From assembly GCA_029891345.1 (NCBI GenBank), contig CM056994.1, forward strand, positions 141,754,457 through 141,818,456: 64,000 nucleotides of DNA. The letters are read 5' to 3'. The position numbers and the translations under genes are program-made. Under the pieces are notes generated by a model. The model ran no database searches. It saw only the letters and a list, made by a program, of their open reading frames with translations, and had not been told where the DNA came from. The DNA comes from Dryococelus australis. Its lineage: Eukaryota; Arthropoda; Insecta; Phasmatodea; Phasmatidae. Below are positions 1 to 64,000 of the stretch, in pieces; the stretch's first letter is position 1; every line of letters begins with the position of its first letter.

Positions 1-305
1 ATTTTTTATCTACAGTCCAACATATCACTTTTCCGAACTGGTTTTCCGGAATTTTCGGCAGAGTTTTTATTTTGGTAGTGGTATATATTTTGTAAATGCG
101 AGCCTATTCGATAATACCATGCCAAAGATGATGAAATATATATTAATGTTTAAAACTTACCAAACTGAAAGCTGAAAATGCCAGGAAATATAGAGAAATT
201 GTAATGTCTGGCATCAGACGAAAGACTGTGATGTGATGGATATTTGGCTACATTAATTATCTGCAGATTACGAGATATTATGTGACCAAATTAGTAGGAA
301 ATATA
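1..305. other. AT-rich DNA, no gene seen
   Basis: No open frame of note, RNA gene or repeat structure is visible here. It flanks the left inverted arm of the element that starts near 306. Confidence 0.5.
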
Positions 306-440
306 TGGTTGACGCTCAAGGGCATCGAATTCGGATTTGGTCGGCGGCCATGGTGTGACATCACCATCCGCCATCTTGTAAGATATTAATCTTTGACCCC
401 TTACATGACCTTTGGCCATTAACCTTATTCCCGGAGACCT
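306..440 (+). repeat. Left inverted arm of the 306-3725 element
   Basis: It pairs with 3590-3725 over about 130 bases with scattered mismatches and small gaps. It contains ATTCGGATT, GTGTGACATCACC and the TTTGACCCC and GACCTTTGG motifs. Confidence 0.7.
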
Positions 441-872
441 TTGTCCACAAAAACCCAAAAAAAATTCATTACAAATTAGTTAAAAACGTGTAAAATATGT
501 ATTATTTTAAATGGTTTTAAATTTGTTCAAAAACATAAATATTAATTATAAAAAAATCTACTTCAAATCGATAAATATTTATAAATATGAAATATAAACT
601 TTCAATTCAAAATTGTTTAAAAATTTAAAAATAAATGTATTGTTAAAAAAATTATTTAAAAATTTTTAATGTTTTAAAATGTAGAATAAAATTATATTCA
701 ATTCTGGAGGACACAATATTGGTATGCAACTCGGCCAAGTATAAGCCTTCGACCTTGCCATATTGGTATGCTCTCACTTTATTAAAAAATTATTAAAAAT
801 CGGTTTAAAATGTAATTAAAAATGTATTTGTAAAAATAGCTAAAAAAATTTTAAAAAATTATTATAAAAATG

Positions 873-894
873 TATATATATATATATATATATA
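873..894. repeat. TA dinucleotide microsatellite
   Basis: About eleven uninterrupted TA units lie between A-rich flanks. This is ordinary simple-sequence DNA, likely variable in length between individuals. Confidence 0.9.
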
Positions 895-1963
895 ACACAT
901 TTCTGGGAGTCCTCCCAGCACCACGCCCATCACCTCCTCTCCCGTGACCTATAATAATTCCGACATCTTAATTTTTTTCGTGTCTTGGTTTATACTTTGA
1001 TGGAGGCTGTCATATTTGTAGGCGACCGCCATCTTGGTAGGTATAAGGACAACACGAGTGTAAATAGTGAGGTGCATAAAATACTATCACCTCCAACAAA
1101 GTTGCAGGTATTTAAATGTATAAAATTTGATTTTTTTTTTATTCCCTTGTGTTTAAGTTCATGGGGTGAAGGTGAAGGTCACTTGCATCCAATATGGTGG
1201 TAGTAGTCTATAATGTCTTTTTGCTTGCTAACTTTTATGTATGCTGGCAAGAATCCGAACTCTTTCTGGGCATAATGGAGGTTCACAAATTTCGTCGCAG
1301 AATTGAGCACCGATAATGGGAGATTTAGAACTCGCTTGTGAACTTTCGAATATATATCGATCGTATGTCTATTTTATACGCTGGTATATCTGGGCTGAAT
1401 CATTGTCAATATGCATATGTATCCCTGCATGTTCATAATGAACTGTGGACTATTTAAGACTCGATATTTAGCTCTGATATTATGATGCGTATCGTGAAAT
1501 TAAAAAAAAAATTCGTAGGGAAGTGGACATTTATTTATTTAATGATTACGTCTTTGGTGTGTACTCATAGATGTTTCCTCTTAAGGTTCAAGATGACAAC
1601 TTCAAATACTAAGGTTTACTTTACCTCGGAATATTGGTTCGATTCGGAAATTTAAATATGTAGCACTATTAAGTGAATTTTCTTAATTTCGTTAACAACC
1701 AAATTTTTTCCCTATTTGTGTAATGGGTAGTCTGTTTTCTGTTGCCATAATTTGGTTTCAAGCGAGCGTGTGTGTAGGTGTGTATGAGTAGGCGTATTTG
1801 TGGCTATGTATGTGTGTTTGACGTATGAGCAAGTGGAAAATGTACAAATGTTTTCTTATTTCTTAGTTTCAAAGCATCATAAAGTAATTTGGTTTCACCG
1901 GAATTGCCATAAATATTTCCACCGCTGTATATTTATAAATAATCTATAATTATAATCGATGCA

Positions 1964-2009
1964 CACATATATACATATACGCGCACGCGCGCGTATATGT
2001 ATATATGTG
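1964..2009. repeat. 46-bp alternating pyrimidine-purine palindrome
   Basis: Every base from 1964 to 2009 alternates pyrimidine and purine. The segment is also an inverted repeat: 1964-1980 is the exact reverse complement of 1993-2009, and the GC-rich centre pairs apart from one mismatched pair (1985/1988). Such a tract can in principle form Z-DNA or a cruciform. It sits inside the non-coding element. Confidence 0.85.
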
Positions 2010-2360
2010 AAAAGTGAGAGCCATAATGATTGCCATTGTAAGCCAAATTCCACCAGTAATGGTCCATCGATGTACGACTTCACAGCCATCAAATGGTCTA
2101 TAGATTGCTACCCACAGTTTTACCATCAATAAGTATAGGCTATGTGCGGCTATTGCTGGAATAAAGTTGGTAAGCCATTTATGAGTCATTAATACGTCAC
2201 CTATTCTCAGCCATTAGTTTCATTTCCATCAATATTCCATCAGTGGGTCACAAATGTCATACTAAATGTCATGTTGCCAGCAGTCAGCCATAACAGGGCC
2301 ATTAGTGTAAACCCACAAGTATTCAGTGCCAGCAGTCATCCAGCAATGACAGCAGTAAAA

Positions 2361-2380
2361 CCACAGTCGGCTGACTGTGG
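2361..2380. repeat. Short perfect hairpin
   Basis: CCACAGTC and GACTGTGG are exact inverted repeats of 8 bp around the loop GGCT, just before the tandem array. No poly-T follows, so it does not look like a terminator. Confidence 0.6.
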
Positions 2381-2389
2381 CTTGCTACA

Positions 2390-2980
2390 TGAGCTGTAAT
2401 GTATTATGCTTCCTGTCTTTTATGTATATTTCATAGAGATTTATTTTTCAAAGTCAATCAAGGTTATGGGGTCAAGTTCAAAATAGTCTGCATCTAATAC
2501 GGCGGCAGTAGTTAATACAGTTATATGTTTAATGACTTTTATGTCTTTTTCTCAGGTTTTTGTTTTCGAAGTCATTTTAGGTCATAGGTCAAGGTCGAGG
2601 TAGTCTGCATCTAGTATGGTGATAGATGTCTGTAATGTATTATGCTTTCTACTTTTAAGTATTTTATCGGATTTTTGTTTTCAAGGTCATTCAAGATCAT
2701 GGGGTCAAGGTCGAGGTAGTCTGAATCTAATATGTGGGAAGTCTGTAATGTGTTGTGTTTGCTGAATTTTATGTATTATTCCTCAATTTTTATTTTCAAG
2801 GTTAATCAAGGTCATGGGATCAAGGTCGAGGTTGTCTGCATTGAAAATGGTGGTAATTGTCTGTAATGTATTGTGCCTGTTAACTTTAATGAATTTTTTC
2901 TCGAGTTTTGTTTCAAGATCATTCAAGATCAAGCAGTAATGGTCAAGATCACTGGATTCTAATATGGAGTATGGATGATG
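2390..2980 (+). repeat. Tandem array, about five units of roughly 118 bp
   Basis: Phrases such as CTGTAATGTATTATGC, TTTTATGTATT, CAAGGTCATTCAAGGTCATG and TAGTCTGCATCTAATATGG recur in the same order. Clear anchors at 2394, 2630, 2743 and 2861 give a period of 113-118 bp, with a more diverged unit between the first two. Each unit carries spaced AGGTCA-type half-sites. A single related unit lies near 1150-1250. The open frames on the minus strand here are by-products of the repeat. Confidence 0.75.
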
Positions 2981-3589
2981 TCTACTAAGATGGTTCTTGC
3001 CTTCCAAGACTGTGGTCGCCCACCAAGATTATGGTCGCCTACCAATATGACGGGCTCCTGAAACGAATAAACAAATTACAGACCAAGAAATCAAGATGGT
3101 GGAATGAGTATTGGTGACGGGCGTGGAGGGAAGGGAGTCAGTCGTCTGTTGGGCGTGGTGCTGGGGAAAAACCCAGGAAATGTAAGTTTTAAAAATAAAT
3201 TTATTGTACATTTGTAATGGATATTTAATAATATGTTTAAATTAATTTTGGTAACAATTTTCTTAGTAAAAATTATTTTAAATAATTTTTTAATGATTCT
3301 TACTAATTTTTTTAAATTTTGCTATGAAGTGAAAGCATACCTAGATCGTCGGGTCTACTACTACTACTTGGTCGAGTCGCATACCACGATGGCGGGCTCC
3401 AGATACACATACAGGTATTTTTTAATCTGTTAAACAACATTATAATAATTTCTGAACAAATTAAAAACTTTTTCATTATGAATTTTCATAGGTTTTTAAT
3501 TATAATTTTTTAACGACTTTAAAATTGTTACTAATATGTTTTTTATAATTTTAAAATATTTTTGGGAGTTTTTGGTATATAGGTAATCT

Positions 3590-3725
3590 GGATTAAGGTA
3601 AAGGGTCAAAGGTATGGGTCAGGGGTCAAAGGTCAAAGTTTTCCATAATGGCTGACGGTGATGTCACAGCATGGCGGGTGGCCGAATCCGAATCTAATGC
3701 CTGATGCCCTTCCTCGTTAACCTCT
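3590..3725 (-). repeat. Right inverted arm of the 306-3725 element
   Basis: This is the reverse-complement partner of 306-440. On the plus strand it shows GGGTCAAAGG repeated three times, then GGTGATGTCACAGC, GGCCGAATCCGAAT and GATGCCCTTCC. Confidence 0.7.
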
Positions 3726-4800
3726 ATTCTCCAATACTGACCAACATTCAATCACGAGCGGGTCATGTGATATCGTCATGAAATTTCCAGCTTAGTCATG
3801 TGTTCGTGATGGGGGTTATGCTGTACTGTGTAAATTGAGTGATGTGTATGACGGGGGTGGGGAATTGATAGAATACGAGTATTAAGGGAGTGTGAAGTAA
3901 TCCTCTGAAATTGTGTAGCCTATTGTGTAGATGGGTGGGTGTGAGGTCGACTAAATAGCCAATTAAATCAATTTGATGGGTGTACGGAAATTTAAACAAC
4001 TCATTAAAACTGGAGGTTTGGTGGTGAAGGACAGTCGTATCATGGTCTTTATGCTGGAATTATTTGTGCTCCGTCATCTTTTCTTAGAACCTGGCATCCT
4101 TGCAAATTGTATTTGGGAAAATGATTAATATACTTTTCCGAATTTAACTTTTTAAATGATCTTTCTAGACACATTTCCCAATTTTTAGATTTTTTCTCTT
4201 TATATTTTTAGGGTTTTGAGTTCGCCTGGAGCCAGTGTCAAGGTTACGGATATCAGAAATGTAGCTCATGGACAATAATGTTATTTTCCCCATCTGAAAA
4301 ATTCTACAAATGATTTTTTATTTTTTTATTTTTTAGATATTATGGTTTTGATTGTCCTAAGGTCAAGGTCACTGATATCGACGTCACGGTTGGGATATGT
4401 TATGTAATTGATCCTCTGATATTTTTTTTATATATTATGAAAATTGAGGATTTTTTTCGTTTTGCGATTTTATGGCCATTTGAAGATTAAGGTCAAGGTA
4501 ATCGATCATGTAGGTCGAGTTGATTAAATTTATTTTTGTCCGATTTTTCGACTTAATGTTGGAAGTCATGGAAATTCAAAATATGTGTCAGGAATATTAA
4601 TATAAATTTTATCTGATGTTCAAATATTTGTGTGATTTTTCACTACTTTGACTCTTCGTGGTTATCGAATGCATCAGGTATAAAGTAAAGACATAGGCAA
4701 AATATCAAAGTCAAGGTCAGCCGGATCTAACATTATGGCCGAATGACGTCAAATATGGTTGCTGGTCGACTCCTCTGCTCCTGTGCCAGGAGCCATTGTT
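3726..4800 (+). other. Non-coding tract with repeated AGGTCAAGGTCA motifs
   Basis: No gene is visible. Around 4220-4740 the sequence runs through several imperfect repeats in which a T-rich stretch is followed by (A)AGGTCAAGGTCA and then GATATC or a similar motif. The ending GCTCCTGTGCCAGGAGCC near 4775-4795 contains a short inverted repeat. It appears related to the adjacent element but lies outside its arms, so it may be the remains of a second copy. Confidence 0.45.
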
Positions 4801-6460
4801 CCCTAATAGAATTTATAATATTATCGACTGCAGGAATTATTGTTATTTTAGATATTTTTTAAAGTCATCATTTCAATCTTACATTTGGTCACTAACGGTG
4901 AACATTTATAAGTTCTGCATTTTGAAATATACAGAATTATTTGGGCAGCTTAAGAACACAAACAAATCACTTGGCAACCGAAACAAGGAAGTAAAACAGC
5001 AAAGCTTTTGTTTACATATGTCGGAAGTATACATAAACGTTACCTGAAAATGGACTGTTAGCTTCAGAAAAGTGCGAAGTCATCGTTAATGACTATACAC
5101 AGACAACGTAATGCCCGGGCTAGTGCAAATTTGTCTTCGATTTCTTAAACGCTAGTTCGGATACTGATATACCATTAAACATGAAGTTTTAAATTGGACG
5201 ATTACCATTTCTATTGTAAATATAAAAAAAAAAGACTGCATTTTAACGGCACTCAGTGATTACGCTCTCTAATACATCATGGTCAAATGATGAAAAGGAA
5301 CGATCATTGTGGTTTTTATTGATCATTTGCATGATTAAAATGAACAGCGCTGTTTTACAATTTGTTCAAAGCAAATTCTAATATATCTAGTTTTCCTGGT
5401 TTGAATCTATTTAATTAATATTACGTAATTAATGTATATGTAACTTGTATTAATGCTTCATTAAGCAGACGATTAAATATAACTACATATATCTTTTATC
5501 CTTTATCTGTCCTCTCTTCCTATGAAAATTATAACCTGGAATTCATATTGAATTCTTCGTAATAAAATGCTTTATGCTTACTTGTCCCTTAAGTGAATGT
5601 CATTGCCATGCGATACTTTTTTCACTGACATTCCATAAAAAATTTAAGGTTAAAGAAATTATTTTTTAATATTGTTCCTCCTATGAATCTGACACCACTG
5701 TTTTATAACTCAAGATGAAAGGGCACACCAACCTCTGCTTCATATACACCAGCCTCTCTCCAGTTCAGTTCCTCATTATTGTCCTCTGCATGTAGACGAC
5801 CGCTATCAAACTTTCCACAGCCCTTTCTCCACGTCCTCCCTATGAAGTAGAATGGCGGCAGTTAGCGAACGAAGCCACAGTTCCTCTTGAAGTGTTGGCT
5901 TTGGGACTTCACTAATTGGCCCACCTTGCTCCTCTGTGCGCCTTCTTAGATGTTTCTGTCTGCTTGTATGCCGAATATTTCCCTCTCTCTTCTTGCCTTG
6001 GTCGTCTGCACTAAACCTCTCGCCGTCAGTGACCCTCATTCTTACATGCACGTCTCCTTGCGTCTCCCATTACAGTAGACGGGAATTCACATGTTCTGGT
6101 CTCGCTTGCCTGCTGCTTTATAACTAAAGGTGAATGGAACGTTATCGCATGCCACTTTATTCACATTTGTGCTTAACGCAGCACGTCTACTCAGTGACTG
6201 TCTCTTTTGTGTCACGGTTCTGCACGGATAGGTTACAAGATATAGTCATTAATATTCGTTGAAAACAATGTGGTGAGTGAACAGGTATTTTTAAATTGTT
6301 AGTGGGGTCAAGAATTAGAATTGAAACGTTACTGGTTAAGCCTATTATATAAACACACGAGAGCGAGCCTTATCAACCACGAGAGGTCTGGAAGAGAAAA
6401 ATAGACATAGATTACGCAATAACGCAAATAATTATTTGTGTTGTGGCCTATTTAGACTCC
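4801..6460. other. Unassigned AT-rich DNA
   Basis: Short open frames, the longest 83 codons, have no recognisable content. The stretch 5740-6110 is slightly richer in C and G and open on both strands for 60-80 codons, but no family, signal or splice pattern stands out. I call no gene here. Confidence 0.4.
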
Positions 6461-6500
6461 TTCTACACATGGGTGAATTACAATTCGCCCATGTGTAGAA
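6461..6500. repeat. 40-bp near-perfect palindrome
   Basis: The arms 6461-6479 and 6482-6500 are 19 bp each and pair fully except for one T-G position, around a 2-base centre (AC). TTCTACACATGGG at the left reappears as CCCATGTGTAGAA at the right. Weaker pairing may continue for about ten bases outward. It could be a cruciform site, a relic of two inverted element ends brought together, or a small hairpin RNA template. The sequence alone does not decide. Confidence 0.85.
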
Positions 6501-7080
6501 AGTATCAAAATAACCCATATTTTTTATTTGCGTTTCAAACGATAATACTGTTTTCCTTTTCTGATTAAGGTTTTCTAATTAATGTTGTTCTATTGATTGT
6601 AACCTCAATTCTAAATACACAATACGAGACATAAAAAAATATCAACATTTGAAAATTAATACTGACGAAAAATGATGTATTTTTATTTTAAACAAATATT
6701 ACACATTTTTAAAGGAACATACTTATTTGCGGGCAAGTACGTAAATAAAATGTCTCATCAGCTATTCATAGAAAGTCACTCACATGGCGTACATACTTGA
6801 CAGGTCCAAGGTAAGTTCTGTGGCTAGATTCAGTTAATTGGTAGCTGTAGTTATATCACCCTTACTCACGTCTATGTTTAATAAATACAGCCTCATACTG
6901 TCATCGCGAAAATCAACAAATGTCATTGCTATGTTACTGTAAGTTCGATCTTGTAAACGTATACCTTTCTACTGCTACGGTAAGTGGTTATTGCTTACTT
7001 CTTACGAATAATTAAACAGTCTATATATATAATATTAACAAGAAAAATTGTTGGAAAAAAAAGAAAAATTAATCAACTGA

Positions 7081-7652
7081 AAAAACCTTTTAAAATAAAC
7101 CTTATATTTACAAATGCACTACAAAGAGGAAAATAATTATCTTAGTTACGGAATTGGTAAAACTTGTAAGACGTGTCCGAACAACCATAATAAATTTTAC
7201 TACAAATTAATATATTTGTATCAATTTATATTATTTAATATATAAAAGCATGGCGCAATATAGAACGCATACCTCTTTTGCGTAAGCGAAGTAAGCATAT
7301 AAATTTTGAGTAATAATCTTAACTATTTACAATATAGATTGTATACCTCATTTGCGTAATCGTAGTAAGCACATATCGTGCATAATTTTGTTAACTATTC
7401 GCAATATAGAACATATGCCTCATTTGCGCAAGCGTAGTAAGCATATAAGCCTATCTTGAGTAAGGCTCTTATATATTCCCGTCAACCTTTTATATATTAA
7501 ACATAGATTGATACAAGCATATAAATTTGTAGTAAAGTTTATTACGGCTGTTCAACCCCTTCGAACAAGTTTTACAAACTCTGTAAATAATATCATTAGT
7601 TCTCTCTTCTTCGTACATTTATAAATAAATTTGGATTTTAAAAGGATTTTTA
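7081..7652. mobile_element. MITE-like element with about 165-bp inverted ends
   Basis: Left arm 7081-7248 and right arm 7487-7652 are reverse complements over nearly their full length with moderate divergence. Shared blocks in order are CCTTTTAAAAT, GTAAAACTTG, AATAAA(T/C)TTTACTACAAA, TTGTATCAAT and TAATATATAAAAG. The interior, about 7250-7460, holds three imperfect direct repeats of 70-85 bp with the phrase CATACCTCATTTGCGTAAGC. There is no protein-coding capacity. The structure fits a non-autonomous DNA transposon with long ends. Similarity may continue a little outward to about 7060 and 7670. Confidence 0.8.
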
Positions 7653-10600
7653 CAGTTAACGTATTGATAGTTATGTTATGTCGGGTGGTAACATATGCCA
7701 GAACGTCTCATCCTGCAAAAGACCGAGCTGAAATCTACAATGTATATTACAAAACTTTTAACATCGCTTCTAATATTATTTTTTTGTGTAATTAAGTAGT
7801 TCTTCTATACTGCAAACGAAAATCTAAAAAATAAAATAAAATAAAAATAACTTCTTGGTAGTAAAGGAAAGTAATATTTCCATAAAACATAAACATATGA
7901 AGAATATTTATTCGCAACAAAAATTTCTTTATCTAACATTATCTTTGAATTAAGTAATATTGTGCAACTGTAAACAAAAGAGAGGTAACGAAATATTTTT
8001 CTTTGTTGTATAGAAAACTTGGAATTTATTGGTTTACGGTGTATTCAAAAACATTTACCTATATAAATTTTCACTTTTACGATCTTTAAACATCGTTACA
8101 TTATTTTCACTTAGCATATGTTCAGGTAGTTTTAATCAATAAAAATGTATTATCAACATTGTGTCGGAAGATCTTATGTTTAAAATTCCCAGGCCACCAT
8201 TCTTCAGCGTTAGGACAGAAAGCAGTGGTTTCCAATTGACAGCTTACTCACGTGATGTGTCAACAATTATTTCCATAACAGTGTTTACTGGCTGCAAATT
8301 AACGAATGTTTTGTAAAAAAAAATACCAGGTAATGTCAAAGTATTGAGATTTCTCTTAACACATTATATTCGTTTTTGCATACAAAAATGTCCGGTATTA
8401 CTGAACGTTGTGATAAAAATTTACGGTCCTCGGAGCTGCCGATTTCCGACTTAGCGATGAAGTAAACCAATAACAATGGAAATCGCTTCCATAACTTGCA
8501 AGATGTGTGATGCAAGTAGTCGCGACCGACATTGCATTTACCACCGAGTTCGCTGGATATCATCTAGCTATATTTTTATTCAATAGGTCCGTGATATCAA
8601 TATATGTTTTATTACCGATACAATTTAATTAAGTTATATATTGACTTTTTCTAAATATTAACATTATTTAGGATATAAAAGTTTCTGTATCTTCCAATAA
8701 TTTACTGCACTTCAAAATTCTTCCCGAAAGTTACTTATATTACGTGGGATTTGACATTTTTGTCATAATTGGAGATCCGAAAATTTCGCTGCTTGAGCCG
8801 TCGGAAAGAGTCGTTTGTGCATTCCAGCATTAGACCATGTGATATAGGATTGAGTTATTTGTTTCTTTGTAGGTTCCTTACAATCTGGGAAGTCGCTAGG
8901 GGCGTGCCTAACGAACCGTGGTCCAACAGAAGCAGAAACTTAAACGAAGATGTGCTTGATGTTTAACTTAAAGTTAGATAAATTCGTGAAATTTCCGTGT
9001 TATAGTTATAACTAAACTATAATTGATAGTTCAGATATATGTATGTTTTTGCGAATTTTATATGCCTGCGTCAGTTTTTTCTTGAACATTCACTAGAAGA
9101 TTCCAGTCTACTCTTATCACTGGCACATCGCCAATGTAGTAGTTGTGTGCAAATATTCCCAGATATCGTTAGCAAAGTACACCAAGAAACAATAATTTAA
9201 AGTGTGTACTAACTGATAATTAGAGTGCAGCCGGACATGTATGAATACATGACGATAACTTCGCGTGATTGGTTGAAATTATGCCCACAGAAGGCTTTCT
9301 TCATACTACTTGTTTTATTTTCCTCGTTAACATCTCCGCTTTTATACTGGATGCAGGAGGTAATTTTGGAGTGGGGAAGAACTTGAACAACAATCCAAAC
9401 TAACGTAACATAATTTAAAAAGACAGGAGTGCTCTTGGCGTACCCAGTTAGTGGACACGGCCTCGTGATCAAATTTTCTAAACGGTCTCGACTACCAAGG
9501 TCGTCTACCGGAAACAGTTTTAACTTTCGGTACAGCGAGAGGTGGTACAATATTGTTGCATAGTGGTAGGGAAAAAACCACAATATGCTGTAAAGATTTG
9601 CTGAAATAATTTTTTAATTGATTTAAAGGAAGTCAACCTCTGCAATATTTCCAAAATAATTTCACTGATTCACATGGCTAAGTTAACTGTAATTACAGGA
9701 ACCGTAATTTAGTTTTAAATCAATTACATATGTTCGATAACACGCTCTTGTATTCGGCGCTGACTTTTATATAGCCAAATTTATCTTATCGGACCTGCAA
9801 GATAGAAATAGCGAGCGAGAGAGAGACAGAGAGTCACTAAATATTTGTATCCAACAGATAATAAAAGATAAGTTCTGCTGCTTGGATCAAACTGTTCAGA
9901 AAATTGTGCACTTCATTTAGGAAAAAAATCGTTTAATATCACTGGACCATTAACAAGCATTTTGAAAATTTTAGGTAATAAAAAGCACGTGTATTGACGT
10001 GTTGGGTGCAATTTAAATAAAGGCGTCTGACAATACTGGATAATTGCATATATACCAAGTAGGTACGCCAATATACGTCTGTTTTCTTTCTTCTCACTTC
10101 GGTTATTGAACCTGTCAGCGCTAATAAATTGTCAATACACAAATTTTTTATGGACAGAACATAAACAGACATAAACAAAAAATAATGATCAGCACGAATA
10201 AATCGCGAGAGTACAACGGTTGCCACACAGTAACGTCATATCCCGACGTGTTCGATTTGCGTTTAATTCGGTCTGTTTACGCGGATGTACCACTAGGAGG
10301 CGTACATGCACCTCCATCATTCATATCTGCAAATTGCCGAATAAGGAATGAGGTTAGAGTTCATAGTCGGAGGCTTCTTTGGCAAATATTCTATACTTTA
10401 TGAAGTAGTGCTTCTTCAAGAACTACTTCTCTGACGCATGAATTCATAAAATCATTACTTGACTAAGTTATTGTTGTATAAGCAATGCTTATTTAGGATA
10501 AGTTGTGATTGGTGAAGTATGGAAATAAGTATTTGTATATTATCAGTACCAACATAACATAGATAAATTTGCCACTTTATTTACAACAGTCACTCAGAAG

Positions 10601-10998
10601 AAATTCATTTGTACATTAGTTGTGAATTTTTCTTATTTTCCACAGCAGTTTTTAATAATATTAATTTTTAACTCGTATTTGTGATTAAAATAATTGAGTG
10701 TGCAAAAAAAGTGTGTAATACTTTTTTCAGGAGATCGTTACCCGTGCTTTAAAAAAAAAAAAACTAACTAATTGATGTGCGCTCTCGACGAATATATAAA
10801 TCATGTGTAAATTCATTTTAATGACATCTCGGTTAATTTAAAACCAACGATACCTCACAATTATAAAATTATGGACATTACCGTTCAGCGCCAATAATCG
10901 CCATTCCACGAACGATATTATCGATCGAAAAAGTGCTTGCTCACATCTCGTGATACCGTCCAGTCTACGTAACCCCTGTTTCAGACCTCGTAACGCAA
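7653..10998. other. Unassigned AT-rich DNA
   Basis: The longest open frame is 124 codons on the minus strand (9583 to 9209). It shows no family signature, no signal peptide and no convincing splice context, so I do not call it a gene. A short GA-rich stretch lies at 9813-9836 and an A-tract near 10750. Sequence at 10925-10990 faintly resembles 12460-12500 and may be an old copy of the repeat described there. Confidence 0.4.
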
Positions 10999-12035
10999 AC
11001 ATGTTTAGGCCTGTGCGAATATTTGGATTTCCGAATACCGTTTCGAATAACGGAAGAACATAGTACTCCAGTACTGACTGGTAAAATGTGCTCATTTTTA
11101 TAATGCTTATTCGGGTACCTTGACGGTGTTATAAAAACTTTTATCGGTGGTTAATTAGTTTTGTATGTGCTTTCATTGAGCATAATTGGTTGCTGGCATA
11201 GTTTTACTAGTTTTCTTGAGTGAAATGTAAGTTTGTTGGTTTCAGAAAATACGCAAAGTGTAGATTTTACCGAATGATTACGCAAATAAATGACTTAATA
11301 TCAGTGATGGACAAACATTATTGTAGTGAAGTGTTTGTACAAGGATTTCCATGTAAATACACGTGTTCAAGAGGTTACGAATTACAAACAGTAAATTAGC
11401 GTGTTTTACAAATAATGTATTTCGAAACAGTTACTATAGGCCTAATATCTGAAATGCACGTCCTCTAAAAAGGCAGCACTTTAAACTCTTTTCTCGTAAA
11501 AATAATATTTGTGTACTGCGCATGTGTTGTACGGCCGACGAGTGTATGATTAACTACGATAAAAGTGTGTTTAATTATGGATCATTGCGCGATTCAAAAT
11601 TACACAAACGTAAGAACTGCTTAACAATTCCGTCTCACGAAAGACGTTAAACTAAATACCCCCTCCCCCCCTCCTTCACAATGTTCACCAGAAATATAAT
11701 ATAAAGAGAGCACCCGCAACGAAAATAGAACATGTTGGAATGCCAACGTAGCTTTAATACCCTGGATTAATTACTGGCTGGAGGTAAGCTAACGTCGGTT
11801 TCTAAGTTCCATAGCTTGTTGTTACAAACTTAAATTGTTTGTTTTCTTTCATATCTTGTGGATCATACTGTTGAAATGTTAACTAAAAATTAAATTTTTT
11901 TGTCACTGCAATTTTAATTAATATATTTGGGCTTATTTTGGATCCAACTATACGAATTCGATATTCGTTTTCGGGGATAGTTTGATATTCGTATTCGAAT
12001 TCAATTCGAAATAAAATATATATATTTCCACATGC
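10999..12035. repeat. Inverted repeat pair with TTCGAAT-rich ends
   Basis: At 10999 the sequence reads ATGTTTAGGCCTGTG followed by CGAATATTTGG and GTTTCGAATAACG. Near 11940-12040 the reverse complement shows ATGTTTAGGCATGTG preceded by ATTCGAATTC-type motifs. The two ends therefore face each other about 1 kb apart. The interior has no recognisable gene; a C-rich run is at 11661-11672. This could be a non-autonomous transposon with CGAATATTCG subterminal repeats. The ends are only modestly similar. Confidence 0.4.
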
Positions 12036-12049
12036 CTAAACATAATCTA

Positions 12050-12930
12050 GCAAGTTTTGGCACGATTTTGTTGATAGTTTTGTAACAGAAATGATTCAGT
12101 GACGCCGTTATGAGTACTGAAATTTATGTTGTGATTTTTTAGTTACCCTTTTGTCAAAATGAAAGCTAAAATGTTACCAAAATATTTGTTTGCTATAAAT
12201 ATTTGTTCACTTCAGTGTAATGTATGTTCATCATAATAATTATTATTAGTGTCAGTTTTCGTGAAGATTTCTCATCTGTGACTGATGTATTTTTAAACGA
12301 AAGACCGTTGTCTTGTTGAATCTTGAATGTGCGACGTTTTTGTATAAAAATACTTTTTTATATAAAAATGTTTGGCAATTTTCTTGTTAAACACCTGAAC
12401 CTGCAGTTGTATTACAAAAAAAAAAAAAAATCTGAGAATTTTGTCAGCGTTAGTATTGATCGTGAAAATGCTTGCTCGCATATAATGTTACCGTCAAATA
12501 GCGTATTTGCTACTGTGCAGCCAGCATACACTCTTTAGTACTCGTTCGGCAAAAAAGATGTTCGTTTACGACCTAATTATTTTGAGCACGGTCTGTTGGT
12601 GTTTATGTAATAGAAATGACGCAGTGGCCCAGTTTTGTGTACTAAATTTTAAGTTGTGATTTTTTAACTAGCATTTTGTTAGCGTCAAAGCAAAATTTTA
12701 ACAAAATATTCTTTAGGTATAAAGATCTGTTTGCTTCAGTATAATACATATTTCTCAATAATAATGATTAATCTAGTTTTTAGTGACGAGAATTAATTTG
12801 CAATTCTTTTTATTGAAATCGAATTGCTGTTTTCTTGCTGAATCTGAATGTGCGACGTTTTTATCTAAACTAGGTTGGTTGTTTTCTTGCTAAACACCGG
12901 ACCTCTAAAAGATTATATTACAAATAAGAA
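12050..12930 (+). repeat. Diverged direct duplication, about 540-bp offset
   Basis: 12060-12420 and 12585-12920 repeat the same order of phrases: GTTGTGATTTTTTA, CATTTTGT or CCTTTTGT, TTCAGTRTAAT, then TGAATGTGCGACGTTTTT and TTTTCTTG(T/C)TAAACACC. By eye about 70-75% of bases agree, with small gaps. It is non-coding in all frames apart from short chance runs. Confidence 0.65.
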
Positions 12931-13540
12931 AAATGCAAAATGATTTGATGCTTCATATAAAAATTTAAAAAAATTTCGTGTAACCCAAAATCTACTGTAC
13001 TCAAAGGTTAGGGAAAGAGATTGTGTTCTTTCATAAAAGTTTGGATTTTAATTTTCCCATTTGTCCCATATAATTATATAAATTATATACCTGTTTCCAC
13101 AAAATATTTAAAGGACAAATCATTTTTGATAGAAATATTTGGCGTATAACCTGGTCCTATTATATATTTTCAGTGATTAAGTTCACAACGAAGCAGAATT
13201 GATGGAGTACTACTTATATGCATAAATAAACAATGCTTCTTTGACTATTAATAGTTGAGAAATAAGTAAAACATAATTCGTGACTGTGAATTCATGATAA
13301 GCGGTACTTGATGAAGCAGTGTGTTTCATGATGCCTTACTTAAAGCTATCAAAATAAGTAATACTTGCATCTGGCACTATGAATTGAAAATCGTACTTTA
13401 GTATGAGTATAAGTAATTCTTGTTTCAAGTATTGTTCATATGCTGACTATGAGTTACACCCTTGGTGTGAGTCGCATAGTCGAGTCAATAAACTCGCAGC
13501 ATACCGCGACGGCTTATTCGACGAGCATTTGCCCAGCCGG
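12931..13540. other. AT-rich flank of the Tc1-like relic
   Basis: No gene is seen. The 5' end of the Tc1-like transposon, with its terminal repeat, should lie here, but I could not identify it. Confidence 0.4.
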
Positions 13541-14440
13541 ATGAGTTCGAGAGAGGCTGCATATTCGACCTCCGAGAGGCAGGCTGGACGTCTACACATT
13601 TCTCGCCACTTGAACTGTTCTATCTACACTGCGAGTCGATGTTGATACAGTGGGAACAGCACGGTTCTTACAAACATGGAGATCGCTCAGGGCGACCTTG
13701 GTGGACCACCAGCAGGAGGGATCCTTTCATCGTGAGACAGGCTGTAAGCACTCCATGTGCATCGCTGTGCATCATCCACGGACAGGTACGACATCTGGGG
13801 ACACGCCTGTGTCCAACAGTACCAAATACAGGTGGCTAGCAGAAAGGGATCTAACGTCGTGGCGTCCTTTACAACCTCTACCATTACGAAATGAGCATCG
13901 CCGATAACATGTGTCCTTCTACCGGGGAAATGGCAGTTTGGCAGTTTGCGGATTGGTGACGAGTATTGTTTCGTGACGAATCAAGATTTTGTCTAGATAC
14001 TGACGACCGACGTCTGGAGGAGTATTGGCTATCACCATGACTTACACTACTTTATAGACCAGCACATTTCCCAATTAGAGGTGTATTCGTGTGGGGTGCC
14101 ATTTCCTTCGTTTCCCGCTCCACACTGGTGGCGATTGAAGGGAGATTGGTGGAGTGGCGATACGTCAAGAGAATCCTGTGACCATGTGCGTTCCTTTTCC
14201 TGGTACAACTTGACACATCAGATTCTCAGCAGGGTATTGTCCGGCCTCACACAGCAGGGATATCTCTGCCCTTCCTTTATAATGTCAACAAGCTTCCTTG
14301 GCTAGCAAGTTCCCCAGACCTCTTGCCCATCGAATACGTTTGGCACCAGATTGAACAGCAACATCGGCCAGCAGCCACTACAGCGAATCTGAAGGTTGCA
14401 TTGCGCCAGCTGTGGCAGGATCTTCCTCGGTAGAACACCC
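13541..14440 (+). pseudogene. Broken Tc1-like (Tc1/mariner superfamily) transposase
   Basis: The translation in shifting frames follows a Tc1-family transposase from the helix-turn-helix to near the C-terminus. In order I see EFERGCIFDLREAGWTS (about 13545-13600), ISRHLNCSIYTASRC, QWEQHGSYKHGDRSGRP, FIVRQAVST, GQVRHLGTR, a DESRFCLDTDDRR block (about 13978-14010), VWGAISF-like sequence near 14090, RPHTAGIS (about 14250) and SPDLLPIEYVWHQIE (about 14312-14356). The protein would be about 300 residues. The first Asp and the final Glu are present. The middle catalytic residue, expected as QDN before ARPHTA, reads as Gly here. Several frame changes and stops separate the blocks, so it is dead. I did not find its terminal repeats; the downstream end is probably before 14660. 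Confidence 0.9.
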
Positions 14441-14835
14441 CACTTTTGTATGTCTTCTTGCACAACAGTATTGCCGCCTGTTTCCATAATACACCATACT
14501 AATTGCATCCTGCAAGTGTTGATCCCCTTCGATAAATGCTTGCTATGGTACAATATTTGATATTTTCTATATACGTACCAACATGCCCTGTGCCTGTACC
14601 TACTTATGTGGACCTGCGATGGTACCTTCAAGATGAACATTTTTTTTAATGAGTGCAGATTTATATTAATTAGCAGACAGAAGCGCTTATTTCAAAGGTC
14701 CAGCAGATCATATGTAGCGCGTTTTCAATGCAGAAGCCATCGCTGTGAAAGATGGGCTGATATTTATTTAGACAGAATTTAGGTATAACACAAATTTTAA
14801 TCCAACGCGTTCCCACTCTCAGTGTTACTCCCATT

Positions 14836-14975
14836 CTATAAAGTGTCAGCACTTCCGGAGCGCACCAGTAGTCTATACCTTCTGCGAGCGGCGAGAATTG
14901 TTGTTAGTTCAGCGTGTTGTTTGTGTTATGTCCTCCGGTTTATTGCTACAGAGTACGCTTTTGTACAAAGTAAGT
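14836..14975 (+). promoter_or_regulatory. Candidate promoter, short first coding exon and splice donor
   Basis: A TATA-like box, CTATAAAG (14835-14842), is followed 92 bases later by ATG at 14928. From there the frame reads MSSGLLLQSTLLYK and meets AA|GTAAGTAT, a near-consensus donor, with the exon ending at 14969. The stretch between is richer in G and C than its surroundings. This layout suits the 5' end of a spliced gene, host or transposon. I see no matching acceptor and coding exon downstream, so it remains a guess. Confidence 0.3.
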
Positions 14976-15262
14976 ATACTTTTTCGTGATGCTCAAAACA
15001 AACACAGTTTTTCTGGGTTGAGCTGTTGCAAAATATGGATTATTTTGCAGCTCAAGATGATTGAAGCTGTAGATTGAATCTGCAATTACACAACATAATT
15101 ATAGGTACGTTGAAGTTTATGAATTTCGTTCAATTTTTGTTTAATTTTTTTAATATCATGTAGTGTTTACCGTTTTCAAAATCTGTTAGTGGGTAACGGT
15201 TTTCATGGAAGTGTGGTTTGCAATTTTGGTTTTGACATAATTATTGTAGCATAGCAATACTT

Positions 15263-15499
15263 TATAGACTGATCACGGTAAAGTGCGCACCTTCGAGGCC
15301 CTAGTTACGTTTTTTATGTAAGTCATATATTATTTAAATACTTTTAAAAATAAATATTGCCATATAAGGAACAAACAAACTTTCTAGATTCCACCGCACT
15401 CTAAAGATAAAGTCTAAGGCTATAGTAAAAATATTTACTGTCTATTATTCGAAATGAGATGGCTTTTAAAAGTACTTACTTTACCGTGAATAGCTTATA
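15263..15499. mobile_element. MITE copy 1, about 240 bp
   Basis: It starts TATAGACTGATCACGGTAAA and ends with its imperfect reverse complement, TTTACCGTGAATAGCTTATA. The same element occurs at 21149-21388. Shared landmarks are GAGGCCCTAGTTAC near the left end, AATATTGC(A/C), a CCRCRGCACTC-like block in the middle, and GGCTTTTAAAAGTRCT near the right end. It has no coding capacity. The TA-rich ends suggest TA target choice, as in Tc1/mariner-derived MITEs. Confidence 0.8.
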
Positions 15500-18400
15500 A
15501 AGTAAATTTTTTTTTCATTAAGTTAATATTATATTAAATTAAATTCGTTGGTTCTCGGGCCTCTTTTTTACCGACACATAATAAGTCAACAGACAGGCCG
15601 AAGCCATATCTATTGCAGCAGGTTTTCATTTTTTAAACGATAGAGAGTTATGTGTTTCTCTCATTTTTGTAGTAGTGTTATTCTTTGAACCGAATGCATT
15701 AATTATTTTAATTTTCTTATGTTCGGTTTGCGTTCTACTTTTCAACATTTCAGTTTAGTAAGGGCCTATGTCTTATTTTTACGGAAATAAAGAAAAAGTA
15801 TGTGTTAGCTTCGGAATCACTTACCGACCTTCCCTCATTGCACACGGACTGGTCTAATGTCAGCGAGATAATGATTAGAAATCAACGTGTTTAGCGAATT
15901 TTGCTGGCTCCAATAAAGGAGTAGCGAATATAACAATAAGCGAAAACCTAATCACCTTTAACAATTTAAACTCCTTTCCATATACGTTAAGAAACGATTA
16001 ATAACGATTCTGAAGTGGCTTCAATACTTAAAAAATAATAATTCCGATTTTGACAAACAAATTTGTGGCCTGAATTATAAGAGTTTTGTGCCACTCCGTG
16101 CCCAGATATTAATTATTAAAGAAACAAATAACGAGGATAGAGGGCAATTTGGATGAAATACACTAGGAAAGATGACACCAGCACAAGACATAGAGGATGC
16201 TTTTTTTTCTGCAACGAGAAGAGTTCTGAATTGTACGTGTTGTATGAAGAATGTATATTGAGCTTGCCTTGATTGGAGAAAATGCGCGTTCAATTAGCAG
16301 GATTATAATACAATAACAAACATAGTGCGGGTGGCAATGACCATCGTGTTTTTATTTTGATCGAAGCTAAGTATCACGGGCAGTGAATTGTAAAGCAATA
16401 CAGGAGGTATTGGATCTCAATACCCTTTTGCTAAGAGTCGCCCAACTCTCTCTACTCTCGCTACATAGGAGGGATGAGGCTGCGAGATATCACGAGCACA
16501 TTGATGAAGGTAAAACTAATTCCTCGTGTGTTTCACTTGCGTAGTTGATACGCATTATCCAGACTTAGTTAAAAGATGAGGAGGACACGGCAGTTAACGC
16601 TTGCGGTTTGAAGTATTCGAAGACGTATATACGGAAGCAGAATTGTTCAACTGGGCGGGGGCTCGTCATCCACGCATGCAACTTCTTCAAAGAAAAAATT
16701 CTCGCGTAATTCACTGCATGCTCAAAAGGTCGTGATGTTCTTCTAGTATATGTCAGAAATATATGTCCGTACCATATTACTATATACATATTGGATCTAT
16801 GATTTTAACGACACAAACAAACGACTTTAGCCGAACGAAAAAATTCAACCCTCTTTATTACTGTACCAGTTGATGCATATAAAAAGCGTATTCGGTTTAG
16901 TTCCACTGGGACCAGCAGACATTCTTAACCAAGAGAGTACGCTTCAATTGTATGTGGGCCCCTTTGTATGCCCGAGAACTAGGTACTAAGTTGTGGTTAA
17001 AATGCTTCACAATTTAAGTTTGACAGTTTCTTGGTGTACCAAGTGGATTTTCAGTGAAAGTCCCAGAAATACCCATGTTTCCAGACCAGCATTAACATAA
17101 CAAATTTTCTCGTAATATGGAGGACTATATCTCTCATTCAGCCATATTGCCATCACTATATGAATGTGGTCTGATACGTGACTAGTCATCTCAATTCTGA
17201 CTAAGTTCCTGTTATAGCCTGCGCCCAACCTCTTTTGAAAACGGTAGAACAAATCCAGTGGAAATACCATGATAAATATAGCAAGCGTTTTTTTCCTAGT
17301 TGTATCGGACAGCGAGCATATAAAGACCGTAATAGAGAAAGGTCTGGTTAATCTAATGGGAATCGCATTTATATCAGTGAAAATCAGCCAACGTATACAT
17401 TAGTTATCAGGCACTGATTTTCACTGCTTTGGCTCAATTCTCGCGGTTTCAGGTTTGGAGTGTAGGTAAAATTGATTGGCCACCTCGAGCATGATTCTCA
17501 CATATTGATCGGCTCAAACGGGAAAGACTTGTCACCATAGTCATTAATCACTTTCTTAAGATCGTCGTGCAAAGCCCGAACCATAAATCCTCCCTTCTCT
17601 TAAGTCTGAAAGTTATAAATAACAGTTAAGGCAACAGCCTCAGTTGAAAATCTGGTTAGATTTCATTTCTGTGAAAAAAATGCGTGCCCTAAATGACAGT
17701 TTGTTGGTTCACATTGAGCGTTGGCGCCGACGCCTACAGCGCTCACTTAAAGCTATAAAAATCGAACATAGAAAAAAATATCATTTGAAGCTATGAATAT
17801 TCGTTTACTAAAGGAGTAACATTGGAAAGTAAAATAAAATTCATAAAATATATAATTATGTAAAATATATTAAATATGCTTAGATGCTTAGAGAAAGTAA
17901 AATCTAAGTTAAAAGTCAATTACTGCACAGATAAGCCTCGCAAGTAAACCAAAAGTTACTGGAATAACCATTGAACTTTCTTCCTCTCTATAGGCGAAAA
18001 TAATGTATAATTATGTTCTTAAAAAATTAGATTGTAGTTAGTCATTGACGTCTCGTTGACAGCAAAACTATTAGAAATAAACCAAAACAAATATGCAACA
18101 GTAGTGAGAAAACTATAAAAACACAAGTGGTTTACCCGCGACTCGAATTCCCAGAAACATTTTACCATAAGCTAGGGTGCAATCAACTCCCATTATAATG
18201 TTATATTCGGATCTTAAACTTCATATCTAAACAAGCAAATGTTTTGAATGATGGGGGTTTACTAACCTGAAATATTTGCAGCACCCTCATTTTGAAAAAC
18301 AAAATTTTTGATGGGTTAAAATATGAAAGTTTATATGGACTACTGTGGCAATATTTTTCTTTAGAATCAGGTGGAAATCGATTTATTGGTCGCTTAGATA

Positions 18401-19139
18401 TGCCATCAAAATTGAATTTTCTCACTTGGCGATATCTGAATAAAGGCTTTTAAAAGGAAGTTGGTAAAATTTTTTTACAGATATCACAAATATACCTAAA
18501 TATTTATATGGCCAAGATTTTTTAAATCGATGTCTGATTACACTTAAATCATGTAAGTTTACATTGCCTTCTGCGGCCGAAATGAGGTGCAAAATGTGGG
18601 GGAAATTAGTTGAATTATTTCGGAAATATGCAAAATGCAAATCCATTCACCTAAAACTGTTTTACAAAATGCCGGCCAAAACGTATCTCTGGGTGCATGA
18701 TTGATGATTCTAATAAATACGGCTAGTGTAAAAAAAATAGTAAAGTTGGTTGATTTATTCATTTATTATAACGAATCAACCTAAATTAATTATATATCGC
18801 CATCATAATAATCCTACAGCATCGAAATAATAATGTTTGTTTATGTAATCCACTTTCTTACTAGATGTGTGTACAATTTGCTGGGAATCGTGTGATCATT
18901 ACTCAAAATATGGTATACAATATCGATAATTTCATGTGACGATCTTCATGAACAGAGAACAAAAATATTATGAATTAAAATATTCGATAAATATCATAGA
19001 TATACTATACAAAGTTAAGTTAAGGTCTGTTACCTAGCTTTGTAGATGTAGCACATTTAGCTAAGCAGTTATAACCACTATACTAAAAATTAGTGTCTCG
19101 CACTCTTTAATCTAAAACAAACTCATTAATATAGTCTAT
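15500..19139. other. Unassigned AT-rich DNA
   Basis: No gene or RNA is recognisable. Open frames on the minus strand at 18201-18762 (60-74 codons each) have no family signature and look like chance openness in repetitive AT-rich DNA. A 13-bp exact inverted repeat lies at 17375-17426. Confidence 0.4.
17375..17426. repeat. Inverted repeat with 13-bp perfect arms
   Basis: CAGTGAAAATCAG at 17375-17387 is matched exactly by CTGATTTTCACTG at 17414-17426 around a 26-base loop. It could form a stem-loop; no further context supports an RNA gene. Confidence 0.7.
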
Positions 19140-19500
19140 CACAGTAAAAGATATTCGTCAAATATGGTGTGAATCAATTGATTGTTTTCTAAGTTATGAC
19201 ATACAAAACTTTTGCTTTCATCTGAAACTATCCAAAAAAATTGTGAAGTAAACAGTATAAAGTTCAACTGAAATTTTCTTCAAAGTTTCGTAGATACAAC
19301 TTATTAAAATTAAATGTTTATATGCACACCATTTTTAAAACAATGATTTGACTCATACGAAACTAAGTAATTCACATGCCATGCCGTAGTGGTACGTTTT
19401 TGCCAAATTAAGAAGAAATCAAATATTTTTCTCCTTAGATATGACATACAAATTTTAATTTTATTTTGCTGTTATGTTATGAAATGGCGGATAAAATATA
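19140..19500. repeat. Dispersed repeat, copy A
   Basis: This stretch shares phrases with 22000-22490: (A/G)GATATGA(C/T)AT followed by AAA(A/G)TTTT, CACACCATTTT or GACACCATTTT, CATGCCATG(C/A)C(G/A)TAGTG(G/T)TAC, and a GAAATGGCGG or AAATGACGGGCG block. The match is patchy and the family is unnamed. There is no coding capacity. Confidence 0.45.
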
Positions 19501-19639
19501 CATTTTGTGGGCACATTTCATGGTTGTAAATCATACAGCCACCATACAACATTAAGTCATTCATTTGGAATAGTTCACACGGTTTCGACGACGAAGCACT
19601 TTAAGTTAATTCAGCTACGTAGCCTCAGTAGATTGATAA

Positions 19640-20010
19640 AGAGCATTCATGAACAGGGTCCAGTGTCAGGATCAGGCTCTGGCCACCATATTGGATTTTT
19701 TTCTTTTTTCCTAAAAATTTTCCTTTAACCACTACAAAATTCCCTTTCTTCGCTAGAAATTTCCCGTTTTTTCCCCAAAAGATCTACCTCTCTTAAAAAA
19801 AAAAAAAGAATATACTGAGAACCCTTCTTGCGAAAACTAGCTGCCGAAAGACAGCTTTCGAGCAATTTTAACGATTTCGATGATCGCCTATTACTTATAG
19901 TAAAATCATACGCTATTCTGGCGAAGGATTCATGCTAGGGAGTCAGGAGCCAACGGTGACCATCTTCGAATCTTGCCAATTTTCCTCCAAAAAATCCCAT
20001 TATTTTTTAT
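19640..20010. repeat. Repeat with CACCATATTGG and AAAATTTTCC motifs
   Basis: It holds GGCCACCATATTGGATTTTT, then runs of AAAATTTTCC, AATTTCCCG and TTTTCCCC, then GGAGCCAACGGTGACCATCTTCG. A similar succession, CCGCCATCTT followed by AAAATTTCCC-like units, lies at 51435-51550. Such sequence pairs look like fragments of one dispersed non-coding element family, here bounded loosely. Confidence 0.4.
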
Positions 20011-20149
20011 ATTTATATATATTTATAAAAATTAATAATTTTAAAGGCGTAAATATGACATGTTATATTTAACCGGTATCCTTTTTTTGAGGTGCATATG
20101 ATTTTGATCTCATATAGATTATGTAACCCAATGTCAGGACCACAATACT

Positions 20150-20252
20150 GTGCGCACCTACCTGCTGCCCGGCACTTCTTCCCACATTGCTCGCAAGTCC
20201 TCGTGCTTGTATCGACAAGCTCGCGAGGCACCGGCCTTGTCAAATCAGTCAC
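20150..20252 (-). pseudogene. Cys-rich reading frame, possible LINE 3' zinc-finger relic
   Basis: On the minus strand the frame reads TRPVPRELVDTSTRTCEQ then CGKKCRAAGRCAQYCG, with cysteines spaced CX2CX3C. A C-x-x-C-G-K-x-C block followed by a GLHNL-type segment is common at the C-terminal end of some insect LINE polymerases. GCAG|GTAGGT at about 20162 looks like a splice donor, so a short host exon is the alternative. There is no upstream reverse transcriptase in the window. Low confidence. Confidence 0.25.
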
Positions 20253-20469
20253 ATATCTGACGATCGACGCAGTTATAAATAAGTAGAATTATTTCAATGA
20301 AACTTATTAAATTTATTAATTGAAAAATGCTGAAATATTAAAAATAAAATAGGGTAAATATATCGAAAATGTATTTTAAGTACAAAAACGGTTTAAAACA
20401 TCTAAATTATGTAATTTTCCCACTTTAACACGACAGCTGGTAATATTTAAAGAAAGAAGAAATTCCAAT

Positions 20470-20548
20470 GGAGAGACCGGGATTCGAACCCCCGATCTTT
20501 ACAATAGAAGTCGGGGGACTTTGAACACTGACCTACAGAGGAAAATGT
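20470..20548 (-). pseudogene. tRNA-Arg(TCT)-like sequence, probably a relic
   Basis: On the minus strand a box A-like TAGGTCAGTGTTCA is followed by a CGACTTCTATTG anticodon region, with TCT in the loop, and the strong box B GGGTTCGAATCCCGG. Spacing is roughly that of a tRNA. The acceptor and T stems do not pair properly and no CCA-proximal 5' partner is visible. It is therefore more likely a tRNA-derived repeat or pseudogene than a working tRNA. Confidence 0.55.
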
Positions 20549-21148
20549 GCAGTAATACTCAAATGTTGTATAATAGTCACCAAAACTAAAAGGCTGCCAT
20601 TTCTTTGTAATGATTTTTTTTTCAGTCAATGCATATGGTTCATAACGACATTTATAAGAGAGCTTTTTCAGTTTAAATTCAACGTATTTACCAATGAAAA
20701 AATATTTTTAAAGACAAGTGTATTAAACACATTTCGTTACTATATGAATATACTCGAATTGATTGATTTTATATCTTATTTTTAAATAATTATGTACCAG
20801 GCCACATTATTCTTTCGCAGGTGAGTATAATTTGCGAACTCTTAGGAGACAGGTAGTCTCGTGAAATTCAGTTTGAAAGCATCATGTATAGCTCCAGGAA
20901 TATATGGTTAGGTCTTTATAACCATTGTGATTATCCTATATATTTGATTCATAGTGATGTTGTTTACTAAAACAGTTTATAACAGACTGGTTACGATATA
21001 GGTTTAATAAGAAAAAAATTACTCTTTATGTTAAAAATATTATTAAAGTATATGTTACTACAAAAACACTCAAAAAATAAACCAGCTACTTACATATTTG
21101 CACACAAGTTCCATACCAGCCACTGTAACTCATGCATGCCATCTGCTT
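20549..21148. other. Unassigned AT-rich DNA
   Basis: I see nothing recognisable between the tRNA-like relic and the second MITE copy. Confidence 0.4.
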
Positions 21149-21388
21149 TATAGGCTGTTCACAGTAAAGTGAGCACTTTTGAGGCCCTAGTTACTTTTTC
21201 CTTTCAGTCATATTTAATTATTTAACCACCATTTAAAATTAATATTGCAGTGTTGATAATAAATAGAGTGTGTATTTTCCACAGCACTCGGAAGTTAATG
21301 ACTAAGGCTAAAACAAAATATATTTAATGACAATTATTCCAAATGAGGGGGCTTTCAAAAGTGCTCACTTACCCATGAATAGCCTATA
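21149..21388. mobile_element. MITE copy 2, about 240 bp
   Basis: It starts TATAGGCTGTTCACAGTAAA and ends with the near reverse complement, ACCCATGAATAGCCTATA. The terminal match runs over about 38 bp and includes GTGAGCACTTTTGA. It is the same element as 15263-15499 and better preserved at its ends. Flanking TTA/TA sequence is consistent with insertion at a TA-rich target. No reading frame is present. Confidence 0.85.
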
Positions 21389-21960
21389 TCAACCAACACC
21401 AGACGAAATATATACATAGTTTATGCCTCTTACTATAAGTCAAACATAACTCAACCATTCAATCCCAAAATCAACATACCAAAAATGTACTACTGCTCAT
21501 ACGTTTTGCTCTACTGGTCGACACCAGATAAATATATTCTTGTCACTGTACCACCATACCAACCAACCACCCATTGTAATCCAAATCGTAACAGAACACC
21601 CAACACCCTATCTACTATAACCCAAAAAAGAACTTGACCACATTGTTACATCACAACAGGTACCCAAGCAATTATTCATTTCCGATCGACCCATAACATA
21701 CGAAATTCCTACCATTCATCACTCTAGCATTAGCAAGTAATACCAATCCACCCAATCTTTCACAATGTTTACACGAATCAACCCAATCTTTCGCAATATT
21801 TACACCAATCCACCCAAAACATTCGCAATCTTTACACCAATTTCAGTGAACTTCCACTAATTCAATCTTTACCATAATAATTTATCTTACACCAATCCAC
21901 CCAGTGTTCCACAATATTATACGCCAACTGTTATACACCAAATGGTATACCATTTTAAAA
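21389..21960 (+). repeat. G-poor, C-rich stretch with a 31-bp tandem repeat
   Basis: From about 21390 to 21960 the plus strand has very few G residues while C is common, roughly four C to one G by eye. This is strong strand asymmetry compared with the flanks. Within it 21742-21835 holds three units of 31-32 bp sharing ACCAATCCACCCAATCTTTC and a GCAAT(A/G/C)TTTAC end. CCAACCA-like phrases recur elsewhere. No protein signal is visible in any frame. Confidence 0.65.
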
Positions 21961-21999
21961 AGAAATGTATCTGATCTATTTAAAACTTGCAGGTTTTAT

Positions 22000-22490
22000 C
22001 TCATGATGCAATACTAATTGTTTGCCATAATCGGCAGTCAATTGTTTCCCGAGATATGATATAAAGTTTTATTTATTCGTGTCGTGCTGTTTTAAAATTT
22101 GGGCGAATTGTATGGTAACTACACCAAAAAAACCTCAAATATATTATGTATGGACACCATTTTGAAAATAAGAGCCAAATAAATTTAATACCTATACGTC
22201 TACATGCCATGACATAGTGTTACTTAAGTGACAGTTTTGGCGTTATCTGCTGAGTAGTCTTCGAAATATATCGTAAAGTCTTTAATACTAATATTATGAT
22301 ATTTTTTCGAAATGACGGGCGAACAGCAATATTCTTCTATAAATTAAATACTTGCATGATGCTCATTAAAAATATAAAATGTAGTTTTAATTTGTTTGGA
22401 TGGTTTCAGAGATATGTTTTACGTTAAGTTTGAAATGGCCGTAATTTTAAAAATATGCACGAGGCGTGGTAGAAAAATATAAAATAAAAT
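22000..22490. repeat. Dispersed repeat, copy B
   Basis: This is the partner of 19140-19500. It contains CGAGATATGATATAAAGTTT, TATGGACACCATTTTGAAAA, CATGCCATGACATAGTGTTA and a GAAATGACGGGCGAACAGCA block. It is non-coding. Confidence 0.45.
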
Positions 22491-24799
22491 GTATTTCCCA
22501 AGTACTACATATGTACCAAGTTTGGTGAAATTCAGTTTGCGCGACCAAAAGTTTTCAGGGAGCGAGGAGCACTTCCACGTACAAACACATAGGCTAAGAC
22601 AAAGTTATCTCATAAGGCTTTCTTTCCTTTCGAAAGAAGGGCGAAAAGATTACGCAGCTCACAGACACTAACTATTCCTATCATTTAGTCTTCGCCATAG
22701 CCTGTGAATTCTCTTGATAATAGCACCACACGATCGCCGATTTTAAAAGGCAACATAGAGAAACTAAGAAAAGTTCTATGCTAGATAACAGTTTTTGTAA
22801 ACTTTGAGAGCAAATATTTTACCATATTGTTGCATTTATTTTGCAGTTTATATTGTGCCATATTAACATACACAAATTCATAGCGTGTTCAAAATAACAC
22901 GGTAGAAATACACATCGTTTAAATTAAATTATCTAATTATAGGTATAAAAATTATAGTTTTGCCTTCTTTGGTTTTTCTTTATTGACGTAAATAAGATAT
23001 AAAAATATGATTAATTTCTATAGCGTTAATTTATATCCCATGGTGCCCTTAAGAAGTGAAACCGCTCTGGACATTACTGGGACAATCCAAATAAAATATG
23101 ATGTCACACACAAATTATATCTTCACCAATTTTTATGGGTTAGATTATATTGTATGAAATATCAACCTTGCTGCTTTTCAAAACCAAATTTTGATACCTT
23201 TCTTTTTGGACATTTTCGTACATTTTACGACGTCAATTTTATAAAAAGAAAATACATTTCAAGTTAACTTCTTGAGACACGTACGTGGTCTCTATAATTT
23301 CCCCAAAGCCCCCATTCTACCGGCGATACACCCTGGTCTACCTGCGATACGTATCTCGTAATGAGCATTTATATCAATTGAAGAAAATTTTATTCGGCGC
23401 TGCACAACACGCAAAAACACTAACAATCTATATAAATTTAGGATGGTACTTACAAATTAAAACTTTGAAACACTGACAAGCGCTTGAAGATAATCATTGA
23501 AGTGAAATTCACAGCCCGATGTAGTACATAAGTATAAAATTAAAATATTCACGAACGAACGACGGGCAGCGATGATTTGTTTCGATGAGCACATAGAACA
23601 CTGTGTGGGGACGGTCGTACCGGCGTGGAGCGGAGCTTTAGCGCGCGCCCCATAGAGGGCATGCGTGTTCCTTCTTTAAGTGTATCAGAAGGAAAACTTC
23701 TATATGATAGGTTGGTTCAAAAATCCGGACTTGACGTCATTAATTATGTATTATTCTGACCCCTCTAAGGGGGTATTGGTTTTCTCCATAGAGACCAATG
23801 TATTTTCATGTTACCAGATTGTTCGATAACATGTGTGATTTTGTTATACCCCTCTAAGGGACAATGTGGTCATCACGCCTTGGTTCGCTATTGGTGGACA
23901 AATGTGTGACCCCTATAGCCAGTCAATGGTCGTTTTCTGTATTTATTCGGCCTGCAAATCCAAGAACGGGGTCAGACGCTTGGAATCGAGTGAGGGCTTA
24001 TCCATAAAGAAACAGGTCAGGTAGCTTGTTTATTGGTTATTTCGCAATGTAATACCTTTTAGAATGCAGGAACGTCACTTTGACGTTTTCAGTAATTTAT
24101 TTTGCAGTCAGAATAACTTTCAAATGGAACAATTTATTTGCCTACTCAAACTAATTGGAACCAAGCTTCATTATTCTTTGACAATGTTAGTGTTTGGTGA
24201 AAGGCTTGGAACCAACTTCTTACTTGAAATATAATGTTATTTTTCTAACTTTAACGAAAATTTTTGCTTGTGCTAGTTCTCTGCCAATTTGGTAAATTGA
24301 ATAGGGGCAGTAATGATTTATTTAAGCCCATCATTTTGGTAGGAATGTTGTGAAAATTAATGTGGCTTTGGCCAGTTTAAACTTTTTCCTATTTATTTTC
24401 GTTGCAATAATATATGGATTTGCAGGTGCGAGTGACAAATAATCTCACTAAAGTTAACCTAAAGATATTATAGACCAGTTGTAGTGGCCACAATCACCTG
24501 AATTGGCCAGGAGGAAAACGCGATGTCGGGTGACAATGATGCTTTTTATTGATATCTTTTAATTTGTGTAATTGAAGTAATGGTAGCAAAGACAGGCACA
24601 GGTTTTATTCGTGATAAAACCATGGTAATTTAAATATGCGTTTATATGGAGGTGCAGAAAAATTTGGATTCGTGCCTATAATTTTTAGAAATGTTTGAAC
24701 ATGCACAATGGCTGAGCACTGTACCCAATGTTCAAGTGTAATACGATATATTGTTTTCAAATTGTAAAAATAGCTTGAGGAGATCCAATGATACTAGAC
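22491..24799. other. Unassigned DNA with a CpG-richer patch at 23560-23680
   Basis: No gene is recognisable. Around 23560-23680 the sequence becomes GC-rich (GTACCGGCGTGGAGCGGAGC, GCGCGCGCC), which stands out in AT-rich surroundings and might be a promoter or the edge of a mobile element. Twice within 23755-23880 the phrase ACCCCTCTAAGGG appears. AACGTCA-CTT-TGACGTT, a small perfect inverted repeat, lies near 24071-24087. Confidence 0.4.
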
Positions 24800-25020
24800 T
24801 TAAAGGCATTGAGTGCATTTGTCATGCCACGTATGTTTGCTACGTGCATTTAAGATTTAATGTAAATTCAGATTTAAAGGCATTGAGTGCATTTGTGATG
24901 CCACGTATGTTTGCCACGTGCATTTAAGATTTTTATGTAAGTTCAGAGTTAAAGGTATTGAGTGTATTTGTGATGCCACGTGTGTTTACCACGAGCATTA
25001 AAGATTTTAGGTAAGTTCAG
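24800..25020 (+). repeat. Three tandem units of 72-76 bp containing CACGTG/CACGTA boxes
   Basis: Units 24800-24872, 24873-24948 and 24949-25020 each run TTAAAGGCATTGAGTGCATT, a TGTGATGCCACGTATGTTTG block, CCACG(T/A)GCATT, AAGATTT and GTAAGTTCAG. The first two agree at about 93% by eye and the third is more diverged. Each unit has two CCACGT-type boxes facing each other. Confidence 0.85.
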
Positions 25021-25975
25021 ACTGCATACCAAAGGGTTAAACAAATCTATAATTTGCAGTCAATCTTATCGCGTTAAAAATCATTAATTATAATGCGTTG
25101 AACAAGAGCTGTTGAAGGTGTTTGAAAGGTGTCCTATCACTTTGCTTCTAGACATTAGATGAGTAATTCAAGCTACACTACTATTGTTAGTAAGGATGAA
25201 TCAAAATAGTGCTGATCTCCAAACTCGTTTCGATTTAGTTTTTATTTTTAATGAAATCATCACGTCACCTGGTTTAGCGCAAATTGTACGTAAATATTTA
25301 AATAAATTAAACGTTTCTGTGGAGGGAGAAGGGAAATTAAATATCTGTTACTTTCTGTTAAACTGATTTTATCGCTATATTTCGTTAAGAGGAAGAATTG
25401 GCTTGTTAATTAAGATGATATATAACTAACAGCATTATTTCAGATAAGTCTCCTCTGTTAAAAACTACATCGCCTATGTGTAGTGGAATTGCGGTCATAT
25501 AATAACTTAGAAAAATATGCTTAATAATATATAACTAAGGTCGGATCACTGGAAATCGAAGTACTTGGGGTACAAACTAATAAATTAATTCCATAAGTAT
25601 CCTTGCGAAATGCCCGCTTTGAGAAATAATGTGTTATGTTTTAATTTAATTTACGGTAAACTTACACTGAACCCTTAGAGATTCGCAAAACATAAATCGA
25701 TGTACAAGAATTCTTACCAAAATATTAGTAATATTTCTGACCTGGATTGTTGAAATTACATGACCGTTCATCAGAGGTTATATTCTTTTGCAAATTTACG
25801 ACATAAATTTGGTAGAAACATGTAAGTATATACAGGAATGTTGTACCAATATCAGGGAATGAGACCGCTTTCCCAATGTACGAGAAGTGTTCAGTTGTGG
25901 GCGGTATCGGAAAACCGCTGAGGTGTATTTTAACACTCCAGGTCTTACTTAAGGACATGTTCAGCGTGGACTGGC
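25021..25975. other. Unassigned AT-rich DNA
   Basis: A 60-codon frame at 25184-25366 has a somewhat protein-like composition, but it lacks an ATG at its listed start and has no recognisable family. No gene is called. Confidence 0.35.
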
Positions 25976-26475
25976 GTCCAGATGACCGAAGGACGAAACC
26001 TGGCGAAGCAATGGGCGCTAAGTGCTCCTCCCGCCCGCCAGGAGCAGCACTCGAAACTGCCAGTACGAGTCCCCGCCCCTCCTCACCCAATCAACGAACC
26101 TCCCCAATTATCCACGTCTAGCATGCTGCCAACCGCGTCCCTCCCAAGGACGCCACCCTCCCTCTTACTGCTCGCCGCACACCCAAACGAGTAATAACCG
26201 AACACTTAGCCCGGATAATTTCCACAATCCTCCTCGAGCTCGCGACCGGCCCGCTCCAATTAGCGTTTCCCTCAAGAGCCTACGCCCCCGCCCCCTCCTT
26301 CAAGACCCGACCATGGCTCGAGGGGCCCTTTAAACACCGCTATCAACTTAAATGTCCCGGACGTGCGCGCTGCAGGATCGCCGCTCGCTCCAGCAGCGCT
26401 GCCACCGCGGAGACCTGCCGAGAGCACCACCACGACAGGACTACAACCCCCTCCGCTTCATGCTAGGGGTTAGGT
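25976..26475 (+). promoter_or_regulatory. GC- and CpG-rich island with a possible promoter and splice donor
   Basis: This 500-base stretch is the most GC-rich in the window and is C-biased on the plus strand. It contains CCAATCA (CAAT-like, about 26088), a TTTAAAC box at about 26329, several CpG-rich blocks (GGACGTGCGCGCTGC, CCACCGCGGAG) and GGTTAG|GTAAAAATA at about 26468-26482, which could be a donor. It ends abruptly at AT-rich DNA. Overlapping frames of 60-120 codons on both strands are what GC-rich DNA gives by chance. It could be a host promoter with a non-coding first exon, or the LTR/5' region of an unrecognised element. Confidence 0.35.
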
Positions 26476-26989
26476 AAAAATATTAACGCCATACATTGAA
26501 AAAGTCAGCTGAAACCTATCACTTTCTTGCTGATCCTACCGAGAAGTTGCAGAAGGCTTCCAATATTGCGATTTCCAGTGCAATATTTTTTTTTTGTAAT
26601 ATTTAGTCACGAAAATAATAACAAATATTATGACCGATAATTAGACAACGCGACAGCGAATTTAACTCTCACTTAACTTACCATTTTACTCGTTGTGAGG
26701 AAAAATGTAGTTATTCCTACAGTTCTGGTAACATACTAGTTATAAATGGCATGTGTTAAATAAGGACTTACATATAGGATGCCAGCTTTCATTGCGCCAT
26801 GTTGGTAGCCAGTACGCCACCAGCTTTATAGTCAGTATGTCGGCATCTTGGACCCACAATTTTGGTAGACAGTATGCCACCCTCTTGGTACCGCCATTTT
26901 GTCTTTGCAATTCATGCTCTTTCATTCCATGTAGTTTTATCGTGTTCGATCATTCCAAGGATTTTCTCCGAATGCTCCCATTCTGATTT
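26476..26989. other. Non-coding DNA with repeated GTATGCCACC/ATNTTGG motifs
   Basis: Between 26770 and 26910 the motif family CATGTTGGTAGCCAGTACGC, CATCTTGGACCC, TTTTGGTAGACAGTATGCC and CTCTTGGTACCGCCATTTTG repeats with about 40-50 bp spacing. The same wording appears near 720-775 and 3010-3060, so it is probably a fragment of the repeat family at the left of the window. Confidence 0.4.
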
Positions 26990-27110
26990 TCCTTTCCCTC
27001 TTTCCATTCTTTTCTTTCTTTCTCTCTCTCTCTCTACCTTTCTCTCTTCCTTCCTCTCTTTCTTTCTCATTTTCTCTCTTTCCTTCCTCTTGTGTCTCTC
27101 ATATTCATTT
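26990..27110 (+). repeat. Pyrimidine-rich (CTTT/CT)n tract
   Basis: The plus strand is almost wholly T and C for about 110 bases, with CTCTCTCTCT and TTCCTTCC blocks. It is simple-sequence DNA capable of triplex formation. The 117-codon frame crossing it is a by-product. Confidence 0.9.
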
Positions 27111-27299
27111 GTTTCTCAATTACTCACATTCGTTAGATCGACATCTTGGTTTTTTGTTTGTCATTTGTTTCTGACTTCCATCTTGCCTTCTTTTGTTTAC
27201 ATTGGCTGCTGCTAGTAGCATTAGTCTCTCTTGACAACCATGTTGGTTCTGGCTGCTAGGGGCTATGTTTTTTTAGTACTCAAAATACTACCGGGAAGA

Positions 27300-27365
27300 G
27301 TGCGGAACTGCTGAACCTTGGGTTGCTGTACTGAGGTCTTAGACCATTCGGCTATCATAACATGC
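27300..27365 (-). pseudogene. tRNA-Leu/Ser-like relic
   Basis: The minus strand reads ATAGCCGAATGGTCTAAGAC, close to the D-arm and box A of tRNA-Leu or tRNA-Ser. A CAACCCAAGGTTCAGCAG segment where box B is expected follows after about 30 bases. No full cloverleaf forms. It is probably a tRNA-derived SINE head or an old tRNA pseudogene. Confidence 0.4.
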
Positions 27366-28350
27366 GCTGGGACTAGGGTTATAAAATGTAAATAACTTGC
27401 GCATGTGTACGAATAAATATCTTGTTGTGGTTATATTTATTTCATTTATTGTATTGCATTTCATGTATTGCTATTATATTTTAAGTTTTAAATTTGAAGT
27501 GTTTATTTTCAATATATTATTTATTTGGTCTTAGTATATATTTTTTTTACTTTCTCTGAATTATTTTCAGAGTTTTTTCAAATATTCATGGATGTGCAAT
27601 AATTTTTTTTATTGCCATAACTACATATAATTTTTTTTTTTTCCATATAGGCATATAGGCAACTCATTAGTTTTTTTACTATCCGAGAATTTTTTGATTA
27701 GATATTTCATTTACGTGTAATGTTATATGTCCATAGACATGGAATAAAATTTTTTTACTATAGTCACATTTACATATAATTTTTTTCATATATGATATTT
27801 ATTAATTAATTTTTTTATTATAACAAACTTTTTAATACAAATTTTTCACATTAAAAAACTTTTTTGCTATCCTACACTTATATATTTTTTAAATATTTTA
27901 TTTACATGTAGGGACTTTGTTACTCACAATGAACTTACAATAATTTTATTCCCCCTTTGTTGAACATGGAATATTGCGTACCCTTATGATATGATTTGCG
28001 AGGACTTGTAAGTTGTTTTCCATGCACAATCTCTTAATCACACATATCAGTACACAATATACCCAACCTTTTACAGCTTAACTTATCCATGATGTAGTCA
28101 CCATTGCTGTCCACTTTTGTCGTATGGATTCCACACACACTTGTTTAGGATTTTGTATATCTTTCGTCTGACATTATACCCTTAATTACTTTTCATTTAA
28201 TAACTAATAAACTCACTTTTATTAGACACCCACTTAACTTCACCGAATTTCAACTCTATTCATCGCCAGACCCCTTTACACCTCCCCCCTTCCAGTCAGA
28301 CTTATTTTCCCATTTAGTTCAGTAAAGGAACAAATAATTCTGGCCTGATA
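27366..28350. other. AT-rich DNA with spaced T-tracts
   Basis: Between 27535 and 27900 runs of six to twelve T recur about every 60-70 bases, often as TTTTTTTACTAT, separated by ATTTACATATAA-like spacers. There is no gene. The outer left end of the next transposon may lie near 28240-28350. Confidence 0.5.
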
Positions 28351-28521
28351 AGGAAATAATTGCACCATAAATGATTTTTGTGCCATGGTGTCAGAAAATG
28401 TGTATCTTATTATGGACTTAAAGTCCATAGTCGTCTTCTTTGGGTAGTATCCGCCATCTTTGAAAATGGCGGCTAACATCAGTTTTTCCCAAAAATCTCG
28501 AAAATTATTTGTCATATGAAA
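28351..28521 (+). repeat. Left terminal inverted repeat
   Basis: It pairs with 34100-34269 in reverse complement. The best-conserved core is CCATAGTCGTCTTCTTTGGG (28427-28446). It includes the inverted AAGTCCATAG-type and GCCATCTTTGAAAATGGCGG blocks. Confidence 0.85.
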
Positions 28522-28660
28522 AAAATTAGGCAAAAACATCCCTTACAAAACTGCCTAAAAGGAAGTTGCTTGCCAATTTTCGCGTATAACGAACTGTTTC
28601 CGCACAACTAACAGTTGAGAATAACCCCAACATGTGTTTATTGTAAACTAGAGGACCCAG

Positions 28661-28696
28661 CCCGTGACCTTTTTTTTTTTTGTATTGTCACGGGGC
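28661..28696 (+). repeat. Hairpin with CCCGTGAC/GTCACGGG arms
   Basis: CCCGTGAC and GTCACGGG pair exactly around a T-rich loop of about 20 bases. It lies just before the minisatellite. The opening words ACTAGAGGACCCAGCCCGTG, together with the ACAGACAGACAGAG tract near 29795, resemble the two ends of a common insect short repeat. A secondary insertion spanning 28650-29850 is therefore possible. Confidence 0.55.
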
Positions 28697-28804
28697 CAGA
28701 ATAGTTACTGTGTTAGCAAATTTGGTTATCATACAAAGACTATAAGAAATATTGCATATATACATATATATAAAGGTTATAATGAAATTATGTGAAATTT
28801 AAGC

Positions 28805-29525
28805 GACTGCGGTTCCATTTAATATTTCTCTATCCACTTGGCCACTGCGGACCCACTTAACATAGTTGTATCCACTGAGCCACAAAGGCCCCACTTAATA
28901 TAGTTATCCACTGAGCCACTGCGGCTCCACTTGGAATCTCTCTATCCAATGAACTATTAAGGCCCCATTTTATATATATAAATCAACTTGGCCTCTGTGG
29001 CACCACTTGATATCATTCTATCCACTAAGCCACTGTGACCCCTCTTAAAATGGTTCTATCCGCTGACACTATGGCCCCACTTTGAATCGCTCTATTCACT
29101 GAGCCTTTGCGGCCCCACTTGGAATCTCTCTATCCACTGAGCCACTAAGGACCCACTTGGAATAGCTCTACCCACTGAGCAACTAAGGCACTACTTGGAA
29201 TATCTCAATCCACTGAGCGACTAAGACCCCATTTGATAAAGTTCTATCCACTGAGCCATTTCGGCCCCACTTGGAATCTCTCTCTATCCACTAAGCCACT
29301 GAGGCCCCACTTGGAATCGCTCTATCAACTTAGTCACTCCAGCCCCACTTGGAATCTTTCTATCCACAGAGCTACTAAGGCACCATTTAGATGTATATCT
29401 ATCTACTTGGCCATTGTGGTCCCACTAAGCCACTGCAGCCCCACTCAACATAGATCTATCCACTGAGCTACAAAACCCCCACTTGGAATCGCACTATCCA
29501 CTGAGCCACTCTGGACCGACTTAAT
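28805..29525 (+). repeat. 38-bp minisatellite, about 19 units
   Basis: The unit reads TCTATCCACTGAGCCACTAA then GGACCCACTTGGAATAGC, with variants such as TGCGGCCCCACTT and GCTCTATCC. Units differ at several positions each and some are shortened. The array fills most of the space between the left TIR and the gene. The 77-codon frame at 29233-29466 is repeat-derived. Confidence 0.9.
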
Positions 29526-29917
29526 TAACTCAACGTTAAAGTGAGACATTTAAAGTAAACAAAAATGATATTCCGTTACCTTCATATTTCTTTGCAAATT
29601 TCTCTATGCATTAACACAAAACTTTTCATAGGGAAAAAATAATTTAAAAATGAGTTTTTAGGGTAAAAGTTAATGATTGCATAATCCAATCTTGTTGAAA
29701 TTCGAACTTGCCCTCTATTTTACTCTGAGGATTCACTGAGCAAAATTTGAAGAACTTCTGTTGAGTTTCAACGGACTAAGAGGTATTAAAGACGCACAGA
29801 CAGACAGAGATCGTCTACTTATTATACATGATAATTAAGTGCGCATTCCTTGCAGTTGCGAAACAACAGCTAACTCATTTTGTTTCTGTTTCAGGTGAAG
29901 AAATGTGAATTACAGCT

Positions 29918-32900
29918 ATGGAATCGGCTACTAATGAGGCAGTTAAGTGTGCATTTTACAAATGCTGTTTGAATAATGGTGAGCCAGTTGCGAGGTTAGG
30001 TCAAGAAAGATGTCCAATCAATCTTCTGTGCAGCTGATGAAAGAGATGTCTATAAATGTTGTAGTTGGTCGAAAAGTTCATAATGATTACAGGAAAGACT
30101 TTTATAACAGAACAAGGATTGAAGCTGAAAAGAAGAGGAAGAGAAATGAGGATAACAACTGCTGGAATTACTCTAAAGTCGAGTTACTATCATCTAAAAG
30201 AACCAACAATGTGCATTTTCTGTGGAAGGGAAGCTATTCCAGATCTTCGCCATACAGACCGATTGCAGACACAGGTAATAAATCTTCGCTCATTAGAGTT
30301 AAGGAAATTGTAATTAAGACTTGTCATGGGAGAAATCGTGAATGGGGTGTGAGTGTCTTAGGGAGAGTGAACACAACTGTTTCAGGTATACATTCTCCTG
30401 ATGGTGTATATCACAGGGGATGTTCGACAAACTTCCGTACAGGAAAATACAAGCCAAAACAGTTTTATTCGATCTTAAAAGAAGACGTAGAACTCAAAAG
30501 GCAAAAACTGATAGGCAGACCTCCAGACACTATTAGAATCGAATCCTTAAAGGTTGTTTGTGAAATGTTTGAGAAGTTTGAAGATGGTCAAAAAACACTG
30601 CCATATTTTTCTGATATGATGAAAGAACTCTTAGATGTAATCGACTTACAACCATACACAACATAACACATGAAGAATCTTTTACAAGAAACTTATGGTG
30701 AAAATATTATAATTGGAAATGTTTCGGGAATAGTAAATGTAACATTTAGAGAAACTGCAGAATCAATACTTCAAGGTTATCATCAACAACCCAAAGAAGA
30801 CGACATAGAAAAATAAAAGGAAATGCTTTTACAGGTGGTGGCAAAGATAATCAAAAATGAAATAAAATAAAAGAGTACCCCTTCAGATATGTACCCTGAC
30901 TTAAGCAACTTTTCTGTGGAGACTTCTCTTGAATTTCTTTCTCCTTCTTTAAGGACACTTCTTTAATCCATTATGCCAGAAAACAACTTAGAAGCTGCTG
31001 CTATTGGCCAGGCTCTGATTCAAGCATGCTGACCAAGGGCAGTAATTAAACCACTTCAACTAGCTATGGGTATTCAAATGCATCATCACTAAATATCTCG
31101 CTTTCTTATTGACAAACTTAATAAACTTAGATTCTGTTCATCTTACCATGAGGTAAGACAATTTGAAAAAAAAAATGTGCAGCACAGCTAACTGACCAGA
31201 AACCTATGTAAGTAGACTCTAAAAGTTTTCATCAATTTGTGGCTGACAATGTTGATAATGACATATGAACTATAGATGGGAAAAAATATTTTCATGGACT
31301 GGGAATTATTGCATGCATCACACCAAAACTACAAAAAAGAAGTGAACCAGTTCCAAGAAGAGATGTTTCCCTTGAAGATGTAAGAAAGGTTGATGGTATT
31401 CCATTTCATTACTTTCAAGAATCTCAGAATAAGAAATTTATGTTTGATTCACTTTCTTCACCTACTGTTTCAGAACAAATTATCACAACAAATATGTTAC
31501 GGTATATCTCATGGTTTTTCCACGAAATTCATCCCACATGGTCAGTTAAAATGCAAGATATTTATACAGGAAATAAATATTCAGGAAGAGCTGAGATAGT
31601 ATTTATTCCTATGATTGGCCATAACACTAGTGATCCGTCGTGCATATACTCAACACTTCTCTTCATTTGCTCAGAAGCTTCAAGATGCAGGAAGAAAGCT
31701 ATAGTTACCTTTCACCAACCTCTCTATTGGAAAAGCGAAATTATTATTAATAGTGAACCAACCGATAGCGCTCTAAAATCTTTTATATTACTGCTCGGAG
31801 GTTTCCGTCTGAGAATGAGCTTCATTTCGAGCATTGTTACTATCATGGAAGCTCTGGATTGTTTGAAATTCATTAAACTGTTAAACCTCAGGCTGTCAGC
31901 AACATTTTGAGTGGTAAATTAGTCTCTAGGACTATTCGTGCCCACTTTATGGTGGATTTGGCTCTTAACTCGTTGGATTTGTGTATTGACATTCAGCAAT
32001 GATGACAGTAATATAGAAGATAAAATATTAGGATTTCAATATGTCAAGGTACTATATGAAGAAAGTTTGAATGAAAGTATTTTAATACAAGAAATTGCAA
32101 CATCGCCGTCTCTTAAAAGCATAGTCACAACAGTAGAAACATGGAAGAATTCAGTGGACAGCAGAACTGTTCATGTATGGTTCCAGTACTTGGAAATGGT
32201 TTTTTATTTTAAGAAGTTTCTTGATGGCTGAAAGAACCAGAGACTGGGCTTTGCATTTGAAATACATACTGCGTATGATGCCTTTCCTTGCAGCTGCTGG
32301 CCATAACATATACCAAGTCAACTTACATCTATTCGCAAGAAATGAAGAGGGATGCAATTTATACTAGAAGACTACTTTATTATTTCATCAAAGTACACCA
32401 TTTCGGAAAGAAAAAGAACTCACCAATATTGTAAACGGAGTGACTGCTTCTGAAAATGTTAATGTTGACGAATCTAATAAAGTTGGGGTAACTGTCCTGT
32501 TAAAATGGCTGGAAATTTTTCAGATATGTTCTCATTTACGAAGGCGGACCAGGTAATTACAATGACTTGTAGAAAATCCATACACACAAAGAATGGATAT
32601 TTCAGGATGGAGCACAGCCAGCTTTTTCAGATACTAATAGTTGTTGCTTTGAAAGGAGGGATGAACTTGAAGAATGTAATGACACATGAGTTGTGTTCAA
32701 TTCCTCTAGCTTTATTTGAAGATTGTGATATCCTTAGACTAGAAAATAAAGCAACACTGTCACATGCTTTATGGAGCATAGGTAAACCATCAGCAGACAT
32801 ACCTTGTCTTCAGGATTGTAAATATGTAATCGATGACGGGTAGTTGCTTCATCAAGTTAGTTGGCCACTCAACAACACACTCAGATATGATTTTGATTCC

Positions 32901-33950
32901 TACATTTCTTATGTAAAAACACGCTTTAAAATTGCTATCATTGTATTCGATGGATATAATGGCAGTCCATGTATTAAGGACTGCACGCACTTAAGACAAA
33001 CAAATGGTTTATGCTTTTCTGATGTTCATCTCTCACCAGAAACGAAACTTTCGATGAATAAGGATGTGTTTTCCTCAACTATAATAACAAAGCCACATTC
33101 ATACATAATATGGGATTAGAGCTTAGTGCTGCACAATGTAAGGTTTTGTATGCGAATAGTGATGCAGACATATGCATAACAAGAACATCAATAGAAGAAT
33201 CAAAAATTGAAAATGTCCGTGTTGTTGGAAATTGCACTGATCTTCTCATTCTCCTGTTCAGTTTTTCCCTGCCGCATTCAACATCGTTGTATTTCAAAAC
33301 AGAAACTAAACTGTCGGATATCAAATCTTCAAAAGCAAGTCTTGGTGAACTTTCTAAATCCCTTCTTTTCGTCCATTCATTTTTTTGTTGTAATACCACT
33401 TCCAGGTTCTTTGGCTTTGGGAAACAGACGGCATTCTATCTTACGAAGAGCGATGCAACCTTTAAGAAAGCTGCTATGATTTTTAACACTGAAAATTTGT
33501 AAAAATAAGAAATCATTGCTGCTGGGGAACAAGTAACCACAAGAGTATACAAAGACCATAAAAATGAGTCTGTTCTCGTATTAAGAGTGAGAGTGTTTGA
33601 ACACAAAGTTTGTATATCAACTGATGTTGTCGGCCCTGAAACTCTTCCTCCTACACCTTCTGCAGTAAAGTACCTCTCCTTAAGGGCATATCCCCAAATC
33701 GTGGAATGGAAAGGATATTCTCGTTTAATGAGGGCAAAAAATTGTGGCAACTCAGGACTGCCATGTACTTCCCTATAATGACGGACATCAGGCCTGCTCC
33801 AGATAATATACTCAAAGTGTTTTTTTGTAACTGTAAAGAAAACTGTGAAACTCTGAGGTGCTCGTGCAAAAAAATATGGCCTGTTTTGTACTTCAATTTG
33901 TGGACAGTGTCAAGGAGTTAACTGTGACAGGAAAGGAAAGAACACTGAAC
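29918..33950 (+). pseudogene. Transposon-encoded XPG/FEN1-like (PIN-fold) nuclease and CXC-tail protein, frameshifted
   Basis: I recognise this as the high-copy animal 'uncharacterized protein' family of about 1200-1400 residues. A TTTCTGTTTCAG acceptor sits at 29883-29894, just before an ATG at 29918 (MESATNEAVKCAFYKCCLNN), so a 5' intron is likely. Blocks in order: KVHNDYRKDFYNRTRIEAEK (about 30079), TMCIFCGRE (30208), GVYHRGCSTNFRTGKYKP (30403-30456), FLIDKLNKLRFCSSYHEVRQ (31099), SGKLVSRTIRAHFMVDLALN (about 31910), AERTRDWALHL and AAAGHNIY (32230-32310), FDGYNGSPCIKDCTHLRQ (32948), NSDADICITRTSIEESK (33158), VVGNCTDLLILLF (33220), LLFVHSFFCCNTTSRFFG (33366), FCNCKENCETLRCSCKK (33824) and GLFCTSICGQCQGVNC (33880). 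The nuclease-core motifs expected as GEDTDLL and GCDTTS read GNCTDLL and CCNTTS, so key acidic residues are lost. Frame changes are frequent, for example around 30190-30310, 31910-31980 and 33780. Confidence 0.8.
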
Positions 33951-34099
33951 TTTACGAAGATGATATTTATAAACTCAGTTGTAGCGTATACAGTGGTGAT
34001 GATTCAACAATCATTTGTGACACAACGGTTGGTTCTATGCAAAAATTGGGAAGTAACTTTCTTTTATGAAATTTTGTAAGGAATGTTTATTGTCAAAAC

Positions 34100-34269
34100 G
34101 TTTTTCATGACAAATAGTGTATAAGATTTTTGGGAATAACTATTTTTGGGTGCCATTTTCCAAGATGGCGGACTTTCCCCAAAGAAGACGACTATGGACA
34201 TTTAGGTCATAATGAAATACATATTTTCTGACATCATAGCGCAAAATTATTTATGTTGTAATTATTTCC
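34100..34269 (-). repeat. Right terminal inverted repeat
   Basis: It is the reverse complement of 28351-28521 and carries CCAAAGAAGACGACTATGGA (34179-34198) and a CCATTTTCCAAGATGGCGG block. It follows the end of the gene by about 150 bases. Confidence 0.85.
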
Positions 34270-36373
34270 ATGTCATGTCTTATTTTTTCTCTACTACATT
34301 GGTTAGATCGTCAGTCAATCAGGAAATTTCTCCTACCCTCCTCCCCCCCAATAGCACACATATTCTAGCATATAAAAGGCATCGGGACGCGGTTGTCTGC
34401 TTGTTGCTGCCATTATCGCCGTCACTTGCTCACCTTAAGAGTGTAAAGTTGAATTTTCGTCTGTAATTTTAGGACATTAACACATTTTGTCCGAGATGTC
34501 ATAAAATCATTTTATCCATTATGGCATTTGGAAGGGTGCGCTTGCTTAGTGCCTCGGACAAACGGGACGATTTGCCAAAATAATTTCTCCTGGTCTACAC
34601 ACCTTACGAAATTTCGATCATATTTAAGTATTTGGTGGCATACCTACAACAGGACGAAGACATATGGGACTCCATGCAGTGCAAGGAGTGCTTCGAAGTC
34701 TGCACCACTTCCGTTCTGGACACTCCTCATTCCCAGAGCTGGTACAAGACGCGACATCGTGCAGCAGCAGTCACCACTGACACTACCTCCATTGGCGAAG
34801 GGGTCTGTACAGTGAAAAACATGAACTGCTCTGCAAACCAAGTGACCACAGCAATACCTTCTCCTCGACGATATGCGACAAACTGATTCCAGCACATAAG
34901 TGGTCCATACAGACTAATATCGCCAGCAGCAGTTGGTTGATGCCCCCCACAGCTACTCCCATCACATCACTACCACGATCTCAGATACACGAGGTGATGT
35001 ACACCAGCTCTTTCGAGCAGGTATTGTGAAGTGTTATTCCAATGCTATTCCTCGGATCCGCTGATTAGGCGACGCATGGTAAGAGGATGCTGTGAAAAAC
35101 ATAGAAACCTGTGGTTGTGTGGATTATTCGCGCCTCTACTAACCCTGGTGCATGCCTACAACCTAAACATAATGGACACTGAAGAACAGTCAGAAGAAGT
35201 TTTTATGGACAGAATCCAAAGCGATGGGGAAACCTGCTCAGTGTAAAACATGAGGATGGTTTACCCTTCCATGTAGCGCTGACGAACTGTTGGAGTTGAA
35301 CAATGGTGAAACATTCATCATTAAAGAGGACCTTCATCTTAACGACTAAGAACTACGACGAGGAGGGCAAGGAACAGTGTTTAGCTTCAGTGAAGAATGC
35401 TATGGCGAGATGCATAGACTCCTACCAGACAAAGAAACTAACACGATTCCGTTCGTCGAGCGGACCACGACTTATCGCAGCCTGCCGTGCAAGGTAACGA
35501 CAAGCTCACCAGACGAGATCGTGGAAGGATAGTAAAAATAATAAAGATATAAAGAAACGGTATTTCGAACAGAGCACCATAATGCGAAAAAAACTTATGG
35601 TTGTCTTAGGCACATCGTACATGTTGGCATGTGTAAACGAAAAACAGCAGTGCATTTTTCATACAAAAATCTTTGTGTCTTAAAAATCATCTTGCTTGTC
35701 TATGTATGAGTAATACAAAAATTTGTTGCAACATAAATGCTGAACACAAAAATTACGTTACCAAAACTTGTTTTGCCTTTCAATGTAAACTAATATTGCC
35801 GAATATGTATATGAAAATATAAAAAAGTGTTTGACGAATCAAATATGCGTATAATTTTTAATCACATTTTACCTCTTATTTTATTTTTGTCATATACCCC
35901 ATCAATTCAGAGAAAGGCAGAAATTAAACTTATACAATATAGAGAAAAAATATGGCTAGAATTATTTTCTGAATATAAAGAATGTACACCATTTAGGTTA
36001 CTCGAGATGAATTTGCAAGCATGCATGAAAAGTCAGGCCAGCTGACCTCGTCAAAGTTTGAAACCATGCCAAGAGCAGTGTTAGCAGGTCTGCACCTGCA
36101 TGGTGTCTCGTGACTGCATGTGTATGTGATTTCATGTCGTTTTCACAAACTGAATTGTGTCAGATAGCCTAAGAAAGCACATAGAATTATCACAGGTTTG
36201 CACCCACTTGGTAACAGGTAACTGAAGTTAACTAAAGAGAACGAGTCAGCTGGCTTCCTGAGCAAACTCTGACCCAAAATGGAGGTGGAGTGAGAAAGAC
36301 ATATGTCAGGGGGAAGCCGTTATATCAAATCAGAGGAGAAGACTCGTGGTAATAGTTTTGTCACATCATCTCT
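34270..36373. other. Unassigned DNA, possible flank of the Polinton fossil
   Basis: 34500-35530 is higher in GC than its surroundings and open for 60-95 codons in several plus-strand frames, with no family I can name. 35540-36000 is AT-rich. The region could be outer genes of the Polinton-like element or unrelated sequence. Confidence 0.3.
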
Positions 36374-36826
36374 GTGCATTACCGAACTGAAGATACTACC
36401 ATTATCTCCGATGTTACAGTGGACTACTGGCGCGTGAATTTCCGGATACCTGGCGTGCCAGCACAAGTACGAGCGTACAATATAATCGAGCATTGGGACA
36501 GCATGAATGAAGAAGGTGTTATAAGCTTGGTTCCAGTAGCATGCTGCTTTATTACCTGCCCAGTGTACCACCTCCAGCCAGGCACGATGCTACCCTGCAC
36601 TACCAGCAAGCTGATTAGTCAAGCAAAAGAACACCACCTTTGTCAAGTTTGGGGTAACTACAAAATTGAATATCAACCCAGAAGACCAGACAGCTACAAG
36701 ATTACTTGGCGGTTCGAGCACTTGGATGGAAAACATCACACAACCATTTTGAACAAAGGTAAAACAACTTGGGAGAATATGTGCACCCCACTAACATGTG
36801 ACATGTATGCAGCATTTGTACTCTGA
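36374..36826 (+). CDS. Unrecognised 150-codon reading frame
   Basis: This frame is unusually long for the area and has protein-like composition, including segments such as VDYWRVNFRIPG, YHLQPGTMLPCTTSKLI and ITWRFEHLDGKHHTT. I do not recognise the family. A short segment, V-x-H-[LM]-x-P-x-T-x-LPC-x-TS, is echoed at about 44176-44230, on the other side of the integrase-to-capsid block. That suggests both belong to the same Polinton-like element. It has no signal peptide or membrane segment. Function unknown; it may be a fragment. Confidence 0.35.
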   Translation: MHYRTEDTTIISDVTVDYWRVNFRIPGVPAQVRAYNIIEHWDSMNEEGVISLVPVACCFITCPVYHLQPGTMLPCTTSKLISQAKEHHLCQVWGNYKIEYQPRRPDSYKITWRFEHLDGKHHTTILNKGKTTWENMCTPLTCDMYAAFVL

Positions 36827-38319
36827 GCATCGGTCTGCAACCAGTTTTCTTTTGCCTAGTCTGAGGTCAGCTGCAGTCAACCAGTCAGCCCACCTAGCCA
36901 CCATGGACCCTGGATACGCATGCACGGGACGAAATATTTTTTGAAGACTTCGAGGAAGATGAAAAAGTGTTCCTGTTGCCTGATCCTACTAGCAAAAAGT
37001 TGGCACCATGCATAATGTACAACCCCAGCACAGCACTTGCTTACATTGTGTGCAGCATGGTATTACTTTAAAAATCTGTGTGTTGATATTTACAGCTCGA
37101 TATATTTTGTAATGTGTAGTTAGATCTTACATTTCCATCTACAGTGGAATAAATGTTCTACATACATGACCTCCAGGGTAGTATCCAACTTCGTGTGTGT
37201 AAATTGTAATTGCATCATTATCTCTGTGCTCCGAAGATAGTGCCGTCTTATGCGATGCCAGGAGACTCCAAGGACATGAAGTATAGAGAATCATGCGATG
37301 GTAAACAACATTACAGAAGTATTAATAAATATATACTTGGTCTATTTACAGACATTGGATACATCCTGTACATCAATTTTATGCTCCGTGTATAGACAAA
37401 AACTGCTACGAGAAGCTAGTTTTCCCAAAAATATTCAAATCATATTACGCTGGACAATATAATTGATTGCTATGTTTGTTTATGTCCCATAAACCACAGC
37501 TGATGTACTCCCGCAGCATTTATGCTAGCAACTCCATATTCAGTGACTACTCCAGCAGCAGTTCCACCCTGTGGGCTTCCATGTTTAACCATACGGAAGG
37601 CTATGCTGTTCCCTTTAATATATTAATAGACTCTTATATGAAGACATCATAAATACGAAAAGTATTTAAACTACATCTAACTGATGTATTTAGTTCTTTT
37701 TCTTAAAAAATTGTAATAAATATACGTAAATTTACATGTATTATTTTTTATAAAATAACCCTTGTGTCATCAGTACATTCAAAATTGGTATACACTCAAA
37801 AGAGTTATGCAAATAATGTTTAACCAGTGAGTAATATCGAAAGTTTTCAAACCAATATCATTCTTTTTAGAGAGTGGTAGATACAAAGACATTACCACAC
37901 TTCTCATGCCGGTTTTAAAACAGACTAAAACCCCTACGAATTAATAAGTCTTTCAGAGAAGCACATTTACCTATTACTATTTATATATAAAATTTACTTT
38001 ATTATTTACATTGTATCATTCTAATTATTTTTTCACATTCTATCTTTACATTTCTCAGATGTTTGCAGTTCATGGATGCTAGCCAACATTTTCATCTGAA
38101 ATAACCCCGATCCTTCAGTTCATCGATGATTGAAGATATTTCAACAATATGTCATAGATTCCTAAGTTTCTGTAGGTCCGCACCTGCACAACACAATATT
38201 TCGTATAAGAAGAGACAAAATAATATAAACGCAAAGTAAGGTAAAACCACACTTTTATTTTTAAAAATTCCATATACATATCTCCACTTTAAAAAAAGAC
38301 ATTGGTAATTCCTATTTTT
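36827..38319. other. Unassigned DNA left of the integrase remnant
   Basis: Short frames at 37210-37395 and 37467-37652 (about 61 codons each, the second Ser-rich) have no recognisable family. Past 37680 the sequence is AT-rich with no further content seen. Confidence 0.35.
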
Positions 38320-39235
38320 TTCAAATGTATTTCTCGTCGACCCAGATGTCGTCACGCTTCGAGCCACCGCATGTACACGCGTACATTACGTCTTTTCGGC
38401 ACCTTTTCCACCAAATTAACATTGGGAAACTTCGTGAGCTGGAGCTCCCCTGCATAAAAACCTCCAACAATGGGTTCACCTCGTAGGTCCTCCAAATAAT
38501 AGATGCGCGGGTACCAATGTCGTATGTGAAACACCGTGAACAATTCAGCTAACCATTTATAACGATAGACCTTGTGGAAAATGCCACACTGTTTGGAGAT
38601 GCATACCAGGTTACTGATCTTGGGTTTAGGCTTGTACACGTCCCTCCTCGTCGGAATAGCATAAACTGACCGAAGCAGGGAGTCGTCCTCGACATCTTCT
38701 GTCTTCATGTGAGTGGTTGAACTATTGGTAGAATTATACTCACGTACAAGTTTCGGTAGAGTTCAAGCCACTTGTAGTTTCCATTCGCAGTGAAGTGTCT
38801 CCACAATTTGGCGTTCAGAGTCTAGTGAAAACGCTCGACGACGCAAGCCTTAAGTCCAGAGTACGTGGAAAAGTGATTCATGACGCACGTTTTCATCAGT
38901 ACGCGGAAAGTAGCATTAAAATATTCTTTACATTTGTCGATGTGGCAGTTTTTCGGTATCTGTCCTTCGCTCAACACATCTGTAATGGCCTTGTTGACGT
39001 CACGTGCATTCTTCGACTTGAGTGGTCTGGCCCAGAAATACTTGGAAAATATGCCTGTTACAGTCCTATTGTAGTTGTGACCTCTATTCGCACGAGCAAA
39101 GTCTTGTATTTCGATGAGGTTGGACTGGAAAGTATCGTTCAGCCCTTACATGGCGTACTTTCTCCAAGGATAATTCCTTCTAGCCGACCTGTGCAATTCA
39201 CCAGAAATAAAATATTTCGTCATCGCACGACGTAG
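38320..39235 (-). pseudogene. Polinton integrase remnant
   Basis: The C-terminal part is clearest: LRGEPIVGGFYAGELQLTKF followed by a VPKRRNVRVYMRWLE segment. This is the SH3-like and chromodomain-like end of Polinton integrases, which join element ends to host DNA. Upstream minus-strand sequence to about 39235 fits the catalytic core but is fragmented. It is broken, and lies immediately downstream of the conserved-protein remnant on the same strand, as in related insect elements. Confidence 0.8.
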
Positions 39236-40090
39236 TCAGCTTCGACCAGTTCGTCGATGATAAATATAATCTCGTTGGTGTGCGACCGGTTGCCTAAAGA
39301 CTGTGAAGTGACCAGTAGCTGTAGTCTATCGAAGAGTTCGTTCAAATCATCCCATAACACGTAATCTATATTACATTTGGCTTCGCTCTTCTGCAGCAGC
39401 AGACCCGATCCAATAGCTTCGGCAAATCGTAGACAGTCCAGCGATAATATCGAATTTCGCTTGCGCTGTGTCCTTAAATCGCAGCATTGAGGGGTTATTG
39501 TTCGCACAATGAGTGTACGACTGGACTGTAGCAAGTGGTGGTACTTGTGTAAATATGATTCAGTGTAGTGTCTGGGCTGTCTACGAAACAGAAGTTTGCA
39601 CACACAATTTTTCATTTTCCCCTTGCTTGCCGATCTGCATCACATATACTGGAAAATACATCACTTTCTTGCTTCTGAGAAACAATTTTTCATGGCGGTG
39701 TCGCAGGCCATACATATTTTCGCTGTTCCGATCGGAGTAGGAAGCGATGTAGTGCCCAATCAGCGTGTCCACATCGGGTCCTCACTCTCGTGCTTGCTTC
39801 TGTTCCCGAGGACGCAGCAAATCGATTAGTGGCAGATCATCTTCGTCGTTAGTGATGCCACCTTCCGATCCGGGCAATATAGGGCTTCTTTACAATTTAC
39901 GCATCAGGGTTGGTCCTTCCACTGTGTTATCAAGTTTGATATCTGGCCGAGGCAAAGCTTCCTCCAAGAATTGTCCACCATGTTCGTCGAGACGGGTGGC
40001 TATGAGCTTGTAAGCCTCTTCCCTTCGATTCTCAAAAGCCAGTTTGTAACATTTTGCGGGTAGACATTTCATGCGAACAGCTTCGATGGC
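39236..40090 (-). pseudogene. Conserved insect Polinton protein remnant, function unknown
   Basis: Recognisable pieces are MKCLPAKCYKLAFENRREEA (near 40072), DDLPLIDLLRP (about 39820), IGHYIASYSDRNSENMYGLR (about 39760) and LNELFDRLQLLVTSQSLGN (about 39330). These match a protein I have seen repeatedly beside integrase genes in insect Polintons, typically described only as hypothetical. Its role is unknown to me; a virion component is possible. The remnant is broken. Confidence 0.65.
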
Positions 40091-40589
40091 TCGCTACAGC
40101 TCTGTCATCAGTTTGATTCGGTCCACCATTATTTATAGAATGGAATAAAGACACAGGTACACAGATATATAAAGATATTAATCCTAGAGTTGAGGAAAGT
40201 GAATTTTCGATCCTTTTCAGTCTGTCGATGCACGCATCCAGCAATTTCTTGCTATGACTCGCAACATTGGATTTGGCAGCCAGTGTGGACGTTAATGTAT
40301 TTTGAAGCGTCTTCCATTCTTTCTATATATGCACATTCGACATATTGATAAGTTCTATTATGTTCCCACCACGCCCCCCCCCCCCCATGTGCCGGTCGAT
40401 AGCCACCCAAATTTCCACCACTTAATTTTCACAGTCTCGATCTTTTGCTCAGGATGCGACTGGCTCCTGCCAACAGCGGTGAGGTGGGCTTCCATTGACG
40501 CATATCCATCACCATGGGAGCATAGACCATGTTTAAACTTGGAAATTGTATTGTGACTCATGGTCAATGACTAATTATAATCTGTGGAG

Positions 40590-40825
40590 CCATGGTGACT
40601 GAGCAGTTATCCCTGCTCGCCTCCCACCAAGGTGATCCGAGTTCAACCTACAGTAGAGTCACTCCGGATTTTCGCATGTGGGAATCGTGCTAGGCGATTC
40701 CGTTGGTCGGCGGGTTTTCTTGGGGATATCCCATTCCTCCCCCCTTTTATTCATTATGGTGCTGCTCCATATTGGCCCACATCACCCTCATCGGCTCTCA
40801 AGACCTCGATGTGGAGTGCCATCCG
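40590..40825 (+). mobile_element. tRNA-derived SINE
   Basis: The head is a degenerate tRNA: GAGCCATGGTGACTGAGCAG, then CTGCTCGCCTCCCACCAAGG and box B GTGATCCGAGTTCAACCT. The body, with GGATTTTCGCATGTGGGAAT, GGCGGGTTTTCTTGGGGATA and the end AAGACCTCGATGTGGAGTGC, matches a SINE type I associate with polyneopteran insects. It is inserted next to the ATPase remnant of the Polinton, so it is younger than that element. Target duplications were not resolved. Confidence 0.75.
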
Positions 40826-40829
40826 ATTC

Positions 40830-41600
40830 TCTTCACTCACTTACTCTAAACTGATCGAAGCCACACTCGTGCCTGCAATTATATAGAGTCCAGTCCTTAG
40901 CAATCACCAAAAATCCCTACTCCTCATTCCAGCATAAGGCACACAGGCTCTTTAAATCTGATAATGACATGTCTCTGTATTGAGGTGGTCATCGTACACA
41001 TATCGAAAATTCATATCTTGCACGCAGATCGTCACCTAAACATTAGCATTATCAGGAAGCAGTTGTTTGAATATTCACAATTAAGTCAGTATTCGCATGC
41101 CACCCCATGCCAAAGGACTCCCGTATACATGTTTGTTTCTCGCAGGCAATTTCATCAAAGACAAACATCGAGTTTGGCAGTGATTCACTCGGCAGTACGT
41201 TGGATTTGTTATTACTGCAGGGGAAAGAAATCACACCATCCACAGCTTGCAGTACTCATGTCAGTCGTTAGTATTTCGGTTGCTGGAGCGATTTGGAGTA
41301 TAGGTATACATTCTCGATGTGGAGGCCATTCTCTTCTTCCAGCTGGCTCAGGAGGACACATGTATTTCCACAATTTGATGGCCATGTGTCGATGCAGCAT
41401 ACTGTATTCGGAAATAAGCTTCCATGTCTTGATTCGTCGGATGTAGCTTCATCTTCAACATGCATGCGTATGGGAAGATTAACATCTTCCTTGGCGATCT
41501 GTAAACTTTTTTCTGCTTGGTTTATATCACATATTGATGTAGGAGGAGGAGGTGGTGGAAATAGCATAAACAAACATCTTGGTGATATTAAAAACATTTT
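40830..41600 (-). pseudogene. Polinton packaging ATPase (A32-like) remnant
   Basis: On the minus strand a Walker A-like region (WPSNCGNTCVLLSQLEEENG) precedes ENVYLYSKSLQQPKY. Then comes a SESLPNSMFVFDEIACEKQ segment with the Walker B-type acidic pair, and IRESFGMGWHA. These are the landmarks of FtsK/HerA-family ATPases that pump DNA into capsids. Order and spacing agree with the family. The remnant is broken and runs on the same strand as the integrase. Confidence 0.8.
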
Positions 41601-42299
41601 AGAATGCCTGTTCTAAATACCACTCCGATTAACCTGCTTCTGGTAGAGTTTGCACTGGAATGGCATATTTGAATATGTAATACAACAGTACTGTTCTAGG
41701 TCTAGAATTATAATGAAATGAAAAATTATAAAGGTCAGGCACATGTGGGTTCCTACCGCAGTAACATGTGATATCTCGCAGAAGAAATATAATATCTGGA
41801 AGAGTGATCATCACTATAGTTATCAACAATCTACCTATTGAGTTTCACATTTCCGGATACAGGTTCTGCGGGTCTGGAACAATTCAAGCTTTATATTAGC
41901 AAGCGGTGATATGGGCATCATCGCACTGGACGAGGCATGCAAGTAGTAAGAATCGCCTATTCGCGACACAAGGATCTGCAAACCAGGCACCAGGTATCAA
42001 GTTAATTGCGCAGGAGGCCGATAAGAAAGCGCGACAAAGTTGCAAGAGGAGAGGGAAGAAAAATATGGGTTGAATCATTCCTACCTTGAAATCTGCAATC
42101 GGTCTTCAGGGCGGTATCGCTAGGGCCATAATGAATATCGTAAGTGTGGTGTAACGGGCCTCAAACGAACGTACGCAATTAGAGGAAAACCGTCGCCAAA
42201 ATCGTAAACTGGAAGATATCATGATAGGTAAAAAAAAATGGCGCAGGTCTTTACATACGATGGCCCTACTGCGGAGGAGGAGGTGCGGGAAAGGGAAAG

Positions 42300-42610
42300 G
42301 TTCGCAGTAGGAGGCGATAATGAAATCCCTATCTAAACGAACTCTCGCGAACGTGGGTTTGGGACTGTTTGCATGCAAATTAAAGATACCTCATTTTCGA
42401 GGTGTGTTCATGCGAGATGATTTGCCTGCTAAAACGAAGAGAGAAGAATGTGCCATAATGAAACTGGACATGGCAGTTGGGCAAATTACTTACTGGGTAA
42501 GTTATGTAAAACGAGGAAAACGTGCAGACTATTCTGACAGTTTTGGGAAATTCGATCCTCCACCCAAACTGCGACTCTTCCATGAAAAATTGCAAACTTA
42601 TTTACAATGA
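42300..42610 (+). pseudogene. Polinton cysteine protease (adenovirus-type) remnant
   Basis: The frame at 42320-42610 contains LKIPHFRGVFMRDDLPAK, then ECAIMKLDMAVGQITYWVSY and YSDSFGKFDPPPKL. The pattern of FRGVF, a W-V-x-Y segment and (F)DSFG is typical of adenovirus-type maturation proteases in Polintons, which process capsid proteins. Only this middle portion is evident. It lies just upstream of the capsid remnant on the same strand. Confidence 0.8.
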
Positions 42611-42809
42611 CGATATGGAGCAGTTACCGAACACACGGAACTGCAGCCTCTTGCGCCGTCATTTTCTGGTGACGTGGACTAGAAATAAATCGTAGGCAAA
42701 TAATTGTCCATTAACCATTTACGTAAAAAGTGTTTGCACCTATATTATCTAGTCAGTACGTGTCAGGTCCTGTCATATGCCACGAGGAACCACTGGGTCG
42801 TGAAGACGA

Positions 42810-43260
42810 CTTCAATCATGGAAGAACCCAATTACGTTGTACTGGCATTTCAAACGCGCAAGCAACACACCATCTCGGCAGACATATCGACATTCGACCA
42901 CAGCAATGTCCAGAATGTAGAAAAATTTTTCAATAGCGAAAGATATCTGTACGTGAATTTGAACACCTCCTTCAGCCAAAAAGGATTTACTTTGCCATAT
43001 TTTCTGTATACTCAGTTTCAAGCCTCCTACTACGGGCGCAAGTCTTAAACCTCTCCAGCGCCCAGAAATATTCTGTGAAACAGCGCCATTGCTGGTCTTC
43101 GACATATCCAAACAAAACAAACGAGTTCAAAATGGCGTGGGGGATTGTCGTATAAAAAATATTTTCAAGGAAAAGCTGCCTGCGAACACTGCTTCATACT
43201 GTTTGATTTTACGTGACAGATGAGTGAGCTACGACCGCTTTTTAGGGCTGGTGAACATGG
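42810..43260 (+). pseudogene. Polinton capsid protein remnant (C-terminal part)
   Basis: The frame opening at about 42819 reads MEEPNYVVLAFQTRKQHTIS, followed by STFDHSNVQNVEKFFNSERY and LYTQFQASYYGRKS. The order 'FQT... FDHC/S ... LNSE/FNSE .. Y ... FQxSYY' is what I know from the jelly-roll capsid protein of insect Polintons, though I cannot exclude the minor capsid. Further family-like sequence follows to about 43260. It is broken. Confidence 0.7.
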
Positions 43261-43300
43261 TGTGCTAAGTATATTTAAACGGGATAGTCTCTGCTTCTCA

Positions 43301-44239
43301 CCTCAGTTTGTATCAGTATATACTGCAATCTGCAAGGCTACCAGAGCTAGAATGGCTACCTGCTCAAAGAGGTTGCAGGGACTTACGACGACGATGGCAA
43401 AAAGGGTACGCTATCCTTCTGCACCCCTTATGCGTGGAATCTCTTGGACGAGAAAAGCAAGAAGACAAACGACTGGCTGATCAAGTACCTCCAAGGACTG
43501 GACTTGGACGACGGCAAGATTGTGTACCACAAAGTGGGTAACGTGCTGGCGACTTGCTGATGCATTACCCGCCAAAAAAAAACTGATTTACAAGGCGGGA
43601 CCCGAGCAGAAGAAATGGCTTAGCAACTTATGCTAAAACGAAGTTTAAATCATCGATGTGCGGTGCGAGTATGGCTGTTCTTCACTGAGCAAGCTGGCGA
43701 AACTATACGATCAGTACCAACATGTGTGCGACAGATATGACACCTGACTGGACACGTGCGTGGAGAAACACACAGCTGCTGCACAAATTGTTTGCTTCGT
43801 CCTTGGACAGTGAATCGGCAATGTACGACTAGATAGGAAGTCACCCGCAATATAATAATATATTCCTTTTTATACTGTTGCACACCTCATCATCGTCCGC
43901 ATTACATAAAAGTGGGAACAATCGGTGCGCTCATTTAATCGTTACCTGGATGTCTGATCATCACCATGACTCCATTCTGTCCTACGCACAAATATTTAAA
44001 TGCCAAGCATGGCTATGGTAACATTGAATACAGTTTAATCGCAGAATATGGATATCTACCCACCTACACCGAGACCTGCGATGATAGCGGCATGCAGCAC
44101 TGGCATTTCGCATATTATCCATTCGTCTACGAACTGACGCAGTTTCAATAGGACTGTTCAGGACGATTGGTCTGCGTCGTGTTTCACATGACGCCGCAGA
44201 CGCAGCTGCCCTGCATCACCAGCCATATAATCGCCAGAT
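43301..44239 (+). other. Unassigned, partly coding-like DNA right of the capsid remnant
   Basis: Around 43355-43560 one frame shows AGTYDDDGKKGTLSFCTPYA and WLIKYLQGLDLDDGKIVYHK-like content of unknown family. At 43966-44151 another 61-codon frame precedes a segment FHMTPQTQLPCITSHII (about 44185-44235) that echoes 36.57 kb. These may be outer genes of the Polinton-like element. Confidence 0.35.
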
Positions 44240-44240
44240 T

Positions 44241-44666
44241 GTGCCTTGGAGCTGTCCCAGACAGGGCACACTAACCTTAACAGCATCCTTGGCCCAAGAA
44301 GAATACGTCGCCGAAAGACTGCGTCGACTCCAGACACTCGTGTTGGTACCCACCACGGTCGTTTCCGCGTCCATCTCGGGAAACGAACCTGTACCTACTC
44401 GTCGACTCCAAGTAGCGTTGTGCATTCCTAGAACTGTGGATGCCAGACCTACTGTAGACGGTGGTCCCACCATTGGCGAGGCAGAAATCATAGAGACAGT
44501 TGTTAAGGAGGAGCAAGATCTGGAGTGCGGCTATGATGACGTGGATGGTCAACTGAGGACTGATGGACATCGCCATGTTCCTGAGCCTGATGCTGCCTAT
44601 CGCAGGAATCTAAAGCTTACCGTCATTAGAGAACTGCTTAGTCTTGCATTTGAAAGTCTCCTATAG
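44241..44666 (+). CDS. Unrecognised 141-codon reading frame
   Basis: This is an open frame with acidic stretches (EAEIIETVVKEEQDLE) and Arg-rich segments, ending shortly before AT-rich DNA and AATAAATA (about 44729), a possible poly(A) signal. The family is unknown. A fully open companion frame on the other strand (44576-44277) makes coding status uncertain. Its position beside the echo segment near 44.18 kb suggests it belonged to the Polinton-like element. Confidence 0.3.
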   Translation: MPWSCPRQGTLTLTASLAQEEYVAERLRRLQTLVLVPTTVVSASISGNEPVPTRRLQVALCIPRTVDARPTVDGGPTIGEAEIIETVVKEEQDLECGYDDVDGQLRTDGHRHVPEPDAAYRRNLKLTVIRELLSLAFESLL

Positions 44667-44700
44667 TAGATAACTACATGAAAGAATTTTTTCAAAAATT

Positions 44701-47700
44701 ATAATTTTATTTGTACTGACTGTGCACTAAATAAATAGTGTACGAAATCGTATTTGAGTGTTTTGTATATTTGTCCCTTATTTATTTTTTCGATATTAGA
44801 TTTTACGTGGTTTATATAATTCGATGTAGGAGGAGAAAGGGAAATTGGTACGTGGCCGAATTAATTTTTCCATATCTTTCTAATTTTATCTAAGTGAATA
44901 AACAATCATATGTTCTGCGGTTGCTCCAGATTTCTTAGCAGGACGATGCCTCGAGGTTTTCTCAGCGATTTACTGTTTTCCCTTCATTCCATACAAGGGG
45001 AGAGAAATTTTTGTAGTGTTGCGAGCTTTTTTTAATGTATTCTGCAATCACTATCCACGTACGTTTATACCATATATCACTTACAGAATTGAAATATTAT
45101 TTGTAATAGATCGGAATTAATTATTGATATTTTGAGAATTAATGCTACAGACGCGATAGTAGTAGGCCCTGCTAAATAAATGTTGATTTTCCCTAATGAA
45201 GTTAGTTTATTAATTTGAAACCAAGTATAGCCATGTTGAACATGTAAAATACTTATTCACTTACGACTGTGACCATTGGCAGCGAATTCATTACACCTGT
45301 ACGGGGAATCGTAGGGACAATACACCCTTGTGGTGTATTGTGGTTTTATTTTAATTATTTATTTTCAGATACTCAGAAAAACGAAGAGGCACTTTTTATC
45401 CAGTAACAGTAATTCATGCATCGCAGATGCGAAGGGGTGTCGTAAGGATATGAGAACTTGTAAACCAAAATGTACAGTAGCAGATTTATCCACCACCATT
45501 TGGAAAATACTGTGTCAGTTTATGTTTGTTGCAGGATGCATGTTATTATGTTGGTGGCCTTCGCGATGGCTAGAAGAAGAGAGTACTCGGCTATAAAAAA
45601 TTGTAATGTAGAAATTTAATTACAATTATAATATTTATGGCTAAAATTATACACATAAACCAATGTACAATTTTTCTGAGTTATAGAGCAAGGGATTTAA
45701 TAACATTACGGTAGAGCATGCGAACATTACGGAATATCTCCACCAAAATCCTTTGTCTTTAGGCTCCAACCCCCCCCCCCCCCTCGACAAACGTCGGGGG
45801 GGGGGGGAGTTTCTTGCCGGTGATGTCGGAATATTGTATATGCAGTTAATAACTTCTGCATTTGCATATTTCATCAAGTTTAGTTCATCATATGTGCATT
45901 TTAGAAAAGTCTCCTCAGCGAAATGAGTGGCAGCCACTTTGAAAAAGGGTTTGTTATAAGCTGCCATTTTCTATGACCATCGCTAAGGATTAGCGAAAAA
46001 ATATTTAAGTTGTGAATTTAAATTTTTTTGTTTCAAGTGTTTTGCTGAATTCATAATTCAGAAAATAAATTCTGTCGTTTCATTGGCTGACAACTGATTT
46101 TAGTGAAGTAATCATCCAAAGTTAGGCAGGGCTTTAGAAATTACGAAGTGAACAGTAAGTTTTGTGCGTTTCGTAAAAATATGTTTTCTTAAATATCTGT
46201 TAGAATATTTTTATTTATTTTTGACTTTAAATAAACACAATTTTAAATTAATTTACTATACTGAACTTCTAACTATTTTTTCATTGAAAGTTAACATTGC
46301 TGAACCTGTTAAAATTATTCACTTCGTACATCAATATTGCCAGTGACGCATTTATAGTGTTTTGTTCTTGCAAGAGGTTTTCAAATATATGTGGCCCTAA
46401 TAAACACCATTTTAGTGTTGTTTATTATTATATATAACCTGCAATGATATTTATGTGTTGTGTAATGATCGCGTTGGTACAAACAACAACAAAATTATCG
46501 TATTTAGTTCTTCCAATGAAGTTAAAACGTTGCTATTTCAATTGTAAACAAAATTTGGCATTGCATCATAAAAAATATGTACGTTCCAATTGCCACGCTT
46601 TCATTAGAAGAACCACAAAGAAAATTTTTTATTACATTTCAAATTCACGGCTTCCTTACAATAATGTAGCGATCGTGTCCTAATGACAAAAAAAAAAATT
46701 CCAAGGAAATGTAAATTTTTTTCCTGCAATATCTAATGTGGTATAGGTATATTTAAAACCTTGCTGTCTCATACATCACAAGCATCACAACTTTAATTTC
46801 TTCGTGGCACCTATCACAAAATTGTCAAGGCAAAAATATCTCAGAAAGTACGTTAAGATGGTTTAAGTGAAATCGGACTGAATAAACTTTTTCAAAGTAA
46901 CAAATTGATAAATCCGTAGACAGAATTAGCAGTGGAAAATTTTCCTAAATATTAACGCTTTTGAAGCATTAACTTACATATGCCGTATTATGGACGTAGT
47001 AGAACCTGCTTTCCATTATAAATAACATAATCCAACCAGCAGTTTGAGAAGGCCACTTCAGACGCATACTCATGAGATAAATCGCCAACCTTGATATTAT
47101 ATAACCATTATGCGTTTTTAATTTATAAGGATCGTGTTCGTTCTACAGATAAATTAAAATGATGTGCCGCCCTATGTGAAGTTTAAACTTCTTTGTGTGA
47201 ATGCAGTTTAAACCAAATATACCTGGTTTTTAAGCCAATATAGAAATATTTCCTTGAAATTATTTCAAATCATATTATTTCACTGCAAATAAAATTTCAG
47301 AAAATATTACTTATACTAAAGATCGGAAATAACTGTCATATTATTTTATATGAACACAGGCAAAGTTCGAACACATGTATGGTGTAGTCACATACGCCAC
47401 TCTGACACGAACACAATTTTGCACTCTATCGCTCCCAGCAAGCAGGTTGATTGATCATGACGTGACCTCATCGCTTGCCCTCATTCGCCGTCATTTTCTG
47501 GCGCTATTAGACAGCAGCGCCCTTTACCAGTAAGCTCATCCACAGCACAAGCGTTACTCCAAGCGTTCTGAATCGCCATGCACGTGATGAATCCATCCGT
47601 TGCTGCACGACCTGATGCAAGGAAACTACTTGGCATGTTGACTCTTGTGTTCCGTAAAGTGTTTATTTTGAACTTTAGGCTGTAAAAACTCAATATTCTT

Positions 47701-50249
47701 CCTATATTTGGACGATATCTTACGGTTTCATGTCACGATATCCTTGAAAAAACTAGATTACCAACCATTTGAAAAATAGTATTCGTTACTATTTTTTAAG
47801 ATGCACGTGATAATTTTCACTTAAAAAAATAATGTGATTATGTTAAAAAATACAGGTTTTAACACGAAGTTTCCTATCAGGTAATACGTCTGTTGTATTC
47901 ATACAATGGCGTTTTGCAATATCTTTGCAATCCGATTTTTGGTTCGCCTGTGATAAGGGTTTAACTTAGAGCTATTGCCATTTTAAAAAGTTTGTATGAA
48001 AGTTAAAATTGGAATACCGTCTATACGTTTATAACATTTTCAAGAAGTAGTCTTAATAACGTTCTAATAATATTAGCAATTATTTAGAGCTCTACATTAA
48101 CATATTATTTTTGGTTTAATTTTGAGATTTGTACAATAATATATACTATATATAGCTCTATAGACAATTTTATTAACTTACGAAACTTCAGTCTCCTCCG
48201 TTTCTGTACTTTTTTGTAACATAATTTCATATCACAACGAGATGCAACATGCTAAAAATTTGGAAAATTATTTTGAGCTGCAAAGCTCGTAACGCAACGT
48301 TTTAAAAATAAACGTGAAACTGTCAGGAATGTGAGAAACACAATAGTCTATATGAAAATCTGTAGAACATGAAAATAAACGTTTTGTGGTACAGCAAACC
48401 GAAGGTACTGTGCTCTTGCATGGGTATCTTCGTGCCATTTTATATATTTCTTTTGATACCACTTGGTGAAATAATGGCATAGATTAGATTTATGTGTTAA
48501 GCTCCAGCTACATAATACCCAGCTACAAGACATTATTCCTTCACAAAGTTACACCAAAACAAACATTTTTAGTAGAGTAAAGTTGCCTTGAAGGTGCACA
48601 GTTCCCACTGTCTACGAGAAGCGAGAAACTTTATCTACGATGGAAATTGTGGTCTTGTTGTACAATTCTTTTTATTTAGGATGTCGTCATCTCGATACCA
48701 ACCCACTGGAATGGGAGTAGAATACTCCCAAGAACTCATCTATTACATTTCTTGCCAAATCATAATGCGGTTCGTAATACGAGCCTACCTTGACCTTTCT
48801 ACTGAGCAAATGTGCGTATCGGTGATTGCAAGAAAAACTGTATTGCTATTTAAATAGCGGGAGCGCTATGCTCTTCGCAAACAACTATACAGCACAGTGG
48901 CAAAAATTATGAAATAGTATCCAATTGCATGCGGTATCAAGTCATCACACATCCTCCGTAACTTGGAATAGACGCCATTCAATCACCACACGTTGCAAAC
49001 CAAGTAACTTCTTAAAGAGCAGGGTGTTCACCACAAACATTAATATTGCTGAAATTGTCCTCTGGACCTTTCTTGCAACACATGGGAAACGTTTCTGTAA
49101 AGACAGGTTTGAGAGTCTTGTGAATCATTGATAAATATACGCTACTGCAGAGTGAGAAAGACAGAAAGAAACACAATTTATGTGATGCAGAAGTCCTCTA
49201 CATTTTACATGTCACTAACTTTCAAGGTATGGAAACGGTCACACATATTTGAACATCCTGGTATTGGCTATATAGCTGTACAATGTAAAAAATCTTACTT
49301 ATTTAGTTAATCAAATTTTTATTTCCCTCCTTAAATTGTTTTTTAAATTAAAGTTTGGCAATTAAAAGAAGATGAAAAAAATCCTTTTAAAATGAAAGTC
49401 GTAGTCTTCTACCAACACAATTTTACGAACCGTGAACAAATTTCATTTTATTGTTTTTATGTTTTCATGCTTTGTAACGATGAACATGTTTTATTTGTAT
49501 ACGATTGATATCTTTACACGCATAATGTTGTATTATAACAATAAATATGAATTGAAAAGAAATTTATTGCAGCATTCACTTTTACATTAACCACTGGAAA
49601 AATACATTTTATCTAGGACGTAAAATACATGCTGTAATTTTTATATGATATACATGATCTGTCAAACGATGTTGTATTGTCATCAATCCAGCAACACTAA
49701 TGTATACTTGTCATCACCAACATTGGCAGAAAAATGTATATAGCACGAGCATAAACATTCCGACAAAGCCATAATTTGGTTTTAGAAATGTGCATTTGCG
49801 CTAGAATATGTTGATGCTTTGTAAAAGTTAACATCGATTGTTCCTTAAGTAATATAAATGAAGCAAGATATTTTCAAAGCTACATTATAACATAAGCAGC
49901 AAGCATAATATGAGGGTAAATCAGCAGCCGAGACAAACATTGGCTTTAAAAAATAGACAGAAAGTTATACAAGCATTTAACAAAACAAAGTGTTAAATCT
50001 TCCTGTACCGGAAAAGTAAGTAATGAAATGGACACAATCTAGCTTAATGTAGCCATGCGATTCACAAGGTAGCACTCACTTTCCCACGTATTTCCATGTA
50101 TAGGAATGGTAATCGAAAAAAGTTTTCGCATCTGAATCTCCGTATAGCTATCGGGAAAAGAAATAAAAATATAAAAATAAAGAAATAGAAATTAGGCACA
50201 GCAGAAAGGTGAGTTCGACCAACATTCGTAAATTTGCATACACTTGGTA
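44701..50249. other. Long unassigned AT-rich stretch
   Basis: No gene family, RNA or element was recognised over 5.5 kb. The frame 45330-45596 (88 codons, Cys-containing, hydrophobic end) has no match I know. 47380-47620 is somewhat GC-richer with short frames only. A G/C hairpin lies at 45770-45807. Confidence 0.4.
45770..45807. repeat. C-tract/G-tract hairpin
   Basis: Fourteen C residues, TCGAC, a short A-rich loop, GTCG and then about eleven further G residues form a strong stem-loop. Such runs can also form G-quadruplex or i-motif structures. They are frequent places for sequencing and assembly error. Confidence 0.85.
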
Positions 50250-51080
50250 TTATTTTGATGATGTTTGCCTGTAAATCGTTTTAGCACTTATATTGTTACT
50301 GAGAATTGTATATAAGTACTTGACAAGTTGGCCAGCTAAGCCAGTTACTTGTAAAATTTGAGAGTTTAAGAAATTATCCGTAGAATCAAATTTCTTGCGT
50401 GAGAGCCAGGGACGATGAAATTGAGAAGGACGTGAACCAACGCTGGAATGCCAAGCCAAGGAAAACGAGACACTCAAGAGAAAATTCCCCGCAACATGAG
50501 CATCCTCGATACACTATTTTCACGCACCGAAAACCGAGCGTAACCCCGTCGAGCGTTGAACCGAGATCGATTCAGTGAGAGATGAGAGCCCTAGCAACTA
50601 TGCAAACCGCGGACCCACGTTCAACTTGGAAAACACAACAATCATCTACTTGCGTGTCAAATATTCTTAATCGTTTCATCATTCATTCATCTAACTACGC
50701 TTCAATAAATTCATCGCAACTAATGGAAAACATTCCTGTGTTCAGTAGTTTGATAAATTAAGGCTCGAAAATGTGTCCCTAAATACTCGTTAATAGCAGA
50801 AGGCATGGAATGCAGCCAGCATCGTTAAGCACTCAACAACACTATAGTGCTTTCGGACGATCTCGCGAGTGATCATTCGGGACGTCTCAACCTCCAGCCC
50901 GACTACCTCCTCCGGCTCGCCTAGCAGTCACGCCTGTCCTTGAGATCAACACAACACCTCACTTTCTGTGGTAGGCCACTGCCAGCTCCCCCCCCGCCCC
51001 TTTTTTTAATAAGCCAACACGCAGGACGAGTCGAGTAACTCGCGTAGCTAGCAGACAGCAGTACGAGACAGGACTCAAGG
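50250..51080 (-). other. GC-richer stretch, possible minus-strand gene start
   Basis: From about 50390 to 51070 the GC content and CpG frequency rise. On the minus strand a 75-codon frame starts at 50477 (MSVSFSLAWHSSVGSRPSQF), and upstream of it lie CpG-rich blocks such as CGTTCAACGCTCGACGGGG. A C-run near 50987-51000 separates it from AT-rich DNA. A host promoter with a short exon is possible, but nothing confirms splicing or a protein family. Confidence 0.25.
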
Positions 51081-51339
51081 AGCACAAAACATACCTACAA
51101 TTTTAGATAAATTTCTTACAATTCAATGCTGTGGCAATGCCTTTTTTTGACATGATTTTACTCAGAAAATTGTTGCTGATTCAATTATAATTTTTGTTGC
51201 GAGTATATCCTTTTCAATTAACTGATAATAATGCACAACTTAATGCAAATTCATCACTTAAAAAATTATATTTAACAGCGATAGAATGGAAAAGTAAAAT
51301 GATAGCTTGAGCAATTCAAGTTTATACTTATTCCGAAAA

Positions 51340-51970
51340 AAAAACATTTAATAGTTTCAAAATAATAGTAGTAGAATTTGGATGGCGGAGACATAAAGGG
51401 CATCGGGCATATGAGCTAGGAGCCGCGGGAGCCGCCATTTTGTTACGTCTCCATCCGCCATCTTTTATGCTTTTTTCCCTAAAAATCGACGAAATTTTCC
51501 TAAAAATGTCCAGTTTCCTTAAAAATTTCCCATTTTCCTTAACAATTTCACTTTTTTTCCGTTTGCAAAAGGGATCCCCAAAAATGACCAAATTTGTCTC
51601 GGCGCAGGCGAGAGGGATCAGCGATTTAGATGAACGGGATTAGCGACTCCGACCTTTGGCCTTTGACCTTTGATCTTTGACCATGAATATAAAAAAAATT
51701 CCAAAAATATATAGAATATAAAAAAAAAAAAAAACCTTATTTCGCCTAATTTGAGTAGTTGAGGAGGCTTTTTGGGCACGACAGAGCAGTGACGTCTATA
51801 TTGGTTTATAGCCATTCCCCATGTCAAATCGATACAAAGTATACAGGATAGGAGTCAGACCTACCCATAAGCTATGGATCTTTCGGCCATCTTATCAACA
51901 ATTTTGAGTGCAGGGGGTCTTTGACCTTGACCTCTGACCTTGAAAATGCAAAACATTAAAAAATTTCGAT
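51340..51970. repeat. Dispersed repeat with CCGCCATCTT, AAAATTTCC and TTTGACC units
   Basis: It contains GGCATCGGGCATATGAGC, CCGCCATTTTGTTACG, CCATCCGCCATC, then AAAATTTTCC and AAATTTCCC units to about 51550, then GACCTTTGGCCTTTGACCTT (about 51651-51670) and CTTTGACCTTGACCTCTGAC (about 51919-51938). The vocabulary is the same as the arms of the 306-3725 element and the 19640 repeat. Boundaries are approximate. Confidence 0.55.
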
Positions 51971-53404
51971 AAAATTCCAAAAAAATACAAAAAAAATAAC
52001 ACAAAAAAGTAATTATGATGTTATATATACTTTATGATGTAGTAACGAGGTACCGTGGTCGAGACGATACAAAGATAATATAATTAATTAGTCCACGTAG
52101 CGATTAGCTGAAACCTCTCCAGATGAAGCTAAAGAGTTGGATAATAGTCAGAATTTGGCTGACTGATAATGAAAGTAGTTCTTGAAATTACTTGTAATGT
52201 TCCATTAAAAATTGGAGTATAACTGTTGAAATACTGCGAATAGAAACAACGTCCAATACTTCTTACAAATCTTAGAATAAAATTCCGTTCAAAATTATAT
52301 AGGAACAAATAAAAACCGGAAATTAAGTAACTGCTCCATTTCTAAACACATATATAGCATCCATTAGGCAATCTGCTATCGGCATGTACCAAATTGTGAC
52401 ATTGACCATTCCTGCACTGATAACCGGATAAAAGTAATCATGTTTTGTACTCACCCATCTGGGAAGGAAAAGATGAAATTTTGTAGGATCACTAAAGTTT
52501 ACTAAAAATTAAAAACCCTACATTTTGAATCTAAAACTATGTCTTCACAACACAACACGACCAGGCTAATTAGAATAAAAGCCTGCAGCGAAACTGGAAT
52601 ACCTTCCCGAACCCGGGAGCACACGGCCCGACCTCGTCTTTGCAAAGAGTCACACAACAATGGTTAGCTGCGGCAGAAGGATACAAATTTGCACTTTGCA
52701 CGTGGACACAAAGGTTACAAAATTTAGTCATCGAGTCGCTTCTAGAGAAAACAGTGCAGAACTACACACAACTCTTATGCAGTAGGAAATAAAAGCGTTG
52801 TACGTCTGGCAAGTAGCATGGACAAGGTAGTGTGAAAAGGGTTCCATGCTTCAGGAAGGCAAGTGTGACAGCATACATCCGGTATAAACTGAGCTGTCTG
52901 CAGCAAACAACCGGCTTCCACCTAGGCTTGGAAACGAAGTTAACTCTGAACCAACTTCCAGCATATAAAATCTCGACTGATATAATTTTTTAAAATAATA
53001 CAACAACCCTAAGATAGGAACAAAACGCCATTGGCCCAAACTTCACCAAAAATAGAGATACAACGCAGGAGACAAAAATATGAAAATATACAAAATCAAG
53101 TAATGACTTGAAAAATTCATTGTTCAAAAATTTCAGAAAAATTTTACACCACCACACAACGGAATCGAGTGTTTATCAAGAGCGCTTCAATAGCATTTAT
53201 GCTTCCTCGCGACATACGATTATCAACAATGGCTTCATTTCCAAACCATAATAGACGTATATTCGAGGTCTTGAATACTGTTTGTTTTTGTGATCGTCGT
53301 TGTAGGTTTTGTTTTACTACAACTGCAATAAATAATTATACTTTATTTCATAGCAGCATAATTTTCCACCTTCTCTATATGTTTAATTTCACATTTGTTC
53401 ACAT
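51971..53404. other. Unassigned DNA
   Basis: 52550-52960 is slightly GC-richer and open for 62 codons on the minus strand. No gene family or splice pattern stands out. Confidence 0.35.
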
Positions 53405-53677
53405 ATGCCGGACATGAACAAATTAATTTTGTTGAAATTGTTAGATTTGGTTCAAGATACATTTCCAATAGCACTGAATGCTGATTCCTGCAGGAATAAT
53501 CTAATTACATTTGGCTTAATATCAGATGTTACATTCCTAGGTAGCGATGTGTTGCCTGATGACGAATTTGCCGGTGTAACATTTGATTCACCAGTAGAAT
53601 GTACACTGGGAAGGGTATTTTGCAATAAACAACAAAGTGAAAGATTGGAATGGTCGGTCAACATCAGTGAATGGTGA
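53405..53677 (+). CDS. Unrecognised 90-codon reading frame
   Basis: It begins MPDMNKLILLKLLDLVQDTF and ends near SERLEWSVNISEW, a plausible small acidic protein with Leu-rich start and no family I know. The opposite strand is also open across 53664-53452 with a Ser/Asn-rich frame. That could instead be a downstream exon of the zinc-finger relic on the minus strand. Coding status is uncertain. Confidence 0.2.
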   Translation: MPDMNKLILLKLLDLVQDTFPIALNADSCRNNLITFGLISDVTFLGSDVLPDDEFAGVTFDSPVECTLGRVFCNKQQSERLEWSVNISEW

Positions 53678-53749
53678 ATACCTTTTAAATTGTTAGTGAG
53701 CGCAAAATATTTATATTAAGATTTTACACATTTACATGTCATTTAGACG

Positions 53750-54154
53750 GCACTCTTTACATGCGACTTCGTGCTTCATTAGCATTTGCGAAAGTCTTTT
53801 TGCAGTCGTTGCACGAAAATCTTGAAGGAAACAATGATCTGCCCATGACATTCACAAAGGAATGTATCTGCTTCGATGATTCTTCAGTGCACGTCTTGTC
53901 AGTTTTCGTTGCAATTTAAATATGTTGCTATGTTGGTAAATAATTCTAGGCAGGCAAGGAATAGAGACCCGTAGACAATGCGAGATGCCTTTTCAAGTTA
54001 CTACGCCTACCGAGCTGTAATTTGCTTTTTTCACATGCGAAAGTAACACACGTCACCTTCTGAACACATCCTGTTCCAGGCGGTTGTGCATAGCTGCTTT
54101 AAGAAAATACTTTCTCACAGCAACGGCACCAACGAGCTTCTGGAGCTTCTAAGC
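53750..54154 (-). pseudogene. C2H2 zinc-finger gene relic
   Basis: The minus-strand frame starting near 54154 reads EAPEARWCRCCEKVFS, a stop, then SSYAQPPGTG, TFACEKSKLQL and GRRSNLKRHLALSTG, ending at a stop near 53948. C-x-x-C-E-K-x-F and RSNLKRHLALxTG are typical finger and linker pieces, although several metal ligands are missing. Further along, FSCNDCKKTFANANEARSRM (about 53809-53750) is another finger-like half, ending in a stop. Together they suggest a decayed multi-finger transcription-factor exon, host or transposon-borne. Confidence 0.5.
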
Positions 54155-54516
54155 AATCCAATCTCGATCTAACTATACGTTAATACAAGCCGATGAAATT
54201 TTTCCCCTAAGTAAGGTTGTCTATAAATGAATCAGAAAAAAATGGTGTCAAATTTCAATCATAAGTAAATAATCATATTTGTTTTGAAAAAGAAGAATGT
54301 ACAAACAATGCAGGAGGCGAGATTTCTCAAAGAAGGCGAACAATAAATGTACAGCTAGCAAAGGAAGAAAATTAGCTATAAATATCGAAGGTCTTTCTTT
54401 AAACCAATAAACTGCAGGAATAACACGGCAAACTGCACACACTACTTTAAAGTATAACGGATAGATGTAATAATCGTAGACAGGTTTAAGGAGATTTTTC
54501 ATATTTTTTGTATTAT

Positions 54517-56390
54517 ATTGCAACGCTTGGACAATTGCGTGTGTACATTGGAACTATGTTCGGATGTAGTTTGCTTGGCGCCGCCAAAAAACTATGTACT
54601 TTTACGCATCATTTTGTTATTGGACCGATATTAACGCCCTCTACGTAGTTTCGTCGTTTCCCGCACGTGTTCAGAACCCGAGCTGACCTCTTTGTAACGC
54701 TCTCGTTCCCCTTCCCTTCTCCTTGCTTCACCCTCTTCCGCTCCCCTCCCTGCAGGAGTCTAAAGTTCAAGCTTAGATTTTTGTAAGTGAATGTGCCGTG
54801 GTCACTTCTTGTCCGTGTCTTGCCCGTGCAAGTAGCAATCGGCTGATATTCATAATGCTATTCCGATAGGCCGATCTGGTGCGCAATTGTACGGGAGATA
54901 GAGCTTCCGCGACGCACCGCCATCATTACAACTAAAACTATAGTAATATCTGATTAATATGTAATATTTAGTGTAGGTAAAATTCTTGTAATGCCAGGTG
55001 AGAGGCGTAAATATTTGTAGTGAGTTGAGGCCGTAGTGAGTTGAGGCCGTAGTGCTTAGTGTGGAACTTAGTGATTTTGCACTGTAGTCATTGTTAGTAG
55101 TCTGTTAGTTCGATTTAATTTTTTTTTTGGGTAGGTTACTCATTTTGGAGCTTTGTAGATATGTTTTAATATTTCATAAGTGTGTTTTTAACGTGTGTTG
55201 GTTAACTTATGAGAAATTAAATTGCTCGTTTAACATTTAGTCCCATTTCCCACGAGCCTAGTTCCTATTTGCTCTGTGTCGTCAGCTGACTGCTCGACTG
55301 GACAGAAGTCTTTTAATATATTGTTTGGTGTACCTAAGTTACTTTCTAGAGCTTTGTTCGGCCTGCTAGTATATTTTCATTTTAGTCAGGCGCCCCTAGA
55401 GAGGTTGTATCAACTATGGCTTTTTAAGATAAAATTTAATGTGTCATCCGTATTAGGCGCTTTGGTACGGCTGTACGTCGCCGCCTTTTCCGCTTATTAT
55501 AATGATCGTGTTGTCTTTTAAATATTTCAATATGTTGCGTACTATTTGTAATATTAGTGCACACTAATTTTAGTGTCACTTATAGAATTTTGCGCTGTTT
55601 GATGTTTGAGCACTTAATATCTGCTGTAATTATTCACCATCCTTTTGGACGATTTTTTATATTGCATTTTGGCAATTTTAGTGAGCTTAGTCAATGTCAA
55701 TTCTAGTCCCATACTTGGTGCTTGTGCTCCTGAGTTGAGTAATTGTATCTCGTCAGTTTGACGCGGCGTGAAAGCCGATGGCGTACCTCGTCCGTTCGTG
55801 CGACTCGCAAATTAAAAGTGAACATCCAGGTTCACACTAATACCGCATCATTTGAGGGGAATTTGTATCTTAATTACTTTGTTGGGGCTTTGTGTAGAAG
55901 CTCGTAAAATATTTGTCTGTTCAAATGCTTCTACAGTGCTTAATATTATGGTTTTAGCATAGCGTTTCCCTTTTTAAAGGTGCCATTCGTTCAGGCGTGA
56001 ACGCGCCTTAGTATTCCTCGATATAGTGGTCAAGTAAAAATATAGGTTTACTTGCTTAAGGCACAATTTTGGGTGCTACTGAATTGTAATATAGTCAAGG
56101 ATTACCATTTCCATGTAGTATGAAAGCCATTTTAATTTTTATCTATTTGTTGGTGAGAATCAGCCTCTATTGTTCGTGAACTATTTTAAGAGCACCCCTC
56201 GTATTTTTATTTCTTGATTTTGTAGAAAAGGTGTTATTTAAAGCTGTACTGTTTTTCCAAGCAATTATTGTCAGTATTATGATTTGAAGAATATTTTATA
56301 AAATTAAATGTTTTTTCACTGATATTTCGTGTGTGCTGTTTTTTAATAGCTAACTTTGAGATCTACGCTACTCTGCTCATATTTTTTGTG
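54517..56390 (+). repeat. Upstream LTR (about 1.8 kb)
   Basis: The opening GCAACGCTTGGACAA and TGTTCGG match the downstream repeat. Homology resumes at TTTTAGTGTCACTTATAGAA (about 55569) and runs to the gag ATG. An 18-bp direct duplication (GTGAGTTGAGGCCGTA) lies near 55018-55051. The exact LTR/internal border and the primer-binding site were not identified, so the end is approximate. Confidence 0.7.
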
Positions 56391-56404
56391 TTTTATTGTG
56401 TTTC

Positions 56405-57400
56405 ATGATGGCGAGTTCTACGAACGTGGCGAGGGTGAGCTGGGTATATGATCTGTGGAAGGAGGAACTCATCATCCTTCTTAAAGACCTTGAGGTACCC
56501 ATTGAGGATGGCACTACAGTTGTGCAGCTCCGGCGTCGCGAGGTTCAAGCCCTGCGCGCTGAGGATGCGCCTGAAACGTCTCAGCCGGCCCAGCAATCCG
56601 TCCCGACGGTGAGTCAGTCATCTTTGTGTTCATCAAACAAGATTCTTTACGCCTCTTTAGACAATGCCACCCTTCTTTCCTCCCTTGAACTAGCTAGTAT
56701 CCTACTTTTCTTCATTTCCATATAGTTGATTTGCGTTTGTGTTCCGAGGAGAAACTGCTCAATACTGTCGCGGTAAAATTACAGGGCTTCATCCTCCAGC
56801 TTTTGCATGAGGAATTGGCGTGTCGTCCTGATTGTACCTTTGTCGGTTTCGAGAGTACTTCAGGCTCTCTATCCGGCTCGCGTTCGCATCTGTTGCGTGC
56901 TAGAATTTGTTTTTAGATTTCTACGTCCTAATGAATTAGTGGGGGGAATTAATTAAGTCAGTGTGCATGTACTAGGAGGCTTTATGTTTAAATTTGAATG
57001 AAGAGGATTTAGTCAATACCATCGTGTATAATTGTGCGCCAGTGGTGAAGACGCATTCCATCATGGTTAATATTCCACGCAATCTGATGGAGTTACGCCA
57101 AAGTGCTTCGGAAATACACGGACTTTTAACTGCGACAATGCAGTTTTGTATTCTCCTTCCACTAAGGGCGTTTTGAATGTGTCTAAGGGTAGTGAAGAAA
57201 GTAACACTTTTCCGCTGTCAACCTCGATCAGCGAGGCCGTGGGGTTCATTGCGCCAACTGTGCTCGTGCCGGGCATGTGGCTGCTGCTTGTCAATAAGAT
57301 AGGGTTAGTCTGGCAGAGCATCTTTGTTTCCACTGTGGTCATGCTGAACATCTGCATCTGGACTGTAAGGCGGGAAATCGATTCGTGACTGCTAGGAGGC
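56405..57400 (+). pseudogene. Gag-like region with N-terminal domain and zinc-knuckle remnant
   Basis: The reading frame at 56405 begins MMASSTNVARVSWVYDLWKE, followed by an LLKDLEVPIEDG segment, a SAP-like start seen in several insect Gypsy gag proteins. Near 57330-57365 a C-x-x-C-x4-H-type run, FHCGHAEHLHLDC, fits a zinc knuckle that would bind RNA. The region between is not cleanly open. Broken. Confidence 0.7.
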
Positions 57401-60400
57401 GTGGCCCTACCAGTCAAGACTTTAAATCTAGTCCACGCCCTATCCGTCAATGTCAGGTTACAGTCACCAGAGGGAGGTTGAATGTCCCAGCGTTAGTTGA
57501 AACCAGTGCGATGCATTGTTCAATAAATGAAAGTTTTCTTTATCAACTGGTCAAAAAGAAGATAGTGTCTAAGGGGCACGTAAGTGTCATGCCCGATAAA
57601 TGTTTGTGTATTGTGAATGCCGATGATATTAGATGTAATATGGTTGTTGGTTTGCATTTGTAAATAGGTAAATTCTCGTGGACCTTTCCCTATTGGGTTT
57701 CTTCCTAGTCTTGCTCAGAACTTAATATTGGGCTTGGAATTTCTGGGCAGGTCTAGAGCTGTTGTTAACTTTGATTAGGGCTGCCTGTCCTTTGGTTTTG
57801 CTCCTAACATTACAGTGGGTCTTCATGTGGAGGAAAGTCAGGCTGTTTTTTCCTCGGTTTTGGGTAATTCTATCAATCAGTTTCAGGCCCGATTAACAGG
57901 GCTGCACGAGGAGTTTAGCGATGTGATTTCCCCCAAAATCGGGATATGTGACGTCCTACTCTATAGGTTTTCATTAACTGATGACATCCCGGTTCGTGAT
58001 AGACACTTCATGTGCCCACCACCCAAGCTCCAGGCCTTCCGCGAGATAATAGATAAGCTTTTGGGTGCCAGCGTAATTGTTCCCTCTAAGTGGGATTATT
58101 GTTTGTCTGGGTTTCTTGCGAATAAGAGGGATAGCGACCAATACCATCTTGTGGTCAATCATTCTTTAATAAATAAGAAGATACATAAAGATCCCTTCTC
58201 TCTTCCCACAATTGATTGTGCTTTGCAACGTTTGTGCAAGGCACGAGTATTTTCCATGCTAGATTTGAACAATAGTTCCTACCAGTGTCTCTTGAATCCG
58301 TCATTTAGGACATATACCGCTTTCAGCACTCCTTGGAGTTAGTTTGAGTTTACAGCAATTCCCATGGTCTCTTACTTCGGTAGCCAGGCTTTGTCTCGTG
58401 TTCTGGATCATCTTTTGTCGGATTTCAAACACAATTTGGTTTTTAATTATATAGATGATATTATCGTCTACAGTAATGATTGGGACTTTCATCTGGTGCA
58501 TTTAAGACAGGTTTTGACCTGTATGCCTGAGTTAGGGCTTACAGTGAACCCAAAGAAGGTTACCTTAGGATCTCGCAAGGTAAAATTTTTGTGATATTTG
58601 CTCAGTGAAGGCCAACTTATGATAGACCCCGACAATGTCGCTCAAATTTTGGGTTTTCCATGCCCTCAGACGATTAAAGGCGTTCAGTAATATCTGGGGA
58701 TTATGGGCTGCTATGCCCAATTCATCAATCAGTATTCTTAGCTGGCGGCGCCCCTCAATAAGTTGAAGAAAAAAGAGGTGGAGTTTCACTGGAGTCCTGG
58801 CCAAGAGACTGCATTTATTAATCTTAAGCAGAGATTGTCGTCACCGCCCGCCTTGCACCTCCCTGATTTTTTTAAAAGGTTCGTTCTCCAGGTCGATGCT
58901 TCGTTAGTGGTGTTGGGTGCCATTCTGAGCCAACATGTTGAGGGTGGGTTAGCACCGATTGCCTTTGCCAGCCGCACCTTGACAGAGACGGAGAGTAGTT
59001 TGGGAATTTACGAAAAGGAAACACTGGCTTGTTTATTCGGCCTGGAAAAGTTTGCTCCATATATTGAACACGACCAATGTGACCTTTACACAGATAACCA
59101 GGCTTTATTGAGGGTCCTGACCCATCCTTAGCAATTGGGGAAGCTGGATCACTGGGTGTTGTGGCTCTCCATGTTTAGATTTAAGGTACATCACATTCGT
59201 GGTTCGAACAATCAGGTCGTCGACGCCTTGTCGCGAATGTTCGACACTGATGATTTTGAGTTGGAAGTTGGTAATCAGCCGGTAGCCAGGGTTGGGCTGA
59301 TGCAGGGTTCCAGTGGATTTTTTTTTTAAATTGTGTTAGGCCCATAAAGATGATTCATTTTGTTCACAGATCAGGCAAGATTTAATTTCGGGTGTAAATC
59401 TTCCCTATGTAGTGGAAAATGATGTCTTGTCTTTTTTTTCGGCAAGAGTGCTTGTGCTAGAAATATTGTGGTTCCTTTGTCCTTCAGGCTGATGGTGTTG
59501 ACTTACTACCATGACTCAGTTTTTGGGGGACATCGGGGAGTAAGCCGTACCTTCAATAAAATTGTTACCTATTTCGCTTGGCCAACTTTTTGTAAGGAGT
59601 TATCAGAATTTGTTAAGTCCTGCCATGCTTGTCAAAAATGCAAGCAGGCCCGCCAAACTAATTTAGGTCTAAAAATTGTTCAAATTCCTCGTGTGGCGTG
59701 GAAACTATCCATATTGATATCTTTGGCCTCTTATTAGATCTAAGAGAGGAAATATTTGTGTATTGATTTTTTTTAGATACATTTCCAATTTCTAACTTTA
59801 TTGCCTTTTTAGGAATATGAAGTCGTCGACGATTGTTGAAACCTTAAGTGATCAAGTCTGGAAACTCTTTAGTGCTCCTGCAGAAATACATACAGATAAT
59901 GATAGATATTTCAACTCGACAGTTTTTCAGAATATGTGTTTCAGGTGGTCAATCAACAATTTAAATTCTAGTCTATACTTCTCCTAACGAAACCAGGTTG
60001 AGCATTATAATAAGGATATTAAAGTCAGTTTCACGATTTTTTACAACCACGATCATTCCCTTTGGGTTCAAGATCTTGACCTAATCAATTTAGGATTCAA
60101 CGTTGCTCTCTATGGTTCAATAGGGGTCCCTCACTCTCTCCCCTTTTTAGGTCGTTCCCTGAGCCATCCTTTACTGAGAATCTGGGGTATTACTCCATTT
60201 CCATCTCCTCTTTCTGAAGCTGACCGGGATGAACTGCTCGAGCGGGTGCAGGTCAAGTTAGGTCAGATTAAGGATGCAGTTTGCACTCGTTTAAATAAGG
60301 TTAGGTCTCCTCCCCAATTCAAACCCGGTGACCTGGTTGTGTGCCGGAGTTTCTTCTTGGCAGACCTGAGTAACCGGCTTACAAGGAAATTGTTGCCCCA

Positions 60401-60480
60401 GTTTATTCGCCCCTTCAGGGTGGATAAGTACTTAACCCCTAACACCGTACGTTTAGTAAACCTCTGATCCAGTAAGCTCT
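57400..60480 (+). pseudogene. Gypsy pol region (protease, RT, RNase H, integrase) remnant
   Basis: Pieces in order: a retropepsin-like LVETSAMHCSINESFL (57491-57538); reverse transcriptase from about 57815 to 58600, with LGASVIVPSKWDYCLSGFLA and the catalytic-site motif YIDDIIVYS (about 58449); RNase H at 58763-59131, with LQVDASLVVLGAILSQ and YTDNQALL; the integrase zinc-binding segment at 59468-59650 (YYHDSVFGGHRGVSRTF, CHACQKCKQAR); and a post-core segment FKPGDLVVCRSFF (60325). The order RT, RNase H, integrase is that of Ty3/Gypsy rather than Copia. Broken in several places. Confidence 0.9.
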
Positions 60481-61079
60481 TCATGAAATCTCATGTGTGG
60501 CATATCAAACCATATGTATTAAGAAAATTATTGTTCAGTTATGTCCTACGAGTTAAGAGAGTAAATTTGTTATGTATTGTGAGTGCCGTATGCTTTTCCC
60601 TTCCCTTGTCCTTCCGTTTATTTAGGTTTTTGGTTTTTCCTATATCTGATAGCCCTTTTTTTTTTTGTGCCAGTCTTCTCTCGAAGCGTTTGGTCAAGGC
60701 AAGGCGGCTTTATGCGAAGGTCTTCACTGCTCCTGGATCGATTGGCGCTCGACACTTAGAAGCTGGCGCAACACACATTCCTCCTCTTCACCAGGCACTC
60801 ATGAAGACACCGATAATGGGAGCTGGTTCGTCCTGCTCCATGATTACATCATCCCCGGGGATGTGACTGTAGACACTTCTGTATTTATGTATTGTTATCT
60901 CAAAACTTGATCTGATAGTGATTCTTTGAACTCAGCCGAGAATGACATTTAATCTGCTCTTCTCTTCTGGAACTATGTACTTTGTATATATGTGTTATTT
61001 GTATTCTACCAGGTAACCAGAGTGCTAGGAGTATTTGAACTTTGAGGTCGGAAGATATAGTGTCATCTTAGTGGCGGGT
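60481..61079 (+). other. Gypsy 3' internal region, no clear gene
   Basis: Between the integrase end and the downstream repeat two overlapping frames of 81-127 codons exist. Neither has an envelope-like signal, membrane segment or known family. Confidence 0.5.
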
Positions 61080-61985
61080 GTTGCAACGCTTGATCTTTTG
61101 TGTACGTAAATTGAAACTATGTTCGGCTGTAATTTTAGGGTCACTTGTAGAATTTTGCGGTGTTTAAGGTATGAGCACTTAATATTTGCTGTAATTATTC
61201 ACCATCTTTTGGACAATTTTTTATATTGCATTTCGGCAATTTTAGTATGCTTAGTCAATGTCAATTCCTGTCCCATATTTGGTGCTTGTGCTCCTGAGTT
61301 GTGTAATTGTATCTCGGCCGTTTGACGTTGCGCGAAAGCCGGTGGCGTACCTCGTCTGTTCATGCGACTGGCAAATTAAAAGTGAACAGCAGGGTTGTCA
61401 CTAAAACCTCAACCTTTGAGTTGAATTTGTATTTTAAATACTTTGTTAGCGCTTTATGTAGAAGCTCGTTTAATATTTTCCTGTTCAAAAGCTTTTACAG
61501 CGCTTGAGATTATGTATTAAGGCTAGCATTGAACTTTTTAAAGCTGCCTTTCTTTCAGGCGTGATCTTGTGCTCAAGTATAAATGTAGGTTTACTTGCTT
61601 TAGGTACAGTTTTGGGTGCAACTGAATTGTAATATAGTCAAGGATTGCGTGTTCCGTGTAGTATCAAAGCAATTGTAATTTTAATTTATTTATTGGTGAG
61701 AATTAGTCCTTTTCGTAACTGAAATATTTTAAGAGCACCCGTCGTAATTTTTTACATGTTAATTTTGGAGAACAGATATTATTAGAGGCTGTCTGTTTAT
61801 TTCAAGTATTACGATTTGAAGGATATCTTATCAAATAAAGTGTGTTTCACTGCTATTTTGTATGCACTGTTTTTCAATTGCTAACTTTGAGATCTTGCCA
61901 ATATTGGTAATTATAGTGTGTGTTTGCTAATTGCACCGGATTTGGTGCAAATGTTCACTACTCTGCTCATATTTTTGTGTTTTAT
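61080..61985 (+). repeat. Downstream LTR (about 0.9 kb)
   Basis: It opens TGCAACGCTTGATCTTTTG (about 61081) and TGTTCGG, continues GGGTCACTTGTAGAATTTTG and ends at TTTTATTGTGTTTTATG, parallel to the upstream repeat. GCTCCTGAGTTG(T/A)GTAATTG and GTGAACA blocks are shared. It is about half the length of the upstream copy. Confidence 0.75.
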
Positions 61986-61990
61986 TGTGT

Positions 61991-62165
61991 TTTATGATGG
62001 CGAGTTCTACGAACGTGGCGAGGGTGAGCTGGGAATATGGTCTGTGGAAGGAGGAATTCGTAAGCCTTCTTGAAGACCTTGAGGTACCCATTGAGGAGGG
62101 TAACTCAGCCGAGACAACAAATATCTCGAAAGAATGGGGTTCCGCTGGTCTGACCGTGTGCTAGA
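61991..62165 (+). pseudogene. Start of a second Gypsy gag copy, cut short
   Basis: MMASSTNVARVSW and GLWKEEFVSLLEDLEVPIEE repeat the beginning of the first copy's gag at about 90%. The similarity stops near 62100, where unrelated sequence begins. This shows that the downstream LTR was also the upstream LTR of a neighbouring copy. Confidence 0.85.
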
Positions 62166-62384
62166 GAGGGGGCGGACGAGGGCAAAACCCAGCGAGCCAG
62201 TCAGAGGCGAGCAGCTGTGCACGTACACGTACAGTCTGTACTGAATGAAAATCAACAAGTCTAGTCTTGGTTGGTGGTAGTAAATAAACGTAGTCTGAAG
62301 GAGCGCCTATTTACTAGTACGCAAGTAGTTGTTCGTTCCAAACGTGTACATATATTTGAGCGCTAGTGTAAATGTTAATAACAT

Positions 62385-63100
62385 TATGTCTCCGTCTAGT
62401 AAAAAAGTCCCACTATTCATAGTGAATGCGGCGAAATAATCGGAAACGATATTTCATTTTTTAATGAAGATAAGTTATCTGGGAAACATACTTATCCAAT
62501 TGAAAACGTGGGGCAACAATATGTAAAATACCGAAGGAAATCAGTGTAGGAAAACTAACAGGCTAAAAAATAGGTACGCCTTGGAAGAAATGGAAGATGA
62601 ACGCCCGAAAATTGTATTAGATGATTTTGATTTGTGTGTTGTTTGACGCACAATCCAAAAAGGAAAAGTATTTAAGGAGAATAAGAAGAGATGATAAGTC
62701 TGGGGAAGAACAGGTTACTGGTGGTTTATGTTGACGAAACATGTTTTCATAATGCATACACAGTCAGCAAATGTTGGCAAGATCCTCACACGCCAGGTAT
62801 GCTGAAGAATGACACGGCAAGCCAGCGATAGATTATTGTGCATGCTGGTTCGGATGCGGGGTTCGTTCCTGGCGCGTATCTTATCTTTAAGTCTAAAACC
62901 AAAAGTTGCGACTGCCACGATGAGATGAATTTTACGAATTTTTCAAAATGTGTATCCGAAAATCTCTTATCCATTATGTCCCGTAGATACATAATTGTAA
63001 TGCATAATGCATCCTATTTATCGGTGCAGACAAACAAAGCTACTACAATGACAACACGTAAGGCAGAAATACAGGAGTAGCAAATTATTAAAAGTTCAGC
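62385..63100 (+). pseudogene. IS630/Tc1-mariner-superfamily (DDE_3-type) transposase relic
   Basis: From 62715 one frame reads LVVYVDETCFHNAYTVSKCW, then IIVHAGSDAGFVPGAYLIFK, HDEMNFTNFSKCVSENL, RRYIIVMHNASYLSVQTNKA and TMTTRKAEIQE, with a stop inside at about 62829. It matches a transposase family common in aphids and other arthropods with the plan 'YVDET ... IIVHAG ... YHDEMN ... IVMDNASYHS'. The first catalytic Asp (VDET) is present. The second has become His (VMHNASY). An N-terminal start may lie at 62386 (MSPSSKKVPLFIVNAAK), with a fragment DDFDLCVV near 62617. The middle DNA-binding region is missing, so the copy is internally deleted and dead. Terminal repeats were not found. Confidence 0.8.
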
Positions 63101-64000
63101 AGTGCACCGACATAATACTAATAATTATTTTTCAGAGAATAAGAAATTGTGTATACAAATAGTTCACTGTATATCAGTTTACATTGATAGATAGTGCTTA
63201 AAAAATTAATTGAACTCAGTACCATAAGAAAATAAAGATATTATCACCTGATACAAAGACCTTTCAGAAATAATTTAATATAATGGTCGTCTCAGCAGTA
63301 ATCCATATCAGGACGAACACACCCAGAAATATAACCCATATACAAGAGGTTTAGAAACAACCAGTCGAAATTTAAACCACACCATCTGTGGGAAAACATA
63401 CACAAGAAACTTATTTTCTGATAGGCCATTTAGTGTGTTGAAATTAAAGTTGAATCTCAGCAAACGACGCCGGATGTCCGGAACCGTATGTACCTGCCGG
63501 TACAACAAGTTGCATGACACGAAGGCGAATGGCGGAGGCATGACATGCGGCCAGCGCCTGACCTTGAAATATCTGTGGTCGCGGACACCCTACGATAGGT
63601 AGGTTTTGAGACAAGTTTTAGGGTGTCAAAATAAAGGTTTATACAAGTTTATAGCTGACTATCTCTCATTCCGAGATTCTTGCCCTCATTTGACTAATAT
63701 TCCTGGACTATGCCCCCTGCTTACCAGTAGCAGGTAACTCTGTTTTCAAGTAACCGTCGGCAACATTATTTTACACACACACACCAGTCAAATAGCAACC
63801 TGAAGGTCACAATTACATTTACACAAATATCTGCAACACGCTTCACTTACCTTGCATTCAAAACAGCGTAGTTTTTCAATACTTAATAAATTTATAATTG
63901 CTAATGAATAACAGTAGGCCTCCAACACCTATTTTTGCAATTATGGTGTATAATACAATTACAATCTTATGCCATTTTTTTATTCAAAAGAATTTAGAGA
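63101..64000. other. Unassigned DNA at the right edge
   Basis: 63440-63600 is slightly GC-richer and holds two small inverted repeats (CCGGATGTCCGG near 63471 and GTACCTGCCGGTAC near 63490). There is no gene or recognised element. The right end of the DDE_3-type transposon may be in here. Confidence 0.35.

Follow-up and report, generated by a model that had tools for sequence, protein, structure and literature searches.

A degenerate DNA transposon in Dryococelus australis encoding a DDE/D transposase domain together with an EXO1/FEN1-type nuclease domain

The window analysed here, a stretch of 64,000 nucleotides from the Dryococelus australis genome (contig CM056994.1, assembly GCA_029891345.1), contains a long, broken gene situated between inverted repeats. 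What does this gene encode and, if it belongs to a mobile element, of which kind is that element and how might it move? An earlier note, made from the sequence alone, had proposed a transposon rather than a host gene. New relative to that note are the exact ends, the target duplications, the P/hAT-like half of the protein with its DDE/D transposase domain, the EXO1/FEN1 assignment, a later insertion of ~1.18 kb, a deletion of ~300 bp, and a young lineage in the same genome.

Element ends, genomic copies and target-site duplications

Positions 28321-28598 were aligned with the reverse complement of 34295-34024, yielding a local score of 239 over arms of ~280 bp. The maximum score was 37.5 among 1000 composition-preserving random arms and 40 among up to 1000 random window pairs (an uncounted number of draws was skipped). 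Thus the inverted repeats noted earlier are real, with a length of ~280 bp in place of the 170 bp first given. Alignment to other genomic copies set the element at 28315-34296 (5,982 bp), showing that the initially proposed ends at 28351 and 34269 were 36 and 27 bp short. Arm alignment together with the genomic copies defined a left terminal inverted repeat (TIR; 28315..28598, + strand) that begins TAGTTCAG, and a right TIR (34024..34296, - strand) with the end ...CTACTA. The element is bordered by the unstranded target-site duplication CATT, identified on the left (28311..28314) and on the right (34297..34300) by genomic-copy ends and flank comparison.

The window's own assembly (3.415 Gb, 646 contigs) was searched for further copies. 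The left arm gave 20 matches, every one of the 20 candidates having been scored, and the window's own arms account for two of these. Thirteen regions (L009-L021) were compared using the best alignment per strand, and both arms were detected in five of them in addition to the window, with one arm only in the other eight (L014-L021). Aligned copies place the element termini at TAGT..., and the left end reads TAGTTCAG in the window copy, TAGTACAG in the window's subfamily and TAGTCCAG in L056 and L057, which represent a second lineage. Imperfect ends were also encountered, namely AAGT at the left of L010, TAGC at the right of L009, and a change close to the tip at the right end of L059.

A target duplication was found in all 11 copies with both ends set, 3 bp long in nine copies and 4 bp long in two. 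Within the window's subfamily these are CATT (window), TAC (L009), TAC (L010), TATA (L011), GAT (L012) and GTT (L013); within the second lineage they are CAA (L056), AGT (L057), AAC (L058), TGT (L059) and ATG (L060). When the left flank of one copy was paired with the right flank of another as a mismatched control, a match of at least 3 bp occurred in 2 of 110 pairings. The end register (TAGT versus one base in or out) was picked with the flanks visible and was identical for all copies and all 110 controls. L053, for which the exact ends could not be fixed, was excluded from this count, as were L014-L021, where only one arm was found in each fetched stretch. The earlier note had suggested looking for TIRs beside other gene copies, for target duplications and for intact relatives; the TIRs recur at further copies in the same assembly, the duplications are present as described, and long open relatives exist.

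Domains of the encoded protein

The transposase-nuclease gene (29918..34066, + strand) is interrupted by frameshifts, stops and a deletion of ~300 bp near 32343, and pieces in all three forward frames jointly read as one long protein. Its ATG at 29918 was placed by eye. The gene lies inside the TIRs, as had been claimed, with a small overlap between its end and the right TIR. Pfam searches with eight open reading frame pieces of the window gave no meaningful match, and tblastn of one window piece against plasmids gave no match. Conserved residues were counted in a 60-row alignment of relatives, omitting rows with a gap at the position in question.

The N-terminal region (29918..30450, + strand; identified by alignment, with the window read by eye) corresponds to zinc-binding motifs that take the form CxxC...HxxC twice in relatives. 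Using P0001 numbering, the residues concerned are C8 (42/42), C11 (44/44), H53 (46/46), C56 (46/46), C97 (47/47), C100 (47/47), C132 (46/47), H161 (48/48) and C164 (45/48). Positions 30510..30755 (+ strand) may be the equivalent of a helical, winged-helix-like domain, a weak assignment. A predicted model, fold matches and the alignment together identified an RNase H-fold DDE/D transposase domain at 31220..32300 (+ strand). The model displays an RNase H-like order of strands and helices in this half of the protein, and the fold is closest to the P element and Hermes transposases, with the P element ranked first by VIA-align; a Foldseek search with the transposase half returned no match with E <= 0.001 among 188. 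What the domain shares with the P element and hAT (Hermes) is the RNase H fold, in which a helical segment precedes the last acidic residue. In P0060 numbering, positions D29 and D32 are each acidic in 57/57 rows, D185 in 59/59 and E378 in 59/60 (48 E, 11 D, 1 T). The first catalytic aspartate is either D29 or D32, and D29, D185 and E378 are all acidic in 56 of 57 rows. The corresponding sites in the window lie near 31245 (first Asp), 31714 (second catalytic site) and 32230 (Glu).

Matches and alignment place an EXO1/FEN1/XPG-type nuclease domain at 32810..33780 (+ strand), in agreement with the XPG/PIN-like region that had been recognized from the sequence. All seven nuclease acids are retained in 58 of the 60 rows. 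Six of them align with EXO1 D78, E150, D152, D171, D173 and D225; the seventh, D682, we take to be the counterpart of EXO1 D30, paired by motif. In all 57 rows that hold the DDE positions, the nuclease positions follow downstream in the same protein. P0095, which stands outside the 60-row alignment, is rearranged. The cysteine-rich ends described earlier are likewise present, the C-terminal one being a CXC tail (33827..33940, + strand; by alignment) with nine cysteines in relatives, six of them conserved in 57/57 rows and the other three in 57/58, 58/59 and 57/58. The distant relative P0100 matched the Pfam model TCR (CXC) with E 1.2e-4 and 22.7 bits, under the cut-off of 23.5, and a PDB sequence search with the CXC tail of one relative gave no match.

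Residues 629-925 of P0002, which span the latter portion of the transposase domain, gave a borderline match to Pfam DUF6589 (E 3.5e-6, 26.4 bits, cut-off 27), and P0026 gave a weak one (E 0.05). Judged from the borderline match, DUF6589 may belong to the transposase core. A DUF6589 search of the window's own genome found no match and control genomes were equally silent; the literature search found no mention of DUF6589. Scans with alignment patterns returned 43 stretches from viral contigs and 34 from prokaryote genomes, none of which was confirmed as a relative. Those relatives that bear a source name are called uncharacterized, predicted or hypothetical protein, much as the earlier note had anticipated, or 5'-3' exonuclease. 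Those with uninformative names come from Bradysia, Lytechinus, Argopecten, Nematostella, Frankliniella and JGI entries, and naming such proteins as transposases would tidy annotation.

Classification and proposed mechanism

The AcademX nuclease is of the XPG type. Academ is listed among the superfamilies having a DDD/E transposase in PMC9587614, and PMC10294476 gives a mean Academ length of 5,565 bp for 100 elements in a curated bivalve library. PMC10045372 reports target duplications of 3-4 bp for AcademX and 9-10 bp for AcademH, and ties this length to the encoded nuclease (AcademX) or helicase (AcademH). The element described here combines a DDE/D transposase, a nuclease and 3-4-bp duplications, and fits AcademX, with a size near 6 kb as a further likeness; among the features tested there was no difference, the comparison being with the published description. 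The suggested affinity with Academ holds as the best match, and the element fits membership of the nuclease-encoding branch, a known kind, as assigned by features. The idea that this architecture is under-described was partly right: a nuclease-bearing Academ branch with 3-4-bp duplications is already in print (PMC10045372), and among the texts examined our literature search found AcademX described only there.

Several other families were considered. AcademH belongs to the same superfamily under the published scheme and makes 9-10-bp duplications, whereas those observed here are 3-4 bp in 11 of 11 copies; it also encodes a helicase, and no helicase model was found by Pfam at E <= 1 in the 11 proteins scanned. 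The P element and hAT superfamilies produce 8-bp target duplications, in contrast to the 3-4 bp found here, and we know of no P element or hAT transposase with a fused flap nuclease. Kolobok duplicates TTAA, and the eleven copies display ten different duplications, none of them TTAA. There is a likeness in outline to TnsA-TnsB of Tn7, where a DDE transposase is paired with a second nuclease; TnsA differs in being a restriction-type nuclease on a separate protein, and no relatedness is claimed.

The sequence itself establishes where the element ends, that target duplications flank it, in what order the domains lie, that the catalytic acids are conserved and that the element has multiplied in the genome. 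We infer how the protein would bind DNA, which domain would make which cut, and in what order. The window probably holds a degenerate copy of an autonomous cut-and-paste AcademX transposon, in which the DDE domain would cut and join DNA and the flap nuclease would trim the other strand. In this model the N-terminal part of the protein, with its zinc-binding and helical domains, would attach to the long TIRs, and cleavage at the TAGT ends would fall to the P/hAT-like RNase H domain. This DDE domain would also join the transferred strand to the target, with a stagger of 3 or 4 bp between the two joining sites. The 5' (non-transferred) strand, or flaps at the ends, would be removed or trimmed by the fused EXO1/FEN1-type domain. 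A stricter proposal, which we put forward only tentatively, is that a single polypeptide performs both excision steps, with the DDE domain cutting one strand and the EXO1/FEN1-type domain being required for the other through flap cutting. If true, the second strand would be cleaved here in a way distinct from hairpinning and from TnsA-type endonucleases. Since the two catalytic sets are nearly fully kept in one protein, this division of labour is directly testable.

It is unlikely, though a serious alternative, that the nuclease of an Academ-type transposon is a passenger that is not used in transposition and serves, for instance, to assist repair or to block host defence. The P element and hAT are established to cut and paste without a flap nuclease, and at L052-L055 tblastn detected no nuclease part near the transposase part within 9.5 kb; against a passenger role stand the completeness of the seven acids in nearly every relative and the presence of the nuclease downstream in every row with DDE positions. 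There is a small chance that the element belongs to a separate, unnamed superfamily of DNA transposons that became AcademX-like by gaining a similar nuclease. The match to AcademX is one of features, and the DUF6589 matches are borderline and weak, but every AcademX feature that could be tested (DDE/D, nuclease, 3-4-bp duplications) fits. Finally, a host family of DNA-repair exonuclease genes lying by chance between a MITE pair is scarcely credible: three relatives (P0026, P0035, P0062) do carry the source name 5'-3' exonuclease, but there are at least 150 nuclease-piece matches at separate places in one genome, the internally deleted L058-L060 have ends in common with full-length copies, and recurrent TIR-gene-TIR units with target duplications refute the chance pairing, which upholds the original view of a transposon product.

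State of the window copy and a young lineage in the same genome

The AcademX-like copy in the window is dead, and less damaged copies exist elsewhere in the genome. It bears several frameshifts and stops, and by reading, each of the two domains has lost the acidic residue from at least one catalytic position. The ~300 bp lost near 32343 are present in eight copies (L009, L012-L015, L019-L021) and fall in a well-conserved stretch downstream of the catalytic Glu helix. Copy comparison also revealed a later, unstranded insertion of ~1.18 kb with a degenerate 38-bp minisatellite at 28648..29830 (within a few bases), which is foreign to the original element. L009, L010, L012, L015 and L019 are uninterrupted at that point; L011 and L013 also lack the insertion, each having small gaps of its own. 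The insert holds ~14 degenerate copies of the 38-bp unit, and related pieces occur at L016:3600-3991, L052:6517-6813 and L053:7552-7624.

Copies of the window's subfamily are ~83-88% identical to the window over longer internal stretches, with L013 at 75-80% and L021 at 79-80%. For the window's transposase piece the best 150 of 696 candidate matches were scored, at least seven being second pieces of one copy; for the P0001 nuclease piece the best 150 of 1420 candidates were scored, and these lie at separate places by eye.

Gene copies without the TIRs of the window do exist, all in other lineages, and some have TIRs of their own. L056 and L057 carry long TIRs (>500 bp) that begin TAGT and are unlike the window's TIR in sequence. 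These two copies are 97.6% identical over 5.76 kb, and the 5.98 kb of L056 are almost wholly occupied by the gene and its TIRs. With the 81-base end of L056/L057, 40 of 619 candidates were scored, all at 99-100% and including L056 itself. The three loci examined from these end matches (L058-L060) all keep these ends but have lost internal sequence, leaving derivatives of 1.8-2.4 kb. The L056/L057 lineage looks like a recent burst, and its 97.6% pair, deleted derivatives and 40 scored ends at 99-100% offer natural substrates for a test of how the two activities are shared. Pieces of L058-L060 are ~95-99% identical to full-length copies of the young lineage, and in L058 and L059 the interior is inverted relative to L056, with the outermost bases swapped.

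No TIR was found around the gene in L052, L054 and L055, which represent other lineages. L053 (2860-6169) contains a truncated gene of another lineage between imperfect inverted repeats of 107 bp, which are candidate TIRs. An inverted repeat of 35-43 bp, of one sequence type, was observed at L053:5784-6020, L054:841-883 and 7731-7773, and L055:8229-8476, and is probably an unrelated small transposon. Elsewhere in the window, positions 57779-58342 contain an open frame of 187 amino acids that by eye resembles a piece of a Gypsy-type reverse transcriptase.
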